Shown here in pieces: positions 1-64,000 of a DNA stretch of 64,000 nucleotides; position 1 is the first letter of the stretch, and each line of letters begins with the position of its first letter. Origin of the DNA: Verrucomicrobia bacterium LW23 (GTDB lineage Bacteria > Verrucomicrobiota > Verrucomicrobiia > Methylacidiphilales > UBA1321); contig QAZA01000045.1 in assembly GCA_003054695.1 (NCBI GenBank), positions 693,956 to 757,955 of the forward strand, in the 5' to 3' direction. The position numbers were made by a program, and so were the translations under genes. The notes under the pieces are model-generated. The model searched no databases. It saw only the letters and a program-made list of their open reading frames with translations, and was not told the origin of the DNA.

Positions 1-402
1 ACGCACGCGGTGGTGGCGTCGTCCGGGCACGAGGGTGCCTCGGCGGCGGAACGGTGGTGCTTGCTGCCCGGGAGCGCGGAGAGCGCACCTAGGCATGACA
101 GAAATTTTCGGTAACGCAACTGACAAATGCAGGAATGCGCCTCTCGTCGTGCAGAGGGGCGTGCGAGCAGTTGCGCAAGGCGGCGCGATCGGCGCGCGCC
201 GGCGACGTTTTGGAGGTGGGATCTCGGCCGCGTCATGGGCTGAGTTTGTACCAGAGAGTGGCGCCGAAAGGGAAGACTTTTTATGGAAAATTTATACGCA
301 AGAGTAAAAAGCGCGCTTTACGCCTGATTAAGCGTGGGTAGCGAGAGTTTTTCCGCAAAATACGCTGAAAATCTCTCCCTCGAGAAAGAGGGGAGGCGGA
401 TG
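1..402. other. Left edge, no confident gene
   Basis: No convincing gene was found here. Short open frames exist but have no recognisable domain. One plus-strand frame runs from the left edge to a TAG at 90-92 and could be the last 29 codons of a gene lying outside the window. It reads through a Gly/Val-rich stretch ending in ERGERT, which cannot be identified. Confidence 0.3.
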
Positions 403-704
403 GTTTAACCACGGAGCACACGAAGCACACGGAATTTGCGGAGGGGACGAAAGGAGACGGGGGACGGTCGTGCTTTAAACTGGATGAGTTTTCCTCTCCC
501 TATCCCCACTTAGCGGCTTATTTCCCCCTTAGCGTGAAATATTCCCCTCTGCTGCAACGCGGGAACACGGAGTGTTTCACGCTAAGGGGGAAATAAGCCG
601 CTAAGTGGGGATAGGGGAGGGGATGAAAATCTATCTACCTTCATGCATCTCCCCTTTCGTCCCCTCCGCAAATTCCGTGTGCTTCGTGTGCTCCGTGGTT
701 AAAC
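403..704. repeat. Nested palindrome, outer arms
   Basis: Positions 403-454 and 653-704 are perfect 52-bp reverse complements. The left arm begins GTTTAACCACGGAGCACA. A second palindrome (498-616) sits in the loop, so the whole 302-bp stretch could fold into a double cruciform or hairpin. Related GGTTAA/ACGGAG sequences recur near 46.8, 54.9 and 58.1 kb, so this is one copy of a dispersed family. It lies downstream of the stop of the minus-strand rph gene, and no gene is contained in it. Confidence 0.9.
498..616. repeat. Inner palindrome of nested element
   Basis: Positions 498-539 and 575-616 are perfect 42-bp reverse complements with a 35-nt loop. The left arm begins CCCTATCCCCACTTAGCGGC. 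Related but different arms occur at 37175-37298 and 43424-43553, and each copy keeps its own self-complementarity. Confidence 0.9.
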
Positions 705-725
705 ACTCCCCATCCCCTGCCTTAC

Positions 726-1556
726 TTACCGGCGCGGCGGAGGCACGGGGGGCAGGGACTGCATCCCCTGCGGGTGGGGCGGAAAGGCGGCCAGGGCGGC
801 GGTTTGCAGCTCAAAGATAGTGCGGATACCGGCTTCGGCGCGGCTCAGCAGGGCGTCCAGCTGGCTGCGGGAAAAGGTGGCCTCCTCGCCGGTGGCCTGC
901 ACCTCAATAAACTCACCGGCTCCGTTCATTACCACGTTCATGTCCACGGCGGCGTCCTTGTCCTCCACGTAGTCCAGATCCAGCACCACCTGATTGCCCG
1001 CGCCCGGCTGCTGCGCGGCGCTGATGCCCGGGGGCGGCGCGTGGCTTACCACACCCACGCTGATGGCGCCCAGCTGCTGCGCCAGGGGATCGACCGTGCA
1101 GCGGCCGCTCTCCAGCAACATGTTGCACGCCAGGCGCAGCGCCAGCCAGGTGCCGGTGATGGCCGTGGTGCGCGTACCGCCGTCGGCCGCCAGCACGTCG
1201 CAGTCCACATTGAGGGTGCGGGCGCCCAGGGCCTCCAGGTTAACCACGGCGCGCAGGCTGCGGCCGATCAGGCGCTGGATCTCCTGGCTGCGGCCGTCGA
1301 TGCGCCCTTTGGTGATGTCGCGCTGTTTGCGCTCCAGCGTGGAGTAGGGGAGCATGCTGTACTCGGCCGTCACCCAGCCGCCCGTCACGCCCTGCTCCTT
1401 CATCCAGCGCGGCACGCCCTCCTGCACAGTAACGGCGCAGATGACCTGGGTGCGACCGCACGAGGCCAGCACCGAGCCCGTGGCGTTGGGCGCAATGTGC
1501 GGCGTAAAGCGAAAGGGGCGAAGCTGATCGGCGCGGCGTCCGTCGTGGCGGCTCAT
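726..1556 (-). CDS. rph: Ribonuclease PH
   Basis: Phosphorolytic 3'-5' exoribonuclease that trims tRNA 3' ends in the cytoplasm. The start chosen at 1556 gives MSRHDGRRADQLRP, the usual N-terminus of the family; a longer reading to 1637 adds only unrelated residues. Family blocks are visible: GGWVTAEYSMLPYST, then GRSQEIQRLIGRSLRAV, then DCDVLAADGGTRT in the phosphate-binding and catalytic region. The protein is 276 residues, slightly longer than the usual ~240, because of a Pro-rich tail of about 25 residues. It is a single gene ending just inside the large palindrome region. Confidence 0.95.
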   Translation of the reverse strand: MSRHDGRRADQLRPFRFTPHIAPNATGSVLASCGRTQVICAVTVQEGVPRWMKEQGVTGGWVTAEYSMLPYSTLERKQRDITKGRIDGRSQEIQRLIGRSLRAVVNLEALGARTLNVDCDVLAADGGTRTTAITGTWLALRLACNMLLESGRCTVDPLAQQLGAISVGVVSHAPPPGISAAQQPGAGNQVVLDLDYVEDKDAAVDMNVVMNGAGEFIEVQATGEEATFSRSQLDALLSRAEAGIRTIFELQTAALAAFPPHPQGMQSLPPVPPPRR

Positions 1557-1765
1557 AGGGAGTGGGGGAGGGGTGGAAAAAAGTGAATAAAATGGCGGAA
1601 AGCGAGAAGTGCCAAGGCTAACCGAGGCGCCCGGCAATGTCCATCTCCCTGCGGTTGCACGGGGCCGGGACGCGGTATCCGCACGGACGGGGCTTCCGTT
1701 AATCCTTGCACTACTTTAGCTGCTGAAATTTCCGTCAAACTCTTCTCTCCCTGCGTTATATCCAC

Positions 1766-2041
1766 ATGAAATACATGATTATTGCTGCTCTTGCGTTTGT
1801 TGGTTTTTCCACCATGCCTGCTCCCGAAGCCAAAGCGGGTATTGTTATTGATTTTGGTGGCCCTGTAGTGGTTATCGGTGGCGGTAATCACCACAACCAC
1901 GGCGGCTGCTACAATGGTGGTGGCTATTATAACAAGGGTTACTACAACAAGGGTTATTATAATGGTGGCGGTTACTACAATGGTGGCCATCATCACCATA
2001 AAAAATCCAAGCACCACAAGCATCATCACCACAACTACTAA
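1766..2041 (+). CDS. Secreted Gly/Tyr/His-rich small protein
   Basis: This is a 91-residue protein. Residues 1-24 form a signal peptide (hydrophobic core, cleavage after EAKA). The mature part is almost entirely low complexity: a Gly/Val stretch (FGGPVVVIGGG), then repeated GGYYN/KGYYN units, then a His/Lys tail with runs of three to four histidines. The composition suggests an extracellular metal-binding or surface-coating peptide, but this is inference from composition only. No homologous family is recognised. The clean signal peptide and stop right after the His-rich tail make a real gene likely. Confidence 0.7.
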   Translation: MKYMIIAALAFVGFSTMPAPEAKAGIVIDFGGPVVVIGGGNHHNHGGCYNGGGYYNKGYYNKGYYNGGGYYNGGHHHHKKSKHHKHHHHNY

Positions 2042-2719
2042 TACGTGGTGATCCGATCCCACCCACCGGTGCCCTTTCCGCAGAAACTTATGTTGTAACT
2101 TACGCAAAGGGCGCTGACTGTACGCAAACTCCACACGCACTTGCACAGCAGCAATAAATCCTGTCTCTCCAGTATTTTCAGCATTTCCCCTTATCTTCAG
2201 TCCGCATTCTCATCCCGACTGTTCGACAGCACTTCCACTTCCGCAACATCATCTCCTCCATCGTATAACCTTATAACGCGACTCCGGCTTATGCTTCTGT
2301 TTCTTATTCTATCTATCCTTATGCCCATGTGGCATAAGCTGTGGTCGCCGATGGAGGCGCGGCAGTGCTGATCGAACAGTAGGGGGCATCGGGCGCATGC
2401 AACTACGCTCCGTTATCATAAGCAGATTTCCCTTCATCTCCGCATCCGCCCGACTCGTATCTCCCTTTCTCTCCTTGTCCTGTCCGTTTGTTTCCTCCCT
2501 CCCCTCAACATCACTTCAGCCCGCGTGGCTGAGGTTCAGCGCAGTTCATCCCGCGGCCGCCTTCGTTACAAACCGAAGGTGGCCGCTTTTGTGGGCTATG
2601 AGTGCAGGGGCGCGGCGGGCCGGCTTGGGTGATGCTGTGGGACGGTTTGGTAATGCAGATGCAGAGAGGTAAGGGGAATGCGATTGCGCAAGGATACCCT
2701 CTGCTGTAATGTGGAGGCT
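2042..2719. other. Long intergenic stretch
   Basis: No gene is supported. Two short plus-strand open frames (2141-2371 and 2397-2672) are Ser-rich and featureless. The only clear signal is an intrinsic terminator at 2553-2590 on the plus strand. It sits about 510 nt beyond the previous plus-strand stop, so the stretch may carry a long 3' UTR or an unannotated small RNA. Confidence 0.4.
2553..2590 (+). terminator. Intrinsic terminator
   Basis: A 13-bp stem (2553-2565 with 2574-2586; one G-U pair) encloses an 8-nt loop and is followed by TTTT. The T-run is on the plus strand. No confident gene ends within 500 nt upstream. Confidence 0.65.
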
Positions 2720-2977
2720 ATGGTGCAATCGACAATAACAGAGAAGTTTCAGACCACGATCCCCCTTGAGGTAAGGCGGGCCATGAAGCTGGCGCCACGA
2801 CAAAAGGTGACCTATCAACTGCGTCCGGATGGGTCCGTGATTATGCGCCGGGTTCTCGGGTTGAATGAACTTATTGGGTCCCTGAAACCTGACCGACCTG
2901 TGGGCACTATAGCAGAAGAAAAGGAAGCTGCCGCCGCAGCCTGGGCACGTGAAGCCGCAGAAGAAGGATTGCCGTGA
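2720..2977 (+). CDS. AbrB/MazE-type antitoxin (VapB-like)
   Basis: An 85-residue SpoVT/AbrB swapped-hairpin DNA-binding protein, the probable antitoxin of the PIN-domain toxin that follows. The start at 2720 is fixed by a GGAGG at 2713-2717 and by the family N-terminus (STITEKFQTTIPLEVRRAM). The C-terminal part, rich in Glu and Ala, would wrap the toxin. It overlaps the toxin start by 4 bp (GTGA), the usual layout for translational coupling. Antitoxins of this kind normally repress their own promoter; no operator was identified. Confidence 0.9.
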   Translation: MVQSTITEKFQTTIPLEVRRAMKLAPRQKVTYQLRPDGSVIMRRVLGLNELIGSLKPDRPVGTIAEEKEAAAAAWAREAAEEGLP

Positions 2978-3393
2978 GCGATCCTGCAATCTGCCTGCTG
3001 GATGCCAATATTCTCCTGTGCCTTCTATTGGGTGAGCCCATTGCCCAGGTTGAAGCTGCTACGAAACTTTTCTCGCGGGCCGACGCAGGAGAAGTGCAGT
3101 TGGAGATAACACCCGTCATCGTCGCGGAAGTGTTTTATACGCTTGTGTCTTTCTATAAAAAAGAGCGCGCTTCCGTGGCTGATATGCTCTTCCACCTGCT
3201 ACAACAGCGTGGAGTCAGAGTACGAGAATCCGCCCAGGTATTTGCGGCCCTGGAACGCCTGGAGACCACCAACGTTTCCTTCGCAGATGCCTATCTGGCT
3301 GCCTGCGCTGCATATGATAAGGTGTCAATTGCCTCTTTTGACCGCGATTTCAAAAAGTTTAAGGACATTCGGCGATACGATCTGTCCTCGTAA
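2974..3393 (+). CDS. PIN-domain ribonuclease toxin (VapC-like)
   Basis: A 139-residue PIN-fold RNase, the likely toxin of a type II toxin-antitoxin pair. Acidic residues expected at the metal site are visible: Asp in LLDANILL near the N-terminus, Glu in VAEVFYTL, Asp in SFADAYLA and Asp in SFDRDFKKF. The start is GTG at 2974, overlapping the antitoxin stop. Length is normal for the family, and nothing suggests inactivation. Confidence 0.92.
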   Translation: MSDPAICLLDANILLCLLLGEPIAQVEAATKLFSRADAGEVQLEITPVIVAEVFYTLVSFYKKERASVADMLFHLLQQRGVRVRESAQVFAALERLETTNVSFADAYLAACAAYDKVSIASFDRDFKKFKDIRRYDLSS

Positions 3394-3465
3394 CGAAAGA
3401 CATTCAAGTGCCTTGGCAATATCCCCCGAGACATTACCCCCGCCCCGGTGTACCTTACTGGCGGC

Positions 3466-4311
3466 ATGACAACGCATCGATGGCAAACATCCCGCCGCAC
3501 GCTGGAGTGGGGCGAGCGGCCGCTGATCCTCGGCATCCTTAACGTAACGCCCGATTCCTTCTCCGACGGCGGCCTGTATACGGACCCGAACTGCGGTGTG
3601 CACCGTGCGCTGGAGATGGAAGCCGAAGGCGCCGACATCATCGACATCGGCGGCGAAAGCACCCGCCCCAAAGCCGGCCCCGTGAGCGCCGAGGTGGAAT
3701 GGGGGCGCATCGGCCCCGTGCTGGAGGCCCTGCGCGGCCGCCTGCGCGTGCCCATCTCCGTGGATACCAGCAAGGCCGAAGTGGCCCGCCGCGCCCTGGC
3801 CGCCGGCGCCGAGATCGTCAACGACGTCAGCGCCGGCGAGTGGGACCCCGAGATGTGGCCCGTCGTCGCCCGCGCCCGCGCCGGCTACATCCTTATGCAC
3901 TGCCAGGGCCGCCCCGCCACCATGCAGGACGCACCCGCCTACACCGACGTCGCCACCGAAGTAGCCGACTACCTGCGCCTGCGGATGGCCGAAGCGCAGC
4001 GCGCGGGCATCGACGCCGAACGCATCGTCCTCGATCCCGGGCTGGGCTTCGGCAAAACCTTCGAGCACAACATCTTACTACTGCGCTCCTTTCATGCCCT
4101 GGCCGCCATGGGGCGCCCCGTGCTCGCCGCCGCCTCCCGCAAATCCTTCGTCAAAAAGCTGGGCGGCGAGGAGCACGCCCCGGCCACCAGCCACCTCGTC
4201 CACGCCTACGCCGCCCTGCAAGGCGCCGCTCTCTGGCGCGTTCACGACGTCCCCCAGGCGGCAGCCGCCGCGAAAGTGCTGGAGGGCCTGGGGGCGATGC
4301 CGGGGAAGTAG
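3466..4311 (+). CDS. folP: Dihydropteroate synthase
   Basis: Joins 6-hydroxymethyl-7,8-dihydropterin pyrophosphate and p-aminobenzoate in folate synthesis, in the cytoplasm. Diagnostic blocks are present: ILGILNVTPDSFSDGG, ADIIDIGGESTRP, ISVDTSKAEVA, IVNDVSAG, DPGLGFGKTFEHN and RKSFV. The ATG at 3466 is preferred; a GTG at 3448 in the same frame would add six residues. The protein is 281 residues, normal length. It is convergent with argH, with 58 bp between the stops. Confidence 0.95.
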   Translation: MTTHRWQTSRRTLEWGERPLILGILNVTPDSFSDGGLYTDPNCGVHRALEMEAEGADIIDIGGESTRPKAGPVSAEVEWGRIGPVLEALRGRLRVPISVDTSKAEVARRALAAGAEIVNDVSAGEWDPEMWPVVARARAGYILMHCQGRPATMQDAPAYTDVATEVADYLRLRMAEAQRAGIDAERIVLDPGLGFGKTFEHNILLLRSFHALAAMGRPVLAAASRKSFVKKLGGEEHAPATSHLVHAYAALQGAALWRVHDVPQAAAAAKVLEGLGAMPGK

Positions 4312-4369
4312 CGGCGACGGGCGGATACTGCGTCATCCGCCGCACATCACGCAGGGCGAGATAGCGGCG

Positions 4370-5809
4370 CTACTCGGTGGCGCCCAGCCGCGCCTTCCAT
4401 GCATCCAGCTCAGCCTTAACGCTTTGCGGATTCGGCGCGCCCATCGTCGTGCGGCCGTCCAGCGCGCGGCTGATCGAGAAGACATCAAGCGCAGTCTCGT
4501 CGTACACGGGCGAGATCGCTTTCAGCTCTGCAATCGGCAGCTCGGAGATCGGGATGCGCAGCTCCTCGGCGCGCGCCACGGCCTTGCCCACGGCGTGGTG
4601 CGCCTCGCGGAACGGCATGCCGCGCGTTACCAGCCAGTCCGCCAGGTCGGTGGCCAGCAGCAGCGGGTCCGCCGCGGCGCCGGCGCACGCCTTGCGGTGC
4701 ACGGCCACGTCGCGCAGCATGTCGGCGTTAATCTCCAGGCACGCCTGCAGCGTGTCGGCTGTGTCAAAAAGGCGCTCCTTGTCCTCCTGCAGGTCGCGGT
4801 TGTAAGTCATCGGCAGACCCTTCAGCAACGTCAACAGCGCCATAAGGTTACCGATAACGCGGCCCGATTTGCCGCGCGTCAGTTCGGCTACGTCGGGGTT
4901 CTTTTTCTGCGGCATCAGGCTGCTGCCCGTCGTGTAGGCATCGCCAATGCGAACAAAGCCGAACTCCGCGCTCGACCAGAGGATCAGATCCTCCGCCAGG
5001 CGCGACAGATGCACGGCAATCAGCGCCGCCGCCGAGCAGTACTCCACGATAAAATCGCGATCGCTCACCGAGTCCATCGAGTTCGCACTCACCTTCGCAA
5101 AGCCCAGAAGCTGAGCCACATACGCGCGATCGAGCGGCAGCGTGGAGCCTGCGATAGCGCCGGAGCCCAGCGGCAGCACATCTGTCCGCACGCGGCAATC
5201 GGCCAGGCGGCCCGCGTCGCGCTCCAACATCTCCGCATAGGCGAGCAGGTGATGCGCAAGCAGCACAGGCTGAGCACGTTGCAAATGCGTGTAGCCGGGG
5301 ATAACCACGTCGAAATCGCGCGCCGCCCAGTCCACAAGGCTGGATTGCAGGGCGCGAATGGCCCCGATATTCGTGTCGATCTGGTCCTTGAGCCACAGCC
5401 GGACGTCGGTGGCCACCTGATCATTGCGGCTGCGACCCGTATGCAGTTTGGCGCCGGCCGGTGTCCTCGAAGTCAGGATGGCCTCAATGTTCATATGAAC
5501 ATCTTCGCGCTCCAGCGACCACGTAAACTCCCCGCGCTCAATCTCGCCGCGAATCTCCTCCAGCCCGGCCTTGATGGACGCGAGTTCCTCGTCCGTAAGC
5601 ACACCGATTTTGCGCAGCATGGTGGCGTGCGCAATGCTGCCGCGGATATCGTGCGCGAACAGGCGCCAGTCGAAGGAGATCGACTCGCTGAAGCGCAGCA
5701 GCCGCGGCGCAGCCTGGGCCGTAAAGCGGCCGCCCCACATCGCCGGCTGCGCGGAAGCTTTTGCGTCAGAAGAAGTTGTGCCTGTCGCCGAAGGAGTGCT
5801 GGAACTCAT
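4370..5809 (-). CDS. argH: Argininosuccinate lyase
   Basis: Cleaves argininosuccinate to arginine and fumarate, the last step of arginine synthesis. The fumarase/aspartase-superfamily signature GSSLMPQKKNPD is present, as are the N-terminal MWGGRF block, the substrate segment TGRSRNDQVATD and the TPAGAKLHTGRSRN region. The protein is 479 residues, about 20 more than usual, from a Ser/Thr/Ala-rich extension before MWGGRF, so the true start could be slightly internal. A long plus-strand open frame across it is an antisense shadow. Confidence 0.97.
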   Translation of the reverse strand: MSSSTPSATGTTSSDAKASAQPAMWGGRFTAQAAPRLLRFSESISFDWRLFAHDIRGSIAHATMLRKIGVLTDEELASIKAGLEEIRGEIERGEFTWSLEREDVHMNIEAILTSRTPAGAKLHTGRSRNDQVATDVRLWLKDQIDTNIGAIRALQSSLVDWAARDFDVVIPGYTHLQRAQPVLLAHHLLAYAEMLERDAGRLADCRVRTDVLPLGSGAIAGSTLPLDRAYVAQLLGFAKVSANSMDSVSDRDFIVEYCSAAALIAVHLSRLAEDLILWSSAEFGFVRIGDAYTTGSSLMPQKKNPDVAELTRGKSGRVIGNLMALLTLLKGLPMTYNRDLQEDKERLFDTADTLQACLEINADMLRDVAVHRKACAGAAADPLLLATDLADWLVTRGMPFREAHHAVGKAVARAEELRIPISELPIAELKAISPVYDETALDVFSISRALDGRTTMGAPNPQSVKAELDAWKARLGATE

Positions 5810-5895
5810 AAAACCGCCACTCTACGCCAAACTCGCGGTGCAGAAAAGGCCGCAGTTTGTAACGTTATCCTGACGGGCAGGGCTGCCGCGCCCCG

Positions 5896-7290
5896 CTAGC
5901 GGCTCTGCTTCTTCTTTTGCGTGGACGTCTTGGCAGGCGTCGCCGCGGCGCCCGAGCTCTTGCCGGAAGTTCCTGGGCTGGAGGGAGTTGCCGCGGAGCC
6001 ATCGCCCTGCGGCTTGTCGGATTCGGTCAGAAACGCTACGGCTCGGCCGGCGGTCTCGCGCACTTGCTCTTCCTCAGTGGTGTCCGCGGCCATTTTGCGC
6101 AGGCGTGGTACGCTGTCCGCAAGCTTGCAACTGGCGACCGCTTGTACAGCAGCCCAGCGCACCAGGGGGTCGGTATCGTCCAGGAAGGGCAGGGCTTCCG
6201 GCGCGAACTGCGTACGCCTTACAGCGGCAAGGATTTGCAGTGCAAATGCGCGGTCTTCGGCGGAGGCGGAGCCAAGCAGTGGCTTGACGGTGGGGTACGC
6301 CTTGTCCAGCGCCGGCTTGAAGATGGCGGCCATCTTGGGCAGCTTGGGCTGGTTCATCAGGCTGTAGATGCCCAGCGTAAAGCGGCGGTCGTCGGCCCCC
6401 TTGCTGTCCAGAAGTTGCAACAGTGTGGGCTCCAGGGCCTTATACGCGTCGGAGTCGCCGCCTTCAATTTGCATGAAGAGCTCTTTCATGCCCACTTTAC
6501 CGGACACCGTGCGCCAGTTTTGCGCGGCCTTTACCAGGATATCGCGGCTGGCCGGGCCTTGCTCGCGGGCGATACGGACGACAAGCTGTCCCGCCTCTTT
6601 GGCTATCATTTGATCGCTATCATCAATCACCGGAACCAGCGGTTCCATAATGGCCAGCGACCGCGCGCGTCGCTCGTCGGCGGGCTTCGATTTCGCCAGG
6701 TCCAGGCGCGCGGCCAGCGCGTTGGTGCCGTAGAAGCGGGTGAGATATTCTTTACTTCCTGTCACAATGCTCGTCAGCGCCTTGTCAATCGCCGGGTCCT
6801 CGGAGTTGGTGCGCTGCAGGGCTTTTACCGCGCTTTGCTTCACGCTCTCCTCCGGGTCCGAAGCACCCTTGAGAATGCGCGCAGTAATGTCTGTAACTAT
6901 CTGCGGGTCAATGCCTTCAGTGGTCTGGATGTAATCATAAAGGAGCAGTGCCTGGGAGCGAACCTGCGGATCTTTATCGGTATCCAGCATGTCAAAAAGC
7001 TTGGGGCTGGGCTGCTTGATGTGCTCGTTAAAGACAAGGAAGGCGGCCTCCGGGCGGGCGCTTTTGAGGTAAACGTAAAGGAGTGTGCGCTGTTTGGTAA
7101 GATCGGTCGGCGCCCCTTCGGCGGCGGTTTTGGCGTCGCTGGTGGTTTTTTCCCATGTTTCGGGGTTGTCCATCGCCTTGACGGTGGCCGTATCGACGAG
7201 GGCGCCGGTGAGGAAAAAGAGGCAGGCGCCGATGCACATGGCGACAAATGTCACCCCACCGGCAATAATGAGTGCAAGACGAGAGCTCAT
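5896..7290 (-). CDS. Membrane-anchored HEAT-repeat protein
   Basis: A 464-residue protein of unknown role. Residues 7-30 form one transmembrane anchor. The rest is helical, with HEAT/Armadillo-like repeats: repeated units such as DPQVRSQALLLYDY, DPEESVKQSAVKALQ and DPLVRWAAVQAVASC start with a D-P and carry a conserved V-R/K. The last 50 residues are a Ser/Ala/Lys-rich tail (QKKKQSR end). HEAT solenoids normally act as protein-interaction scaffolds; partner and compartment are not evident. It is monocistronic, 86 bp upstream of argH on the same strand. Confidence 0.75.
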   Translation of the reverse strand: MSSRLALIIAGGVTFVAMCIGACLFFLTGALVDTATVKAMDNPETWEKTTSDAKTAAEGAPTDLTKQRTLLYVYLKSARPEAAFLVFNEHIKQPSPKLFDMLDTDKDPQVRSQALLLYDYIQTTEGIDPQIVTDITARILKGASDPEESVKQSAVKALQRTNSEDPAIDKALTSIVTGSKEYLTRFYGTNALAARLDLAKSKPADERRARSLAIMEPLVPVIDDSDQMIAKEAGQLVVRIAREQGPASRDILVKAAQNWRTVSGKVGMKELFMQIEGGDSDAYKALEPTLLQLLDSKGADDRRFTLGIYSLMNQPKLPKMAAIFKPALDKAYPTVKPLLGSASAEDRAFALQILAAVRRTQFAPEALPFLDDTDPLVRWAAVQAVASCKLADSVPRLRKMAADTTEEEQVRETAGRAVAFLTESDKPQGDGSAATPSSPGTSGKSSGAAATPAKTSTQKKKQSR

Positions 7291-7660
7291 AGCGATACGA
7301 ATGAATAGCGTATCGCTGTGACATTGGCCAGAAATGAATGCATTAACTTACGTAAGGTGCTGATGGTCAGTTATATGAATCTTATTCATCTGCACCGCGC
7401 CTGGAATCCCGGGCCTGTTGCCTGACTTCGGTTCTCCTCGGCCCTTCGGACCGGCTGCCGGGAATTGTGTGGCTGGCGAGCCGCATCGGGTTTGCTGTTA
7501 CCCGTTGAGCGCCAAGGGGATGCGTGCGGGACTGCGATTTTGCATTCTGCGCTTGAAATCTGTTGCGCCGCTGGTACATTGCCTGCCGCTCTTTTACGCG
7601 AATTCCCCATCTCACCCAACGTTCCTCTCTTTCTGCCGATACGTTAAGGAGATAAACCCC
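7291..7660. other. Intergenic region, divergent promoters
   Basis: This 370-bp gap lies between divergent genes and has no supported ORF. It holds a perfect 10-bp palindrome CTTACGTAAG at about 7347 and a sigma70-like promoter at 7553-7580 facing the small gene that follows. Confidence 0.5.
7553..7580 (+). promoter_or_regulatory. Sigma70-like promoter
   Basis: TTGAAA (7553-7558), a 16-bp spacer, then TACATT (7575-7580). The predicted start site lies about 70 nt upstream of the ATG at 7661. Identified by consensus only. Confidence 0.45.
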
Positions 7661-7861
7661 ATGAGTGACACCTGCTCTTCATCGTCGTGCTCCGCCAACA
7701 AATGTGCGGACAAATCGTCGTCGCCCACCAGCATCCAGAACGGAAAGGGCGACGCCCCACGCAACATCAGCGAGTCCTTCCGCAGCAACTACGAAGGCAT
7801 ATCCTGGTCAGGCCCCCGCACCCGTGTGGAAGGGAGCAAGACGAAAAAAGTCTATCGCTAG
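7661..7861 (+). CDS. Small Cys/Ser-rich protein, GKGDAPRN motif
   Basis: A 66-residue protein of unknown function. A strong AAGGAG lies 8 bp before the ATG, which decides the start. Residues 1-20 are Ser/Cys-rich (MSDTCSSSSCSANKCADK) with three Cys that could bind metal. Residues about 28-50 carry NGKGDAPRN followed by an F-x-x-N-Y-x-x-I-x-W pattern. I recall that arrangement from small uncharacterised bacterial and phage proteins, so it may be a conserved orphan family. The C-terminus is basic. An intrinsic terminator 120 nt downstream separates it from the UBact-proteasome operon. Confidence 0.75.
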   Translation: MSDTCSSSSCSANKCADKSSSPTSIQNGKGDAPRNISESFRSNYEGISWSGPRTRVEGSKTKKVYR

Positions 7862-7978
7862 CCGACGGCGGCCTGGTTCCGACACTTCGCCAACTCCCTC
7901 TGCGCGTGCAGCTTGCGCGCGCGGGCTGGTTCATGAGCCAGGCTGGCGGAACCAGGCACGATATCCCTCTCCAAAAGC

Positions 7979-8022
7979 ATCCCCCTTTTTGCGGAAGGGC
8001 TCCGCAAAAGGGGGATTTTTTT
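7979..8022 (+). terminator. Strong intrinsic terminator
   Basis: A 14-bp stem, CCCCCTTTT..GCGGA paired with TCCGCAAAAGGGGG, with one bulged T and a short loop, followed by seven T. It terminates the 7661-7861 transcript, so the UBact operon probably has its own promoter. Confidence 0.8.
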
Positions 8023-8186
8023 GTGCAAGGTTATTCGGCTGCATAAGGCTGATCCGCACTTCGCCGGGAAGCGGAATGGCAAAACGAGAAGTACTTGTGT
8101 AGATTGGTACGGATTTCGCTTGCCTGAAGGTCTGCACTATCATCCCTGCGGGAAGTCTGCCTTTGCCTTGTTGATTTTTTAGCAAA

Positions 8187-8221
8187 AAAAGCGCCTCGGC
8201 TCATTGCGGTGCGCCGCTTTT
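8187..8221 (+). promoter_or_regulatory. Leader hairpin upstream of UBact
   Basis: AAAAGCG (8187-8193) pairs with CGCTTTT (8215-8221). The hairpin ends about 15 nt before the GAGAGGTAG ribosome-binding region of the UBact gene. It could be a weak terminator, an attenuator or a leftover; sequence alone does not decide. Confidence 0.3.
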
Positions 8222-8248
8222 CCCGTACTTTGGTGGAGAGAGGTAGAG

Positions 8249-8461
8249 TTGGATAGTCCCAAACCCTTCAACGATCTGATTCTCATGCCCGACCAACTGC
8301 AAAAGCCACGCCCGCAGACACTTCCGCCCGAGTCCGGCCCCGGCGGAGGAGGGCCGTCAGCGCCGAAAAGTGAACGTCCCGATGTGAGCGACCTGCTCAA
8401 AAAGATGCGCAAGGTAGATCCCGACCAGGCCAAACGCTACCGGCAACGCACGGGCGAATGA
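8249..8461 (+). CDS. ubact: UBact / Pup-like protein modifier
   Basis: A 70-residue disordered, ubiquitin-like tag. The C-terminal half has the UBact pattern: RPDVSDLLKKMRKVDPDQAK, then RYRQRTGE. It ends in Gly-Glu, so the terminal Glu can be ligated directly with no Gln deamidation step. The N-terminal half is Pro/Gly-rich without structure. The likely start is TTG at 8249, 5-6 nt after GAGAGGT; an in-frame ATG at 8204 gives an implausible hydrophobic extension. The stop overlaps the prcB ATG (ATGA). It tags proteins for the proteasome encoded next to it. Confidence 0.9.
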   Translation: MDSPKPFNDLILMPDQLQKPRPQTLPPESGPGGGGPSAPKSERPDVSDLLKKMRKVDPDQAKRYRQRTGE

Positions 8462-9345
8462 TGACGCCCCACCTCCCCGCCCTCGCCGCGCCTGTGGCGA
8501 GCGGCCCCGCGTCCTCCTTCTCCGGCGATTTTTTTGATCTGCTGCGCCGCACCGGCACCTCGCCGTTTCCAGACGCCGCCGCGCTCTCCCGCGCGGGTGG
8601 TGCGCCCGGCGCCGTGACGATCGGGCATTCGCCCTCGCTCAGCGCCGAGGCGACAACTGTCATCAGCTTTCACTTTCGCGATGGCGTGGTGATTGCCGGC
8701 GACCGCCGCGCCACGGCCGGCCATACTATTATGTATGACCGCGCGGACAAAGTCATCGAGATTGACGCCGATACGGTGATGGCCATCGCCGGCACCCCGG
8801 CCACGGCCTTTGAGATGGCGCGCACCCTTGCCCACAGTTTCCAGTACTACCGGCGCAGCCAGCTGCAGCCGCTTAGCCTGGAGGCGAAAGTGCGCGCCCT
8901 CGGCCGGCTTATCCGCGAGAATCTGGCGATGACGCTGCAGGGTGTCGGCATGGTCGTGCCCATCCTGGCCGCGCAGCACCGGCCCGGCCTGGACGCGGCC
9001 CTCGGTGCGGGCGCCGCCATCCCGCCCACGCTTTATTTTTACGATGCGCTGGGCGCGCAGTTTCTGGCCGTGGACCACGCCATGAGCGGCAGCGGCTCCC
9101 CCGCGGCGCGCAGCGTGCTCAACTACATCAACCGCTGGAGCGGCAAACTGGCGCGCGAGCGCGACGAACGCGAAGCGATCGCCCTGGCCCTACAGCTTCT
9201 CGAAGTCGCCGCCGAAACCGATACCGCCACGGGTGGCATCGACCGCCGCACCCACATCTACCCCCAGGTGAAGGTGCTTACCGCCCCTGGCGGCACGCGC
9301 GATGTCTCCGTAGAGGAGATGCGCGAGGTTTTGCCGGGGATTTAG
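8458..9345 (+). CDS. prcB: Proteasome beta subunit
   Basis: Catalytic subunit of the bacterial 20S proteasome. A propeptide of about 65 residues precedes the expected autocleavage site, Ala65/Thr66 (SAEATTVISF). Counting Thr66 as Thr1 puts Asp at 17 (Asp82 in AGDRRAT), Arg at 19 and Lys at 33 (Lys98 in YDRADKVIEI), the full catalytic set. The 230-residue mature subunit is normal. The start ATG overlaps the UBact stop (ATGA), so the two are translationally coupled. The gene order UBact-prcB-prcA-pafA is interrupted here by a SUKH gene. Confidence 0.95.
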   Translation: MMTPHLPALAAPVASGPASSFSGDFFDLLRRTGTSPFPDAAALSRAGGAPGAVTIGHSPSLSAEATTVISFHFRDGVVIAGDRRATAGHTIMYDRADKVIEIDADTVMAIAGTPATAFEMARTLAHSFQYYRRSQLQPLSLEAKVRALGRLIRENLAMTLQGVGMVVPILAAQHRPGLDAALGAGAAIPPTLYFYDALGAQFLAVDHAMSGSGSPAARSVLNYINRWSGKLARERDEREAIALALQLLEVAAETDTATGGIDRRTHIYPQVKVLTAPGGTRDVSVEEMREVLPGI

Positions 9346-9418
9346 AGTGCGGCGCCAGGTGATGTGCCGGGCACACCTCGGCATCGCGGCACCGCGCAGA
9401 TATACAAAAGGGATAACT

Positions 9419-9970
9419 ATGGAGATAAAGCCGCCCGGCAGCCGTATCACCCTCGACGACCTGAAACGCGTTCTCACCCCTCCGCCTTCCCTCGCCAGCA
9501 AGCCATCCCCCTCGGATTGGCGTCGCCTCGGCTTCGATCTCCCCCACGACTACAAACTATTTATCGAAACCTACGGCGCCGGGAGTGTCAGCAGCGTTCT
9601 TAACGTGTTTAGCCCGTTTGCGTTATGCGAAGGCTGCAACATGTTGGCCGAACTCAAAAAGGTCACCCAGCTTGGCGAGGAAATGGGGGCTGATTTTTCC
9701 GATCTGGCCGTCGATACGTGCTACTTTCCCCACAAAGGGGGGCTGCTTCCCTTCGCCCTTACCGAAAACCACCAGTATATCTTCTGGATTACCACCGGCC
9801 CGGCGGACAGATGGCGTCTGTGTTGCGGGGAAGATACGGACTTTCTGGACCTGATGGAGCATATCCCGATGAAAACCGTGGAGTTCTTCTATCATCTTGT
9901 CGCTAACAGAGATATGCTTCCTTTTGGTTACGAGCTCGACGTGCCTTGTCCCTATGATCCTGTGCTATGA
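9419..9970 (+). CDS. SUKH (SMI1/KNR4) domain protein in proteasome operon
   Basis: A 183-residue SUKH-fold protein. Visible elements: an N-terminal helix followed by W-R-R-LGFDLPHDYKLFIETYGAGS (the usual LP-x-DY-x-x-F-L-x-x-Y-G-x-G block), FSPF, and the later strand pair LLPFALTENHQYIFWITTGP with an aromatic-rich core. SUKH proteins are best known as immunity proteins against contact-dependent and polymorphic toxins, and more generally as protein-binding modules. The gene lies 73 bp after prcB and overlaps prcA by ATGA, so it is co-transcribed and coupled. Its function with the proteasome is unknown; adaptor or substrate selector is inference. Confidence 0.85.
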   Translation: MEIKPPGSRITLDDLKRVLTPPPSLASKPSPSDWRRLGFDLPHDYKLFIETYGAGSVSSVLNVFSPFALCEGCNMLAELKKVTQLGEEMGADFSDLAVDTCYFPHKGGLLPFALTENHQYIFWITTGPADRWRLCCGEDTDFLDLMEHIPMKTVEFFYHLVANRDMLPFGYELDVPCPYDPVL

Positions 9971-10809
9971 TTGACGAACCTTACCGCTGGCTGGAGGCCG
10001 TGCAAAATCGGCGCGAGTACATTGAAGATCGCATTGCCGGCGGCCTGCCCATGGTCGTTATTGCCGGCACCCCCGGCATCCTCCTCATTGGCCCGCGCGC
10101 GTCCACGCCCAAAATCTTTGAGATTTACGACCGGCTGGCCCTTGGCTGCCTGGGCCACCCGGCGGATCTGGAGCGGGTGCGACAGGCTGCCATTGATGCC
10201 GCTCATGTGGAAGGCTTTACGCGCTCCCCGCACGATGTCACCGCGCGCCGCCTCGTCAACTACTCGCTGGGGCCGGCGCTTAAGAATGCGTTTGAGCAGA
10301 TCCTTGCCGCGCCGCTCCTCTTTCGTGGCTTACTGGCTGAGCTGCAGGCAGATACATCAGCCGCCGCAGACAACATCTGGATCCTGGACTACGACGGCAC
10401 CTGGCGCACCGCCGCCGGCCCGGACGCCGCCCGCGGCTGCCTCGTTGTGGGCGACAAGCAGAAGCAGGCCGCCTGGGAGAAACTGTGCGCCCACCCCGCC
10501 GCGCACACCGCGGACGCCGCGCATCCCCCCGCCCCGCGCTTTCCCGAGGGCCCCGCCACGACGCTCCCCGAGCTTGCCGGCCGGGCCCTGCGCATTCTCG
10601 GCTTCGCGCTCTCGCCCGGCCATGGCCGTGGGGATTCCGCCGCGGAGATATGGGCGTCCGTCCCTTCGGATGTTGCTGAGCTTAAGCGACTTGTGTTGTC
10701 CGAGAGCCACGGCTCGCTCGAGGCCGCCCTGCTGGATCGCACCCTCCTGCGCCCCGGCGCCGCCGTCACCTTCCGCCCCGCCACCCTGCAGGAGCTCGCC
10801 ATCGCATGA
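9967..10809 (+). CDS. prcA: Proteasome alpha subunit
   Basis: A 280-residue non-catalytic outer-ring subunit of the 20S proteasome. It has the alpha-type start (EPYRWLEAVQNRREYIEDRI) in place of a Thr1, then VVIAGTPGILLIGPR and KIFEIYDRLALGCLGHPADL, resembling the first strands and helix H1 of actinobacterial PrcA. An Ala/Pro-rich stretch (about residues 170-200) is probably a disordered insertion. It starts in the SUKH stop (ATGA) and ends in the pafA start (ATGA). Identity rests on sequence plus position. Confidence 0.9.
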   Translation: MIDEPYRWLEAVQNRREYIEDRIAGGLPMVVIAGTPGILLIGPRASTPKIFEIYDRLALGCLGHPADLERVRQAAIDAAHVEGFTRSPHDVTARRLVNYSLGPALKNAFEQILAAPLLFRGLLAELQADTSAAADNIWILDYDGTWRTAAGPDAARGCLVVGDKQKQAAWEKLCAHPAAHTADAAHPPAPRFPEGPATTLPELAGRALRILGFALSPGHGRGDSAAEIWASVPSDVAELKRLVLSESHGSLEAALLDRTLLRPGAAVTFRPATLQELAIA

Positions 10810-12278
10810 AGCGCCTGGCCGGCCTGGAGACCGAGTACGGATGTCTGGTGCCTGACTCCTTTGGGCTGCCCACGGTGCCCGTCCGTGTCAAGGAGCACCT
10901 GTTCAAAAAGCACCACGTTGGCCTGATTGACCTGCACGACCGCGACTACGACGAACCGGCCGGCAACGGCGGCTTCCTCTACAACGGCGGCCGCCTGTAC
11001 CTGGATATGGGCCATGTGGAATACTGCACCCCCGAGTGCCTGAGCCTGGCCGACGTGGTGGCCTACGACCGCGCCGGCGAGGAGCTGCTGCAGCTGGCCC
11101 TGCACGAGCTGGGCCTGGCCCACAAGGTCAGCTTCATCAAGAACAACATCGACCACTACACAAGCGCCACGTTCGGCTGCCACGAGAACTACCTGCTGCA
11201 ACGCGACGCCCCCCTGCACCAGCGCAATGTCGATACGCTGCTCGCGTTCCTCTCCACGCGCATTCTGCTCGTCGGCGCCGGCCGCGTGGGCGTAACCCTG
11301 GCGCCGCGCCGCTACGGCAAGCAGGAGCCCGCCGACCAGGCTCTGTACCAGATCTCCCAGCGCGCGGATTTTATCCAGACGGATATCTATGAGTGGGTGC
11401 AGTTCAACCGCGCTCTCATCAACGCACGCGACGAGCCGCTTGCCGACTACCGCCGCTTTCGCCGCCTGCACCTGCTGCTGGGCGACAGCAACGTGCTGCC
11501 CTACGCCAACGCCCTTAAAGTCGGCACCTCTGCGCTGGTGCTGGATCTCCTTGAGGCCGATGCACTTCCAAAGATCTCGCTGGTCGATCCTGTCCGTTCC
11601 ATGCGCCAGCTCTCGCATCACCCGGACGGCCCGTGGACCGTGGAGCTGACGGACGGCGAGGAGATCAGCGCGCTGGACGTGCAGGAGGCATTCCTTACCG
11701 CCGCGCGCAGCGGCGCCATCGATCTGGACGCCGACGCGCGCTGGACGATCGACGCCTGGGAGAGCGCTCTGCTGCACCTGCGCGCCGAGCTGCACACACC
11801 CGGCGACGGCGCGGCGCTGATCGGCAAGCTGGACTGGATTACCAAGCGCTTCCTGCTCAGCTCATTCATTGAGGCGGAGGGAAAGTCGTGGCGCGACCCG
11901 TGGATCGAAAGCCTGGACCTGGAGTACCACCAGCTTAATGTCGAGCGATCGCTGATTGCTGAGTTTGAAGGCTACGCCATGCAAAGCCTTGGGCTCAAGG
12001 ATCTTGCGCCCGCCGGGGACGGCGCCGCCTCCGCGCGCGACTACACGATGCTTCCCCCGCCCGACACCCGTGCCGCCGTACGCAGCGAGGCCATGCATGT
12101 GATCGCGGAGAAAAAGCTGCCTTACATGCTGGACTGGGACCTGATTTACGTGGGCGAAGGCCGGCAAATATTGCTGGAAGATCCTTTCTCCACGGAACTT
12201 GCGCAGCTGGAGCCGCTTCGCGCCGCGGTACCGCCCGCCTCTGGCGGCAGCGATGGAGAACGCGCCGCAAAAGGCTAG
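10806..12278 (+). CDS. pafA: Pup/UBact ligase
   Basis: A 490-residue carboxylate-amine ligase of the glutamine-synthetase superfamily that joins the UBact C-terminal Glu to substrate lysines using ATP. Family blocks: GLETEYG (Glu8, metal), NGGRLYLDMGHVEY with the catalytic-type Asp67, YDRAGEELL, FIKNNIDHYTSATFGCHENYL, ISQRADFI, INARDEP, RRLHLLLGDSN and LKVGTSALVLDLL. There is no long Dop-loop before the Asp, so it reads as ligase and not depupylase. No separate dop gene or Mpa/ARC ATPase is visible in the window, so those functions must lie elsewhere. Confidence 0.93.
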   Translation: MKRLAGLETEYGCLVPDSFGLPTVPVRVKEHLFKKHHVGLIDLHDRDYDEPAGNGGFLYNGGRLYLDMGHVEYCTPECLSLADVVAYDRAGEELLQLALHELGLAHKVSFIKNNIDHYTSATFGCHENYLLQRDAPLHQRNVDTLLAFLSTRILLVGAGRVGVTLAPRRYGKQEPADQALYQISQRADFIQTDIYEWVQFNRALINARDEPLADYRRFRRLHLLLGDSNVLPYANALKVGTSALVLDLLEADALPKISLVDPVRSMRQLSHHPDGPWTVELTDGEEISALDVQEAFLTAARSGAIDLDADARWTIDAWESALLHLRAELHTPGDGAALIGKLDWITKRFLLSSFIEAEGKSWRDPWIESLDLEYHQLNVERSLIAEFEGYAMQSLGLKDLAPAGDGAASARDYTMLPPPDTRAAVRSEAMHVIAEKKLPYMLDWDLIYVGEGRQILLEDPFSTELAQLEPLRAAVPPASGGSDGERAAKG

Positions 12279-12351
12279 GGCTGAAGAGGATACACCGAAG
12301 AGGCAATCTTTTGTGTAAGAAATTCGTCTCGCAATCCGCGCCAAAGGTGTC

Positions 12352-13563
12352 ATGATGGCAATCGTTGCAGCCTCGCCGCTGCTTTCGCTATTTCCTATGC
12401 ACCTGTTTACCACCCGTGATGCCTGGAACGTTTTTCGCCAGAAAATAGCCGCCAACCCGGGCGCCGCAGCCGAGCTCCGCGCGATTGCCGAGCCGCTTCT
12501 TGGGCAGCCCGCCGTCACCATCCTCGACCGCCCGCCGGGACGACAGAGCCCCAGCCCTGATCCGCACGACTACTTCAGCGTCGGCCCCTACTGGTGGCCG
12601 GACCCCGCGAAGCCGGACGGCCTGCCCTATATTCGCCGCGACGGGGAGGTGAACCCGGAGTTTCACGAGACGGACCGGCCGCGGATGGAGACGATGGTGC
12701 AGACCGTCATCGCCCTGGCCGCCCAAGCGTTTGCGTCGCCGGAACCCGTTGCTGCCCAGCGCTTTGGCGCCAAAGCGGCGCAGCAGGTGCGCGCCTGGTT
12801 CCTGAATCCGCAAACGCAGATGAATCCCCACCTGGAGTACGCCCAGGGCATCCCCGGATTATGCAAAGGAAGAGGCATAGGTATTATCGATACGACCATG
12901 CTTGTATTTATGCTGGATGCGATAAGCTACCTGCCGGATAATGCATGGACGCCGGAAGACCGCACGGGCCTGCAAAAGTGGGTAGATCGCTACCTCCACT
13001 GGCTGCAAACCAGCGAGAATGGAATCGCAGAGAGTAAAGAGCATAATAACCACGGGACATGGTATGATGCCCAGGTTATTGCGTTTGCTTTGTATGCAGG
13101 CAAAAAGGATGTTGCCAAAGCGACCATCAAAAACTCCGCGATCAGGCGGATACACGATCAAATCCGTAAGGATGGCAGCCAGCCGCACGAACTCGCTCGC
13201 ACGCTCGGTCTCTCCTACTCCACGTACAACCTCCTGGGTTTTATATGCATTGTAGAGATGGCGCGGCATGTGGATATAGACGTATGGCACGATGATGATA
13301 TGACGTCCGAAAAGCTCGGCGCCGCCATGCAGTTCCTCATTCCCTACTTTAAAAAGCCGGAGACGTGGCCGTACAAGCAGATTCATGAGTATAAGGGAAA
13401 CACCGCCATTCTGTTGCTCAGCATGGCAAGCCAGCGCGCCAACTCGTGGGTAGTTCCGGAGATTCAGGCCCTGAAGCCAAAGCCGTGGAATGGTATGACC
13501 TACCTTAGCGGTAATGTACGTACGAACGAGGGTGCATTGCCGAAAGCAGCGGCGCGCGCGTAG
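12352..13563 (+). CDS. Alginate lyase family protein
   Basis: A 403-residue (alpha/alpha)6-toroid protein of the alginate-lyase family (PF05426-like). Motifs: YFSVGPYWWPDP near residue 80, NNHGTWYDAQ (catalytic-type Asn/His) and QPHELARTLGLSYSTYNL (His/Arg and Tyr). True alginate lyases cut mannuronate bonds by beta-elimination; the substrate here is not proven. No clear signal peptide is seen with this start. It follows pafA by 73 bp on the same strand but looks unrelated to the proteasome. Confidence 0.88.
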   Translation: MMAIVAASPLLSLFPMHLFTTRDAWNVFRQKIAANPGAAAELRAIAEPLLGQPAVTILDRPPGRQSPSPDPHDYFSVGPYWWPDPAKPDGLPYIRRDGEVNPEFHETDRPRMETMVQTVIALAAQAFASPEPVAAQRFGAKAAQQVRAWFLNPQTQMNPHLEYAQGIPGLCKGRGIGIIDTTMLVFMLDAISYLPDNAWTPEDRTGLQKWVDRYLHWLQTSENGIAESKEHNNHGTWYDAQVIAFALYAGKKDVAKATIKNSAIRRIHDQIRKDGSQPHELARTLGLSYSTYNLLGFICIVEMARHVDIDVWHDDDMTSEKLGAAMQFLIPYFKKPETWPYKQIHEYKGNTAILLLSMASQRANSWVVPEIQALKPKPWNGMTYLSGNVRTNEGALPKAAARA

Positions 13564-14090
13564 CCCTCAGTCTCTCCCCATCACTCCGCGCTGTGCCAAA
13601 AATCTGGTAACGGGCGCGGAAAATTCGTGCATGCGGGGCGGAATCCCGGCAGTGTGGCCGCGCCCCGGGCCGGGAATTCCGATCCGCGAGCAGACGATTG
13701 GCGCGTGAGAATTTGCAAAAAAATCTTTCGAACCCCCCTTGTCCATTGCGAACTGTCCATTTGACGCAACGCGTTTGTGCGCAGCACGATAAGGAAGGTT
13801 TGAGGCACAATTTGCGAATTTATCAAGCCCTTCGAGTTTTGTTGCACATTTGATTAAAAGCAACTAGAGTGCGCTCACTGATAACCGGTTACCTATCCAT
13901 GACTTACCTCGCTTTGCGCCCTTTTTCGCACTTTTTTTGTGCGGCATCGCGGGCGGTGGCAGGGCGGTTTGCGATGGAACGCCGGGCTGGCAGCGGCACA
14001 CTTCCGCCTCGCAACACACTCCGGCACTTCGGCAACATCCCCTGAAAATCCATTACGGGTCGAACTTCACTTGCCTTTTGGCGCATCGTC
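13564..14090. other. Intergenic region with promoter-like site
   Basis: No supported gene. An imperfect palindrome around 13650-13682 (GGAATCCCGGC against GCCGGGAATTCC) may help terminate the upstream transcript. A promoter-like pair lies at 13842-13870. Confidence 0.4.
13842..13870 (+). promoter_or_regulatory. Possible sigma70-like promoter
   Basis: TTGCAC (13842-13847), a 17-bp spacer, TAGAGT (13865-13870). It would give a leader of roughly 215 nt for the peroxiredoxin gene. Matches are 4/6 in each box, so this is tentative. Confidence 0.3.
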
Positions 14091-14654
14091 ATGCTTTCCT
14101 CAACCTTGCGTTCCGTTCTCTACACTGCTGCCGCAGCCATTATCAGTATTATGAGCATCCTTCCCAACCTTGCCTCCGCCAATGCCGGCGAGCCTCTGAA
14201 AGAGGGCGATCCGGCGCCGCAGGTCTCATCGGTGGATCACGACGGCAAGGAAGTTGATCTTGCCAAACTTTACGGCCCCGGCTTTACGCTGGTCTATTTT
14301 TACCCCAAGGCCGATACGCCCGGCTGCAAGACGCAGGCCTGCACGCTGCGCGATGCGTTTACCCAGCTGCAAAGCAAGGGCATTGTCGTCATCGGTGTCA
14401 GCACCGACAAGCCCGAGGCGCAGAAGGCCTTTCGCGACAAGTACCAGCTCCCCTTCACCCTGTTGGCGGATTTTAGCCAGAAGGTGGTGCAGGCTTTCGG
14501 CGTGCCGGCTACCAACGGCATCGCCGCGCGGCAATCTTTCCTGATCAAGGACGGCAAGGTGGTGTGGCGCAACCTTAAGGAGGTGCCCTCCAAGCAGGCG
14601 GAAGAAGTTCTCCAGGCTGTGGCGGATTACGCCAAGGCCAACCCGGGGCGCTGA
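14091..14654 (+). CDS. Exported thioredoxin-dependent peroxiredoxin (Bcp/PrxQ type)
   Basis: Reduces hydroperoxides with a peroxidatic cysteine. The motif TPGCKTQACTLRD shows the peroxidatic Cys and a resolving Cys five residues later, which is the PrxQ/Bcp layout. VYFYPKADTPGC precedes it, and IGVSTDKPEAQKAFRDKY follows. Residues 1-27 form a signal peptide (SILPNLASA), so the enzyme probably works in the periplasm, unlike cytoplasmic Bcp. The total is 187 residues. No Shine-Dalgarno is evident. Confidence 0.93.
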   Translation: MLSSTLRSVLYTAAAAIISIMSILPNLASANAGEPLKEGDPAPQVSSVDHDGKEVDLAKLYGPGFTLVYFYPKADTPGCKTQACTLRDAFTQLQSKGIVVIGVSTDKPEAQKAFRDKYQLPFTLLADFSQKVVQAFGVPATNGIAARQSFLIKDGKVVWRNLKEVPSKQAEEVLQAVADYAKANPGR

Positions 14655-14957
14655 ACTTTTCGTCCGCCCGCTTTTCCTGTCCATGGCGATCACGGTGCGC
14701 GTTGGTCTTCGGCTTCACGGCCGGGGGGCGGCGCGCCCGTCCTGTTCTTTATTAGTGCGATAACCGGGCAACCGGCCGCTCTCTTTTTTTGCCACCCTGC
14801 TATACATCCGAATCACAAGACGCTTTGCTCCCCGCCCGACCTCCACAACCGCCATCTCCCTCCCCTATGAGCAGCATGCCGACCATGCCCCCTTTACCCT
14901 CGCTGCCCGCAACCACCCGCGTTGATGGCCGGATAACGGTAACCCAGGAGACTTCCC
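14655..14957. other. Intergenic region with a mini-ORF
   Basis: This 303-bp gap holds a poly-T stretch near 14784 and a 32-codon ORF at 14867-14965 (MSSMPTMPPLPSLPATT start) that overlaps the next start codon. The mini-ORF could be a leader peptide but has no family support. Confidence 0.3.
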
Positions 14958-16778
14958 GTGCCTAAAGCACCCGCACCCGCGCCCGCCCCTTTCGCATCAC
15001 GCCCTGTCGATGTCGCGCTCTGGCGCGCCTCCCGCTCCAGTCTTGGTGCGGCTACGGCGGTAATTGTGGCTATGCTGCTGCTCTCCGGTTGCGGCCCGGG
15101 CGGACGCGGTCCCTCTCAGCAGGCCACCGGCACGGGCTCCGGCCCCAGCGTGGCGGCTACCGGCCCCGGCGGCGCGGGCGGTCGCGCCCCGCAGCATCTG
15201 GCGTATGATCCCGATACCGGCGAGCTGAGGCCCGTTTCGGCACCTTCGCCCAGCACCACGGCGCTGGCGGATTACCCCGCGCCCGCGCCCGGCATTTCCT
15301 CCGGCCCCGGCGCCGGCCGCAGCACGGCGACGACCCGCCCGACAACCACCACGCGCCCCACGGCAACCGCTTCGCAATCCACCAAGGTGGGTCCCGCGCC
15401 CAGCCTGGCCAGCGGCACCACGCCCACCGCCGTGGCTGTGCCGGAGGCCCCGGAGGTGCCGCGCGCCCCTACCACCACCACGTCCACCTCCCGGCGCGAG
15501 TACAACAAGAGCCTGCCGCCGCTGCCCGCCAACCGCAGCATGCAGCCGGTGACGCCGCCGGCCAACCCGCCGCCCACGCCTTCGCAGTACTCGGCCATCC
15601 GCCCCACGGGCACGACGGCCTACGTGCCGCCGCCGCCCGCGCCGGCGCCGGCGCCGTCCAGCACCAGGGTTACCCGTGCGGACCCCAGCGTGCGCGCGCC
15701 GCTGACGGAGCAGCCGCTGGTGGAGCCCGCGCCGTCCGGCAACTTCCCGGAGGTTGGGCCGCCTTCGCCCGTGCCGCCGCCGCCGGAGCCCACGCGCATG
15801 GTTACCAGCTCGTACTCCAAGCACAATCTGTCCCGCCCCACGCAGCGCCCTGTGCAAACCACGCAGTGGGCCTCCAGTGTGCGCCCGGCGCCGGCGCCCG
15901 TGCGCCCGCAGGTGTCCCGCCCGCCCTCGGTGCCGGACTACACGCCTTCCACGTCGACGACGGAGAAGGTGGCGGCCAGTACGCCCAGCAGCGGCAGTGG
16001 CTATAAGCCGCGCCCCCGCGTTCGCCGCAAGCCGCCTACGCGCAGCACGGGCACCGATTCCAGCATCGCGTCCGTCTCGACGCCCTCGCGGCCGAAAAGC
16101 CGGCCGGTGCGCACCAGCGGCGGCCCTCGGCCATCCGCCGGCTATGAGGCCGCGCCGGTAAAGCCGCCCAAGCCCGATCCCGTTGGCCCTGTCGTCCAGC
16201 CGATTCCGCCGACGCCCGCCACCAACATGCCGCCACTGCAGGAGCCCCCGCCGCTGGCCGAAGGCCTGAAGTTTGCCGGCAACGCCGACGTGCCCTCGCA
16301 GGCTACCGAAGGCCAGACCTTTGAGGTTGTGCTGCGCCTGAACAAGGACAGCATGGGCTCCGACCTGGGCTCCAGCGGCTCGACGCCGCAGATTGATGGC
16401 CTGGACGCGACCCGTACTGTCATGGCCGAGATCCCCGACTCGCCCGACTATCAGGTGCTGCGCGACAAGCCGCCGAAGCAGGAGCTGCTGGAGAGCTACC
16501 CGCCCGAGTGGCGCTGGCAGGTCAAGCCGCTCAAGCCCGGCCCGCTGGATATCCGCATCGACCTGAAGAAGGTGTCCGAAAGCGAAAACACCGCGTCCGA
16601 GGTCATCAAAACCTACGCCAAAACCGTGCACGTGGCCGAGGCCCCGAAGCCGGAGGCGCCCAAGAGCAGCTTCCCGTGGCTGTGGTTTCTGCTTGGCGCC
16701 GGCGGCCTGGGCGGCGCGGGTGCGGCCTGGTACTTCCTGTTTGGCCAAAAGCCCAAGAGCAACGTGGAAGTGCGCTGA
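14958..16778 (+). CDS. Pro/Thr-rich lipoprotein with C-terminal membrane segment
   Basis: A 606-residue envelope protein of unknown function. The start is GTG at 14958, chosen because an AGGAG lies 7 bp upstream. Residues 30-45 end in a lipobox (LLSGC, Cys45). Residues 50-430 are a Pro/Thr/Ser/Ala-rich disordered linker. A beta-rich domain follows (about 435-560) with EWRWQVKPLKPGPLDIRIDL, resembling domains that carry a W-x-W-x-V-x-P-L-K-x-G core in caspase- or TIR-associated proteins. Residues about 572-593 form a transmembrane helix. A lipid anchor plus a C-terminal helix is unusual and might tether two membranes. Confidence 0.75.
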   Translation: MPKAPAPAPAPFASRPVDVALWRASRSSLGAATAVIVAMLLLSGCGPGGRGPSQQATGTGSGPSVAATGPGGAGGRAPQHLAYDPDTGELRPVSAPSPSTTALADYPAPAPGISSGPGAGRSTATTRPTTTTRPTATASQSTKVGPAPSLASGTTPTAVAVPEAPEVPRAPTTTTSTSRREYNKSLPPLPANRSMQPVTPPANPPPTPSQYSAIRPTGTTAYVPPPPAPAPAPSSTRVTRADPSVRAPLTEQPLVEPAPSGNFPEVGPPSPVPPPPEPTRMVTSSYSKHNLSRPTQRPVQTTQWASSVRPAPAPVRPQVSRPPSVPDYTPSTSTTEKVAASTPSSGSGYKPRPRVRRKPPTRSTGTDSSIASVSTPSRPKSRPVRTSGGPRPSAGYEAAPVKPPKPDPVGPVVQPIPPTPATNMPPLQEPPPLAEGLKFAGNADVPSQATEGQTFEVVLRLNKDSMGSDLGSSGSTPQIDGLDATRTVMAEIPDSPDYQVLRDKPPKQELLESYPPEWRWQVKPLKPGPLDIRIDLKKVSESENTASEVIKTYAKTVHVAEAPKPEAPKSSFPWLWFLLGAGGLGGAGAAWYFLFGQKPKSNVEVR

Positions 16779-16968
16779 CGCAACCGCCCGTTGCCGTGGC
16801 CCATGGCATGGCGCCCAATGCCGGAGAGTGAGCGGTCGAAAGGCTTCGATCTCGCTCGCTCTCTCTCCGGCGAACGGGGCGCTGCCCCTTGCGGCATAGG
16901 TGCCTTAAGTGTCTAAAGTTTCTTAAGTTATTACCGGCAGGCCACACTCAATCCAGCCGGCTCCTTTT

Positions 16969-18402
16969 ATGAGATCCCCCCTTTCGGGTCGACTTCCCTC
17001 CCTGCCGCACACCCCGCGCCGGGGTAGTGCACGCGCTTCGTCACGCCCGGCCTCGGCGCCCCAGCCGCAGCCGCAGCCGCAGCCGCACGTCGGGGGCGAT
17101 CCACAAGGTGCCGCGCCCGAGCCTGAGGAAGATGCGTCGGCAGAGGAGCCCAGCGACCCGCGCCCTCTGACTCCGCAGGAGGCCACGGCGGATGACTGGG
17201 CGCGCGAGCTTCGCCTGGCGGCCATCCGCGCCGGAGAGGTCAGCGCGCGGCGCAGCGGCGACGATGGGGGCGATGCGGACAGGTACGAGAGTGCCGGGCC
17301 GTACGGAGCCGAAGGCTCGCCCACCCCCTCCGCCTCTGGCGCCACCCGCAGCGCGTTGCCGGAGCCCCTTGCCAGAGCATGGCGTGCGGCCCGGCGCTAC
17401 ATGACGCCCAGCCAGGGGCTTGTCCTGTTTTTCAGCAGCCTGTCGCTGCTTTTTGCCACGCTGGCCTCCTATTACTACTGGCAAAACCGCCTGAATGAGG
17501 CCCGGGCCCGCAGTTATCAGGACCAGCTCCGCGTGCTGCAGGAGCAGGCCGGCTTTACGGATGTTGCCGCGCACAAAGCTGCGGTGGAAGAACTTGCATC
17601 CGGCCGAGGCTCACCGGCGCCGGGCCAGACCCCTGCCGCGACAGGACATGCCGGCACCACTGATACCGCAACAGCCGCTTTGCCCGCGCCCGCCCCCGAA
17701 ACCCTGCACACCGACGAAGACGAGCACATCCGCAAGATGGAGCGCGACATGCTGGCCCGCCAAAAGGCGGCCGTCAGCGACACGGCGCCAACCCCGGCCC
17801 CGGGAGAGAGCACGGATAGCGCCGCGCCCCCCGCAGCTTCCCCAGCCTCGGCTGGTTCGGCTGGTTCATCCGGCTCGCCTGAATCGGCAAACTCTTCTGC
17901 TCCAGAGATTTCTGCTACTCCATCAGGTCCGGTGGCGGCTATCGATCCGCAGGAGCTCGATCGCATCCGCGCGGCGTTGTCCCCTCTGGTGGAGGAGCCC
18001 CAGGTCGTCCTTTCGCCCGCCGACAAAGCCGGGCTGCACGTGCAGGCGCCCGCCTTGTTTGCCGAGGGCGAATCCCGCCTGACGGCCCAGGGGCGCACGC
18101 TGCTTGGCCGTGTGGCCCGGGAGACGGCCCCATTCCTGGCCGCGCACCGCGTCCGGCTGGTCCTCAAGCACAGCTCCGCGGATGCCCTCGCCCGGGATCG
18201 CGGCACGGCGCTGTTGCAGTGCCTTACCGCCACGGAGGCCACCATCCCGGCGGCCCGCCTCCACATTGAAGTGGTGCCAGCGCCCGCCGGCGCCGGCGAG
18301 GACACGCTCGATATTTACCTGGAGCCCGCGCCCCCCGAAACTCAGCCCGGCACGCCTCGGCCCCAGCGCTCCGCCTCGCCCTTTCCGGACGATGCGGCGT
18401 AG
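16969..18402 (+). CDS. Single-pass membrane protein, OmpA/MotB-like C-terminus
   Basis: A 477-residue protein. Residues 1-145 are Pro/Gln/Ala-rich and probably cytoplasmic. Residues 150-170 are a transmembrane helix, followed by a short coiled coil and a Ser/Ala/Pro-rich linker to about 330. The C-terminal part (about 340-455) has the layout of an OmpA/MotB peptidoglycan-binding domain: a strand, LFAEGESRLTAQGRTLLGRVA, a later strand VRLVLKHSS, and an R-x-x-x-L helix. The match is weak. It lies 190 bp after the lipoprotein gene on the same strand, so the two may form one envelope complex. Confidence 0.65.
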   Translation: MRSPLSGRLPSLPHTPRRGSARASSRPASAPQPQPQPQPHVGGDPQGAAPEPEEDASAEEPSDPRPLTPQEATADDWARELRLAAIRAGEVSARRSGDDGGDADRYESAGPYGAEGSPTPSASGATRSALPEPLARAWRAARRYMTPSQGLVLFFSSLSLLFATLASYYYWQNRLNEARARSYQDQLRVLQEQAGFTDVAAHKAAVEELASGRGSPAPGQTPAATGHAGTTDTATAALPAPAPETLHTDEDEHIRKMERDMLARQKAAVSDTAPTPAPGESTDSAAPPAASPASAGSAGSSGSPESANSSAPEISATPSGPVAAIDPQELDRIRAALSPLVEEPQVVLSPADKAGLHVQAPALFAEGESRLTAQGRTLLGRVARETAPFLAAHRVRLVLKHSSADALARDRGTALLQCLTATEATIPAARLHIEVVPAPAGAGEDTLDIYLEPAPPETQPGTPRPQRSASPFPDDAA

Positions 18403-18456
18403 CGGCGCAGGGACGGCATCCTCCTCCGCCGCAGCCGCTTTCCCCACCCCCCACGC

Positions 18457-18945
18457 CTACTTGTTGTTGCGATTCTCGAACTGGTCCACCCAATCCTTGC
18501 CTTTGCGGGCGGTGATGAGCCAGGTGCGTTTGTCCAGGCTCAGCACATCGGGGCCCATGAGGAAGGATTTCTCCTCGAAAATGGCGCGAAAATCCTCGGC
18601 CGTAAAGCCGCGGTCGGCGGGGCTTTTTACCTTGTCGGCGTCCAGTTGCAGCAGCACCTTTTGCTGGCCCAGGTCCGCAAAGGCGTAGACTTTGTCGTCT
18701 GGCAGTTCCGCCAGCTTGGGGTTGATCTTCTTGATCTCCGCGCCTTTAAAGAAGGTGACCTGCCGGGGGATCGGGTCCGACCACTTGTTGCCATCGGCCC
18801 ACTGCAAAACGGCGCGACGCTGGATATCCGCCCTGGCCGGCATCGCCGCCGCCAGCATCAGCGCCACGGCAACAAGCGCAATTGCCATGCTCCGAAGCCA
18901 CTCGGCCGTACCCGGAAGGCGTTGCGGTGAAGAGAAAAGCTTCAT
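18457..18945 (-). CDS. Secreted hypothetical protein
   Basis: A 162-residue protein. The start at 18945 gives MKLFSSPQRLPG, followed by a hydrophobic stretch (MAIALVAVALMLAAA) and signal cleavage near MPARA-D. The mature part has an N-terminal segment (RRAVLQWADGNKWSDPIPRQ), an acidic/Lys-rich middle and the ending WVDQFENRNNK. It may be a small alpha/beta periplasmic domain; no family is recognised. The gene ends 54 bp from the convergent OmpA-like gene. Confidence 0.65.
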   Translation of the reverse strand: MKLFSSPQRLPGTAEWLRSMAIALVAVALMLAAAMPARADIQRRAVLQWADGNKWSDPIPRQVTFFKGAEIKKINPKLAELPDDKVYAFADLGQQKVLLQLDADKVKSPADRGFTAEDFRAIFEEKSFLMGPDVLSLDKRTWLITARKGKDWVDQFENRNNK

Positions 18946-19006
18946 TGCTGGTAACTTGGCCGATTCCCGCCGCGTGTGCAATGGCAGAATCGCAGCGCCG
19001 GACGGC

Positions 19007-19549
19007 CTATGCCGGCGCGGGGATGCGCACATCCTCCGGGGCGTTCTCGCGAAACCACTTGGCCACGTCGAAGTCGTTGAACCAGAAGTACTCGCCGCGG
19101 CCGATGAGATGCGCGGCGTGGATGCAGTGCGAGCGCAGGATTTCCTTCTCACCGAATTCCCGGGCGGAGTGGGCGGCTTTGCTCAGGCGGATGGGCCAGT
19201 CGCTCCACCGCTGCCCGGGGCCCGTGATGTCGGGCGGGATAAACTCCGCGCTGACCAGGCACCAGCCCCAGGCGCGGGCCAGCAGCTCGTGCCCCAGCCG
19301 GTAGCTGGCCATATAGCCGGCGTCCTGCTTCAGCCGGGCGATGTCGCCGCTGTACACGGTGTAGCGGGTCCCGTGCTGGCTGGGGCGGGGGATGGGGAAC
19401 ATCCACCAGTCGTAGTGGTGCGAGTGGAATTCCTTCCACTGGCCGGCCGCGGCCCATCGCTGAAAGGCGGCGCACGTCTCCGCCTGTTTGGCTTTCATCA
19501 CGTCCAGCCCGGCAAAATCCGGGTTGGTGTTGTATTTAAGCTCGCCCAT
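19007..19549 (-). CDS. Conserved-looking hypothetical protein (DWWMFPI)
   Basis: A 180-residue soluble protein, unusually rich in Trp and aromatic residues (HSHHYDWWMFPIPRPSQHGTR, RAWGWCLVSAEF). The start at 19549 (MGELKYNTNPDFAG) is preferred because upstream codons in the frame are low-quality. The composition and DWWMFPI motif suggest a compact enzyme-like domain, but no family can be named. It lies 61 bp upstream of the secreted gene on the same strand. Confidence 0.6.
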   Translation of the reverse strand: MGELKYNTNPDFAGLDVMKAKQAETCAAFQRWAAAGQWKEFHSHHYDWWMFPIPRPSQHGTRYTVYSGDIARLKQDAGYMASYRLGHELLARAWGWCLVSAEFIPPDITGPGQRWSDWPIRLSKAAHSAREFGEKEILRSHCIHAAHLIGRGEYFWFNDFDVAKWFRENAPEDVRIPAPA

Positions 19550-19981
19550 AGGGATTGTTGTTGTACACAAGGTAGCACAGATAAGGCGGGTGAAGCAAAC
19601 GGGTGCAACAGTTTCCCCTGCCTTTTTGCTCCACCGAGCTTCCGTGAGATCCTTGTAATCGGTGGTTAAACCATCTGCCACTGGCTGCGGGGAAAGTTTA
19701 GACCACGGGTTGCGCGGAAGGGAGAGGTGAGGGCACGGAGGATTTGTGGGAAGATCGCCAGGACTGCGAGACAGAAAAGCTCGAATGTCGACAGTCTCCA
19801 GTTTCCTGATTCTCAGCCAATTGCGAGGAAAACGCAATGTTGGCACAAAAAAGGCTTGCGTTTTCCGCCCGTTTCCCGCATTCTGATTAGCTCGCGCGAG
19901 CAGGCACATCCCTCGGCTACCGCAACCTACGCAACACACACACGACGCGCGCGCGGTTCTCTACCTTTTTCCCTTAAGTCC
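19550..19981. other. Divergent intergenic region before rpoZ
   Basis: No supported gene in 432 bp. It contains a perfect 11-bp inverted repeat, GGAAAACGCAA (19827-19837) against TTGCGTTTTCC (19856-19866), with an 18-nt spacer, about 115-155 bp before rpoZ. This could be an operator; nothing else is clear. Confidence 0.4.
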
Positions 19982-20224
19982 ATGAAGAATATTCTTGTCC
20001 AGGATGCCCTTAAAAAGATTGGCACCCCGCAGACGCTCGTCAACCTCGTCTCCAAGCGCGTCAAGCAGCTGGGCCAGGGCTATGCCCCGCTGGTCCACAC
20101 CAACCCGCGCATGACCTTCATGGACATCGCTTTGCAGGAAATCACCGACGGCAAACTTACGTTCGAATCGCTGCCCATCGAGCCCGACCTTGAGCGCCCC
20201 GGCTCGCAGACCGGCCTGGCCTAG
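19982..20224 (+). CDS. rpoZ: RNA polymerase omega subunit
   Basis: An 80-residue protein that helps assemble and stabilise the RNA polymerase beta' subunit. The C-terminal part has the omega pattern: YAPLVHTNPRMTFMDIALQE, then ITDGKL. The N-terminal VQDALKKIGTPQTLVNLVSKR fits helix 1. Length is normal. The ATG at 19982 has no Shine-Dalgarno. It is followed 190 bp later by smpB. Confidence 0.85.
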   Translation: MKNILVQDALKKIGTPQTLVNLVSKRVKQLGQGYAPLVHTNPRMTFMDIALQEITDGKLTFESLPIEPDLERPGSQTGLA

Positions 20225-20414
20225 GCCTGGCCCCGAGGTTCCAGCCTCTTCTGCCGGCTATAGCGCATCTGCCCGGGCAACGGGCACACTTCCTGCGGAG
20301 AAACGTCCGTCGCACTCTATTCTCCCTCTCCCCCAGCGCCACCTCTGAAGGATCGCGGCCCTGCCGTGCCCCAACACCGGTGGCGCCAAGCCCACTTTTG
20401 CAGTAGGATGCACT

Positions 20415-20900
20415 ATGGCCTCCAACAAACAACGGAAGACAGGCATCGGTGACGTCGTCACCAACCGCAAAGCCAATCACGACTATACGATCCTCGATAC
20501 TCTCGAGGCCGGGTTGGTGCTGCGCGGCAGCGAGGTCAAAAGCCTGCGCGCCGGCAAAGGCAATCTCAACGAGGCGTTTGCCCGCATTGAAGGCGACGAG
20601 GTGTGGCTGTACGGCAGCGACATCCAGAGCTACGAGTTTGCCAACATTTACGATCACACGCCCAAAACCAAGCGCAAGCTGCTGCTGCACCGCCAGGAGA
20701 TCCGCAAACTCCACAGCAGCGTCACCATCGCCGGCCGCTCCCTCATTGCGCTAAAGATGTACTGGAAGAACCGTCGCATTAAAGTGCTGCTGGGCATCGG
20801 CGTTGGCAAACAGCACCAGGACAAACGCGAAACCCTGAAGCGCGCCGTCCAAAAGCGCGAGATGGACCAGGCCATGAAGGCGGCGCGCCGGGCGGGGTAG
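20415..20900 (+). CDS. smpB: SsrA-binding protein
   Basis: Binds tmRNA and brings it to stalled ribosomes for trans-translation. Diagnostic blocks: NRKANHDYTILDTLEAGLVL, GSEVKSLRAGKGNLNEAFA, EVWLYGSDIQSYEFAN, RKLLLHRQEI and the basic C-terminal tail KRETLKRAVQKREMDQAM that enters the mRNA channel. It is 161 residues, normal length. The tmRNA gene itself was not found in the window. Confidence 0.97.
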   Translation: MASNKQRKTGIGDVVTNRKANHDYTILDTLEAGLVLRGSEVKSLRAGKGNLNEAFARIEGDEVWLYGSDIQSYEFANIYDHTPKTKRKLLLHRQEIRKLHSSVTIAGRSLIALKMYWKNRRIKVLLGIGVGKQHQDKRETLKRAVQKREMDQAMKAARRAG

Positions 20901-20925
20901 GGCGGAGGGCGAGAGCACAGTACTT

Positions 20926-23337
20926 TTGTGCAACATCGGCATTGCGTCTGCTGGGTGGTTTGATACGTTTGTGTGCGTGACGTTGGCGCTCGTTCGATCG
21001 CCTCTGCCTGCTTACTCGACACCCTCCCCTTCCCCTCCCGTGCCCGCATCACCCCACTCACGGCGTCGTGCCGCTTCCACCGGCCTGGCTGCGTCAAACT
21101 CCGCGGCCGGGGAGCAAACGGCCGCTTTTCCCGAGCTCGTCCCCGTGCCAGCGACCGCGCCGGTTGCCCCGGCCGGCGGGAAGTTGCGCATGGTGGAGGA
21201 CGACGGCGACGAAGAATCAGCGCCGCGCCCCTCGGGGCTGGGCGTGCGGCCGTTTCGCGAGCCGGGTCCGGAGGAGTTCTCCATCGAGCTGCGCCCGCCC
21301 GCCAGGTACGCCATCAACTACGCGGCGGAGCTGAACCACGAGCAGTTGGAGGCCGTGACGTCCGAGCCCGGCCCAATGCTCGTCATTGCCGGGGCGGGCA
21401 GCGGCAAAACGCGGACGCTGACGTACCGCGTGGCGTGGCTGATCGAGAATCAGGTGCGGCCGGATGCTATTCTGCTGCTGACGTTTACGAACAAAGCCGC
21501 GCGCGAGATGCTGGAACGAGTAACCGCGCTTCTGCCCCTGGACGCGGGTGCGCTGTGGGGCGGCACGTTCCACAGCTTTGGCCTGCGACTGCTGCGCATG
21601 CACGGCCAGGCGCTCGGCTTCCCCAAAAACATTGCCGTGCTGGATGACGAGGACTCCACCAAGCTGCTGGGCGCGGCGCTTAAGGAGGAGGTGGAGAAGG
21701 ATTTTGCGGACAAGGGCGGCCTGTCCAACGCGCTGGCCAAGGAGAAAATGAAGCTGCTGCCCAAGCCCGCGCTGGCCGCCAACCTGCTTAGCCTGGCTGT
21801 TAATAAACGCTTGTCCATCAAGGAGATACTGAAGGAGCGGCACGACTATCTCGTCCCCCACGCCCCGCTGCTGGAGCGCGCGCAGGCCCGCTACCGCGCC
21901 GCCAAGTTTGCGGCGGGCGCGGTGGATTTCGATGATCTGCTGGAGCTGCCGTTGCGCCTGTTTGCGGAGCACCCGGAGCTGCGCGTGCGGTACCAGCGCA
22001 AATTCCAGCACATCCTTGTCGACGAATTTCAGGACACCAACACCGTGCAGGCGGAGCTCATCCGCGTGCTGGCGCAGAAGCACGGGCGGCTGATGGTGGT
22101 GGGCGATGACGCGCAAAGCATTTACAGCTGGCGCGGCGCCAACTTCCGCAATATCCTGAATTTTCCCGAAACCTTTGCGGGAGCGAAGGTTGTGCGGATC
22201 ACCACCAACTACCGCAGCACCCCGCCCATCCTGGATCTGGCCAACGCGGCTATCGCGCCCAATACGGAGCAGTTTCCCAAGGAGCTGCGCAGCGCCTTCT
22301 CCATCGAGCTGCCGCCCGGCTTTGAGGCGAGCGATAACGACGGCGGCGGCGGCGCCCGGCTCACCTACGCCAAGCCGGCGGTGGTTCGCGCTCAGGACGC
22401 GCTGGAGCAGGCTAAGTTTGTCGTCCAGCGTGTTTCGGAAATGATTGAGGATGAAGGAGTTGAGCCCAGCGAGATAGCGGTGCTCTATCGCTCGCACTTT
22501 CACGTGCGCGAGGTGGAGCGCGGGCTGCGCGAGATGAAAGTGCCGGTGGAGCTCACCAGCGGCCTCCCTTTCTTTCAGCAGGCGCACATTAAGGATGTGC
22601 TTGCGTTTCTGAGGCTTGCGCACAATCCCGGCGATGAGATCGCGTTCATGCGCGTCGCCGGCATGCTGGACGGCGTGGGCGAGAAAACCGCGGCGCGCCT
22701 GTGGGCCGACCTGCGCAGCGGCACGCCGTTCGCCTCCGCCAAACCGCCCGCCAAAGCCGCGCGCGACTGGCTGCAGCTGGGCGAGACGCTCCGACAAATC
22801 GCCGAGCTGGGCGAGGAAAGCCCCGCGTCCCCGCAAATTCACATTGCGCTGGAGGCCATGTACGACGACTACATGAAGGCCACCTTCGACGACTACCGCG
22901 AGCGCTACGCCGACCTGATGCGCCTGCGCGCCGACCCCGCCACGGTGAGCGACCTGCTGACCCAGGCCGCGCTGGAGGCCAGCACCCGCAGGGAAAGCCG
23001 CGACAAACCGCGCGTGCGCCTCAGCACCATCCACCAGGCCAAAGGGCTGGAGTGGCAGGCCGTGTTTGTGTTGAACCTGGCCGAAGGCCTTTTCCCAAGC
23101 AACCGCACCATTCAGGAGGGAGGCCTGCCCGCGCTGGAGGAGGAGCGCCGCTTGTTCTACGTCGCCGTAACTCGCGCACGCCAAAGCCTTTACCTCTGCT
23201 GGCCGCAGTACTGGATTGCGCCGGATACCGGACTGCAGCAGATGGAGCGCTCGCAGTTTATCGAGGATGTGGCGCCGAAGCTGTACCAATCGTGGAAGTT
23301 GAAGAGCGACAAGGATATGCCGTACGAGCCCTGGTAG
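20926..23337 (+). CDS. UvrD/PcrA-type superfamily I helicase
   Basis: ATP-dependent 3'-5' DNA helicase for repair and replication. Motifs in order: Walker A AGAGSGKT (residues 155-162), FTNKAAREM, GTFHSFGLRLLR, Walker B VDEFQDTN, DAQSIYSWRGA, TTNYRSTPPIL, LSTIHQAKGLEWQAVF and RRLFYVAVTRARQ. The first 125 residues are a Pro/Ala-rich extension with no motif. The start is uncertain: TTG at 20926 gives the longest frame, and ATG at 21190 (residue 89) still keeps the whole helicase core. It is followed at once by a 19-bp tandem repeat. Confidence 0.93.
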   Translation: MCNIGIASAGWFDTFVCVTLALVRSPLPAYSTPSPSPPVPASPHSRRRAASTGLAASNSAAGEQTAAFPELVPVPATAPVAPAGGKLRMVEDDGDEESAPRPSGLGVRPFREPGPEEFSIELRPPARYAINYAAELNHEQLEAVTSEPGPMLVIAGAGSGKTRTLTYRVAWLIENQVRPDAILLLTFTNKAAREMLERVTALLPLDAGALWGGTFHSFGLRLLRMHGQALGFPKNIAVLDDEDSTKLLGAALKEEVEKDFADKGGLSNALAKEKMKLLPKPALAANLLSLAVNKRLSIKEILKERHDYLVPHAPLLERAQARYRAAKFAAGAVDFDDLLELPLRLFAEHPELRVRYQRKFQHILVDEFQDTNTVQAELIRVLAQKHGRLMVVGDDAQSIYSWRGANFRNILNFPETFAGAKVVRITTNYRSTPPILDLANAAIAPNTEQFPKELRSAFSIELPPGFEASDNDGGGGARLTYAKPAVVRAQDALEQAKFVVQRVSEMIEDEGVEPSEIAVLYRSHFHVREVERGLREMKVPVELTSGLPFFQQAHIKDVLAFLRLAHNPGDEIAFMRVAGMLDGVGEKTAARLWADLRSGTPFASAKPPAKAARDWLQLGETLRQIAELGEESPASPQIHIALEAMYDDYMKATFDDYRERYADLMRLRADPATVSDLLTQAALEASTRRESRDKPRVRLSTIHQAKGLEWQAVFVLNLAEGLFPSNRTIQEGGLPALEEERRLFYVAVTRARQSLYLCWPQYWIAPDTGLQQMERSQFIEDVAPKLYQSWKLKSDKDMPYEPW

Positions 23338-23351
23338 CCGCAGGCCGCCCT

Positions 23352-23446
23352 GCGCAGGGCTGTTGCCAAAGCGCAGGGCTGTTGCCAAAGCGCAGGGCTG
23401 TTGCCAAAGCGCAGGGCTGTTGCCAAAGCGCAGGGCTGTTGCCAAA
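23352..23446. repeat. Five perfect 19-bp tandem repeats
   Basis: The unit GCGCAGGGCTGTTGCCAAA is repeated five times head to tail with no spacer (starts at 23352, 23371, 23390, 23409 and 23428). The repeat begins 14 bp after the helicase stop. The unit is not a multiple of three and there are no spacers, so it is neither coding nor CRISPR. Confidence 0.95.
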
Positions 23447-23610
23447 GTTGTAAAAAGATAATTTTTTGCGGAAAAGTGGCCATTATTCGCTGTATCCGGG
23501 CGCTCGGACTGGTGTAGCTTGAGAATAGCCCTTCAAGTCTCTTAATAACAGAGCTTGTAGCGCCATGATCCTCCCACCCACTCGCGCCGGAATCTATCCC
23601 GCATCTATAT

Positions 23611-24207
23611 ATGAGCCACACGTTTTCTCCTTCCGTAGCGATTCGCTCCGTGCTTACGCGTGCGGCCATCGCACTGGGCGCTGTGTTTTGCCTTACACTT
23701 CTCTTTGCAACGCAAGGTTTTGCAGGAGACGATTTTCGCGTGCAGTTTGAAAAGAAAACCGCGGTCGATCGCGACAAGGAGGACGACAAAAAGTACGGCA
23801 GCGGCGTCAAGCGCGTGGAGAAGCTGGACTTTGAGGCGAGCGTCAGCTACCAGGGCATCGAGAACGCAAAGGGCGTAACCGTAACGTTTTATATCATAGG
23901 CGGCGACCACGTGTGGGAGCGTAAGGACCAGGAGCTCTACATCGTGGGAACCTATCCGCACGAGGGACAAGAGTTCCGCGGCGGCGAGACAAAGAAATAC
24001 ACGATGGGGCCGATCAGCTTCCCCGATGTGGAGACGCGCAAGGGCAACACCAGGTGGCGCAGCGGTGTCAAGTTCGAGGGCTGGGTGGCCGAGTTTGCCA
24101 AGGACGGCAAGATTATCGGCCGCGTTGGCAAGACGCCCGACATGGCGAAAAAGGTGGAGCGCAGCGAGTTGAAGACGATTGACCTGAGCCGGATTGAGTT
24201 TAAGTAG
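23611..24207 (+). CDS. Secreted hypothetical protein
   Basis: A 198-residue protein. Residues 1-38 form a signal peptide (FATQGFA-GDD). The mature chain looks beta-rich: LDFEASVSYQGIENAKGVTV, then TFYIIGGDH, then a GETKKYTMGPISFPD segment and WVAEFAKDGKIIGRVGKTPD. This resembles the Ig-like or FxYD-type periplasmic modules that are common in Verrucomicrobia, but no family is assigned. It ends at a clear intrinsic terminator (24241-24268), so it is a single-gene transcript. Confidence 0.7.
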   Translation: MSHTFSPSVAIRSVLTRAAIALGAVFCLTLLFATQGFAGDDFRVQFEKKTAVDRDKEDDKKYGSGVKRVEKLDFEASVSYQGIENAKGVTVTFYIIGGDHVWERKDQELYIVGTYPHEGQEFRGGETKKYTMGPISFPDVETRKGNTRWRSGVKFEGWVAEFAKDGKIIGRVGKTPDMAKKVERSELKTIDLSRIEFK

Positions 24208-24240
24208 GCGGCGATAGTGGCGGGATGGCTGTAACACAAA

Positions 24241-24268
24241 GCGGGAGAAGATGTTCTCCCGCTTTTTT
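24241..24268 (+). terminator. Intrinsic terminator
   Basis: A 9-bp stem, GCGGGAGAA against TTCTCCCGC, with loop GATG, followed by six T. It lies 34 nt after the 24207 stop. Confidence 0.9.
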
Positions 24269-24478
24269 GCGGTGACATGTTGGCAATGACTAACAAAATG
24301 TAGCATGGCTCACTTATTGTCTTGTGTTGAAGCAGGCTTTCAAAGATAGTCGGCGCTAACTCGCCTTACCTCTCACTTTTTCCTCCCCTCCCGCCCCTTT
24401 GTCCATTGGGGAAAAGGAGGAAAAGAAGATCTGGCTCTCGACTGCCGGCCCTCTGACGCCCTCCCAAACTTGTACTCC

Positions 24479-25813
24479 ATGAACTCTATCTGCTATCTCC
24501 TGCAACTCGTTGTCAGTGCACAGCTTGCAGCCATTCTGCTGATGGCCGCCGCAATTCTCGCCCCCCTCGGCATTATCGATGTCAGGGCCGGTGAATCCGC
24601 ACAAGCCGCGGCGCCGGCCTCTTCCGCCTCCGAGGCCAGGCGGCTGGAGCGCCTGGTGGATACCCACGCCATCCATGTGGAAACCGCAAAGCCCGGCGTG
24701 AGGATGAGCGGCTACGTGCAGGCCAGCTATACCCAGCAGTTTGCCAGCGAGGGCGAGGAGAGCCTGGGTACGACGGAGAACGCCTTCCGTAACGACTTCG
24801 ACACCAACGACTTCAATATCAACGCCATCAAGCTGGTCATCGAGCGCCCGCTGGGTGAGGACCGCACGGTGTGGGACGCCGGCTTCCACACCGACATCTG
24901 GTTTGGCGAGGACGCCTCCATGTTTTCCGCCGCCGACCCCGCCGTTACGCCGGGCGGCGATCTCTTTCTCCATCAGGCCTATGTGAACCTGCTTGTGCCG
25001 GTAGGGCGCGGGGTGGAGGTGCGCATGGGTAAAATGGTGAGCCTTCTCGGCTACGAGGGCGAGGAGCGGCCGGACAACATGAATTACAGCTATGGCTTGC
25101 TTAACGTGTTGTTCTACAATGGGATATCCACCGGGCTGCTGGGGCGCTACCGCTTTACGGAGAGCTTCGAGATCACGCTCGGCACCTTCAACTCGTGGGA
25201 GAGCTCCGACGGCGGTATCTTTGCGCCCGGTCTGCCCAGCAACCCCGGCGTCACCGGCCAGGCGCTGCTGTGTACGAAGGATGGCGAAACGTCTCTCGCC
25301 TGGAATTTTGCCTGGGCGCCCGACGGCGGCCCCGTTGCCGCCTCCCCCGCTTTTAGGGAAAATGCCTCCACGCTCGTCGTGGAGATGTGTGGTGAGTGGA
25401 AGCCGCAATGCGTTCCTGATAAACGCCTTACGCTGGCGTTCGACCTGGGCGCCGGCTATGCGGACAGCGGTACGGACAGCCTGCTGGGCGCCGCCGCGCA
25501 GGACTCGAGCAGCTGGTGGGGCGTGGCCCTTTTTGCCCGCTATGACCTCACCCCGCGCCTCTCCGTGCGCACACGGTGCGAGTACGCGCACAGCGACGAC
25601 GGCGGCAAATTCATCGGCGCGGCCGTGCCCGGCAACAATGCGGACCTCCCCACGGGCAGCATCGATCTCTGGAGCGGCACCGTTACCGGCGCTTACAACC
25701 TCTACGACAACGTGTTGCTACGCGTGGAGTACCGCTGCGACCACAGCCAGGACGACGCGATAAACGGCGGCAACCAGCACCAGGTCAGCGTGGATCTCAC
25801 CTACGCGTTTTAA
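24479..25813 (+). CDS. Outer-membrane beta-barrel porin (BBP2-like)
   Basis: A 444-residue outer-membrane protein. The start at 24479 (MNSICYLLQLV) is preferred over TTG 24470. A signal peptide precedes a linker (SAQAAAPASSASEARR), then the barrel: GYVQASYTQQF, NINAIKLVIERPL, VWDAGFHTDIWFGEDA, FLHQAYVNLLVPVG, VRMGKMVSLLGYE. The chain ends QVSVDLTYAF, with the C-terminal Phe that OMP assembly requires. The layout matches putative porins of the BBP2 family; the transported solute is unknown. Neighbouring genes do not suggest a partner. Confidence 0.85.
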   Translation: MNSICYLLQLVVSAQLAAILLMAAAILAPLGIIDVRAGESAQAAAPASSASEARRLERLVDTHAIHVETAKPGVRMSGYVQASYTQQFASEGEESLGTTENAFRNDFDTNDFNINAIKLVIERPLGEDRTVWDAGFHTDIWFGEDASMFSAADPAVTPGGDLFLHQAYVNLLVPVGRGVEVRMGKMVSLLGYEGEERPDNMNYSYGLLNVLFYNGISTGLLGRYRFTESFEITLGTFNSWESSDGGIFAPGLPSNPGVTGQALLCTKDGETSLAWNFAWAPDGGPVAASPAFRENASTLVVEMCGEWKPQCVPDKRLTLAFDLGAGYADSGTDSLLGAAAQDSSSWWGVALFARYDLTPRLSVRTRCEYAHSDDGGKFIGAAVPGNNADLPTGSIDLWSGTVTGAYNLYDNVLLRVEYRCDHSQDDAINGGNQHQVSVDLTYAF

Positions 25814-25950
25814 CCGTGGCGCTTCAAGAAAGGTGCTTCGGTTAGACATAGGGGCAAATTGGATGCCTTATTTCTGCCAAATCCGGATATTTTCCGTTTT
25901 TTTACGTGTCACCATTGACGTTACCTCTTGTGGCCGATATTTCTTGGAGG

Positions 25951-26685
25951 ATGGAGGAGCGTAAGATCGCGTTTTTCAGCGATATACATAGCAATCACGA
26001 AGCCCTCCAGGCGGTACTTCGAGACATGCAGGCCCAGAAGGTCACGGAGCGAATCTGCCTGGGCGACATCGTGGGTTATGGCCCCAATCCCATGGAATGT
26101 GTAAGGGCAGTCCGGGAGCTGGGCTGCCCCGTCGTGAAGGGAAATCACGACGAAGAAGTGTCGGGCAATGAGTCCCTGGACATTTACCGCGACGTGGTGC
26201 GCGCCGGCCTGGAGTGGAGCCGCAAGATGGTGACGCCGGACCAGAAGGACTTCCTCCGCGAGCTGCCCTACACGATGGAGACGGAGGAGTTTATGGTGGT
26301 GCACAGCTCCCTTTTTGAGCCGATGAACTGGCACTACGTGTTTGAGCAGCTGGACGCCGAGCGCCACTTCTCCCAGCAGCATACGCGCATTGCCTTTTGC
26401 GGCCACACACACATGCCCGTCATCTGGCGCCACCAGGTGGAGTACCGCGACCGGCCGGTAGGCGCGATTATTGAGCTGGACCCGAACTACCACTACCTTA
26501 TTAACGTGGGCAGCGTAGGCCAGCCGCGCGATATGAACTACCGCGCCTGCTACCTCATCTACTACCCGGACAAGTTTGCAGTGCAGTTTCGCCGCGTCAT
26601 TTACGATGTAACGCGGGTGCAGCAAAAAATTATGATTGCCGGGTTGCCCAAGTTTTTGGCGCAGCGCCTGGCGCTGGGCAAGTAG
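25951..26685 (+). CDS. Metallophosphoesterase (YfcE-like)
   Basis: A calcineurin-like phosphoesterase of 244 residues. Metal-binding motifs in order: FFSDIHSNHEAL (D-x-H), CLGDIVGYGPNP (GD), VVKGNHDEE (GNHD), then CGHTHMP and INVGSVGQPRD. The IxxSVGQPRD ending is typical of the PrpE/YfcE-like metallophos_2 group. The ATG at 25951 is preferred; a GTG at 25906 would add 15 residues. The substrate is unknown. Confidence 0.92.
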   Translation: MEERKIAFFSDIHSNHEALQAVLRDMQAQKVTERICLGDIVGYGPNPMECVRAVRELGCPVVKGNHDEEVSGNESLDIYRDVVRAGLEWSRKMVTPDQKDFLRELPYTMETEEFMVVHSSLFEPMNWHYVFEQLDAERHFSQQHTRIAFCGHTHMPVIWRHQVEYRDRPVGAIIELDPNYHYLINVGSVGQPRDMNYRACYLIYYPDKFAVQFRRVIYDVTRVQQKIMIAGLPKFLAQRLALGK

Positions 26686-26722
26686 CCGGCGCGGTTCGCC
26701 CCCCGCCTTACTGTTGCACCGC

Positions 26723-28414
26723 ATGCTTGCCGCGCTGATTGCCGCCCTTAGCATGGCGCAGGCCCTTTGCGTGGCCACGGCGGCGGCGTGGTGGTGTATC
26801 ACCTTGCGGTTGAGCTGGATGCGTGCCTCGCGTGAGGCGGTGCGGCTTGCGAACGATAGCCCCTGCGCTGACGACACGGATGGCGGGCGGAGTGGCGGCG
26901 CGCCGGCCGAACGGACTCCGGGCGATCTCGGCGAGCCTGGGACAAGCGCGCAGGTGGGCAGGGCCTCGCTCGCGAGCGCGTCCGTGCGCGTCAGCATCTT
27001 TAAGCCGATACCCGACCGCCATGGGGCGCCCCTCTCGGCGCATAGCCGCCGCGCCATCGCCTCGTTTGCACGGCAGCTGAGGGAGGACGACGAGATGCTG
27101 CTCGCCGTCTCCGCTGCGGATGAGCCGGTATGGCGTGTGGAGCTGCTGTCGGGCGCCCTGCACGTGGGCCTGCCCAATGGAGCCGATGCAACCGGCGGGT
27201 CCTGCGGCCAAACCCAAATCCACGTCCCGGTGAGGCTGCTCCACCGCCCTGCGGCCTCCCCCAGCGAGCTACCCAACCCCAAGGTGGAGTGCCTGCGCCA
27301 CATGGCCGGGCACGCGCGCGGCCGGCTATGGCTGTGGAGCGACGCCGACGTGGTGGCGCCGCCCGGCCTGGTGGAGGAGGCCATTCGCGTTGTGGATGGT
27401 GGAGCAGGGAAGTCGGGGAGGGGAGACGGTGAGGGACCCGGGGTTGGAGTCAGAACCGATATGCCTGCAGCTGTGGAGGTTGCATCTGCTGATTCTCCTT
27501 CGGCTGCCGCAACCGACGCTGATGCGATGGCGCGTCGCGACGCCCTCCGCCGGCCCGCCGCCGTTACCGTGCCTTATCGCGTCCGCACCGTCCCCTCGGC
27601 CCCGGCCGTGCTGGACGCGCTTTATGTAAACGCCGAGCTACTGCCCGGGCTTCGCCTCATCGCTGCAACGTCTTCAGCCTCCATTAGTTCTGTGGATTCC
27701 GCAGCAAGTTCCACCGCATGTCCCCAGCCCGGCGCCACCCGTTGGGGCTCCGCCCCCTTTGCGCTGGGCGCCTTTGCGATGTTCCGCGCTGAGGAATTCC
27801 AAAACCGTGCCGACTGGCAGAGGATAGGCGCCGGCCTCGCCGATGACTACGAGCTGGGCCAGGCGCTGCGTCCCGTGGCGCTGCCCGGCCATCTCCTCGT
27901 GGAGATCGCCGCAGAGGAGCCGGGCTGGCGCGCCGCGATTCTGCATTACTACCGCTGGCAAAAGAACATACGCTGGTGCCAGCCCACCGCCTACGCCGCG
28001 CAACTGGCCGTAACGCCTGGCGCGGTGGCGTTGCTTTCCCTCGCTATCTTCGCCATCCTTGCCGCAATGCTCGCCGCCACCTTCGCCATTGCGCGGCAGA
28101 TCCCCAACCTTCCCTTTCCTTCCGCCGTCTTCGCAGCGCCCGCTGCGCCTGCGATCATCCCCGCCATCAGCGCCACCCTCCTGCTCTTGCTCCAGCTTAC
28201 GCTTCTCGAAAGCGCGTGGGCCTTGCTTCTCTGCCGCGCCGTGCACTGCCGCACCGCGTGGCGCGGCATCACCGCCCCGCTCTGGTCCCTGGCCCGCGCT
28301 GCCACCTGGCTGGCGGTATGGCTTCCCATCCCCGTCCGCTGGGGCCGGCGCATCTGGCACGGCCCGCGCACTCCCGGCAATACGTCCGCGGCCCACGATA
28401 AGCCACCACCATAG
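26723..28414 (+). CDS. Membrane glycosyltransferase, HpnI/GT21-like
   Basis: A 563-residue GT-A-type glycosyltransferase resembling ceramide or hopanoid glycosyltransferases (HpnI). Motifs: IFKPIPDRHG (near residue 92), NPKVECLRHMAG (185-196), WSDADV (205-210, nucleotide/metal site), ADDYELGQ (373-380, catalytic base region) and RWQKNIRW (411-418, the QxxRW-type motif). There is an N-terminal anchor and three or four C-terminal transmembrane helices. Two Ala/Gly/Ser-rich insertions (about 45-88 and 225-270) are absent from typical relatives. The gene is followed at 57 bp by the LAB_N gene, suggesting a shared job on envelope lipids. Confidence 0.82.
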   Translation: MLAALIAALSMAQALCVATAAAWWCITLRLSWMRASREAVRLANDSPCADDTDGGRSGGAPAERTPGDLGEPGTSAQVGRASLASASVRVSIFKPIPDRHGAPLSAHSRRAIASFARQLREDDEMLLAVSAADEPVWRVELLSGALHVGLPNGADATGGSCGQTQIHVPVRLLHRPAASPSELPNPKVECLRHMAGHARGRLWLWSDADVVAPPGLVEEAIRVVDGGAGKSGRGDGEGPGVGVRTDMPAAVEVASADSPSAAATDADAMARRDALRRPAAVTVPYRVRTVPSAPAVLDALYVNAELLPGLRLIAATSSASISSVDSAASSTACPQPGATRWGSAPFALGAFAMFRAEEFQNRADWQRIGAGLADDYELGQALRPVALPGHLLVEIAAEEPGWRAAILHYYRWQKNIRWCQPTAYAAQLAVTPGAVALLSLAIFAILAAMLAATFAIARQIPNLPFPSAVFAAPAAPAIIPAISATLLLLLQLTLLESAWALLLCRAVHCRTAWRGITAPLWSLARAATWLAVWLPIPVRWGRRIWHGPRTPGNTSAAHDKPPP

Positions 28415-28471
28415 CGCCACACGTAAAAAGATTTGCAAAAGGCCAGGCATTAGCCCAACTTTTAGAGCATC

Positions 28472-29080
28472 ATGATGGATCCCGTTTTAGCCGCTGCTGT
28501 CAAAACCCTGCTTGGCCTGGAGGGCGGCGGCTGGTTTTATGGTGACAGCGTGTGGTGGACCGTTTTCGGCCTCACCGGCAACATCATGTTTTCGCTTCGC
28601 TTTGTGGTGCAATGGCTTATGAGCGAAAAGAGCGGTGAGATCGTCATCCCGCCCGCCTTTTGGTACCTCAGCTTCTTCGGCAGCATCATCAACCTTATCT
28701 ACGCCTTCCACCTGGATAAATTGCCGCTCATCCTCGGCTTTATCTTCCTGCCTTTCATCAACTACCGCAACCTGCGCCTGATGTGGCGCAAGCAGCGCGA
28801 AGAACGCGAGCGCCGCGCGGCCGCCGAAGCCCTGGAGCGCGGCGAGATCTCCCCCGAGGAAGCCGCCGCCGCCGCGGCCGCGGCCACCTCCCCTGTCATC
28901 ACCGTCTCGCTGCCTCCGGCAAGCCTGCCGGCCCCCACCTCCACCGGCAGCGCCGCCTCGTCGCAAAAGCTTCATACTGCGGGGGTTACGCGTTCGGCCA
29001 GTCCCTCCCGCCGCAATGGGGATGCCGACGATGATGACGATGGCGACGACGAGCGGGGCTTGCCTGCTCCCGCCGCGTAA
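28472..29080 (+). CDS. LAB_N domain protein
   Basis: A 202-residue membrane protein whose first ~105 residues are a lipid-A-disaccharide-synthase N-terminal (LAB_N) domain. Pattern: W-x-x-FGLTGNIMFSLRFVVQW, then SEKSGEIVIPPAFWYLSFFG, YAFHLDKLPLILGF. It has three transmembrane helices. In other bacteria this domain accompanies dolichyl-phosphate mannosyltransferase or ArnT-type genes that decorate envelope lipids. Residues 110-202 are a low-complexity acidic/Ser tail. The upstream glycosyltransferase and the downstream DUF2062 protein fit the same theme. Confidence 0.9.
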   Translation: MMDPVLAAAVKTLLGLEGGGWFYGDSVWWTVFGLTGNIMFSLRFVVQWLMSEKSGEIVIPPAFWYLSFFGSIINLIYAFHLDKLPLILGFIFLPFINYRNLRLMWRKQREERERRAAAEALERGEISPEEAAAAAAAATSPVITVSLPPASLPAPTSTGSAASSQKLHTAGVTRSASPSRRNGDADDDDDGDDERGLPAPAA

Positions 29081-29135
29081 CCACCAGCGGTCCACCGATC
29101 GGATCCCTCGCTGAATCTCCCTTAAACCGCACGAC

Positions 29136-29720
29136 ATGAACAAGATCGGCGCATTTTTTGTGTGGATCTGGCGCTGGTTCTGGGAACACATTTACAAAAT
29201 TGGCGAGCTGAAAGGGCGCAAGGAGGCCATCGCGGGCGGCGTGGCCATCGGCGTTCTCATCGGTTTTACCCCACTTTTTGGCATCAAAACCGTACTGGCC
29301 ATGCTGCTGGCCTGGATGTTTCGCTGCAACGTGGTGGCCGCGGCCATCTCCGTGTCGCTGCACGACATCAGCTGGCCTCTGCTGCCCGTGCTGATGCTGC
29401 TGGAATACGACGTAGGCTACTGGCTGCTCAACAGCCACCATTTCCCCCCCAGCGGCCACCACATCCTCACCAGCCACTCCGCCCATCAGCTGCTGCAGCT
29501 GCAGTTTTGGCAGACGACCGGCCTGCCCGTTCTCCTCGGCAGCCTGGTGTTTGGCGTCGTTGGCGCGCCTCTCAGCTATTTCTTCACCCTCTCCTGCCTC
29601 CACGGCCTGGAGAAAAAGCGTCTGGCCCGCGAGGCCGCCGAAGCCCAACGCCACCCTCTGGACGAAGCGGAAGCCGAAGACCTGCACCACCGCAGGGAGC
29701 CCAGTGAGCCCCCTGGGTGA
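29136..29720 (+). CDS. DUF2062 membrane protein
   Basis: A 194-residue protein with three or four transmembrane helices and the DUF2062 layout: AIAGGVAIGVLIGFTPLFG, KTVLAMLLAWMFRCN, SVSLHDISWPLLPVLMLLEY. DUF2062 proteins are of unknown function but often occur next to glycosyltransferases. The C-terminal 30 residues are charged and probably cytoplasmic. The gene is 55 bp after LAB_N on the same strand. Confidence 0.9.
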   Translation: MNKIGAFFVWIWRWFWEHIYKIGELKGRKEAIAGGVAIGVLIGFTPLFGIKTVLAMLLAWMFRCNVVAAAISVSLHDISWPLLPVLMLLEYDVGYWLLNSHHFPPSGHHILTSHSAHQLLQLQFWQTTGLPVLLGSLVFGVVGAPLSYFFTLSCLHGLEKKRLAREAAEAQRHPLDEAEAEDLHHRREPSEPPG

Positions 29721-29762
29721 ATCCCGCCGCACATCACCAGCCTCCCGTAACGTTGCGGTGCC

Positions 29763-30605
29763 CTACCGGTATGCCACAAAAAACAGCCGGCGAAACGGAA
29801 ACTCCACCATACCGTTGGAGCGCGCCGGGTAGGTTACCGCCACCTCGGCCAGCACGTCGGCCATAAAGACGCGCCGCAACTCGTCGCTGGGCAGTGCGTC
29901 CAGATACGGGCGCATGCCCGTGCCTTGGTACCAGTCCACAATGCTTTGCGGCCCAGGCAGATACATCATATAGTCGGTCAGCCACATATCCAGCCGCGAC
30001 GTCAGCGGCGAGAGCAAATCAAAGTACACGCCCGGCTCGTGCACATGCCAGTCGCGCACGCTGCCCATGGGAAAGTACGAGCGCCAGGCGGCCGACTGCG
30101 TCAGCTCGCGCATAATCACGTGCGCCGGTGCATTGACCTGCGCGGGCACCTGAACGGCAAGCGCGCCGCCCGGCGCCACCTGCGCAAACAGCCGCGGCAC
30201 CAGCTCAAAATGGTCCGGCACCCACTGCAGCGCCGCGTTGGAGAACACCAGCTGAGGCCGCCCCGCGCCGTCGGCCGCCGCTGCCGGGGACGCGCCATTG
30301 CCGGCCGTGTCCGGTGCGGCTTCCTCCGCCGGCTCGGCTGTCCAACTGGCAATATCCCCCTGCTGCCAGTGAATCCGCGGCATTGCCGCGTGCGCTCTGG
30401 CCAGCATCTCCGCGCTGGAGTCCAGCCCCGTGATGCGGGCCAGCGGCCAGCGTGCCGCAAGCACCGCCGTGCTGTTGCCAGGGCCGCAGCCCAGATCCAC
30501 AACATCTTCCGGCGCAGTTAGTTGCACGCGGTGGATCAAATCGCGACACGGCTGCGTGCGTTCGTCCGCGTACTTGAGATAAAGGCTGGGATCCCAGGAG
30601 GGCAT
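29763..30605 (-). CDS. tam: Trans-aconitate 2-methyltransferase-like protein
   Basis: A SAM-dependent methyltransferase of 280 residues. Motif I is VVDLGCGPGNSTAVLAARW, followed by ITGLDSSAEMLARA and the post-motif block VFSNAALQWVPDH. The N-terminal WDPSLYLKYADERTQP matches Tam, which methylates trans-aconitate. The start at 30605 (MPSWDPSLYL) is the family start. An Ala/Pro insertion (about residues 90-115) is extra. It faces the DUF2062 gene, and the two stops are 42 bp apart. Confidence 0.88.
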   Translation of the reverse strand: MPSWDPSLYLKYADERTQPCRDLIHRVQLTAPEDVVDLGCGPGNSTAVLAARWPLARITGLDSSAEMLARAHAAMPRIHWQQGDIASWTAEPAEEAAPDTAGNGASPAAAADGAGRPQLVFSNAALQWVPDHFELVPRLFAQVAPGGALAVQVPAQVNAPAHVIMRELTQSAAWRSYFPMGSVRDWHVHEPGVYFDLLSPLTSRLDMWLTDYMMYLPGPQSIVDWYQGTGMRPYLDALPSDELRRVFMADVLAEVAVTYPARSNGMVEFPFRRLFFVAYR

Positions 30606-30681
30606 GGCGTAAGGCGTTGGGCGGGAGGGGGGGGGATAAGGGGGGGCTCTGCGGCGCGGCGTGGCGATGGTTGGGCGCCGC

Positions 30682-31713
30682 TTACACCTCAAATTCCAAC
30701 CCATCATAAGCGATAGATACGCGTAGCTTGCCCAGCGGCGCGCACATGTCCGCGTAGCTCTGCGTCGCGTGCTGCAAATCGTCCAGAACGCGGTCGCTGC
30801 TGACGGGATCGTGGTGGAATAAAACAAGATGCCCCACGTTTGCACGCACCGCCAGCTCTACACCAATAAAGTTGTTGCTGTGGCCCCAGTTTTCCTTTGT
30901 ATAGATGGCCTCCCGCAACGGATATTGTGCATCAAAGATAACAACATTGGCATCCTGAAAATGGCGTAAAAAGCCATACGACTCGTGATTCGCATGCTCC
31001 CTGTGTTCGCTGTCCGTACTATACACAATACTGCGCCCCTCATAAGTAAAGCGGAAGCCGTAGCTGTCGCCGGGATGATCCTGCATAAAGGGCTGCACCG
31101 TTACCCCGGCCAGATTCACATCCTTCTCTGGCTCAAGGATATGGAAATGGATGGATGCCGGCAACTTGTCAAACTGCACAGGGAAGAAGGGCTGCCCCTG
31201 GTGGCGCTCCACCGCCTCCTGCATGCCCGGGTGACAGCCATAAAAGTGGATCTCGCTTCCCGCCGCCCACGCCTGCCGAAAAAACGGAAACCCTTGCAGG
31301 TGATCGTAATGCAAATGCGAAAGCAAGATATGAAAGCGCGCCCCCGCGCGCGGCTGCGCTTGCGCAGTCGTCGTCGGCGTGACATCGCCCGTTGAGCGGC
31401 ACGCGCGTTCCTCCTCCGCCCTTGCCATGGCGTCGCCGAAGCTGCGCAGGCCCGATCCCGCGTCGCACAAAATATACTCCTTGCATCCCTTAACCGCTTG
31501 CGGCCCAATAATTTGGACGCAAGGCGTATTGCCGCCGTAAGTCCCGTGCACCCAAAAGGGCAGCGCGTGGTCGATCAAATACTGGCGTGCGGCAGGGGTG
31601 GAGATATCGTGGTCGGCGGCGAACGCGAGCGCACGCTCAATCTTCGCGCGGACGTCCAAGGCAGTCAACGGCGTCGGCAGAGAGCCGCGGCAACCCCAGA
31701 TCACCACTTTCAT
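30682..31713 (-). CDS. Metallo-beta-lactamase-fold hydrolase
   Basis: A 343-residue MBL-fold protein. The metal motif SHLHYDHLQG (residues 132-141) gives H-x-H-x-D-H. GCRGSLPTP at the N-terminus and the later DSEHREH and FHHDP blocks (HDP in place of the usual final His) fit the phosphodiesterase-like or RNase Z-like branch. The substrate is unknown. It is a cytoplasmic protein without a signal peptide. The region from 31714 to the next start holds a promoter-like site. Confidence 0.88.
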   Translation of the reverse strand: MKVVIWGCRGSLPTPLTALDVRAKIERALAFAADHDISTPAARQYLIDHALPFWVHGTYGGNTPCVQIIGPQAVKGCKEYILCDAGSGLRSFGDAMARAEEERACRSTGDVTPTTTAQAQPRAGARFHILLSHLHYDHLQGFPFFRQAWAAGSEIHFYGCHPGMQEAVERHQGQPFFPVQFDKLPASIHFHILEPEKDVNLAGVTVQPFMQDHPGDSYGFRFTYEGRSIVYSTDSEHREHANHESYGFLRHFQDANVVIFDAQYPLREAIYTKENWGHSNNFIGVELAVRANVGHLVLFHHDPVSSDRVLDDLQHATQSYADMCAPLGKLRVSIAYDGLEFEV

Positions 31714-31922
31714 CGCCTCCCGTCATACGAATCCCCGGCGGCCAATGCAAGCAGAACTGACTGCGCGACGCGTCTTTATCGCAAAGCGCACCACCGCCCG
31801 CGCGCGCCGTAGCTGATGAAACGCGCGCGGGCTAAATCCTTGCATTCATTTCGCAATAAAGAGATGCGGCGCCCCACTTTGGAGCCTGCAATTACACAGG
31901 CGCATCACGCTGCTGCGGCCAC

Positions 31923-31950
31923 TTGAACCGCCCCGCTTTGGGTGTATATT
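31923..31950 (+). promoter_or_regulatory. Possible sigma70-like promoter
   Basis: TTGAAC (31923-31928), a 16-bp spacer, TATATT (31945-31950). It faces the mini-ORF at 31974 and the coiled-coil gene at 32078. No supported gene lies in 31714-31922. Confidence 0.45.
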
Positions 31951-31973
31951 ACCAGACAGGGCTTCCTCAACCC

Positions 31974-32081
31974 ATGGCGAACCGCCGCCGCGCCCCCTGG
32001 GCCAACGCCCGCGCCACGCGGGTCACGCGCTTCAACGCTGCGGGTGTCGCCGTCGTAACCCCCACATCCACAAGACTATGA
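31974..32081 (+). CDS. Possible 35-residue leader peptide
   Basis: An ATG-to-TGA frame of 35 codons (MANRRRAPWANARATR start), Arg/Ala-rich. Its TGA overlaps the ATG of the next ORF in ATGA, which looks like translational coupling. It lies just after a promoter-like site, with no Shine-Dalgarno and no family match. It could be a regulatory leader or chance. Confidence 0.3.
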   Translation: MANRRRAPWANARATRVTRFNAAGVAVVTPTSTRL

Positions 32082-32287
32082 GCACATCCACCGTCGACAA
32101 CAGACTGGAATCGGAAGCCAGCATTTCCGCCAATATCCTTCATGCGGAAGCCGTTAAGCTGGAGGCAGATATCGAGCGCATGTGCCGCGAACGCGACGAA
32201 TTGACTGCCGAGATCGATGCCGCCCGCGCCGAGCATGCCCGCCTGACTCGCCTGCACCGCGAGAAGATGGAGCACGTCAACGTCTGA
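32078..32287 (+). CDS. Small coiled-coil protein
   Basis: A 69-residue protein, predicted almost fully alpha-helical. A heptad pattern rich in Glu, Leu and Arg runs through HAEAVKLEADIERMCRERDE and LTAEIDAARAEHARLTRL. No enzymatic motif is present. It may be a scaffold or a small regulator. Support is moderate, since the frame is short but has a clean pattern and a stem-loop 70 bp after the stop. Confidence 0.5.
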   Translation: MSTSTVDNRLESEASISANILHAEAVKLEADIERMCRERDELTAEIDAARAEHARLTRLHREKMEHVNV

Positions 32288-32355
32288 GCGAGCATTCAGC
32301 ATCCCGCTACATGTATAGCGGTGATTAAGTTGTAGACATTACTAAAACATATCCG

Positions 32356-32377
32356 CCCCGGCTCTGATCAGCCGGGG
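32356..32377. terminator. Stem-loop between convergent genes
   Basis: CCCCGGCT (32356-32363) pairs with AGCCGGGG (32370-32377), loop CTGATC. There is no U-run, so termination is only plausible. It sits between the stop of the coiled-coil gene and the stop of the minus-strand HTH-MBL gene. Confidence 0.4.
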
Positions 32378-32411
32378 TGACATGTTTATGTGTATATAAG
32401 CGCCTGTTGCC

Positions 32412-33248
32412 TTACGCAAAAGCAATAGCAAAAGGGTTGTGCGCTTTCTCCTGTCCCACGGTCGTCAGCGGTCCATGGCCCGGGCAAAGAATCGTTTCGT
32501 CCGGAAGCGAATAAATGTTCTCCATGTTCGTGCGCAACGCATCGCTGTACGAAACCATGCCGCCCCCCATCGAGCCCGCAAAAACCGCATCGCCCACGAT
32601 CGCGACCGCTGCGCCAGGCGAGCCCGGAACACTCAGACCATGAACGACATACGTCGTTCCTCCGACTGAGTGCCCCACAGTTTTGCGTGTTTCAATCTGC
32701 AGCGCGCCCACCGTAAATGTACGGCCCGCCACAAAAGTCCCCACGTCGTCCAGCGCTTCCGCCTCACTAATCCACGCCGGCGCGTCCGTCGCGCTTTGCA
32801 GAGCGGGCAGATCGAAGATATGATCGCCGTGCGAGTGAGTCAGCAAAATGAGCTTAATCGTTACGCCGCAAGCCTTTGCCTTGGCCAGCATGTCCACGCA
32901 ACTCGCGCCCGTATCAAATGCTACGCCCTCCTTTGTTGCGGGATCCCACAGCAGATAGCTGTTCACCGTCATGTCGTCGAAGGGCGTGTTAAAGGCAGCA
33001 AAGCCGTCCGTAGGTGGCTGAACAACCGGATAGTATGCGCCATTTGCCAAGTCGATCAGCCTTTCCGCCGCCAGGCCCAGCACCGGCGCCACTTTTCGCA
33101 GCACCGTTTCGTTCATCTTACCCTGCTTTAGCTCCTCCACCTGCTCTGGCAGAACGCCCGCGGATCGCGCTACATCCGCGGCATCCAACTTGTTGCCGCG
33201 CATCGCTTTAGCGATGATGTCGTTACAAAAATCTTCGAGAGGGATCAT
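32412..33248 (-). CDS. HTH domain fused to metallo-beta-lactamase hydrolase
   Basis: A 278-residue fusion. Residues 1-70 form a small helical XRE-like helix-turn-helix (LDAADVARSAGVLPEQVEEL, then KQGKMNETVLRKVAPVLGL). Residues 85-278 are an MBL domain with the metal motif THSHGDHIFD (137-146), a VGDAVFAGS block and CPGHGPLTT near the end. The C-terminal H-G-P block and the NSYLLWDPATKEGVAFDTG start resemble glyoxalase II-type hydrolases. An HTH in front of a glyoxalase-like enzyme suggests a self-regulating or cytoplasmic detoxification role; this is inference. Confidence 0.85.
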   Translation of the reverse strand: MIPLEDFCNDIIAKAMRGNKLDAADVARSAGVLPEQVEELKQGKMNETVLRKVAPVLGLAAERLIDLANGAYYPVVQPPTDGFAAFNTPFDDMTVNSYLLWDPATKEGVAFDTGASCVDMLAKAKACGVTIKLILLTHSHGDHIFDLPALQSATDAPAWISEAEALDDVGTFVAGRTFTVGALQIETRKTVGHSVGGTTYVVHGLSVPGSPGAAVAIVGDAVFAGSMGGGMVSYSDALRTNMENIYSLPDETILCPGHGPLTTVGQEKAHNPFAIAFA

Positions 33249-33299
33249 GACGCGGAAACTGTAGCGCAGAATCCGCGTCAGGTCGCGCGAAAAGCGCCG

Positions 33300-34547
33300 C
33301 TACGCACCAAAGATGGGCCGGATGTGGCGCTGCAGGAGGTTATGCGTCACGTTGCGGCCAATAACCTCGGCGTTCGCCTTCAGTGCATCCGTGTAGCGCG
33401 TGCCCATCTTTGCGGCGATTTTGAACGACACGTGGATGAACTGCCGGAAGTGGAGATTGTATCGCGGATCTTCCGCGTTGTGACGGAGTGTCGCGACGTA
33501 CGTCTCGGAGTCCCAGGCGGAAATCTGCTCGGGAGTCGGCAGCTTCGCCTTTTCGATATCGACGACCGGAGCGTATGGCTTTACCAGGTCGTCAAACAGC
33601 GGAAGCGCCTGCAAATAAATATCTTTAGCAAGCTGCAAGGCGTCGCCACCGCTCTCCGCGAGGCCGATAACCTCCTCCAGCCAGGTGGTTCCGGCCGTTT
33701 TGACGTGCAGGCCGGCACCGTGCTTCTGGATAAGCTTTTTGATAATAGGATAAAGCGAAAATTTATCGCTTCCGCTGTGTACGCTCAGCTTCAGCGTCTC
33801 CGGCAGGCCAAACTGGCGCACCGCGTAGGTGAGGATGGCGAGGTCCTGATCGAATTCTTTCTCAAACTGCGCGATATCTCCCACGTAATCAACGCCTTTG
33901 TTAAAGCGGCCGGTGAACTTGGGCGCGATGGTTTGCACGGGAATCTTCTCGCCGGCAATCATCGCCAGGATGAGGAGCAGCTCCACGGGGTTCTGTGGGC
34001 GGTCCGTTTCGTCGACGGAAACTTCCGTCACAAATGTGCACGTGCCCTTCGCGGCTTCTATGTGCCGGTAAATGCGCCCGGCCTCCTGAATCGCCCACAG
34101 AAATTTCTCCGCCGCAGCGCGCAACTGCTTGTCGTCCAGGGCAATAGGCTCCGCGATGCCAGGCACGACGAGGCTGCCCGTCAGCCCGGCGTGCTTAGCC
34201 ACAAACGCGTCGATAGACGCGGAGTCGGCCGGTTTGCCGGAATAGTCGGCCACGTCGATAGTAAAAAAGTTGCTGGCAGCAAGGAAGCCATCGACGTTGG
34301 TGAGGTTGATGTGATCGGCGTCCACATAGTAGGGCTCAGCCCAGCCGGCGGCTTTCACGGCCTCGTCGGCTTCGGCGCGCAGGCTGTCGGGCTTGGTGCC
34401 GATAATCGTATGCTCGCGGTTGGACTTATTCCAGGTGGGATGAACGCGAATTCCCTCTGCATTGGCAGTAGTTACAGCCTTAAGCTGCGCATGGCCCTGA
34501 TGCCCGAAGCGATCGCCCATGCCGATGGTAAACGGTTTGATATCCAT
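33300..34547 (-). CDS. uxaE: Tagaturonate/fructuronate epimerase-like protein
   Basis: A 415-residue protein resembling UxaE, which interconverts D-tagaturonate and D-fructuronate in hexuronate use. The N-terminal block IGMGDRFGHQGHAQLKAV and DADHINLTNVDGFL are typical, as is SVDETDRPQNPVELLLIL in the middle and KLSVHSGSDKFSLYPIIKKL. No signal peptide is present. It is the only sugar-acid enzyme near here; the upstream gene is an oxidoreductase. Confidence 0.85.
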   Translation of the reverse strand: MDIKPFTIGMGDRFGHQGHAQLKAVTTANAEGIRVHPTWNKSNREHTIIGTKPDSLRAEADEAVKAAGWAEPYYVDADHINLTNVDGFLAASNFFTIDVADYSGKPADSASIDAFVAKHAGLTGSLVVPGIAEPIALDDKQLRAAAEKFLWAIQEAGRIYRHIEAAKGTCTFVTEVSVDETDRPQNPVELLLILAMIAGEKIPVQTIAPKFTGRFNKGVDYVGDIAQFEKEFDQDLAILTYAVRQFGLPETLKLSVHSGSDKFSLYPIIKKLIQKHGAGLHVKTAGTTWLEEVIGLAESGGDALQLAKDIYLQALPLFDDLVKPYAPVVDIEKAKLPTPEQISAWDSETYVATLRHNAEDPRYNLHFRQFIHVSFKIAAKMGTRYTDALKANAEVIGRNVTHNLLQRHIRPIFGA

Positions 34548-34833
34548 AAAAAAGCTGTGCTGGCAGTGAAAGTAGAAATGGCGATGCGGTGTAGAAATCC
34601 CGCCGTCATCGCTTCATCGTCCCATCATGACGGTGCCCGTTTTCCGACGCTATAGCATAAATGTTGCGCCACGTGGATTTGTGTTGAATCGGTGTGCGAT
34701 TTTGGAAAGGCGTCCCATTACGCGCTTCCGAGCTAAATGGCGCCGCAGCAAGGCATTGTGCACGAGCCCGGCTTCTATGGCAATGTTTCTTCTATCGCCA
34801 TACAAGCCTTCATTAGTGCCATCTCGCTAAATA

Positions 34834-36216
34834 TCAGAAGCGCACCAACTTACGCACATCCACCGGCAGGCCCGTCTCAAAGGACTTATTGGCCGCGATA
34901 CCCGTCAGAATACTCCGCGCGCCGTCCACGTGCCCGGCCGCACGGCCCAGGGGATCATTCCTGGCGCCGCTGCCAAACAGATCTTCCAGCAGCAGCAGGT
35001 CTCCGCCGCCGTGGCCGCCGGTTGCCTCGGGAATCTCGATGTGCGACGGTTTGTCCCAGTGCGGGAAAACGGTAAGCCGGCGGCTGGTCGTCAGTCCGTC
35101 GGTGATGTGGCCGTTGCCGGCGGCGATGTAGCTTTTCTCCATTTCGTCCAGCTCAATGCGGCCGCGGGTGCCGTTAAAAGCCACGCGAAAACCCTCCCAC
35201 GGGCTGTACGCGGTCAGGGAATAGGACAATTGTGCGCCGTTTTCGTAGCGCACCAGCACGTTCATGGTGTCCTCAATATTGATGCCTTCGCCAAACACGT
35301 TCTGGTCGCGCATGTAGCCGTCCTCGCGTTCGGCGTCCAGGTACAGTTTTTCCAGGCTGCCGCCGTCGCGCAGGTTCAGGGCAAAGCGGTCGCCGACAGC
35401 CTCGGGGCTGTCGGTGGAGCGCACGTAGGGGCGGTAATCGCCGCGCGCCTCGGCGTTGTTGCGCCCGTAGAAGGCGAGCTGGCCCAGGCCGAAAACGGTG
35501 ACGGGCGCGCTGTCGATCCACCAGTTGACGAGATCGAAATGGTGCGTGGACTTGTGCACCATCAGGCCGCCGGAGTTGGCTTTGTCGCGGTGCCAGCGGC
35601 GGAAGTAGTCGGCGCCGTGGCGTGTGTCCAGCAGCCACTCAAAATGCACGCTTTTCACGTCGCCAATGGCGCCCGCGCGTATCAGTTCCTTCACTTTTGT
35701 GCGGCTGGGTGCGTAGCGGTAGTTGAAGGTGACGCGGACGTTGCGACCGGTGCGCTTTTGGGTGTCGATGATGGCCTGGCACTTGTCGGCGTCGGTGGTC
35801 ATCGGCTTCTCGGTAATCACGTCGCAGCCCAGCTCCATGGCGCGGATGATGTAGTTGTGATGGGTGGAGTCCATCGTTGTAACGATAACGACTTGCGGGC
35901 GCTGCTCGGCAATCATCCGGTCAAAGTCGGCCGGCTTGTAGGCGGGCACGGGGTCGTGCTTCAGGCGTTCGCGAAAGGCCTCGTTGCGATGGGAGAGGCG
36001 GATGGAGTTGGAGTCGCAGAGGCCGACCAGTTCGGCGGTGTCCTTATACAGGCGCATGATTGCGTCGCAAAACATCCAGGAGCGCGAGCCCGTGCCAACG
36101 AGGGCGTAGCGCGTGCGGCCGGAGTCCGGCGTGACGATGCGGCGGGGCGTTTCGTCGGCGGTGGGGGCAGGGTCGGCGGGCGCTTCGGCGAGCGGGGCGG
36201 GGGAGATTTGGCTCAT
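34834..36216 (-). CDS. Gfo/Idh/MocA family oxidoreductase
   Basis: A 460-residue NAD(P)-dependent sugar oxidoreductase. The Rossmann block is [13 protein letters not shown] (near residue 45), [12 protein letters not shown] contains the signature E-K-P, and [16 protein letters not shown] begins the C-terminal sheet domain. The last part [14 protein letters not shown] is typical. The start at 36216 gives [12 protein letters not shown]; the first 35 residues are a low-complexity extension. The gene is divergent from an AraC-type regulator, which likely controls it. Confidence 0.92.
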
Positions 36217-36286
36217 GGATGAAGAATGCCGCAACCGCGTTGTGGTTTCCATAGCCGGTGCGCTCGACCGCTTGACATTTTCGCTC

Positions 36287-37117
36287 ATGCGGGGCACGTT
36301 GGCGTACATGCTCACCTACCTGGGCACGGGGCTTCGCTGGTATGGGGAGCGACCTGTGCGGCCGATCCAGCGCAAGGCGTGGGAGTTTCAGGCGGTGGTG
36401 GAGGGGGAGATTGCTCCGATCCTGGCCGATGGACCCGATACGCTGCGGCGCCGCACCCTGTGGCTGTTTCCGCCCAGCCACCTGCACGGGTGGACGGCCG
36501 CTCCGGGTGCGGCTGCGGAAGTTGTTGTCTTTCAGTTTCTTACCGTGCCGGAGCCGTTGAGGCGTCTTTTGAGGTCGCCCGGGGATCACATGCGATTGGG
36601 AATTGATGCGTCGCGATGCCGGCGCCTGCGGGATCTGGCACGGGCGGCCCGGCGTTATTGGGAGCGCCCGGCGGCGGGGATGATGCTGTGCCATGAGCAT
36701 ATCCTATTGGAGCTGAGCGTGTTGCTTTTCGAGTCCGCACAAGCCGGCGCTGCGGATGGCGGAGCGGGAGGCGCGGAGGCGGGGGGAATGACGCGGGAGG
36801 ATGAAGCGAGCAAAAAGGTCAACCAGGCGATGGCGTGGTTTAGCGAGAATATGTCGCAAAACCCTGGTATGGAGGAGCTTGCAAGCGCGGTCAATATGTC
36901 GACCGCACACTTGCGCCGCCTCTTTCATCACGTGTTGAAGGCGTCGCCCAAGCAGATGCTCGATCAGATGCGATTTCAGCGCGCGGAGCAGCTGATGGCG
37001 GAGCCGGGTGTGAAACTGAGCGCCGTGGGCGAGGCGTGCGGGTTTGGCAGCCCCAGCGCCTTTTCGCGCGCGTTCAAGGCGAAATTCGGCGTAAGTCCCG
37101 ATCAGTGGCGGGGTTAG
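36287..37117 (+). CDS. AraC-family transcriptional regulator
   Basis: A DNA-binding regulator of about 276 residues. The C-terminal HTH pair is clear: [20 protein letters not shown], then [20 protein letters not shown], and [20 protein letters not shown], then [10 protein letters not shown]. The N-terminal half ([21 protein letters not shown]) is a cupin-like sensor. Several starts are possible: 36215 would share CATG with the start of the divergent oxidoreductase gene and leave no promoter, so 36287 is preferred. It probably controls the oxidoreductase next to it; the ligand is unknown. Confidence 0.9.
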
Positions 37118-37174
37118 GCAGATTAAGCCACGGAGCACGCGAACGGCGTTGAAGAGCAAACTCTCTCAACTCCC

Positions 37175-37298
37175 CCCTCTATCCCCACTTAGCGGCTTTG
37201 TCCCCCTTCGTGCGAAACTCTGCCCTCTGCCATTCCAGATTCGGAGGGGGGGAGATTTCGCACGAAGGGGGACAAAGCCGCCAAGTGGGGATAGAGGG
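37175..37298. repeat. Large palindrome (family B/inner type)
   Basis: A 43-bp arm (37175-37217) pairs with 37256-37298 with one mismatch and a 38-nt loop. The arm begins CCCTCTATCCCCACTTAGCG, as in the 498-616 element, but the tip differs. Around 37129-37142 a degenerate ACGGAG arm suggests an outer palindrome like the one at 403-704. It lies between the AraC gene and the serine-protease gene stop. Confidence 0.9.
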
Positions 37299-37386
37299 CG
37301 GAATCGTTGAAAAACTCCTTCCTTTTATCTTACCGCTCCCCTGCCACCTTCGCGCCCTCTGCGCGATTATGGCTCGGAGGATTGCA

Positions 37387-39267
37387 TTAGCGGATGAAGA
37401 ACGTCGTCGGCTTCCATTTGCGGCCGGATTTGACGACGCTTTTCCAGCTGCTCTTGTCCTTCATGGGGCTCCAGCGGCGTTCTTCCTTGCGGTAGTACCA
37501 GTCTTTGTTGACGGAGTAGAAGATTTGGCGGCCGTTGATTTCCAGGATGTTACAGATCTCGTTGATGTGGTAGTGGCCTTCATCGAAGTCGGTAATCAGC
37601 GGGTGCGCCATGGTGCTGTACTGCACATTCAGTTCGCGCAGGCTTTTCTCCACGGCGGGGTTGAGGTCGCGCACGTTGAGGCCGAGGCGGCGCGCCTCCG
37701 TGGCGGTGATGGGGTAGGAGTGCGAGGGGTAGGACGAGTTGAGCTCGCGGCTGATGGCCTCTGAGCGCGTTTTGTCCTTAAGGTGGTAGCTCAGCAGCTC
37801 CGCGCAGATGCGGATGGAGAGCGAGCTGGAGCGGTCGAGCGCGCCTATCACCAACGGGTGCAGGTACTTATACACCTCGGGGTAGGGATTGCCGCCCGAT
37901 TTGTGCTCCTTCCACAGGCGCAGGATTCGCGACACTTCGTCCTGGCTGACGGAGACGAGGTCGTTGCCGTGATCGACCGGGGAGAGCTGGTGTTTGAGCG
38001 ACGTATCGACCGCGGTGAGGTAGGAGGTGCGGCCCATGTGCACCTCGTTGGAGCCCAGGGCGACCATGGTGGCGGCGGACGCGCACTCAAACGGCGCGAA
38101 TAACACGATGCGCTTGAAGATGTTACGCAGCAGATGCACCAGGCGCAGCGCCGCCTCGGGGTTGCCGCCGTCGCTTTTGAGGAAGAGGCCGACGGTGTCG
38201 CTTTGCGGTGCTTCGGCAAGGAGATGGCTCATGGCCATCACGTCGTTTTGGCAGATGGAGCCGGTGCTGGACGTCCAGTAGGCGAGGATGGGGAAGCCGA
38301 CTTCCTCGCGCAGGCGCGCAAATATCTCCTGCGTTTTGTGGGTGAGGACGGGCGAGGGCTTGGGGGTCTCCGGCGCCAGGGGCTGGGGCTTGGTGGGCGG
38401 CTCGGGCTCATCCTCTTCGGTGCGAACGACTTCCACGCGCGCTTTGGGGCGTGGTGCGGCTTCGGCCGGGGCTGGCGTGGTAGGTTCGACAGGCGGGAGG
38501 GTAAGCTCCACGAGTTCTGGCACGGTGGCGGGCGCGGCGCCATTGGTGCGAGGGATCTCCGTGACGACAAGCTGTTGGGCGGAGCTCTCTCCTGCAGGAT
38601 CTGGCGCGGGGGGCTCCACGACGATGGCCGGCCCTGCTGCTTCAAGCGCGGCGGGCAGCTCCGCCTGCGCGGCGGCCAGGGTGGCGGCTGCGGCTGTAGC
38701 GGCGGCCGCGGCGAGCTCGGCGGGGGGCGTTACCGCGGCGAGCTCGGCGGGGGGCGTTACCGCGGCGAGCTCGGCGGGGGGCGTTACCGCGGCGAGCTCG
38801 GCGGGGGGCGTTATTTTGCGGGCTCGGGCGGGAGTGGCTTTGGGCCCGGCGCTGGCCGCCCTGGTGTCAGGCTTTGCTTCGCCTTTGCCTTTGCCCTTGG
38901 CTGTCGCCATGCCTTTGGCCGGAGCGGCGGGCTCCTCATCTGTTGCCAGCACAACTGCGGTGGCGGCGGTGACAACGGCGGCGCCGGCAGTGACTTTGCG
39001 TTGCGGGGCAGCGGCTTTCGCGGGTTGCTTTGCCTTTCCTTTTGGCGCAGGGGAGGGAGCGGGCACGAGCGTGGGCGCAGCCGCATCCGTTGTTTGCTCT
39101 TTATCCTTTTCCTTTGCTTTTTCCTTCTCCTTCACTTTGGGCCGGGCGGCGGCCTCCGGCTTCTGGGGTGCCGCGGGGGCGGGTTCCGGGCTTACCGGGG
39201 CGGAAGCGGGCTTGGGCTGCGGCGCTAGTTTCTTCGCTTTGGCTTTGGCGGAGGGAATGGTTGGCAT
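37387..39267 (-). CDS. ClpP-fold serine protease, SDH_sah-type, with low-complexity N-terminus
   Basis: A 626-residue protein. Residues 1-300 are Ala/Pro/Lys-rich and disordered, with four 9-residue repeats (TPPAELAAV type, residues 154-186). Residues 310-626 are a ClpP/crotonase-fold serine protease like SDH_sah (PF01972): FLKSDGGNPEAALRLVHLL (near 362-380), APFECASAATMVALGS (catalytic-type Ser397) and HMGRTSYL. No signal peptide or membrane segment is apparent. Function and substrate are unknown. Confidence 0.8.
   Translation of the reverse strand: MPTIPSAKAKAKKLAPQPKPASAPVSPEPAPAAPQKPEAAARPKVKEKEKAKEKDKEQTTDAAAPTLVPAPSPAPKGKAKQPAKAAAPQRKVTAGAAVVTAATAVVLATDEEPAAPAKGMATAKGKGKGEAKPDTRAASAGPKATPARARKITPPAELAAVTPPAELAAVTPPAELAAVTPPAELAAAAATAAAATLAAAQAELPAALEAAGPAIVVEPPAPDPAGESSAQQLVVTEIPRTNGAAPATVPELVELTLPPVEPTTPAPAEAAPRPKARVEVVRTEEDEPEPPTKPQPLAPETPKPSPVLTHKTQEIFARLREEVGFPILAYWTSSTGSICQNDVMAMSHLLAEAPQSDTVGLFLKSDGGNPEAALRLVHLLRNIFKRIVLFAPFECASAATMVALGSNEVHMGRTSYLTAVDTSLKHQLSPVDHGNDLVSVSQDEVSRILRLWKEHKSGGNPYPEVYKYLHPLVIGALDRSSSLSIRICAELLSYHLKDKTRSEAISRELNSSYPSHSYPITATEARRLGLNVRDLNPAVEKSLRELNVQYSTMAHPLITDFDEGHYHINEICNILEINGRQIFYSVNKDWYYRKEERRWSPMKDKSSWKSVVKSGRKWKPTTFFIR
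38708..38815. repeat. Four 27-bp tandem repeats in a gene
   Basis: The 27-bp unit is repeated four times, nearly identical (38708-38734, 38735-38761, 38762-38788, 38789-38815), inside the serine-protease gene, encoding AELAAVTPP-type repeats in the disordered region. The frame is kept, so copy number can vary without breaking the gene. Confidence 0.9.
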
Positions 39268-39330
39268 AAGACATGGGGTGAAGTAGCAAAACAGCTACAT
39301 CAGAGAAACATTCCCGGCATCGTACCGCAA

Positions 39331-39840
39331 TCAGCCCTCTTTCGCAAGGCCAGACACTGCGGGCGCGGTGATGCGTGCCGCCGCTTCGGGCCTGGCCTGC
39401 TTTTTCTGCGGAAACCATTGGTACAGCATAAGATAAACAAGCACACCGGTAAAGGATACATAGATCCAGATCGGCCACGTCCATCGGGCAATTGCCCTGT
39501 GCTTTTCATCCATGCGAAAGATGCCGCGCCACATGGTCAGCAAAATCATCGGCAGCGCCACAATGGCCAGGATGGTGTGAGAGCCGAGCAGTGGAAAGTA
39601 GATATATTTTGCCCAGACCGGCTCCTCGAAGCGGGTCATAACGCCATCCTTGAGGACATGATAGGTAATGTAACAGGCAAGGAAGACTGCCGATGTGCAG
39701 AAGGCGCTGATCATCAGGCGCTTGTGCACCTCGACATTGCCTTTGCGGATGAAGGCAAAACCGAGCACCAGCAGCGCTGTTGTCAACGTGTTAAGCGCCG
39801 CGTTGAGCGGCGGGAATATCATGATCCAGTCGTCTTGCAT
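39331..39840 (-). CDS. DUF420 membrane protein
   Basis: A 169-residue protein with four transmembrane helices, matching DUF420 (CtaM-like). Motifs: PPLNAALNTLTTALLVLGF, VEVHKRLMISAFCTSAVFL, TYHVLKDG, LLGSHTILAIVALPMIL. Members of this family are found with cytochrome oxidase assembly genes; here the neighbours do not show that. The conserved His residues (VHKR, YHV, GSHT) suggest metal or haem contact, as known for the family. Confidence 0.9.
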   Translation of the reverse strand: MQDDWIMIFPPLNAALNTLTTALLVLGFAFIRKGNVEVHKRLMISAFCTSAVFLACYITYHVLKDGVMTRFEEPVWAKYIYFPLLGSHTILAIVALPMILLTMWRGIFRMDEKHRAIARWTWPIWIYVSFTGVLVYLMLYQWFPQKKQARPEAAARITAPAVSGLAKEG

Positions 39841-40010
39841 AACGTCTGCCCCCCACTATTGACGTTTTCTTGTCGATTGCCAGCCAAAGCGGTACAAAAA
39901 AACGTCAATGCGCGGCGGGGTGTTACTCTCGTGAAGGTGGATCTTGTTGCGCGCGAAGCACTTCCAGCTTGCGAAGCTGCAGCGCTTCCAGCTCAATAAG
40001 TGCGCGCGGC

Positions 40011-40142
40011 CTAGGCGGCGGCCTTGGCGTATGCGTGGTTGTTTGCCGACTGGATGAACGCGTCGCTTGCACCAGTCTCGATGCCTCGGTCGAAAACTTT
40101 GATCAGCCCCGTCTTCAGGTGCTGATAAAGTGTGGCGTCCAT
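40011..40142 (-). CDS. Small 43-residue ORF
   Basis: An ATG at 40142 to a stop at 40011 gives 43 residues: an amphipathic helical start (MDATLYQHLKTGLIKVF), then DRGIETGASDAFIQSANNHA. The length is small but the amino-acid choice looks protein-like. No Shine-Dalgarno and no family. Confidence 0.35.
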   Translation of the reverse strand: MDATLYQHLKTGLIKVFDRGIETGASDAFIQSANNHAYAKAAA

Positions 40143-40422
40143 AGGCTCGGCGGCGGGAATACGGGGTGGCATTGGCGTAAATAGTAGAGGAAAGTGATGG
40201 TGACACTACTGTAATGGGGTACATCCGCAAGGGAACTATTTTCGGCGTCCTGCCGCAGGCTCTTATGATTGTAATGGCAGGAGGATACGCCGGGTAGACA
40301 CGCTTTGGCGAACCGTGTGGCGTGCAATCTGCTCCTTGATGATACAATCGAGTAATTCGGCCCTTTCCATCAGAAAGCGTGCTTTTTGCACTATTTTCAC
40401 GCGTGTTACATGCGGCAGTGGC
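40143..40422. other. Intergenic region
   Basis: Together with 39841-40010 this makes up most of a 648-bp gap between the divergent DUF420 and membrane genes. No structure is recognised apart from the small ORF before it and the promoter after it. Confidence 0.4.
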
Positions 40423-40451
40423 TTGACACGCCGTGCTATTCCTAGTATTTA
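40423..40451 (+). promoter_or_regulatory. Sigma70-like promoter
   Basis: TTGACA (40423-40428; perfect consensus), a 17-bp spacer, TATTTA (40446-40451). About 40 bp lie between it and the ATG at 40489. The best promoter-like match noticed in the window. Confidence 0.65.
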
Positions 40452-40488
40452 ACTTTCACTAGCACCACACTATTTTTGGTTCCGTTCT

Positions 40489-40986
40489 ATGAAGACTAAC
40501 TCCTCTCCCTGCCACTTTACTGTCGCACGGAGGGCCCGCCATTCCTCGCGGGCGGCAGTCGTCTTTGCCGCGGTGGCCCTCCTGTTGAGCCTGATGTTTC
40601 CCGACTCCGCCCGCGCGGCGGAGCCGTACGACATTACGTCCGTAGGCACCTGGTACAGCATCCTCAGCGTCCCTACTTACGTCATCCTGGGTTGTACGGC
40701 AGTTTTTGCCGCCGGCATTGCCACCGTGTGTTTTCTGGTAGACGGAATGGCACGCTCGGCCATTTGCATGGTGATGAGCGTCGTATTTTTAGGCACGATC
40801 GACTTCCAGTCGTTCGTCACGCCCGTCATGCGCTACCAGCAAAACTACACCAAGCTGATGATTCAGCCGGATAACGTGACAATCCTGTGGGCGCTGGCCA
40901 ACGTGATGATCGGCCTGTTCGCCCTGCTTTTCGTCCTCACGGTCATCCGCAGCTGGACGGAGCGCCGCTGCCAGTCGCACTCGTAA
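40489..40986 (+). CDS. Small membrane protein of unknown function
   Basis: A 165-residue protein. Residues 1-44 look like a signal peptide or first helix (MFPDSARAAEP). Further hydrophobic stretches at about 55-80, 88-102 and 128-152 predict three transmembrane helices. There is no catalytic motif, and the C-terminus is basic (RSWTERRCQSHS). It is preceded by a consensus-like promoter, so it is probably well expressed. No homologous family is recognised. It lies upstream of the palindrome cluster. Confidence 0.65.
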   Translation: MKTNSSPCHFTVARRARHSSRAAVVFAAVALLLSLMFPDSARAAEPYDITSVGTWYSILSVPTYVILGCTAVFAAGIATVCFLVDGMARSAICMVMSVVFLGTIDFQSFVTPVMRYQQNYTKLMIQPDNVTILWALANVMIGLFALLFVLTVIRSWTERRCQSHS

Positions 40987-41091
40987 TGTAAGACCGATTG
41001 ACGTCTGGAATGGGTCGAACGCCGTGAAGTAACGCTCCATCCCGTAAGCCTACGAATTGTCGACATTCTACTATTGTCGTGGAAAATATTC

Positions 41092-41186
41092 CCCTTCTCC
41101 CCTCCGTGTGATCGGTGTTTTGCGTGGTTTACAATCCCGCTTGAACGGAAAAGTTAAACACGGATATCACGGGTTGCACAGAGGGG
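41092..41186. repeat. Degenerate ACGGAG-family inverted repeat
   Basis: CCCCTCCGTGTGATCGGTG (around 41100) and the reverse-type TAAACACGGATATCACGGG (41154-41172) flank this segment. It is a partial copy of the dispersed GTTTAACCACGGAG family seen at 403, 46782, 54850 and 58094. The following GAGAGATCCTGGGGAGCAA is also shared with 58131-58160. Confidence 0.6.
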
Positions 41187-41231
41187 ATGGAGAGATCCTG
41201 GGGAGCAATTCGCGATGCCCTTTTCTTCCGC

Positions 41232-41314
41232 CTTGGCGATCTTTCCGCCCTTGGCGTTATCAATCCGTTCGACGGAGGGGAATTTTTAACGCCAGGGACG
41301 GAAAGATCGCCAAG
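41232..41314. repeat. Large palindrome upstream of DUF58 gene
   Basis: 28-bp arms (41232-41259 and 41287-41314, 26/28 paired) start CTTGGCGATCTTTCCG. Its arms resemble those of the palindrome at 43297-43387. Apart from repeats, the 596-bp gap 40987-41582 contains no supported gene. Confidence 0.85.
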
Positions 41315-41582
41315 AGGGGACAGCCCATTGGCGCAAGATGCTGGCCTCCCAGCGATTCCGAACTCCTCAACGTGTGACCATGGGTATACGCCTCGTCGTT
41401 CGCAATGTCTTGGAGGCTCAAGCTTTTGCCCCACTGGACTGCTCCCATCGGAATCGTTCCGGCTAAGGCGCGCAGCGGGTCGCCCGGGCAATGCGCTCCG
41501 CCCGCCCGCCGCCCCGTCCCGCATTTTGCGCGCATTTTGCGCTGTGCAGCGCGGGTCGTTTGCCGCTACGTTGGGGAGATCT

Positions 41583-42920
41583 ATGGCTGTTGTCGTTACG
41601 CGACGTTTTTTTCTCATTCTGGCGCTGTGCATCCTGGCGTCGCTTGGCTCCCTCGGCGACGTGGGCGGGGCCGTGTTTAGCGCGGTGATGACCCTCATGC
41701 TCATCATTGCCACGGTGGTGGACGCCGTTCTCATCCCGCGCCGCGCCCTTAAGGTGGAGCGCACGCTGCCGGACAGCCTCATGCAGGGCATCCCCGCCAC
41801 CGTCAGCCTGGCGCTGCGCAATACGTCCGCCATGCCGCTGGATTTGCGCGTCAAGGACTCGCCGCCGCCCGAATTTGTCGCCACCACCCCCGCCGGCACG
41901 CCGCTGGCCGACGATCCGCTGACCCTGGTACTGCGCGGCATGAGCGAGCAGACCCTGACCTACACGGTGCGCAGCTACCAGCGCGGCCAGTTCGCGTTTC
42001 GCGATATCTTTTATCGGGCCACCGGCGTGCTGGGCCTGGTGCGGCGCCAGGAGCGCATCGAGGCGCCCGCGCAGATTGTCGTGCTGCCCGATATCTCCGC
42101 CGCCGGCGCGCGCGAGCTGGCGCTGAGCCTGGGCTCGCAGTTGATGGCCGGCCAGCGCAACGCCCCCTTCCGCGGCGAGGGCCGCGAGTTTGAGTCCATG
42201 CGCCTGTACCAGCCCGACGACGAGTTCCGCTATATCGACTGGAAGGCCACCGCCAAGCGCGGCCAGCTCATCACCCGCCAGTACCAGACGGAGCGCGACC
42301 AGCGCCTGCTCATCATGATCGACCTGGGCCGGCTGATGAGCCAGAAGATTGGCGAGTACAGCAAGCTGGATTACGCCATCAACGCCGCCGTGCGCCTGGC
42401 GCAGACGGCGCTCTTTAAGGGCGATCTGGTGGGGCTGCTGCTCTTTAGCCACGACATCGCGTTTTACCTGCCGCCGCACAAAGGCACCTCGCAGTTCAAG
42501 GCCATTGTGCAGGCGCTTGTCAGCGCCAAACCGCGGCGCATGGAGCCCAATTACCGGCTTGTGTTCAACTACGCCGCGCGCAAAAACATCCGCCGCACCT
42601 TTATGGTGTGCTTTACGGACATCCTGGACATGGAAACCAGCAAAAGCCTGGTGGAAGGCATGTCCCCGCTCATCCCCCGCCACCTGCCCATGACAGTAAC
42701 GCTCAGCGACAGCGGCCTGGTCCACGCCATCCGCAAAGTGCCGCAGACGGAGCTGGAGGTGTACGAGCACGTGGCCGCGCAGGAAGTCTGGAACGACTAC
42801 CAGCGCACCGTCCGCGCCCTCCAAAGCCACGGCGTCCTCACCGTCAACGTGCCGGCCGAGGAGTTGACACTCGCGACGATTAACCGCTACCTGGAAGTCA
42901 AGCGGACGTCGCGCCTGTAG
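41583..42920 (+). CDS. DUF58 protein
   Basis: A 445-residue protein. Residues 8-50 hold two transmembrane helices. The DUF58 signature is clear: YQPDDEFRYIDWKATAKRG (residues 209-227), followed by a von Willebrand-like fold with RLLIMIDLGRLM and LVGLLLFSHDI. The start at 41583 is chosen over the longer frame to 41187 because of GGGGAG 5 bp upstream. DUF58 genes usually neighbour MoxR ATPases; none is present here. It is flanked on both sides by large palindromes. Confidence 0.9.
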   Translation: MAVVVTRRFFLILALCILASLGSLGDVGGAVFSAVMTLMLIIATVVDAVLIPRRALKVERTLPDSLMQGIPATVSLALRNTSAMPLDLRVKDSPPPEFVATTPAGTPLADDPLTLVLRGMSEQTLTYTVRSYQRGQFAFRDIFYRATGVLGLVRRQERIEAPAQIVVLPDISAAGARELALSLGSQLMAGQRNAPFRGEGREFESMRLYQPDDEFRYIDWKATAKRGQLITRQYQTERDQRLLIMIDLGRLMSQKIGEYSKLDYAINAAVRLAQTALFKGDLVGLLLFSHDIAFYLPPHKGTSQFKAIVQALVSAKPRRMEPNYRLVFNYAARKNIRRTFMVCFTDILDMETSKSLVEGMSPLIPRHLPMTVTLSDSGLVHAIRKVPQTELEVYEHVAAQEVWNDYQRTVRALQSHGVLTVNVPAEELTLATINRYLEVKRTSRL

Positions 42921-43023
42921 GGTCGCACGGGCGCTCCGACAACCTCGAACAGGTTGCATTACCGCGAGGTGTTTAAGCGCGCCTGTATCCCTTGGATTGG
43001 GATCGATGCTGGAACTGGCATAC

Positions 43024-43198
43024 GAGCCTGCCCGTCCAGCAAACTTCTCCCCCCCGTTGCGTACGTTGCATGAAAATCCGCCAGGTACCTGGCCCCGCGA
43101 GTGGATGTAGCCATACGAGGAACAGATTTTCACGCAATGGTCGCTACGGGCGGAAACGCAACGTACGCAACGGGGGAAGAAGCTTGCTGGGCAGGCCG
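43024..43198. repeat. Large palindrome 1 after DUF58
   Basis: About 40-bp arms at roughly 43024-43069 and 43158-43197, sharing CCCCGTTGCGTACGTTGC. Two inserted bases and two mismatches otherwise interrupt pairing. The loop is about 90 nt. Confidence 0.8.
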
Positions 43199-43296
43199 CA
43201 TGTCAACGCGCATCCTTACCCCTGTTGCAGCCAGATAACTGTGCGAATTGGTCTTATCCGTGGTTCTGGAGGCTGTCGACATTTCCGCTGCATCCC

Positions 43297-43387
43297 CTTG
43301 GCGAAACTTTCCGTCCTTGGCGATACTATCTGCCTTGGATCTACGGACCTTCAGATAACATCGCCGAGGGCGGAAAGTTTCGCCAAG
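43297..43387. repeat. Large palindrome 2 after DUF58
   Basis: 36-bp arms (43297-43332 and 43352-43387) pair at 32 of 36 positions, starting CTTGGCGAAACTTTCCG. The arm is related to the 41232 element. Confidence 0.85.
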
Positions 43388-43423
43388 AGGGTTGCTTCCA
43401 CGATGTTCAACCGTCCTTACGTT

Positions 43424-43553
43424 CCCCCTTTATCGCCTGCTTAGAGGCTTACGTCCCCCTTAGAGCGAGACATTCTTCTCCGTACTGCAGTACGGCTTCA
43501 CCGATGTCTCGCTCTAAGGGGGACGTAAGCCTCTAAGCAGAGGATAAAGGGGG
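43424..43553. repeat. Large palindrome 3 after DUF58
   Basis: 50-bp arms (43424-43473 and 43504-43553) pair at 48 of 50 positions. The loop holds a perfect 16-bp palindrome, CCGTACTGCAGTACGG (43480-43495). The arm keeps the CTTAG-GGCTT and TCCCCCTT blocks of the 498 and 37175 elements. Confidence 0.92.
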
Positions 43554-43578
43554 AGGAGGCCAAATGTCGACAGCCTCT

Positions 43579-43736
43579 AGAGCATTTTCCAGATAGCTTG
43601 TCGCGAATTTACCAAGCACCAAGAACGGCGGAGCCGAGCGTTTGCAAATAGAGTCGACCGAGCACAAGGCTCCGGGAACGGCTCCGCCGTTCTCGGAGCT
43701 TGGCGAGTTCGCGGCAAGCTATCTGGAAAATGCTCT
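43579..43736. repeat. Large palindrome 4 after DUF58
   Basis: 58-bp arms (43579-43636 and 43679-43736) pair at 52 of 58 positions, starting AGAGCATTTTCCAGATAGC. The tip GAACGGCGGAGCCG recurs at 54725-54738. The 943-bp gap 42921-43863 holds these palindromes and no supported gene. Confidence 0.9.
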
Positions 43737-43863
43737 ATTTCAGTTCAATGGTGAGTTATTAACACGGAGTACACGGAGGGGAAAAGGGGAATGTCCTCAG
43801 GCCGTCCCAGGGGCAGATGATTGACGCCAGGGGCAGATCGGTCGTCAGGGGGAGCTACATCGC

Positions 43864-45288
43864 TTACTCCGCCACCTCCACCGTCAGCGAGTGTCTGGCG
43901 GGGGCGGCGGTGGCGGAGAGGGTGGCGGTTTGCTGGCGCTGGGTGTTGAGGCGTTTGGTGAAGGCGTTGGCCAGGATCTCGATCTCGGCCAGCGCTTCCT
44001 TGTCCTTCGCGTTGTCGTCGTCATCGTCGCGCAGGAATTTGCGCCAGGTCATGAGCTTGTTCAGCTGGCCCATCACGATTTCGCCTTCCAGCTCCTGTTG
44101 TTCGCGCACGGCGGCCATCACCTTGGCGAAGGCGGGGATGAGCGGGTTGTCGTTGCGGAACTCCTCCGCCAGGTTAATGCCGCGCGCCAGGTCGGCGACG
44201 GGGAGCGTGCGCGTGGCGTTGCCCCACGTCACCTTCAGGGTCTTGGCGCCCTCCGGGATGTTGGTGACGACCAGCGTGTAGCGGTTGAGGTCGGCCTGAA
44301 AGGGCAGGAACTCCAGGATGGAGGCCGCGCTGTGCGCGTCCTTATTGGGCGGGAAGCAGAACGGGTAGCGCGACGACTCGATGTCGACCTTGACGCCCGG
44401 GCCGGCCGCGGCGGTGGCGGGCGCGGTGCCGGCGATCTTCTGTCCCTCGGTGCCTTCGGCGGTACCGGCTTTCAGGTCCACGGTAATGGTGCCGACGTTG
44501 CCGTCGCAGCCCAGGGCGCGCAGAAAGGCGTAGGCCATGATGAGGTGGCCGTTGTCGGTGGGGTGCACGCCGTCGGTGCCGGCGACGATGTAATCCTCGC
44601 CTTTGGCGGTTTTGGCGCGCTTCATGGTGTCGGCCATTACGGCGTGCACGTCGGCAAAGCGGCAGCCTTCGGTCTCGGCCAGGGAGCGGGCGGCGCCGGC
44701 CAGTTCGGAGAGCGTGTTGTTGTAGACTTCAGGCGTCGTGTCTTTCTTTTTGCCGGCCCACGCTTTGGTATCCACCACACCGGGGCTGCCGATGACAATG
44801 GTGCGCACGCCGGCGGCCTTGAATTTGCTGACAACATCGCGCAGCGCGTTTTTGTAGGTGGTGACGGTGCCGCCCCGCACCGGGCCGTAGCCGCCGTCGT
44901 TCATGCCGTAGCAGGTGGTGGCGATGGTGGGTTTGAAGCGCAGTACGTCGTTCTCCACGCGTTTCAGAAAGCCCGGCGCCGTCTCACCGCCCCAGCCAAA
45001 CTGCATGGCGTTGGCGTTTTGCCCCGCCGCGGCGGTCAGCAGGTAGGTCTGCACATACACGGAGTAGATTTTGCGCGCGGTGATGGAGTCGCCGCATATC
45101 GCCACCAGGTCATCCTTTTGCAGCAGAGGCGGTTGCAAAGGGGCGACGCCGGAGGGCAGCGACGGGGGCTCGGCGGCAGCCGCCTGGTGCGGCGTGGTAA
45201 GGCTGGCGGAGGCCAGCGCCAGCACCGCCACGCAGGCAGCGAGGATGCGGCTGTGGCGGGCGCGGGGGGCAAGGTGTTGGAGCATCAT
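43864..45288 (-). CDS. Secreted SGNH/GDSL hydrolase 1
   Basis: A 474-residue exported SGNH-fold esterase. A signal peptide (1-39, AAAA-E) is followed by block I GDSIT (Ser68), an FGWGGETAPGF segment (block II Gly), CYGMNDGG (block III Asn) and TDGVHPTDNGH (block V Asp239/His242). Such enzymes remove acyl groups from polysaccharides or lipids. A C-terminal extension (about 300-474) carries WGN and DDDDDNAKDKEAL-type helices and is shared with its neighbour. It belongs to a minus-strand block of exported proteins. Confidence 0.9.
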   Translation of the reverse strand: MMLQHLAPRARHSRILAACVAVLALASASLTTPHQAAAAEPPSLPSGVAPLQPPLLQKDDLVAICGDSITARKIYSVYVQTYLLTAAAGQNANAMQFGWGGETAPGFLKRVENDVLRFKPTIATTCYGMNDGGYGPVRGGTVTTYKNALRDVVSKFKAAGVRTIVIGSPGVVDTKAWAGKKKDTTPEVYNNTLSELAGAARSLAETEGCRFADVHAVMADTMKRAKTAKGEDYIVAGTDGVHPTDNGHLIMAYAFLRALGCDGNVGTITVDLKAGTAEGTEGQKIAGTAPATAAAGPGVKVDIESSRYPFCFPPNKDAHSAASILEFLPFQADLNRYTLVVTNIPEGAKTLKVTWGNATRTLPVADLARGINLAEEFRNDNPLIPAFAKVMAAVREQQELEGEIVMGQLNKLMTWRKFLRDDDDDNAKDKEALAEIEILANAFTKRLNTQRQQTATLSATAAPARHSLTVEVAE

Positions 45289-45327
45289 GATGTCAGGCGT
45301 GGTTGATGGGCGTGGCGGCGTGCGATG

Positions 45328-46683
45328 TTAGTGCCCGGGCTCCAGCACAATGCTGTGTTTGATGGGGATGACCTGGGCGCTGCTCTTCTCGCGCAGCTCC
45401 TTGAGGCGGGCCGGGACTTTGGCCACTAGCCTTTCCAGCGCGCCGATGGCTTCGGCATCGCCGGGCATCAGGCGCGCAAAGTTCTTGAGGCTGTTGGTAA
45501 GATCCTTGATGCCAAGCGTTTCCATCTGCTGCTGTTGCTGCAGGGCGCGATGTACCACACTCCACTGCTGGCAAAACGGATTGTCGGGAAACTCCGCCGC
45601 CAGGTTGACGCCTTTGGCCAGATCCTCCACGGAGAAGTTCTTTGACTTCTCGCCCCACGTCACCTTAAGCCCGCGCAGGCCGGCGGGCGGATTCTTCACC
45701 ACCAGCATGTAGCGGTTCAGGTCCTGGTGGAAAGGCAGGAACTCCAGGATCGTCGAGGAGGATTGCTGGTCGACCGGCTGGCCGTCCTTGGGCGGGGGGA
45801 AGCAGAACGGGTAGCGTGTCGACTCGATGGTGGTGCGGTCTCCCGAGCTGGCCAGGACCTTGTGGCCCTCGCCGGTCGCCTCGCCGGTGGCGGCCTTCAT
45901 GTCGATGGTGATGGTGCCGATGTTGCCGTCGCAGCCCAGCGCTTTCAGGAACGCGTAGGCCATGATGAGGTGGCCGTTGTGGCCGGGGTGCACGCCGTCG
46001 CTGCCGCCCACCAGGTAGCCGGGGCCCTTCTTCTCCTTGGCGCGGGCCATAACGTCGGCCATGATGCCGTGCACGTCCGCAAATGTAACGCCTTCTTCGG
46101 CAGCAACTTCCCTGGCGGCGGCGCCCAGGGTGGCCAGCGTCTGGTTGTAGACCTCGGCCGTTGTTTTGTCGCGCTTAAAGGACTTGGTATCCACCGCGCC
46201 CGGCGCACCCACAACGATGAAGCGCACGCCGCCCTCCTTGAACTTTTTGACGATGGCCTGCATGGCCTGCTTGTAGGTGGCGGTGTTTTCCGCCGTGGAG
46301 GCGGAGTAGCCGCCGTCATTCATGCCGTAGCATGTGGTGGCCACCGTCGGGGAGAAGTCGAGCACGTTGGTCTTCATCCGCCCCAGAAAGCCCGGCGCCC
46401 GCTCGCCGCTCCAGCCTGCCTGAAAGGCCTGCAGGTTGGTCGCCGGCTGGCACATCACCAGGTAATCCGCCATGTACAGCGAGTAGACTTTGCCCTCCGT
46501 AATGGAGTCGCCGCAAATCGCCACCAGGTCGCCGCTCTGCAGTTTCTCCTGCGCATGGCAGGCAAGGGGCAGGAACGGCGCGAGAAACCCAGCCGCCGCA
46601 ACAGCCAGGGCAAGCGAGGCGCTGAATGAACGGAACCGCGCAAGGGAGCGGAGTGCTGGACGGGAAGAGAGGAACGATGCCAT
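45328..46683 (-). CDS. Secreted SGNH/GDSL hydrolase 2 (paralogue)
   Basis: A 451-residue paralogue of the gene after it. The start at 46683 gives MASFLSSRPALRS and a signal peptide with ACHA-Q cleavage. Motifs match: GDSIT (Ser60), GWSGERAPGF, CYGMNDGG and SDGVHPGHNGH. The C-terminal region (KVTWGEKSKNFSVEDLAKGV) aligns with the paralogue. The two genes are 39 bp apart, a probable tandem duplication. It lies downstream of the giant propeller gene. Confidence 0.9.
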   Translation of the reverse strand: MASFLSSRPALRSLARFRSFSASLALAVAAAGFLAPFLPLACHAQEKLQSGDLVAICGDSITEGKVYSLYMADYLVMCQPATNLQAFQAGWSGERAPGFLGRMKTNVLDFSPTVATTCYGMNDGGYSASTAENTATYKQAMQAIVKKFKEGGVRFIVVGAPGAVDTKSFKRDKTTAEVYNQTLATLGAAAREVAAEEGVTFADVHGIMADVMARAKEKKGPGYLVGGSDGVHPGHNGHLIMAYAFLKALGCDGNIGTITIDMKAATGEATGEGHKVLASSGDRTTIESTRYPFCFPPPKDGQPVDQQSSSTILEFLPFHQDLNRYMLVVKNPPAGLRGLKVTWGEKSKNFSVEDLAKGVNLAAEFPDNPFCQQWSVVHRALQQQQQMETLGIKDLTNSLKNFARLMPGDAEAIGALERLVAKVPARLKELREKSSAQVIPIKHSIVLEPGH

Positions 46684-46781
46684 GGTGAATGAAGGAGAGG
46701 TGTGAAAGATCCGTTCTGAAGAGTAAGACATTACGATACGTCAGGACAGCAAAAAGAGTGATGAAGATGCGTGATCTCGCC

Positions 46782-46821
46782 TTTTCGCCCCCTCCTTAAG
46801 TTTCGTGTGTTTCGTGGTTAA
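46782..46821. repeat. ACGGAG/GTTAA family fragment
   Basis: CGCCCCCTCCTTAAGTTTCG followed by TGTGTTTCGTGGTTAAA. This is a one-arm copy of the family at 653-704, in the intergenic gap between the giant gene and the SGNH gene. Confidence 0.7.
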
Positions 46822-46824
46822 ATC

Positions 46825-49800
46825 CTACCCGCCCTGGTTCCCCCCGGCCGCGGGCGGCGGCGTGTTGGAGAGTTTCAGTTTCCAGAGCTTTTCCTTCGGC
46901 CCGTCCAGCACCACGCCCAGGCGGAAGGGGGAGTAGCCGACGCAGAAGCCGCGGACGGTGAACTGATTCCAGCCGGCGTTGAGGGTGAGGGGTTTGACGA
47001 TCTCCCGCAGCTGGCGGTGGCGGTTGGGACGGGCCAGGGCCTCCTTATTCTCCTTGGGCTCGCCTTTAAACACCTCCGTGCCGTTGAGCAGAAAGCGCGA
47101 TGTGGTTTGCGTGTGGCCCTGCAGCCGCACGTCCAGCTCCATCGGCTCCGGCGCGTACACCCACGTGGTGCCAAACCACACCTCAGCCGCGCCTTTGCCG
47201 TAGGAGACGCGGGTGTCGAGATCCTCAACCGTAGCTGGGCGCCAGCGGGCTTCGCGAGGGGGGGGCCAGTAGCCCTTGAGCATCTCGCCCGTGTAGACGG
47301 CGCCGAGGTCGACGCCCTGCTCGTCCACGGGGAAGATGCGCTCGCTCAGCAGTTTGATGGCGGCGTTCTTTTTCTCGCCGGGGATGTTCCACGCAAACGC
47401 CTCGGCGCCGGGGCCGCCGAAGGGCCCGATGATTTGCCAGTGGCGCAGCACCACGCCGCCGTCCAGCCCGGTAAACCGGCCCTGGGACCAGCTGGTGGGG
47501 TAAAGGCGGGCTTCCGTCGGCTCGTCGTACGTCTCGCGGCTGGCGGAGTTATCGGCGTTGGACCACCAGAACTTGGTGTGTCCGGAGAGCGTCGCCTCAA
47601 AGTTCATCATGGTGCGCACACCCTCGTCCAGATTGCCCAGCATCGGCACGGCTGAGCGCGGGATGGCGGCGGCCAGCACGTAGCCTTTGCCATCGCGATC
47701 GAACTTGTAGCCGAGTCTGGCGCCCGGAATCTGTGCCACGTTGTCGAACTTTGCCGTGCCGCCCGCCTCCGTGGCGTAAATTTGCGGTGCGGCTTTCTGC
47801 CCCGCGGCGGGCTTGATATCGAGCGGCCACTTCGGGTACATGCCCACAACCACGGGGACGAAGCCAGTGGTGTTGATTTCCACGGCTGGCGCTTCCTTGC
47901 CGGGCTTTGCCTTTGCGTCCGCGGCAGCCGCTGCCGGGGCGGGCGGCTGTGCGCCGGGCGCCGGTGCGCCGGGCTTTGCCTTCTCGTCCTTAAAGATGCC
48001 GAAGACAAAGCGAACGTCGCCGGGGCGGCCCTCCTTCCCGGCCGGTTTGGCGGCGCTGTCGCCCTGGATGTAGAAGCTCAGCGTGTCGGCCAGGCGATCG
48101 TGCGTAAAGATGCGCTCGATGGGATAGAGCGGCTTGGCGTCAAACACCGTGCCGGTGCGCACCTGCCAGCGCAGGTACAGGTTGTCCGCGTCATAGGCGC
48201 AGCGCACCTGCACTTTCTGGTCCGGGCCGGCGGAGAACTCGACGGGATCGGTGCTTTCCCAGCCGCCCATGGTGCCGTCCAGCGCCACGCCGCCGATGGC
48301 CGGCGCGAAGTTCACGAACTTGGCCGCCCCGGCTCCCCCGCGAAGGCTCAGCACCAGCTCGCTGGGCGTTGCAATCTGGTCTGCGGCGATGCTTACCGTC
48401 TTCTGCACGGTATCGAGCGGGCGCACCGGATTCTCCTTCAGGCTCCAGCCATCCACCGCAAACAGCAGCGGCGTGTATTTGCCCATGGCGATGTAGATCT
48501 GCCCGTTATCCTTGTTGGGGAAGATGGCGCCCGCGAAGAACTCGCCCGGCAGGCTGTAGACGCCGCTGTTGCGGTTGTCGGGGAAGAGCGTATCGACATA
48601 CAGCCCGTCGTCCGTGTACAGCAGCACGCCGCTGCGGCTTTGGTCGATAAGCGAGAGCAGGCCGTTGAGGGGGCGATGCGTGTGCATGGCGCCCTGAATC
48701 TGCCCGGGCGCCGCCGTGCCGCCCAGCGTTTGCCGGCCGGTGCGCCACACGATCTTGTACCCGCCCTTGCCATCCGGCACGTAGCGGGAGATTTTGTGCT
48801 GCGCGCCGTAGTTGGCGGAGAAGTTCTGGCCGCCGCGGTTATTGACATAGAAGCCCGTCTCGAGATCGCCGGCCACCTGGCCCCAGTCGCTGCTGTAGGT
48901 GTTGGCCAGCTCGTTGGCGCCGTGCGTGGCACTGGCGGTGCCGTTAGCGCGCGCCTCAAAGATGGGGTCCGTCAGCAGCTTCTTCCACTCCTTGAAGATG
49001 GGGTTGCCGTGCGCGTCGTAGCCTTCCGGCGCCACGCGCCATATGTGGGGCGAGCCCATGCCGATGGCCGCGAGCGACAGATCCGACAGCCACATGTCGC
49101 CATGGTAGCGCAGCACACCCTGGGGCGGCGTTGTTGGCGTCAGCTCCTCGTCGTCCACCAGCTGGTTGTTATTGGCGTCGTGCCAGAAGCTGGTGATGAT
49201 GCCCTTGGCGCCTTTCTCCTTGGGCAGCTCGCGCACGATGCCGGCGCTCAGCACCCAGCGGTCCTGGCCGTTGCTCGTATCGTGGCGGTAGACAAAGCTG
49301 CCCTTCCCGGAGGCGATGTACTCGCGGGCGGGGGCGCCGTTTTCGCCGGGGATGCGGATGAAGCGCGGGATCTTGATGCCGCCGAAGCCGCGCGTGGCGG
49401 TGCTGCGCGGGGCGGTAACGTAGGGCCACACAGCGTCGACCTGCCAGTCGCGCTTCGCGTAATCCAGCTTCCAGCGCACCAGCCAGTTCTGGTGGCCGGG
49501 CAGGTAGATCTTCTCGGGGTGATCCGGGTCGTTGGCGTAGCCGTCGTTGGCTTTGGTTTGCAGGGTTACCCAGTCGCGGATGAGTTTGCCTTCGGCGATG
49601 GACCACTCGCTCACGCGGTTGGGGCCGGCCGATTCCAGCACGAGAAGGCGCTCTTTGCCGTCAGGGCCGGGCCAGATCGTCAGGCGGGTGGGCGCCATAA
49701 AGGTCTCCTTGTCGTACTTGCCGGGCACCTGGGCGTCGAGCTTGCCAAAGGTTTTGGTGATTTTGGCAGCGGAGAGCGTGGCGGCGCCAAACTGCAGCAC

Positions 49801-51207
49801 TTTATTGCGCTTCGTGTCGCTGACATACAGGTTGCCGGCGGCGTCCAGCGTAATGTCCCCGGGCGTCACGATATCGGCGGGAATCTGCAGCACCACCTGG
49901 GCCGCGGGGGTGCCAGCGGGCAGGCCGTCCTTCAGCGGTATGCGGCTCACGACCCAGGTCGGGCCCCTGGGTGTGCCAGGGGCGGGTGTGGCGGAGGACG
50001 AATCGGAGGCGTCCTCGCTGTCGTCGGAGGTGGCGGCCGCGGCGGCGGGGGGCGGGGTGCTCGGGGCATCGCTGCCGGGCTTGATGTGCAGCACGTAAAG
50101 GTTGCCCTTATGGATGGCCAGCGCGGCTGGCTTGTACACGTCAATCTCCCCAAGCTGCGCGGCGCTGGTGCCGTCGTGGATGGTGACCTTGTTGACCCAC
50201 TCGGTGGTCCCTTCCTTCCAGCGGGTGTGGCGCTGGCCTTTCTCGCTGTACATCTTGCCGCGCTGCGCAATGTAGACCAGCGTTTTGCCGGCCGCCTCGT
50301 CGCCCAGGCGCAGGCACTCCAGCGAGGTAACGCGGCCGGGCGGCACCAGCACCTTGTTGCGGTGCGCGCCGGAGTCGGTGCCCCAGGGACCGTCGGCGCG
50401 GTAGACGTACTTGGCGCCGCCCTCGTCGCTGTAGCTCCACACGGTGGTGCCGTCCGTACAGGTGGCGCCTCCGCCGCCCGCGCCGCCGCTGTTAAAGGAG
50501 CGCAGGAACTGGTCGTAGCCGATCTCCTTCTTCAGGTCGATCATCGGGTTGTTGGTGCCGTTCTCCAGATACTGGTAGTAGAACACCGCCACGCCGTTGG
50601 AAGCCGCCGCCAGGTCCGCCATCGGGGCGCCCACGGGATCGCCGCTGAACGGCTCGCGCGGAGGCACCACGCCCTCCGGCGCCTGCGGCGGCTGGAAGCT
50701 GTTGGCGGCGGTGAGGTAGCGCGGGGTGATGGTATGGAACTCGTTATCAATGCCCCACTTTTTGGCCGGCATGTAGATGCCTTTGACGCCGTACGTGCCG
50801 GGCGGGATGGGCATGTAGTTGTCGTCCAGGCCGTCCCAGATTTCCGTGAACTTGCCCTGGTTCTCCGCGTTCACCTCGCGCGCGGCGCCGCTGACAAACT
50901 GGCTGATGATCCAGTTGGGATCCTTCGCGTCCACAATCGCCAGCGTCACGCGCCACGTTACCGGCTCCTGCCCGGCCTTGTAGGGGAGCTGGTAGGTGAT
51001 GGTGGCGCCGGCCTCCGCCTGCTTCTTGCCGTCGGAGGTATTGCCGGAGTTATTGGGGGAGATTTTGGCGGCCGGCGCGTTTTGAAGCAGGAGCGGGCCG
51101 GGGCACAGCGCGGCGGCGGCCATGGCAAGGGCAAGCATTGCGGGCAGTCGAAGGGCGCGCATGGCTGCGGAGAAGCAGGATCGACGTGTCAGCATCATCG
51201 GGATCAT
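46825..51207 (-). CDS. Giant secreted beta-propeller protein with CBM9-like domain
   Basis: A 1460-residue exported protein. The start at 51207 (MIPMMLTRRSC) is followed by a signal peptide (AMAAAALCPGP). Residues 50-200 hold Ig-like material (FTEIWDGLDDNYMPIPPGTY is FlgD-like). Residues 230-1050 form NHL/PQQ-type propeller blades (ITLDAAGNLYVSDTKRNKVLQFG; DGLYVDTLFPDNRNSGVYS). A CBM9/DOMON-like sandwich follows (WESTDPVEF, YDADNLYLRWQV), and a C-terminal part WFGTTWVYAPEPMELDVRLQ looks like a galactose-binding-type fold. Probably sugar- or surface-binding; no catalytic motif was seen. Confidence 0.85.
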   Translation of the reverse strand: MIPMMLTRRSCFSAAMRALRLPAMLALAMAAAALCPGPLLLQNAPAAKISPNNSGNTSDGKKQAEAGATITYQLPYKAGQEPVTWRVTLAIVDAKDPNWIISQFVSGAAREVNAENQGKFTEIWDGLDDNYMPIPPGTYGVKGIYMPAKKWGIDNEFHTITPRYLTAANSFQPPQAPEGVVPPREPFSGDPVGAPMADLAAASNGVAVFYYQYLENGTNNPMIDLKKEIGYDQFLRSFNSGGAGGGGATCTDGTTVWSYSDEGGAKYVYRADGPWGTDSGAHRNKVLVPPGRVTSLECLRLGDEAAGKTLVYIAQRGKMYSEKGQRHTRWKEGTTEWVNKVTIHDGTSAAQLGEIDVYKPAALAIHKGNLYVLHIKPGSDAPSTPPPAAAAATSDDSEDASDSSSATPAPGTPRGPTWVVSRIPLKDGLPAGTPAAQVVLQIPADIVTPGDITLDAAGNLYVSDTKRNKVLQFGAATLSAAKITKTFGKLDAQVPGKYDKETFMAPTRLTIWPGPDGKERLLVLESAGPNRVSEWSIAEGKLIRDWVTLQTKANDGYANDPDHPEKIYLPGHQNWLVRWKLDYAKRDWQVDAVWPYVTAPRSTATRGFGGIKIPRFIRIPGENGAPAREYIASGKGSFVYRHDTSNGQDRWVLSAGIVRELPKEKGAKGIITSFWHDANNNQLVDDEELTPTTPPQGVLRYHGDMWLSDLSLAAIGMGSPHIWRVAPEGYDAHGNPIFKEWKKLLTDPIFEARANGTASATHGANELANTYSSDWGQVAGDLETGFYVNNRGGQNFSANYGAQHKISRYVPDGKGGYKIVWRTGRQTLGGTAAPGQIQGAMHTHRPLNGLLSLIDQSRSGVLLYTDDGLYVDTLFPDNRNSGVYSLPGEFFAGAIFPNKDNGQIYIAMGKYTPLLFAVDGWSLKENPVRPLDTVQKTVSIAADQIATPSELVLSLRGGAGAAKFVNFAPAIGGVALDGTMGGWESTDPVEFSAGPDQKVQVRCAYDADNLYLRWQVRTGTVFDAKPLYPIERIFTHDRLADTLSFYIQGDSAAKPAGKEGRPGDVRFVFGIFKDEKAKPGAPAPGAQPPAPAAAAADAKAKPGKEAPAVEINTTGFVPVVVGMYPKWPLDIKPAAGQKAAPQIYATEAGGTAKFDNVAQIPGARLGYKFDRDGKGYVLAAAIPRSAVPMLGNLDEGVRTMMNFEATLSGHTKFWWSNADNSASRETYDEPTEARLYPTSWSQGRFTGLDGGVVLRHWQIIGPFGGPGAEAFAWNIPGEKKNAAIKLLSERIFPVDEQGVDLGAVYTGEMLKGYWPPPREARWRPATVEDLDTRVSYGKGAAEVWFGTTWVYAPEPMELDVRLQGHTQTTSRFLLNGTEVFKGEPKENKEALARPNRHRQLREIVKPLTLNAGWNQFTVRGFCVGYSPFRLGVVLDGPKEKLWKLKLSNTPPPAAGGNQGG

Positions 51208-51349
51208 AAGCGTGCGTGGGGGGGAGGTGGACGTGGACGAGAGGTGTTCTAGATCACTTTTGATATAGAACAAGATTTGAGCAAAAAAAGAAGGTCTGTC
51301 GCTGATCTGTCAGACTGGCTGGTTGTCTTCCTGTCAGTGGCGCCGTGCT

Positions 51350-51973
51350 TCAGCGCTGTTGTGCCGGGGCGGGCTCGGTGCCTGTTGCCGCCGTGGATGC
51401 CTTGCCGCCGCCCAGGTACTGCTCGGGAATCATCACCGAAATCGGATCCACGCCCGGCACCGGTACGGTCAGGCGGTACTCCACCGGCTTGCCCTGGTTG
51501 TCCGCCGGCGGCGGCGGCAGTCTGGGGAAGGCGACGCCCAGCTCGATCCAGCCGCCCTTGCGTATGCCGGTCACCAGCGCCATGGGGCCGAAGAAGGGCT
51601 TGGTCGGCAGGTCCTGCAGCGGCTTGAGCTTACGGCCGGTTTTGGATTCCTCCAGCACGCAGCGCTCCATGGTAAAGACCTTGTCCTGGCCCTTCTCCTG
51701 TTCGGCCACGGAGCCCAGCAGCAGGTGCTCGCGCTTTTTGGACTCCAGCCGCACGCAGAACACAATAGCGCCCTTGTCCGCCAGCCCCATGCGGGTGACG
51801 GAGACTTTGACCTTGTCGTTCTTGATGGCCTCCGCGTCGTCCGCCGGGGTGCCGGCGGGCGCGGTGGGTTTGGGCATCTCCGGGATGGGGGGAGATTGCG
51901 CTCCTGCGGCGACAACCAGGGCCATGACGCCTGCGGCGGCAAAAGCGCCGGCCAAAAAACGGGGCAACTTCAT
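51350..51973 (-). CDS. Secreted hypothetical protein
   Basis: A 207-residue protein with a signal peptide (1-26, AAGAQ) and a mature chain of mixed beta character: VKVSVTRMGLADKGAIVFCV, then LGSVAEQEKGQDKVFTMERC. The C-terminus is Pro/Ala/Thr-rich. No domain is recognised. It is upstream of the giant propeller gene on the same strand, with 142 bp between them, and may be the first gene of the exported block. Confidence 0.65.
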   Translation of the reverse strand: MKLPRFLAGAFAAAGVMALVVAAGAQSPPIPEMPKPTAPAGTPADDAEAIKNDKVKVSVTRMGLADKGAIVFCVRLESKKREHLLLGSVAEQEKGQDKVFTMERCVLEESKTGRKLKPLQDLPTKPFFGPMALVTGIRKGGWIELGVAFPRLPPPPADNQGKPVEYRLTVPVPGVDPISVMIPEQYLGGGKASTAATGTEPAPAQQR

Positions 51974-52302
51974 AAGTGGAGAAGAAAAGAAAGAGGGAGA
52001 AATGCCGACTACCAGAGGCGACTGCGAGAGGGAGCCAGGGCGCTCAAGCGATCTAAGCCTAAAACGCCATAAGAGTAAACACTACTTGCCGGCCACGGAT
52101 ACACAAGCCATACACTTACCATACGGCAATCTCCTTTGCACGACGGCCGGCCGCGCAGTCCCGGCTCTCGCACGGCGGCGGCAACACTTCGCAACAATTT
52201 TCCCCATCGCGCTGAAGAAAAGAATGCGGTAGCGTCGTCTAATGTGTGCCGCCGCGCCCATGCCGCAAGGCACACGCACCTTCATTCCTCATCTCCCCGC
52301 CC
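51974..52302. other. Divergent intergenic region
   Basis: No gene found. It should contain the promoters of the minus-strand exported block and of the AsmA-like gene, but no consensus match is convincing. Confidence 0.4.
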
Positions 52303-54696
52303 ATGGGTCTCCTTCGCCGCATCCTCAATCGCCTTGCCTTTATCGCAATAGCCGCAGTGCTGGTGCCGGCCGTGGTGCTGATGGTATGGCTGCGCGTGTA
52401 CGGGTTGCCGGATCAACTCAAGGAGCTGATTCTGGACGGCCTGGCCAGACGCGGCGCGGTGGCGGAGGTGCGGGCGCTGCGGATCGACTCGCTGGGCCGC
52501 GTGGTGGCCGAGGATGTCACCGTATTCCGCTCGCAGGACCAGCGGGAAAGCTGGATTAAGCTGGACCGCACGCAGGTGGGCGTGGCGTGGCTGAGCTGGT
52601 GGCGCGGCCAACCTTTTGTGCACTCCGCCGGCGTTACCAACGCGCAAATTGCGCTGCCGCTGGGGCCGGACTCCGCCGTGCCGCTGCGCAATGTCAACGC
52701 CAGCGTGGAGGTGGATGCCGATGGCATGGACGTCGTCAACGCCTCCGCGCAGCTGCTCAACTTTCAGCTGCGGCTCAACGGACGCATCCGCTTTGGCGGT
52801 CGCCCGCCCGTCACGCGCCCCGTCCCCGGCCCGCAGCAGCAGGACAACCGCGACAAGCTGTGGGACGAGTTCCGCAAGTATGCGTCGGAGATCACCAGCC
52901 CGGAGCCCATCAAGGTCGACGTCCACTTCGACATCCCCCTTTCCTCGCCGGAGAAACTCACGGCGCGCTTCAGCCTGATGACCCGCAGTGCCCGCTGGCG
53001 CGGCGTGCCGGTGGAAGAGTTTGTGCTGCAGGGAGATCTGCGCGACGGCCTGCTGCGCATCACCGACTTTCGCGTACGCCTGGAGCGCGGGCAGTTTGGC
53101 ATGGTGGGCGAGTGGCAAACCTCCGAGCGCCGCGCCCGCATGGTCTTTACCTCCAACCTGGATTTTACCCCGCTGGCCGCCGTGCTGCCCGAGAAAGCGC
53201 GCCCCGCGGCCTCGCGCCTCAAGTTCACCCGCCTGCCCACCCTCAACGGCCAGGTCAAGCTGGATTGGTCCGGCAAGTTCGCCATGGATGTGCAGGCGGA
53301 CCTGGACTGGCAACGCTTTACGTACGCAGGCGTGCCGTTCGACCGCTTTTTTGTGATGCTGGCCTATGACGGCCGGCGCCTCCTCATCCCCGACGCGATC
53401 ATCAGTAACAAGACGGGGGAGTTGCGGCTGGACTTCTACGTCAACGGCAACAAGCTGCTGGATAACCCGAGCGTCGCCAACCTCACCGGCCCGGCGGAGC
53501 CCGAGGTACGCGGGCGCCTGCGCAGCTCGCTGGATATCACCTCCCTCAAAGGCATGCTGGGCGACGGGTTTGACCGGTTTCTCAACAGCCTGGATTTCCC
53601 CCGTCGCGCACCAATCGTCACCGCCACCATCGAAGGCAACTCCCTCAAGCCCGACGACTGGCTGGTAACCGGCAAGCTGGACGCAGGGCCCTTTGCCTAC
53701 AAAAAGGTGAACATCAGCGAAGCCAGCGGCGACTTCACCTTCCGCCAGATGAAGCTGACCATGAACACGTTGCACGTGCGGCGGCCGGAGGGCTCGGCGG
53801 TAGGCGGCCTGCTCTACAACTTTCGCGACAAGTGGTGCCAGATCAACAACATCACCAGCACCCTCAACGCGGTTGAGGTGGCGCCCTTCTTTGGCGATAA
53901 CTTCATCACCTACGTGCGCCCGTACCGCTTCAGCCATCTGCCTGTGCTCAAGGTCAACGGCATGATTGACCTGGACGAGTACAACCGCGCGGAATCTCTC
54001 TCGGACTTCACCTTCGACATCACCACGCGAGGCAACATGGACTGGGAGCTGTTCCGCATCCCCTTTACCTTTGTGCAACCCCGCGGGCGCCTGCATTTTT
54101 ACAAGCGCACCCTTAAGGTAACGGTTAGCGACAGCGGCATGTTCGGCGGCCGCCTGGCCGGCACGCTGGATCTGAACCTGAAGGAGAACCCCGCGCCCTA
54201 CAACCTGCGCCTGGGCCTCTCCAAAGTGGACTGGTCGCGCCTGATGAAGACGTGCTTCCACTACGATAAAAACAGCGGCACCATGAACGGCGCCCTGGAG
54301 CTCAGCGGCATCATCGGCCGGCTGGAGACGATGAAGGGGCGCGGCAACCTCACCATTGTCAACGGCTTCCTCACCAACATTCCGGTCATGGGCGGCATCT
54401 CCACGATGCTCAGCAGCGTCATCCCCGATTTCGGCTACGCCAAAGCCTCGCGCGCCAGCGCCACCTTCACCATCACCCGCGGCGTCCTCAAAACCGGCGA
54501 CCTGGACATGCACGGCGAAGGCTTCGCGCTCATCGGCGAAGGCACCTACTCGTTCGTCAAGGACTACCTGGACCTCAACATGCGCGTCAACATCCGCGGC
54601 CCCCTCGGCTCCGTCATGTACATGGTCAGCAAGCTATTCGAGTACCGCGGCACCGGCCCCATGAAGAACCCCAAATGGGTGCCAATCAATTTTTAG
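52303..54696 (+). CDS. AsmA-like / YhdP-type envelope protein
   Basis: A 797-residue membrane-anchored protein of the AsmA/TamB-like lipid-transfer group. The start at 52303 (MGLLRRILNRLAF) is followed by one transmembrane helix (12-36). The remaining sequence is regular beta-strand with alternating hydrophobic residues, and the C-terminal block GALELSGIIGRLETMKGRGN, then PVMGGISTMLSSVIPDFGYA, then the FEYRGTGPMKNPKWVPINF end, are typical. Such proteins bridge the periplasm and move phospholipids to the outer membrane. Confidence 0.85.
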   Translation: MGLLRRILNRLAFIAIAAVLVPAVVLMVWLRVYGLPDQLKELILDGLARRGAVAEVRALRIDSLGRVVAEDVTVFRSQDQRESWIKLDRTQVGVAWLSWWRGQPFVHSAGVTNAQIALPLGPDSAVPLRNVNASVEVDADGMDVVNASAQLLNFQLRLNGRIRFGGRPPVTRPVPGPQQQDNRDKLWDEFRKYASEITSPEPIKVDVHFDIPLSSPEKLTARFSLMTRSARWRGVPVEEFVLQGDLRDGLLRITDFRVRLERGQFGMVGEWQTSERRARMVFTSNLDFTPLAAVLPEKARPAASRLKFTRLPTLNGQVKLDWSGKFAMDVQADLDWQRFTYAGVPFDRFFVMLAYDGRRLLIPDAIISNKTGELRLDFYVNGNKLLDNPSVANLTGPAEPEVRGRLRSSLDITSLKGMLGDGFDRFLNSLDFPRRAPIVTATIEGNSLKPDDWLVTGKLDAGPFAYKKVNISEASGDFTFRQMKLTMNTLHVRRPEGSAVGGLLYNFRDKWCQINNITSTLNAVEVAPFFGDNFITYVRPYRFSHLPVLKVNGMIDLDEYNRAESLSDFTFDITTRGNMDWELFRIPFTFVQPRGRLHFYKRTLKVTVSDSGMFGGRLAGTLDLNLKENPAPYNLRLGLSKVDWSRLMKTCFHYDKNSGTMNGALELSGIIGRLETMKGRGNLTIVNGFLTNIPVMGGISTMLSSVIPDFGYAKASRASATFTITRGVLKTGDLDMHGEGFALIGEGTYSFVKDYLDLNMRVNIRGPLGSVMYMVSKLFEYRGTGPMKNPKWVPINF

Positions 54697-54718
54697 GGCG
54701 GGGACGGAATGCGTAGTG

Positions 54719-54743
54719 CTCCGAGAACGGCGGAGCCGTTCCA
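54719..54743. repeat. Dispersed repeat shared with palindrome 4
   Basis: The 25-bp segment starting GCTCCGAGAACGGCGGAGCC is the reverse complement of the right-arm tip of the 43579-43736 palindrome. The rest of the gap (54744-54849) also shares CATCCGAATCGTTCCGGC with 41448-41466, with one mismatch. Confidence 0.75.
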
Positions 54744-54849
54744 GGGTGAGCCACAATATCTTGCAGGCCAGGATCTTGCGTCAATGTGCCGTTCCCATCC
54801 GAATCGTTCCGGCCCGGGGGGGATCGAGCGAACCGAAAAGCCTCCCCTC

Positions 54850-54899
54850 TTTCGTCCCCTCCGCACATTTCGTGTGCTTCGAGTGTTTCGTGGTTAAAC
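54850..54899. repeat. ACGGAG/GTTAA family copy
   Basis: TTTCGTCCCCTCCGCACATT and onward to TTTCGTGGTTAAAC: a close copy of the right arm of the 403-704 palindrome, without its partner arm. Confidence 0.8.
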
Positions 54900-54923
54900 C
54901 TCCCCGCCTCCTCCCCGGCGGTG

Positions 54924-55355
54924 CTACACCCCTGCGGCCACGCCGGCGGCATCCACGGCGGCGGCGACTTCGGGGTTGTTTTGGCGCATCAGTTCCATCA
55001 GCGGGCATTCGCTGGCGGTTTCGCGGATTTCGGCGCTCTGGCCCATGGTGATGGGCGGGAAGGACTTGGCGATTTCCACCGCTTCGTCCAGGCTGTTGGC
55101 GCGGATGAGCATATAGCCGCCGATAACTTCCTTGCTCTCCACAAACGGGCCGTCGGTGACGCCGTCGCGCGTGCCGATGACGACGCGCCCTCCGTCGTAC
55201 AGGGGCTTGCCGCCGAGGAAGGTGCCGTTGGCGGTCATCTTTTTCATCCAGACGGTGTAATCGGACATGACGCGCTGCACCTCCTCCACCGGCAGGTTGG
55301 TGTGCCAGTCGGTGTCGCGAAAGATAAGCAGGTACGGATTGGGTTCTTTAGTCAT
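54924..55355 (-). CDS. YCII-related protein
   Basis: A 143-residue protein of the YCII/DGPF family: YLLIFRDTDWHTNLPVEEV, then MKKMTANGTFLGGKPL, then DGPFVESKEVIGGYMLIRAN and the D-E-A-V-E-I-A-K helix. The DGPF motif is the family mark. Function is unknown, often a small oxygenase-like or sigma-factor-associated protein. It is followed in the same direction by no gene, and its neighbours upstream are a DoxX-like and an SRPBCC gene, with which it may form an operon. Confidence 0.9.
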   Translation of the reverse strand: MTKEPNPYLLIFRDTDWHTNLPVEEVQRVMSDYTVWMKKMTANGTFLGGKPLYDGGRVVIGTRDGVTDGPFVESKEVIGGYMLIRANSLDEAVEIAKSFPPITMGQSAEIRETASECPLMELMRQNNPEVAAAVDAAGVAAGV

Positions 55356-55412
55356 GGTGGTGGCGGTCGGTTAAGGGGGAGGACGGCGGCGGCAGGGGGG
55401 CGGAACGTTGCG

Positions 55413-55808
55413 TTATGCAGGGCGCTGCACCAGCGCCGCCCAGGCGTGGCGCTCGCACCACAGGATGAAGAGGGAGCCGAGGGCGATAACCAGGAAGATC
55501 GGGTCCATCAGCTGCGCCACACCGCCGCCCACGGTGAGCTTGAATACCAGGATGTTGACCAGGATCGGCCCCACTACCAGCAAGCCCAGGTTGCGCGTCA
55601 GCGGGATGGCGACAAGGATGGCGCCGATCAGCTCCATCACTTTGATAAACGTCATGTACCCCGTGGGGCCAAACGCCTGCATAAAGTGGTGGATCGGCGT
55701 GCCTTCCGGCAGGGGCGGCGGCGTAACGAGACCCAGGAGCAGCGGTACGGAGGCAACAAGCATGCCCAGGCAGACAAGGGCGGCGGCGACGTGTGCGGCA
55801 ATCTTCAT
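55413..55808 (-). CDS. DoxX-like membrane protein
   Basis: A 131-residue protein with four transmembrane helices (residues 4-28, about 45-65, 70-92, 97-119). The start at 55808 gives MKIAAHVAAALVCLG. FMQAFGPTGYMTFIKVMELI and GAILVAIPLTRNLGLLV are the DoxX-like pattern. Function is unknown. It sits 57 bp from YCII, on the same strand. Confidence 0.85.
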   Translation of the reverse strand: MKIAAHVAAALVCLGMLVASVPLLLGLVTPPPLPEGTPIHHFMQAFGPTGYMTFIKVMELIGAILVAIPLTRNLGLLVVGPILVNILVFKLTVGGGVAQLMDPIFLVIALGSLFILWCERHAWAALVQRPA

Positions 55809-55868
55809 AGTGTGGTGCGGCAGGGTGGGTTGCGGACGTTGAGGTGGACGGAGCGTGGACACCGGCGC

Positions 55869-56474
55869 CTAGCGGGCGGCGGTGTCGGCCGTGGCAGGGG
55901 CGGATAGCTCGCGCGCAGTCGTGGCGGCGGTGCCTTCGGCCACGGACTTCATCTTGGTGAGGCCTTTGGTAAACATATCGCCGCACATCTTGTCACAGTC
56001 CATAAAAAGGCTCATTATTTTGCCTATAAAGGGATTGGGGCCGTACATCGTCCAGCCCACCTTTGTCTTGCCTTCGCCGGCGGGCTCAAAGGTAAAGTCC
56101 ACGGTGTTAACGCCTTGCATCGGCTTAAAGAATTCCAGCTTTTGCCGCACCAGTTCGTTCTCCTTAGTCTCCAGGGTGGTGCAGCGGCCAGCGCCCACTT
56201 CGCTGTTGCCGTCCCAGCTGTAGCTGGCGCCGGCGCCGCTCTCGGGGCCCTCGAACTTGATGGCCATCTTCGGATCCAGCCCAAACCAGGGGCCCCACTT
56301 CTCGCCGTTGCGGATGACGTTGACCAGCGGGAAGACCTCCGCCGCCGGCTTATCTATCACGATGGACCGGGTGACGCGGAACTCGTCCGGCTTTGTGGCA
56401 GCAAGGGCGGCGACAACGGCGGGCACAGCCACAATAACGCCGATAATAATGTAGACAAACATGGGGATCCTCAT
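55869..56474 (-). CDS. SRPBCC (polyketide cyclase-like) protein
   Basis: A 201-residue membrane-anchored START/SRPBCC-fold protein. Residues 5-27 are a transmembrane helix. VTRSIVIDKPAAEVFPLVNV and WGPWFGLDPKM show the family start, and TTLETKENELVRQKLEF and FKPMQG follow. These bind hydrophobic ligands. It is the first gene of the run SRPBCC-DoxX-YCII (gaps 60 and 57 bp), a combination often seen in cell-stress or toxin-response neighbourhoods. Confidence 0.88.
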   Translation of the reverse strand: MRIPMFVYIIIGVIVAVPAVVAALAATKPDEFRVTRSIVIDKPAAEVFPLVNVIRNGEKWGPWFGLDPKMAIKFEGPESGAGASYSWDGNSEVGAGRCTTLETKENELVRQKLEFFKPMQGVNTVDFTFEPAGEGKTKVGWTMYGPNPFIGKIMSLFMDCDKMCGDMFTKGLTKMKSVAEGTAATTARELSAPATADTAAR

Positions 56475-56668
56475 GGTGGAGAGCAGGTTAATGGTGGGGA
56501 ATGCGAGGGGGAAGCGCGGTTGTGAGCCGGGCGATAGAGATTTTGCGGCAGTTGTGATTTTCTGTATCGTCGTGGTTGATATTCTCGATCGCCCGCCTTA
56601 CAAATCCATGACGAACAGCCTTCAACATGCAGGACATGGTGCGTGATATTATTCCGGAGAATTTCACA

Positions 56669-57223
56669 ATGGATTCGCAACCTCTTTATGGAGAGATCGT
56701 TATGTGGGCACATTTTTTTGGACCTCCCGGCCAGGTCCACTGGGACTGCGTGATTCGCTTCTGCCTCTTCCACGGCGCGATCGCCGTCGTGCTCGCATCG
56801 ATTGCAGCGTACACGGCGTGGTGGGACAAGCATCGCGCTCCACGCCACTACTTCCCGCAGTGCACCGGCAAACTCTGGCGGCGGCGCTACCGCTGGGCCG
56901 TCAAACAACGCATCCGCGAGCTCCTCCGCGTCTTCTTTGACGACGAGGGCATGGCATCGCAGCGCCTCTGCTTTGGGCCGGAGGAGGCGATTGCCGCCAT
57001 TGCCGACAAGCACTTTGCCGACGCCATGGCGGTGGAAGATTTGTTTCTCCGCATCGAGGAGCGCTACGGGCTGAGCCTCGCTAACGACATCTCCAACACG
57101 CAGCTGCAGACGATGACACTGGGCGAGCTGTTTGAGCTTACCCAGACATCGCGCATCCACTACCCGCCCGCACGACGCTCCGCCCCGTCATCTTCCTTCT
57201 CCCTCCCCTCGCCTGCCCCATGA
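56669..57223 (+). CDS. Membrane protein, possible ACP-like C-terminus
   Basis: About 184 residues. One transmembrane helix lies near residues 27-50 (FHGAIAVVLASIAAYTAW). The C-terminal part, about 100-165, has EEAIAAIADKHFADAMAVED and then TMTLGELFELTQ, which resembles acyl-carrier-like DUF1493 proteins but lacks the Ser attachment site. Starts 56627, 56669 and 56702 are possible; 56669 and 56702 have GGAG-type sites upstream. It is coupled to the next gene by an ATGA overlap. Confidence 0.6.
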   Translation: MDSQPLYGEIVMWAHFFGPPGQVHWDCVIRFCLFHGAIAVVLASIAAYTAWWDKHRAPRHYFPQCTGKLWRRRYRWAVKQRIRELLRVFFDDEGMASQRLCFGPEEAIAAIADKHFADAMAVEDLFLRIEERYGLSLANDISNTQLQTMTLGELFELTQTSRIHYPPARRSAPSSSFSLPSPAP

Positions 57224-57591
57224 GCACCGCCAACCCCACGTATGACGAGAACGGCCAGCTGGCCGCGCCCGCCGAGGACAAGAAGCGGCTGTACCGCATG
57301 GCCATCTGGACGATGTCCACCATTGCGATGGGCCTGGTGCTCTACACACTCAGCGTCGGCCCCATGTGCCGGCTGATGGGCGCCACGCGCGTGGAGATGA
57401 GCCTCGGCGCCAGCCCCCTGTTTTATCCGGAAGGCACCAAGCTTACGCCCGCGGACCGCGAAACGCTGAGCTACGCCTACCACCCGCTGGTCGTCATTGT
57501 CGCCTGGTCGCGCAAAAGCGGCTTCCTGCCCATGCTGCGCTCCTACATGAACTACTGGAAGGTGGACGTGCGGTACTTCGAGCCCGTGTGA
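57220..57591 (+). CDS. Small membrane protein
   Basis: A 123-residue protein with a single strong transmembrane helix (about 25-47: MAIWTMSTIAMGLVLYTLSV). The ATG overlaps the preceding stop (ATGA), so it is co-translated. The tail SYMNYWKVDVRYFEPV is unusual. No family is recognised. Confidence 0.6.
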   Translation: MSTANPTYDENGQLAAPAEDKKRLYRMAIWTMSTIAMGLVLYTLSVGPMCRLMGATRVEMSLGASPLFYPEGTKLTPADRETLSYAYHPLVVIVAWSRKSGFLPMLRSYMNYWKVDVRYFEPV

Positions 57592-57621
57592 TGGTGCGGG
57601 GCCGGAGCGGTCGGCGCCGCA

Positions 57622-57933
57622 CTAACGATACGCGTCGTCGGATTCGTCCCCCTCGCGGCGCTTGCGGTCTTTGTCCCTGTCGCGCAGTAACTCTCGGTGC
57701 GCGGCCATGGTGCAGGCCAGGGTGACGATGACCATGACGGTGGTTGCGTCCAAGTTGTCGTGAAAGTACGAGTCCGTAACGTAGCTGAGCGACGTGGTGG
57801 CGGCCAGCACCGTCAGGAACATCAGCGCCACGGGCGCCTCCACGCGGCGCCAGATATTGAGCAGCATGCCGGCAATTACCACAAGGGCGCCCGCGTCCAG
57901 CACCTGGCATATCAGCTTCCAATAGCCTTCCAT
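57622..57933 (-). CDS. Small membrane protein
   Basis: A 103-residue protein with three transmembrane helices (MEGYWKLICQVLDAGALVVI; ALMFLTVLAATTSLS; TVMVIVTLACTMAAH) and a charged C-terminal tail (RDRDKDRKRREGDESDD). The start at 57933 is chosen over longer frames. The function is unknown. Confidence 0.6.
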   Translation of the reverse strand: MEGYWKLICQVLDAGALVVIAGMLLNIWRRVEAPVALMFLTVLAATTSLSYVTDSYFHDNLDATTVMVIVTLACTMAAHRELLRDRDKDRKRREGDESDDAYR

Positions 57934-58093
57934 AGCATGCTTGCCCGGCTCGCGCGCGCCCGGCGACCCGGGCGTGAGGCGTGTTCCTTGGCTTAAGTTA
58001 GTGTCGACGTTCGACTGTAGTGGAGAGCATTCCCGTCCAATCCCTTCCGTGTACTCCGCGTTAACCGTGGTTAATGGCTCCTCCGCATACTGA

Positions 58094-58160
58094 AATTGAA
58101 CCACGGATTACACGGATTGCACGGAGGGGATGAAGAGATCCTGGCGTGCGATTCGAGTGC
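58094..58160. repeat. ACGGAG family copy
   Basis: Contains ACCACGGATTACACGGATTG and ACGGAGGGGATGAAGAGATC, homologous to 41154-41222 and to the palindromic arms at 403-454. It lies next to a partial reverse copy near 58045-58074. Confidence 0.7.
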
Positions 58161-58176
58161 GCCTGCCGCCAGCCCG

Positions 58177-58497
58177 CTAGGAGTACCGCACGTCCTTGCC
58201 CGGCTCCATCTCGTACTCCACCGATTTGATGTGGGCGACGTTGGGCTCCAGAATCATCTTTTCGAACTGGCTGTAGTGCGGGCTCTCCTGGATGGTTTTG
58301 AGCTTGTCGAGGTTCTCCGCGTCGAAGGAGAAGAACAGGCCGAAGGGGTTGTGCTGGGCGTCGATGCGCTTGCCAACACGCAGGTAGGCCACCTCCGGAA
58401 TTTTAAGCAGGCGAATGCGCGTCTCCACCATCAGCGACTCCATTTTATCGGGCGTCACGTGCGGTTTGGTCTCCAGCAGGCAAATAAAGTGTACCAT
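58177..58497 (-). CDS. Dabb (stress-responsive A/B barrel) protein
   Basis: A 106-residue protein of the Dabb fold: MVHFICLLETKPHVTPDKME, RVGKRIDAQHNPFGLFFSFD and the pattern SPHYSQFEKM, VAHIKSVEYEM. Dabb proteins are dimeric and respond to stress or act in small-molecule metabolism. The substrate is unknown. Confidence 0.85.
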   Translation of the reverse strand: MVHFICLLETKPHVTPDKMESLMVETRIRLLKIPEVAYLRVGKRIDAQHNPFGLFFSFDAENLDKLKTIQESPHYSQFEKMILEPNVAHIKSVEYEMEPGKDVRYS

Positions 58498-58754
58498 AGC
58501 GGGCGCGGGGCGGGGCGTTAGCGTAGCGGGCGGGCGCCCGGGCAGGGGGCGATTCCCGCCAAGTACCCAGTGTGAGGGAGCCGGGCCGCACTGTAAAGTT
58601 GCATCTGCGTGCGGCGCGGGCTACGATGGACCGCACCGCTCCGCACAACGGATTGTGCGCTGCTGTTGCCTTGCCGGCCTGCTTTCCGGCGCCCGCCGAG
58701 CACGTGCCGGCAGAAAGAAAGGCGACGCGCCGTCGCGTACCACCCTACCTCCCT

Positions 58755-59300
58755 ATGCCCGACGACACCACCCCTCCCGCCGGCCAGACCGACTCCGCCG
58801 CCGGCTACGAGCCACACCCCTCGCAAGTCACCACCAGCGCCGAGTGGGTGCTGGGCGCGCGCATTCTCGCCGCCGGGCCCTTTTTGTACTACGGCGCCAA
58901 CCACCTCGTCACCCCGGCGCTGCTGCGCGACATGCTGGTGGTGCTGCGCGTGCCCGGCGCGGACATACTCGCCATGCTTGCCCCCGTGGTGGAACTCGTT
59001 CTGGGCCTGGCCCTAATCGTGGGAATTTTTGCGCGCTTTGCCGCCGGTGCCGGCGCGGTTGCCGCGCTGCTGCTTTTCTGGATCACCTGGTCGGTCATTA
59101 CCATACAGCAAGGTACGTTGCCGCCGCCGTTTACCGTGCCGCCGCCCACGCCCTCCATCCCCATGCCTATTGTAATGCTGGTGGCCAACATCATTGTTAT
59201 CATCAAAGGCGCCGGCCCGTGCAGCCTGGATTATGAGCTGACCAAACCCGCGCCCGCGCCGCCGCCGGATCCCAACGAGCCGCCGCTGGGCATTGTATAG
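58755..59300 (+). CDS. DoxX family protein
   Basis: A 181-residue membrane protein. The start at 58755 gives MPDDTTPP; the longer frame has no family content. GARILAAGPFLYYGANHLV, MLAPVVELVLGLALIVGIFA and LLLFWITWSVITI give four transmembrane helices of the DoxX pattern. The N-terminus (Pro/Thr/Ala-rich, about 35 residues) is disordered. The function is unknown, and often redox-linked in this family. Confidence 0.85.
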   Translation: MPDDTTPPAGQTDSAAGYEPHPSQVTTSAEWVLGARILAAGPFLYYGANHLVTPALLRDMLVVLRVPGADILAMLAPVVELVLGLALIVGIFARFAAGAGAVAALLLFWITWSVITIQQGTLPPPFTVPPPTPSIPMPIVMLVANIIVIIKGAGPCSLDYELTKPAPAPPPDPNEPPLGIV

Positions 59301-59438
59301 CCCGCATAAAGGCGCTCACAAGCCCCGCAAAAGCAATGCAACCCCGCGCGGCTGAATAGTTTAGGCGACTGGAAAGTATTGCATTTCGCAGGTTTTACTG
59401 CTGGCGCTCATCCGCTTTTGCAACGATACTGGGCGCTT

Positions 59439-60434
59439 ATGTCGAAAGCGCTTCGCATCACACAGCACGGCGCGCCGCTGGACGTCCTGCAATTTATTGA
59501 GGGCGACACCACTGGGGCGAGACCACTGGATCCATCCGAAGTACGTGCGGCCGTTAGGCTTGCGCCGATTCACCCCGCCGACATCAATGTGCTGGAAGGG
59601 ACCTATGCGGCCCTGCCCACGCTGCCCGCCACCCCCGGCAACGAGGGCGTGGCGGAGATTCTGGAAGTGGGCTCCGACGCCGCCAGCGCCGGGTGGCGCG
59701 TGGGCCAGCAAGTGGCCTTTGCGCCGGGCAGCGGCACGTGGCGCCAGCGCATGGTTATTCAGGAAAGCAGCTTAACCACAGTACCGCAGGGACTTACGCA
59801 AGAGCAGGCGGCCACGCTGGTCGTCAACCCCGCCACCGCCTGGCGCATGCTGCACGATTTTGTCACGCTGCAACCCGGCGACTGGGTGGTGCAAAACGCC
59901 GCCAACTCCGCCGTCGGCCGCTGCGTTATTGAGATCGCCGCCGCCCTCGGCATCAAAACGCTGAACGTGGTGCGACGCCCAGAACTGGTGGGCGAACTGA
60001 AAGCGCTTGGTGCGGATGCCGTTGTGCTGGAGGATGTTAAGCTGCGGAAGGAGGCCCGGGCCATCACCGGCGGCGCCCCCGTTCGCCTGGCCCTTAACGC
60101 CGTGGGCGGCGACAGCGCCGTCAACATCGCCGGCGCCCTGGCCAACAGCGGCACCCTCGTCACCTACGGCGGCATGAGCAAGCAGCCCTTCCGCCTCGGC
60201 ACCGGCCAGCTCATCTTCGGCGACCTGCGCGCCCGCGGTTTCTGGATCACCGCCTGGTACGCCCGCGCCACCCGCGCCGAAAAGGACGCCATGCTGGAGG
60301 CCATCGCCCGGATTATGCGCCAGGGCCACCTCACCCCCAGCGTCGATAATATCTTCTCCCTCAACGAGTACCGCCAGGCTATCACCCGTGCCATGGAGCC
60401 CTCGCGACCCGGCAAGGTCTTCTTCCGTCCGTAA
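59439..60434 (+). CDS. MECR-like enoyl-thioester reductase (zinc-independent MDR)
   Basis: A 331-residue medium-chain reductase. Family features: APIHPADINVLEGTY (near residue 43), PGNEGVAEILEVGS, NPATAWRML, and the nucleotide block VVQNAANSAVGRCVIEIAAA. No zinc-binding cysteines are visible. Relatives reduce 2-enoyl thioesters with NADPH in fatty-acid synthesis (MECR/Etr1). The start at 59439 (MSKALRITQHG) is the family start; the longer frame from 59379 has unrelated residues. Confidence 0.9.
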   Translation: MSKALRITQHGAPLDVLQFIEGDTTGARPLDPSEVRAAVRLAPIHPADINVLEGTYAALPTLPATPGNEGVAEILEVGSDAASAGWRVGQQVAFAPGSGTWRQRMVIQESSLTTVPQGLTQEQAATLVVNPATAWRMLHDFVTLQPGDWVVQNAANSAVGRCVIEIAAALGIKTLNVVRRPELVGELKALGADAVVLEDVKLRKEARAITGGAPVRLALNAVGGDSAVNIAGALANSGTLVTYGGMSKQPFRLGTGQLIFGDLRARGFWITAWYARATRAEKDAMLEAIARIMRQGHLTPSVDNIFSLNEYRQAITRAMEPSRPGKVFFRP

Positions 60435-60474
60435 GGGGACGGGTTCACACGGCTCTGCAGCCATCCTGGTCTGA

Positions 60475-60491
60475 GAACCTCGAAGAGGTTC
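60475..60491. other. Small hairpin
   Basis: GAACCTCGAAGAGGTTC: 7-bp arms around a GAA loop, 41 bp after the stop of the MECR-like gene. A similar one, CAACCTCGAACAGGTTG, follows the DUF58 gene at about 42939. It may aid termination. Confidence 0.4.
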
Positions 60492-60576
60492 TATATCCTG
60501 GCCCAGGGTTCCCCGGAAAAAATGTACACTTTCCGATTGTCTTCCGACGCGATATCGCGGAGTTTTGCGTTCCGTC

Positions 60577-63402
<2,826 letters not shown>

Positions 63403-63476
63403 TCCACAAGCGCCCCGCCACCCCGGCAGACAAACGGCCCCGCCGTGCGCGTATCCCCTGTCCCGCAGAGAGATAC

Positions 63477-63496
63477 AGCCCGCGCCGGGGCTTTTT
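63477..63496 (+). terminator. Short intrinsic terminator
   Basis: AGCCC and GGGCT arms around GCGCCG, followed by TTTT. A longer pairing with GGCCCCG at 63436-63442 may strengthen it. It lies about 75 nt after the ppc stop. Confidence 0.55.
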
Positions 63497-63555
63497 GTTT
63501 GGAGGAGATTGCGCGGCCAGATCGTCGATTGCTACGCTCCGCGCTCCTCCTCTGC

Positions 63556-63659
63556 CCCTTTGTGTCTTCGTGTCTTTGTGGTTAAAATATCCCCTGTCCC
63601 CGTGTCCCAGAGCAACAGAAGGGGGAGTTTTAACCACAAAGACACAAAGACACAAAGGG
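63556..63659. repeat. Palindrome with ACCACAAAGACACAAAG arms
   Basis: 32-bp arms (63556-63587 and 63628-63659) pair with one mismatch. The arm has TTTGTGTCTTCGTGTCTTTG. This repeat resembles the 403-704 family in design, with TTAACCAC in the arm, but the rest differs. It lies between ppc and the Coa1-like gene. Confidence 0.9.
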
Positions 63660-63678
63660 CCAGAAAGCAGAAAATGCC

Positions 63679-64000
63679 CTAACGCGGCGCGCCGTGCAGG
63701 ATGTCGTGGTGGTGGCCGGCGACGTCGAGGATGAGGCGGGTGAGGACGACTTTAGTCGGATCGACAGGTCCGACCGTGGGGATGTTGGCCGCTACAATGA
63801 TGCGTCCGTGATCCCTGGGGCCCTTAATGGCGAAATCGGCCGCCGCTGTGGTGTCGGTGGATTCCAGATTTGCCGGCTTATCGTCGATCTCGTATGGCGA
63901 CCCCAACAGCTCCGCCACATGGGTGCGCTTTGCCAGCTCCTCTCTCGCCATCTGGACCATAAGCATGGCTTTTTGCGACGGAGCAGCGAACGTTTCCCTG
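63679..64000 (-). CDS. Cytochrome oxidase assembly factor Coa1-like, 5' partial
   Basis: The C-terminal part of a gene cut by the right edge. The frame stays open through position 64000; an internal ATG is at 63966. The visible residues include REELAKRTHVAELLGSPYEI and the FAIKGPRDHGRIIVAANIPT block that is typical of Coa1-like proteins, with a LILDVAGHHHD ending rich in His. Coa1 helps assemble cytochrome c oxidase. The N-terminal membrane helix, if present, lies outside. Confidence 0.6.
   Translation of the reverse strand, partial: RETFAAPSQKAMLMVQMAREELAKRTHVAELLGSPYEIDDKPANLESTDTTAAADFAIKGPRDHGRIIVAANIPTVGPVDPTKVVLTRLILDVAGHHHDILHGAPR

Follow-up and report, generated by a model that had tools for sequence, protein, structure and literature searches.

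In the UBact-proteasome operons of Verrucomicrobiota and Armatimonadota the genes follow the order dop-UBact-prcB-prcA-pafA; the literature searched here yielded no study devoted to UBact. Descriptions of orphan immunity genes mostly concern arrays and not housekeeping operons. Genes of the SUKH (SMI1/KNR4) family are the commonest members of homogeneous polyimmunity loci, which are thought to be a backup against the toxins of non-kin (PMC3482391), and in Bacteroidales orphan SUKH proteins neutralise effectors (PMC12247911). The stretch of 64,000 nucleotides analysed here (the window), from an uncultured verrucomicrobial bacterium, includes a UBact-proteasome operon with a SUKH gene between prcB and prcA. 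This gene, at positions 9419–9970, is probably, though with considerable room for doubt, an orphan immunity gene that arrived by horizontal transfer and occupies a permissive slot of an otherwise ordinary operon.

Gene content and layout of the operon

The genes UBact, prcB, SUKH, prcA and pafA were found in this order, all on the + strand, and both coordinates and profile matches confirmed the arrangement proposed in the initial annotation. UBact (8285–8461, + strand) encodes a ubiquitin-like modifier of 58 aa that matched, above the cut-off, PF20513 (E = 1.6e-22) and NF033388 (E = 2.9e-20). The protein includes the conserved KMRKVDPDQAKRYRQR core and ends in RYRQRTGE, thus having at its C-terminus Glu, one of the two residues (Glu or Gln) by which UBact modifiers are recognised. 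Its start is probably the ATG at 8285 (MPDQ...) rather than the TTG at 8249, because MPDQ or MPEQ opens the UBact of most relatives. The gene of the proteasome beta subunit, prcB (8458–9345, + strand; 295 aa), matched PF00227 (E = 1.9e-20) and, below the cut-off, TIGR03690 (E = 4.9e-41). That of the alpha subunit, prcA (9967–10809, + strand; 280 aa), matched TIGR03691 below the cut-off (E = 1.2e-13), and its product was 47–70% identical to the PrcA of relatives across the matched parts. The UBact ligase gene pafA (10806–12278, + strand; 490 aa) matched Pup_ligase PF03136 (E = 1.7e-106). The core of a proteasome operon is thus present, with pafA in place and prcB and prcA adjacent except for the SUKH gene (9419–9970, + strand; 183 aa) between them.

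Also the three ATGA overlaps reported earlier were present, at 8458–8461 (UBact/prcB), 9967–9970 (SUKH/prcA) and 10806–10809 (prcA/pafA), as was the gap of 73 bp (9346–9418, + strand) between the prcB stop at 9345 and the SUKH ATG at 9419, so that the SUKH gene lies within the operon and overlaps prcA. A consensus scan, the only method used for such sites, found no promoter-like site at the SUKH junctions, the 73-bp gap included. The same kind of scan detected a strong terminator-like hairpin of 14 pairs followed by ATTTTTTTGT upstream of UBact (7982–8014, + strand), preceding the operon. Upstream of this hairpin there is a small ORF of 66 aa (7661–7861) with no Pfam or NCBIfam match, and about 1.8 kb downstream of pafA an AhpC/TSA-type peroxiredoxin gene (14091–14654).

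A second gene of the Pup_ligase family, which the profile built here names dop, was located on the same contig at a distance of 593 kb. A candidate for the proteasomal ATPase (ARC/Mpa type) scored 430 bits over positions 20–509, below the cut-off of 504.75 bits. None of the operon proteins matched the PADLOC defence models. The genome is 6.6 Mb in size and 95% complete, and an assembly join exactly at the SUKH gene is unlikely, as the gene is interior to the 1.01-Mb contig within which the window lies.

Family membership of the inserted gene

When the inserted protein was compared alone with Pfam, the match to PF09346 was weak (E = 1.3e-4; 23.0 bits against a cut-off of 25.4). Nine proteins, this one and its SMI1/KNR4 relatives, align near full-length, the residues W34, P42, D44, G53, W123 and W132 being invariant, and SUKH_6 and SMI1_KNR4 were matched by eight and seven of the nine, respectively. 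A profile of the nine proteins found the solved Bacillus subtilis YobK (2prv) at E = 2.3e-4, and Lin2918 (2icg) at E = 0.13 only. As the alignment, the Pfam matches of its members and the profile match to YobK all agree, we regard the predicted product as a settled member of the SUKH family by sequence comparison. Its subfamily we regard as a divergent one. The identity to relatives was 21–34% overall and 21–30% in the alignment. The AlphaFold2 single-sequence model had a pLDDT of 39, too poor for recognition of a fold.

The prcB–prcA interval in other operons

Operons from genomes of the same order, to which Methylacidiphilum-type genomes belong, were compared together with 80 UBact loci from named genomes, the genes being mapped with our own profiles. 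After duplicate records were removed by means of a hand-made list, 71 distinct UBact operons in which prcB and prcA neighbour each other remained, the window operon included, and the gaps were measured by profile edges. The median gap was 41 bp and the largest, 639 bp, was that of the window operon. A SUKH gene was present in the interval of none of the 70 other operons, which bears out the earlier statement that such a gene is not known from bacterial proteasome operons. The search of other UBact genomes suggested with that statement thus gave, among the genomes compared, no relative carrying SUKH in the interval, an outcome named there beforehand as a refutation, and retention across related genomes, the mark of an accessory factor, was seen in 0 of 70 operons, the genus of the window (g1) being represented by one genome.

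The interval was filled in other ways elsewhere. Seven operons of the sister genus (g2) had gaps of 474–576 bp holding a gene of an Ohr-family peroxiredoxin (TIGR03561, E = 3.8e-46); they derive from seven of the eight g2 genomes and from seven species (L028, L029, L032–L036), and in each of these genomes the Ohr of the slot was the sole one detected. The eighth genome (G002), which is only 65% complete, had a gap of 37 bp and no detected Ohr. The window genome has an Ohr gene of its own on contig C39. The gap of L136 (431 bp) included an ORF of 107 aa (8998–9321) without a recognised family and membrane-like by eye. The other 62 operons had spacers of 7–360 bp with no recognised gene, and a three-frame reading of the Methylacidiphilaceae spacers, judged by eye, revealed no obvious common frame.

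The tree of prcA, prcB and dop placed g1 and g2 as sisters (bootstrap 100), and different genes have therefore come to occupy the slot inside this clade. Since the sister genus holds Ohr there, the slot accepts unrelated cargo and demands no proteasome-specific partner. This weakens an explanation in which the SUKH protein was domesticated as a partner of the proteasome, that is, recruited as a substrate adaptor, an assembly factor or a regulator. In favour of such a role, some eukaryotic F-box proteins bear SUKH-like domains. The role would also suit a gene lying between two core-particle genes and sharing an ATGA overlap with prcA, and also the nature of SUKH proteins as protein-binding modules, whose superfamily has been adapted for eukaryote-specific functions (PMC3482391). 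The gene is, however, missing from all 70 other operons despite the same core genes, the sister genus has a different gene in the slot, and beyond the position we found no positive support for the role, which we consider quite unlikely. The hint at a substrate selector or an assembly factor made in the initial annotation gained no support, no relative having SUKH there and the sister genus having the unrelated Ohr.

That SUKH replaced an ancestral Ohr gene was considered but not adopted, because one gain followed by replacement and two separate gains both fit the sister relationship of g1 and g2.

The conserved prcB-ohr-prcA arrangement of g2 is the more interesting by-product of the comparison. 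Kept in seven species, the Ohr insertion has a stronger claim than the SUKH gene to be functionally coupled with the proteasome, and it gives a concrete pointer to co-expression of organic-peroxide defence with some UBact proteasomes. It could also be imagined that the slot gathers protective genes, Ohr against organic peroxides and SUKH against toxins, to be expressed with the proteasome under stress. That the slot Ohr is the only one detected in seven of the eight g2 genomes agrees with this, as does the link of the actinobacterial Pup-proteasome to oxidative stress, including the cumene hydroperoxide resistance of mutants (PMC8223512). Ohr and SUKH nevertheless have no chemistry in common and are associated by position only, and the idea, although compatible with orphan immunity, appears very improbable to us.

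Additional genes were observed also at other points of UBact loci. In two genomes of g2 (L067 7608–7997 and L068 3070–3393) similar small proteins of 107–129 aa are encoded in the interval from dop to UBact, and the 107-aa member had no Pfam match. Similar membrane-like proteins of 94–100 aa lie between UBact and prcB in L074 (8171–8455) and L138 (2738–3040), with a weak match to EMC6_arch below the cut-off (E = 0.008). L125 has a 2.5-kb insertion with several ORFs between prcA and pafA (9610–12099), and in L073, L105 and L133 prcB is followed by other, transporter-like genes, with no prcA detected.

Composition and origin of the SUKH gene

The SUKH gene had a GC content of 0.551 and a GC3 of 0.66, against 0.65–0.68 and 0.79–0.83 in prcB, prcA and pafA, and of the 47 genes crudely called in the window only two had a lower GC content. 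Also the Ohr slots of g2 were somewhat G+C-poor, and a low G+C content can have causes besides transfer.

No relatives of the protein were found in the 11 other genomes of the family. Three weak ones were present among 383 other genomes of the class, and a profile search of the phylum sample added two others; none of these lies in a proteasome operon. A degenerate pattern scan of genome contigs gave no confirmed relatives, and the phage records gave no match. The window genome has no second copy of the gene at E ≤ 1, its three other SUKH genes being family members only. A horizontal origin is the natural reading of the gene. Nothing marking a mobile element was seen among repeats at the insertion borders.

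Its occurrence in one genome only, its deviant composition and the lack of an adjoining toxin gene would also agree with a chance landing so recent that the gene is still intact, with no selected function. Against such a neutral passenger stand the intact frame of 183 aa, which keeps every residue invariant among relatives, and the undamaged state of both flanking genes; we judge it unlikely.

Neighbourhoods of SUKH relatives

A tblastn search against plasmid records found 16 records with relatives at 26–34% identity, and the neighbourhoods of six were read. In all six, toxin-type genes adjoin the SUKH relative or lie near it. The first relative overlaps an RHS-core gene, the second overlaps a gene of a DNA/RNA non-specific endonuclease, and the third lies 17 bp after another gene of this endonuclease type. 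The fourth is flanked by VENN pre-toxin genes, and the fifth is separated by one small gene from a DUF4781 gene, the toxin nature of which is less sure. The sixth follows an Rhs-like ORF at about 250 bp in an Escherichia coli record that is unannotated there. In the window genome itself, contig C25 (L058 9295–18967) includes an RHS-Hint-HNH gene of about 3070 aa overlapping a SUKH gene, and SUKH genes beside toxin-type genes therefore exist also in this organism. Beside the SUKH gene of the operon no toxin-like gene was found in the window, and therefore only an 'orphan' immunity gene is proposed. From the roles offered in the initial annotation the neighbourhoods favour the immunity protein, in the sense of toxin defence.

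If the SUKH protein were a domesticated adaptor that captures specific clients, possibly incoming toxins, and passes them to UBact tagging and degradation, it would confer immunity by targeted proteolysis and not by blocking the toxin. We think this very improbable; if true, bacteria would have in it an equivalent of the substrate receptors of ubiquitin systems.

Orphan immunity as the preferred reading

Because close relatives carry a different gene or nothing at the slot, it is likelier that the SUKH gene is a passenger than that it is a new part of the proteasome. As an orphan immunity gene, it would have been acquired by horizontal transfer and have settled between prcB and prcA. Its ATGA overlap with prcA, taken together with the negative promoter scan at its junctions, suggests joint transcription with the proteasome genes and translation coupled to that of prcA. 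By analogy with the homologue neighbourhoods, its product would most likely bind and neutralise a polymorphic toxin, probably a nuclease, that competitors deliver. The gene would thus draw steady expression from the operon without having a role in proteolysis.

Several points speak against orphan immunity: the toxin-type neighbourhoods come from six of the 16 plasmid records; the gene lacks the array setting usual for such genes; with a single genome for the genus its retention cannot be judged; the putative function is carried over from distant proteins (21–34% identical); and the intact frame with its tight prcA overlap also fits a selected role in the operon. If the reading of the slot is true, lineage-specific cargo is tolerated in UBact-proteasome operons, even at a site between the two core-particle genes, and guilt by association there therefore needs care.

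Comparison with known systems

The window operon has UBact, prcB, prcA and pafA in the same order and on the same strand as the described UBact-proteasome operons, from which it differs by the SUKH gene between prcB and prcA. In the relatives for which the upstream region was covered dop lies upstream of UBact, whereas that of the window genome is distant. The SUKH relatives of the plasmid set belong to the same family and align near full-length, but the window protein is 21–30% identical to them in the alignment, and its gene has no adjoining toxin gene and is situated within a housekeeping operon. An immunity-type gene without an adjacent toxin is shared with the orphan SUKH of the Bacteroidales rAID systems (PMC12247911) and with polyimmunity loci (PMC3482391); unlike in these, a single gene lies here in an operon of other function, with no array and no recombinase found beside it. 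In position the gene resembles the insertion of the prcB-ohr-prcA operons of g2 in the family UBA1321, which have an extra gene in the identical slot, the cargo in their seven species being Ohr, a protein unrelated to the SUKH of the window.
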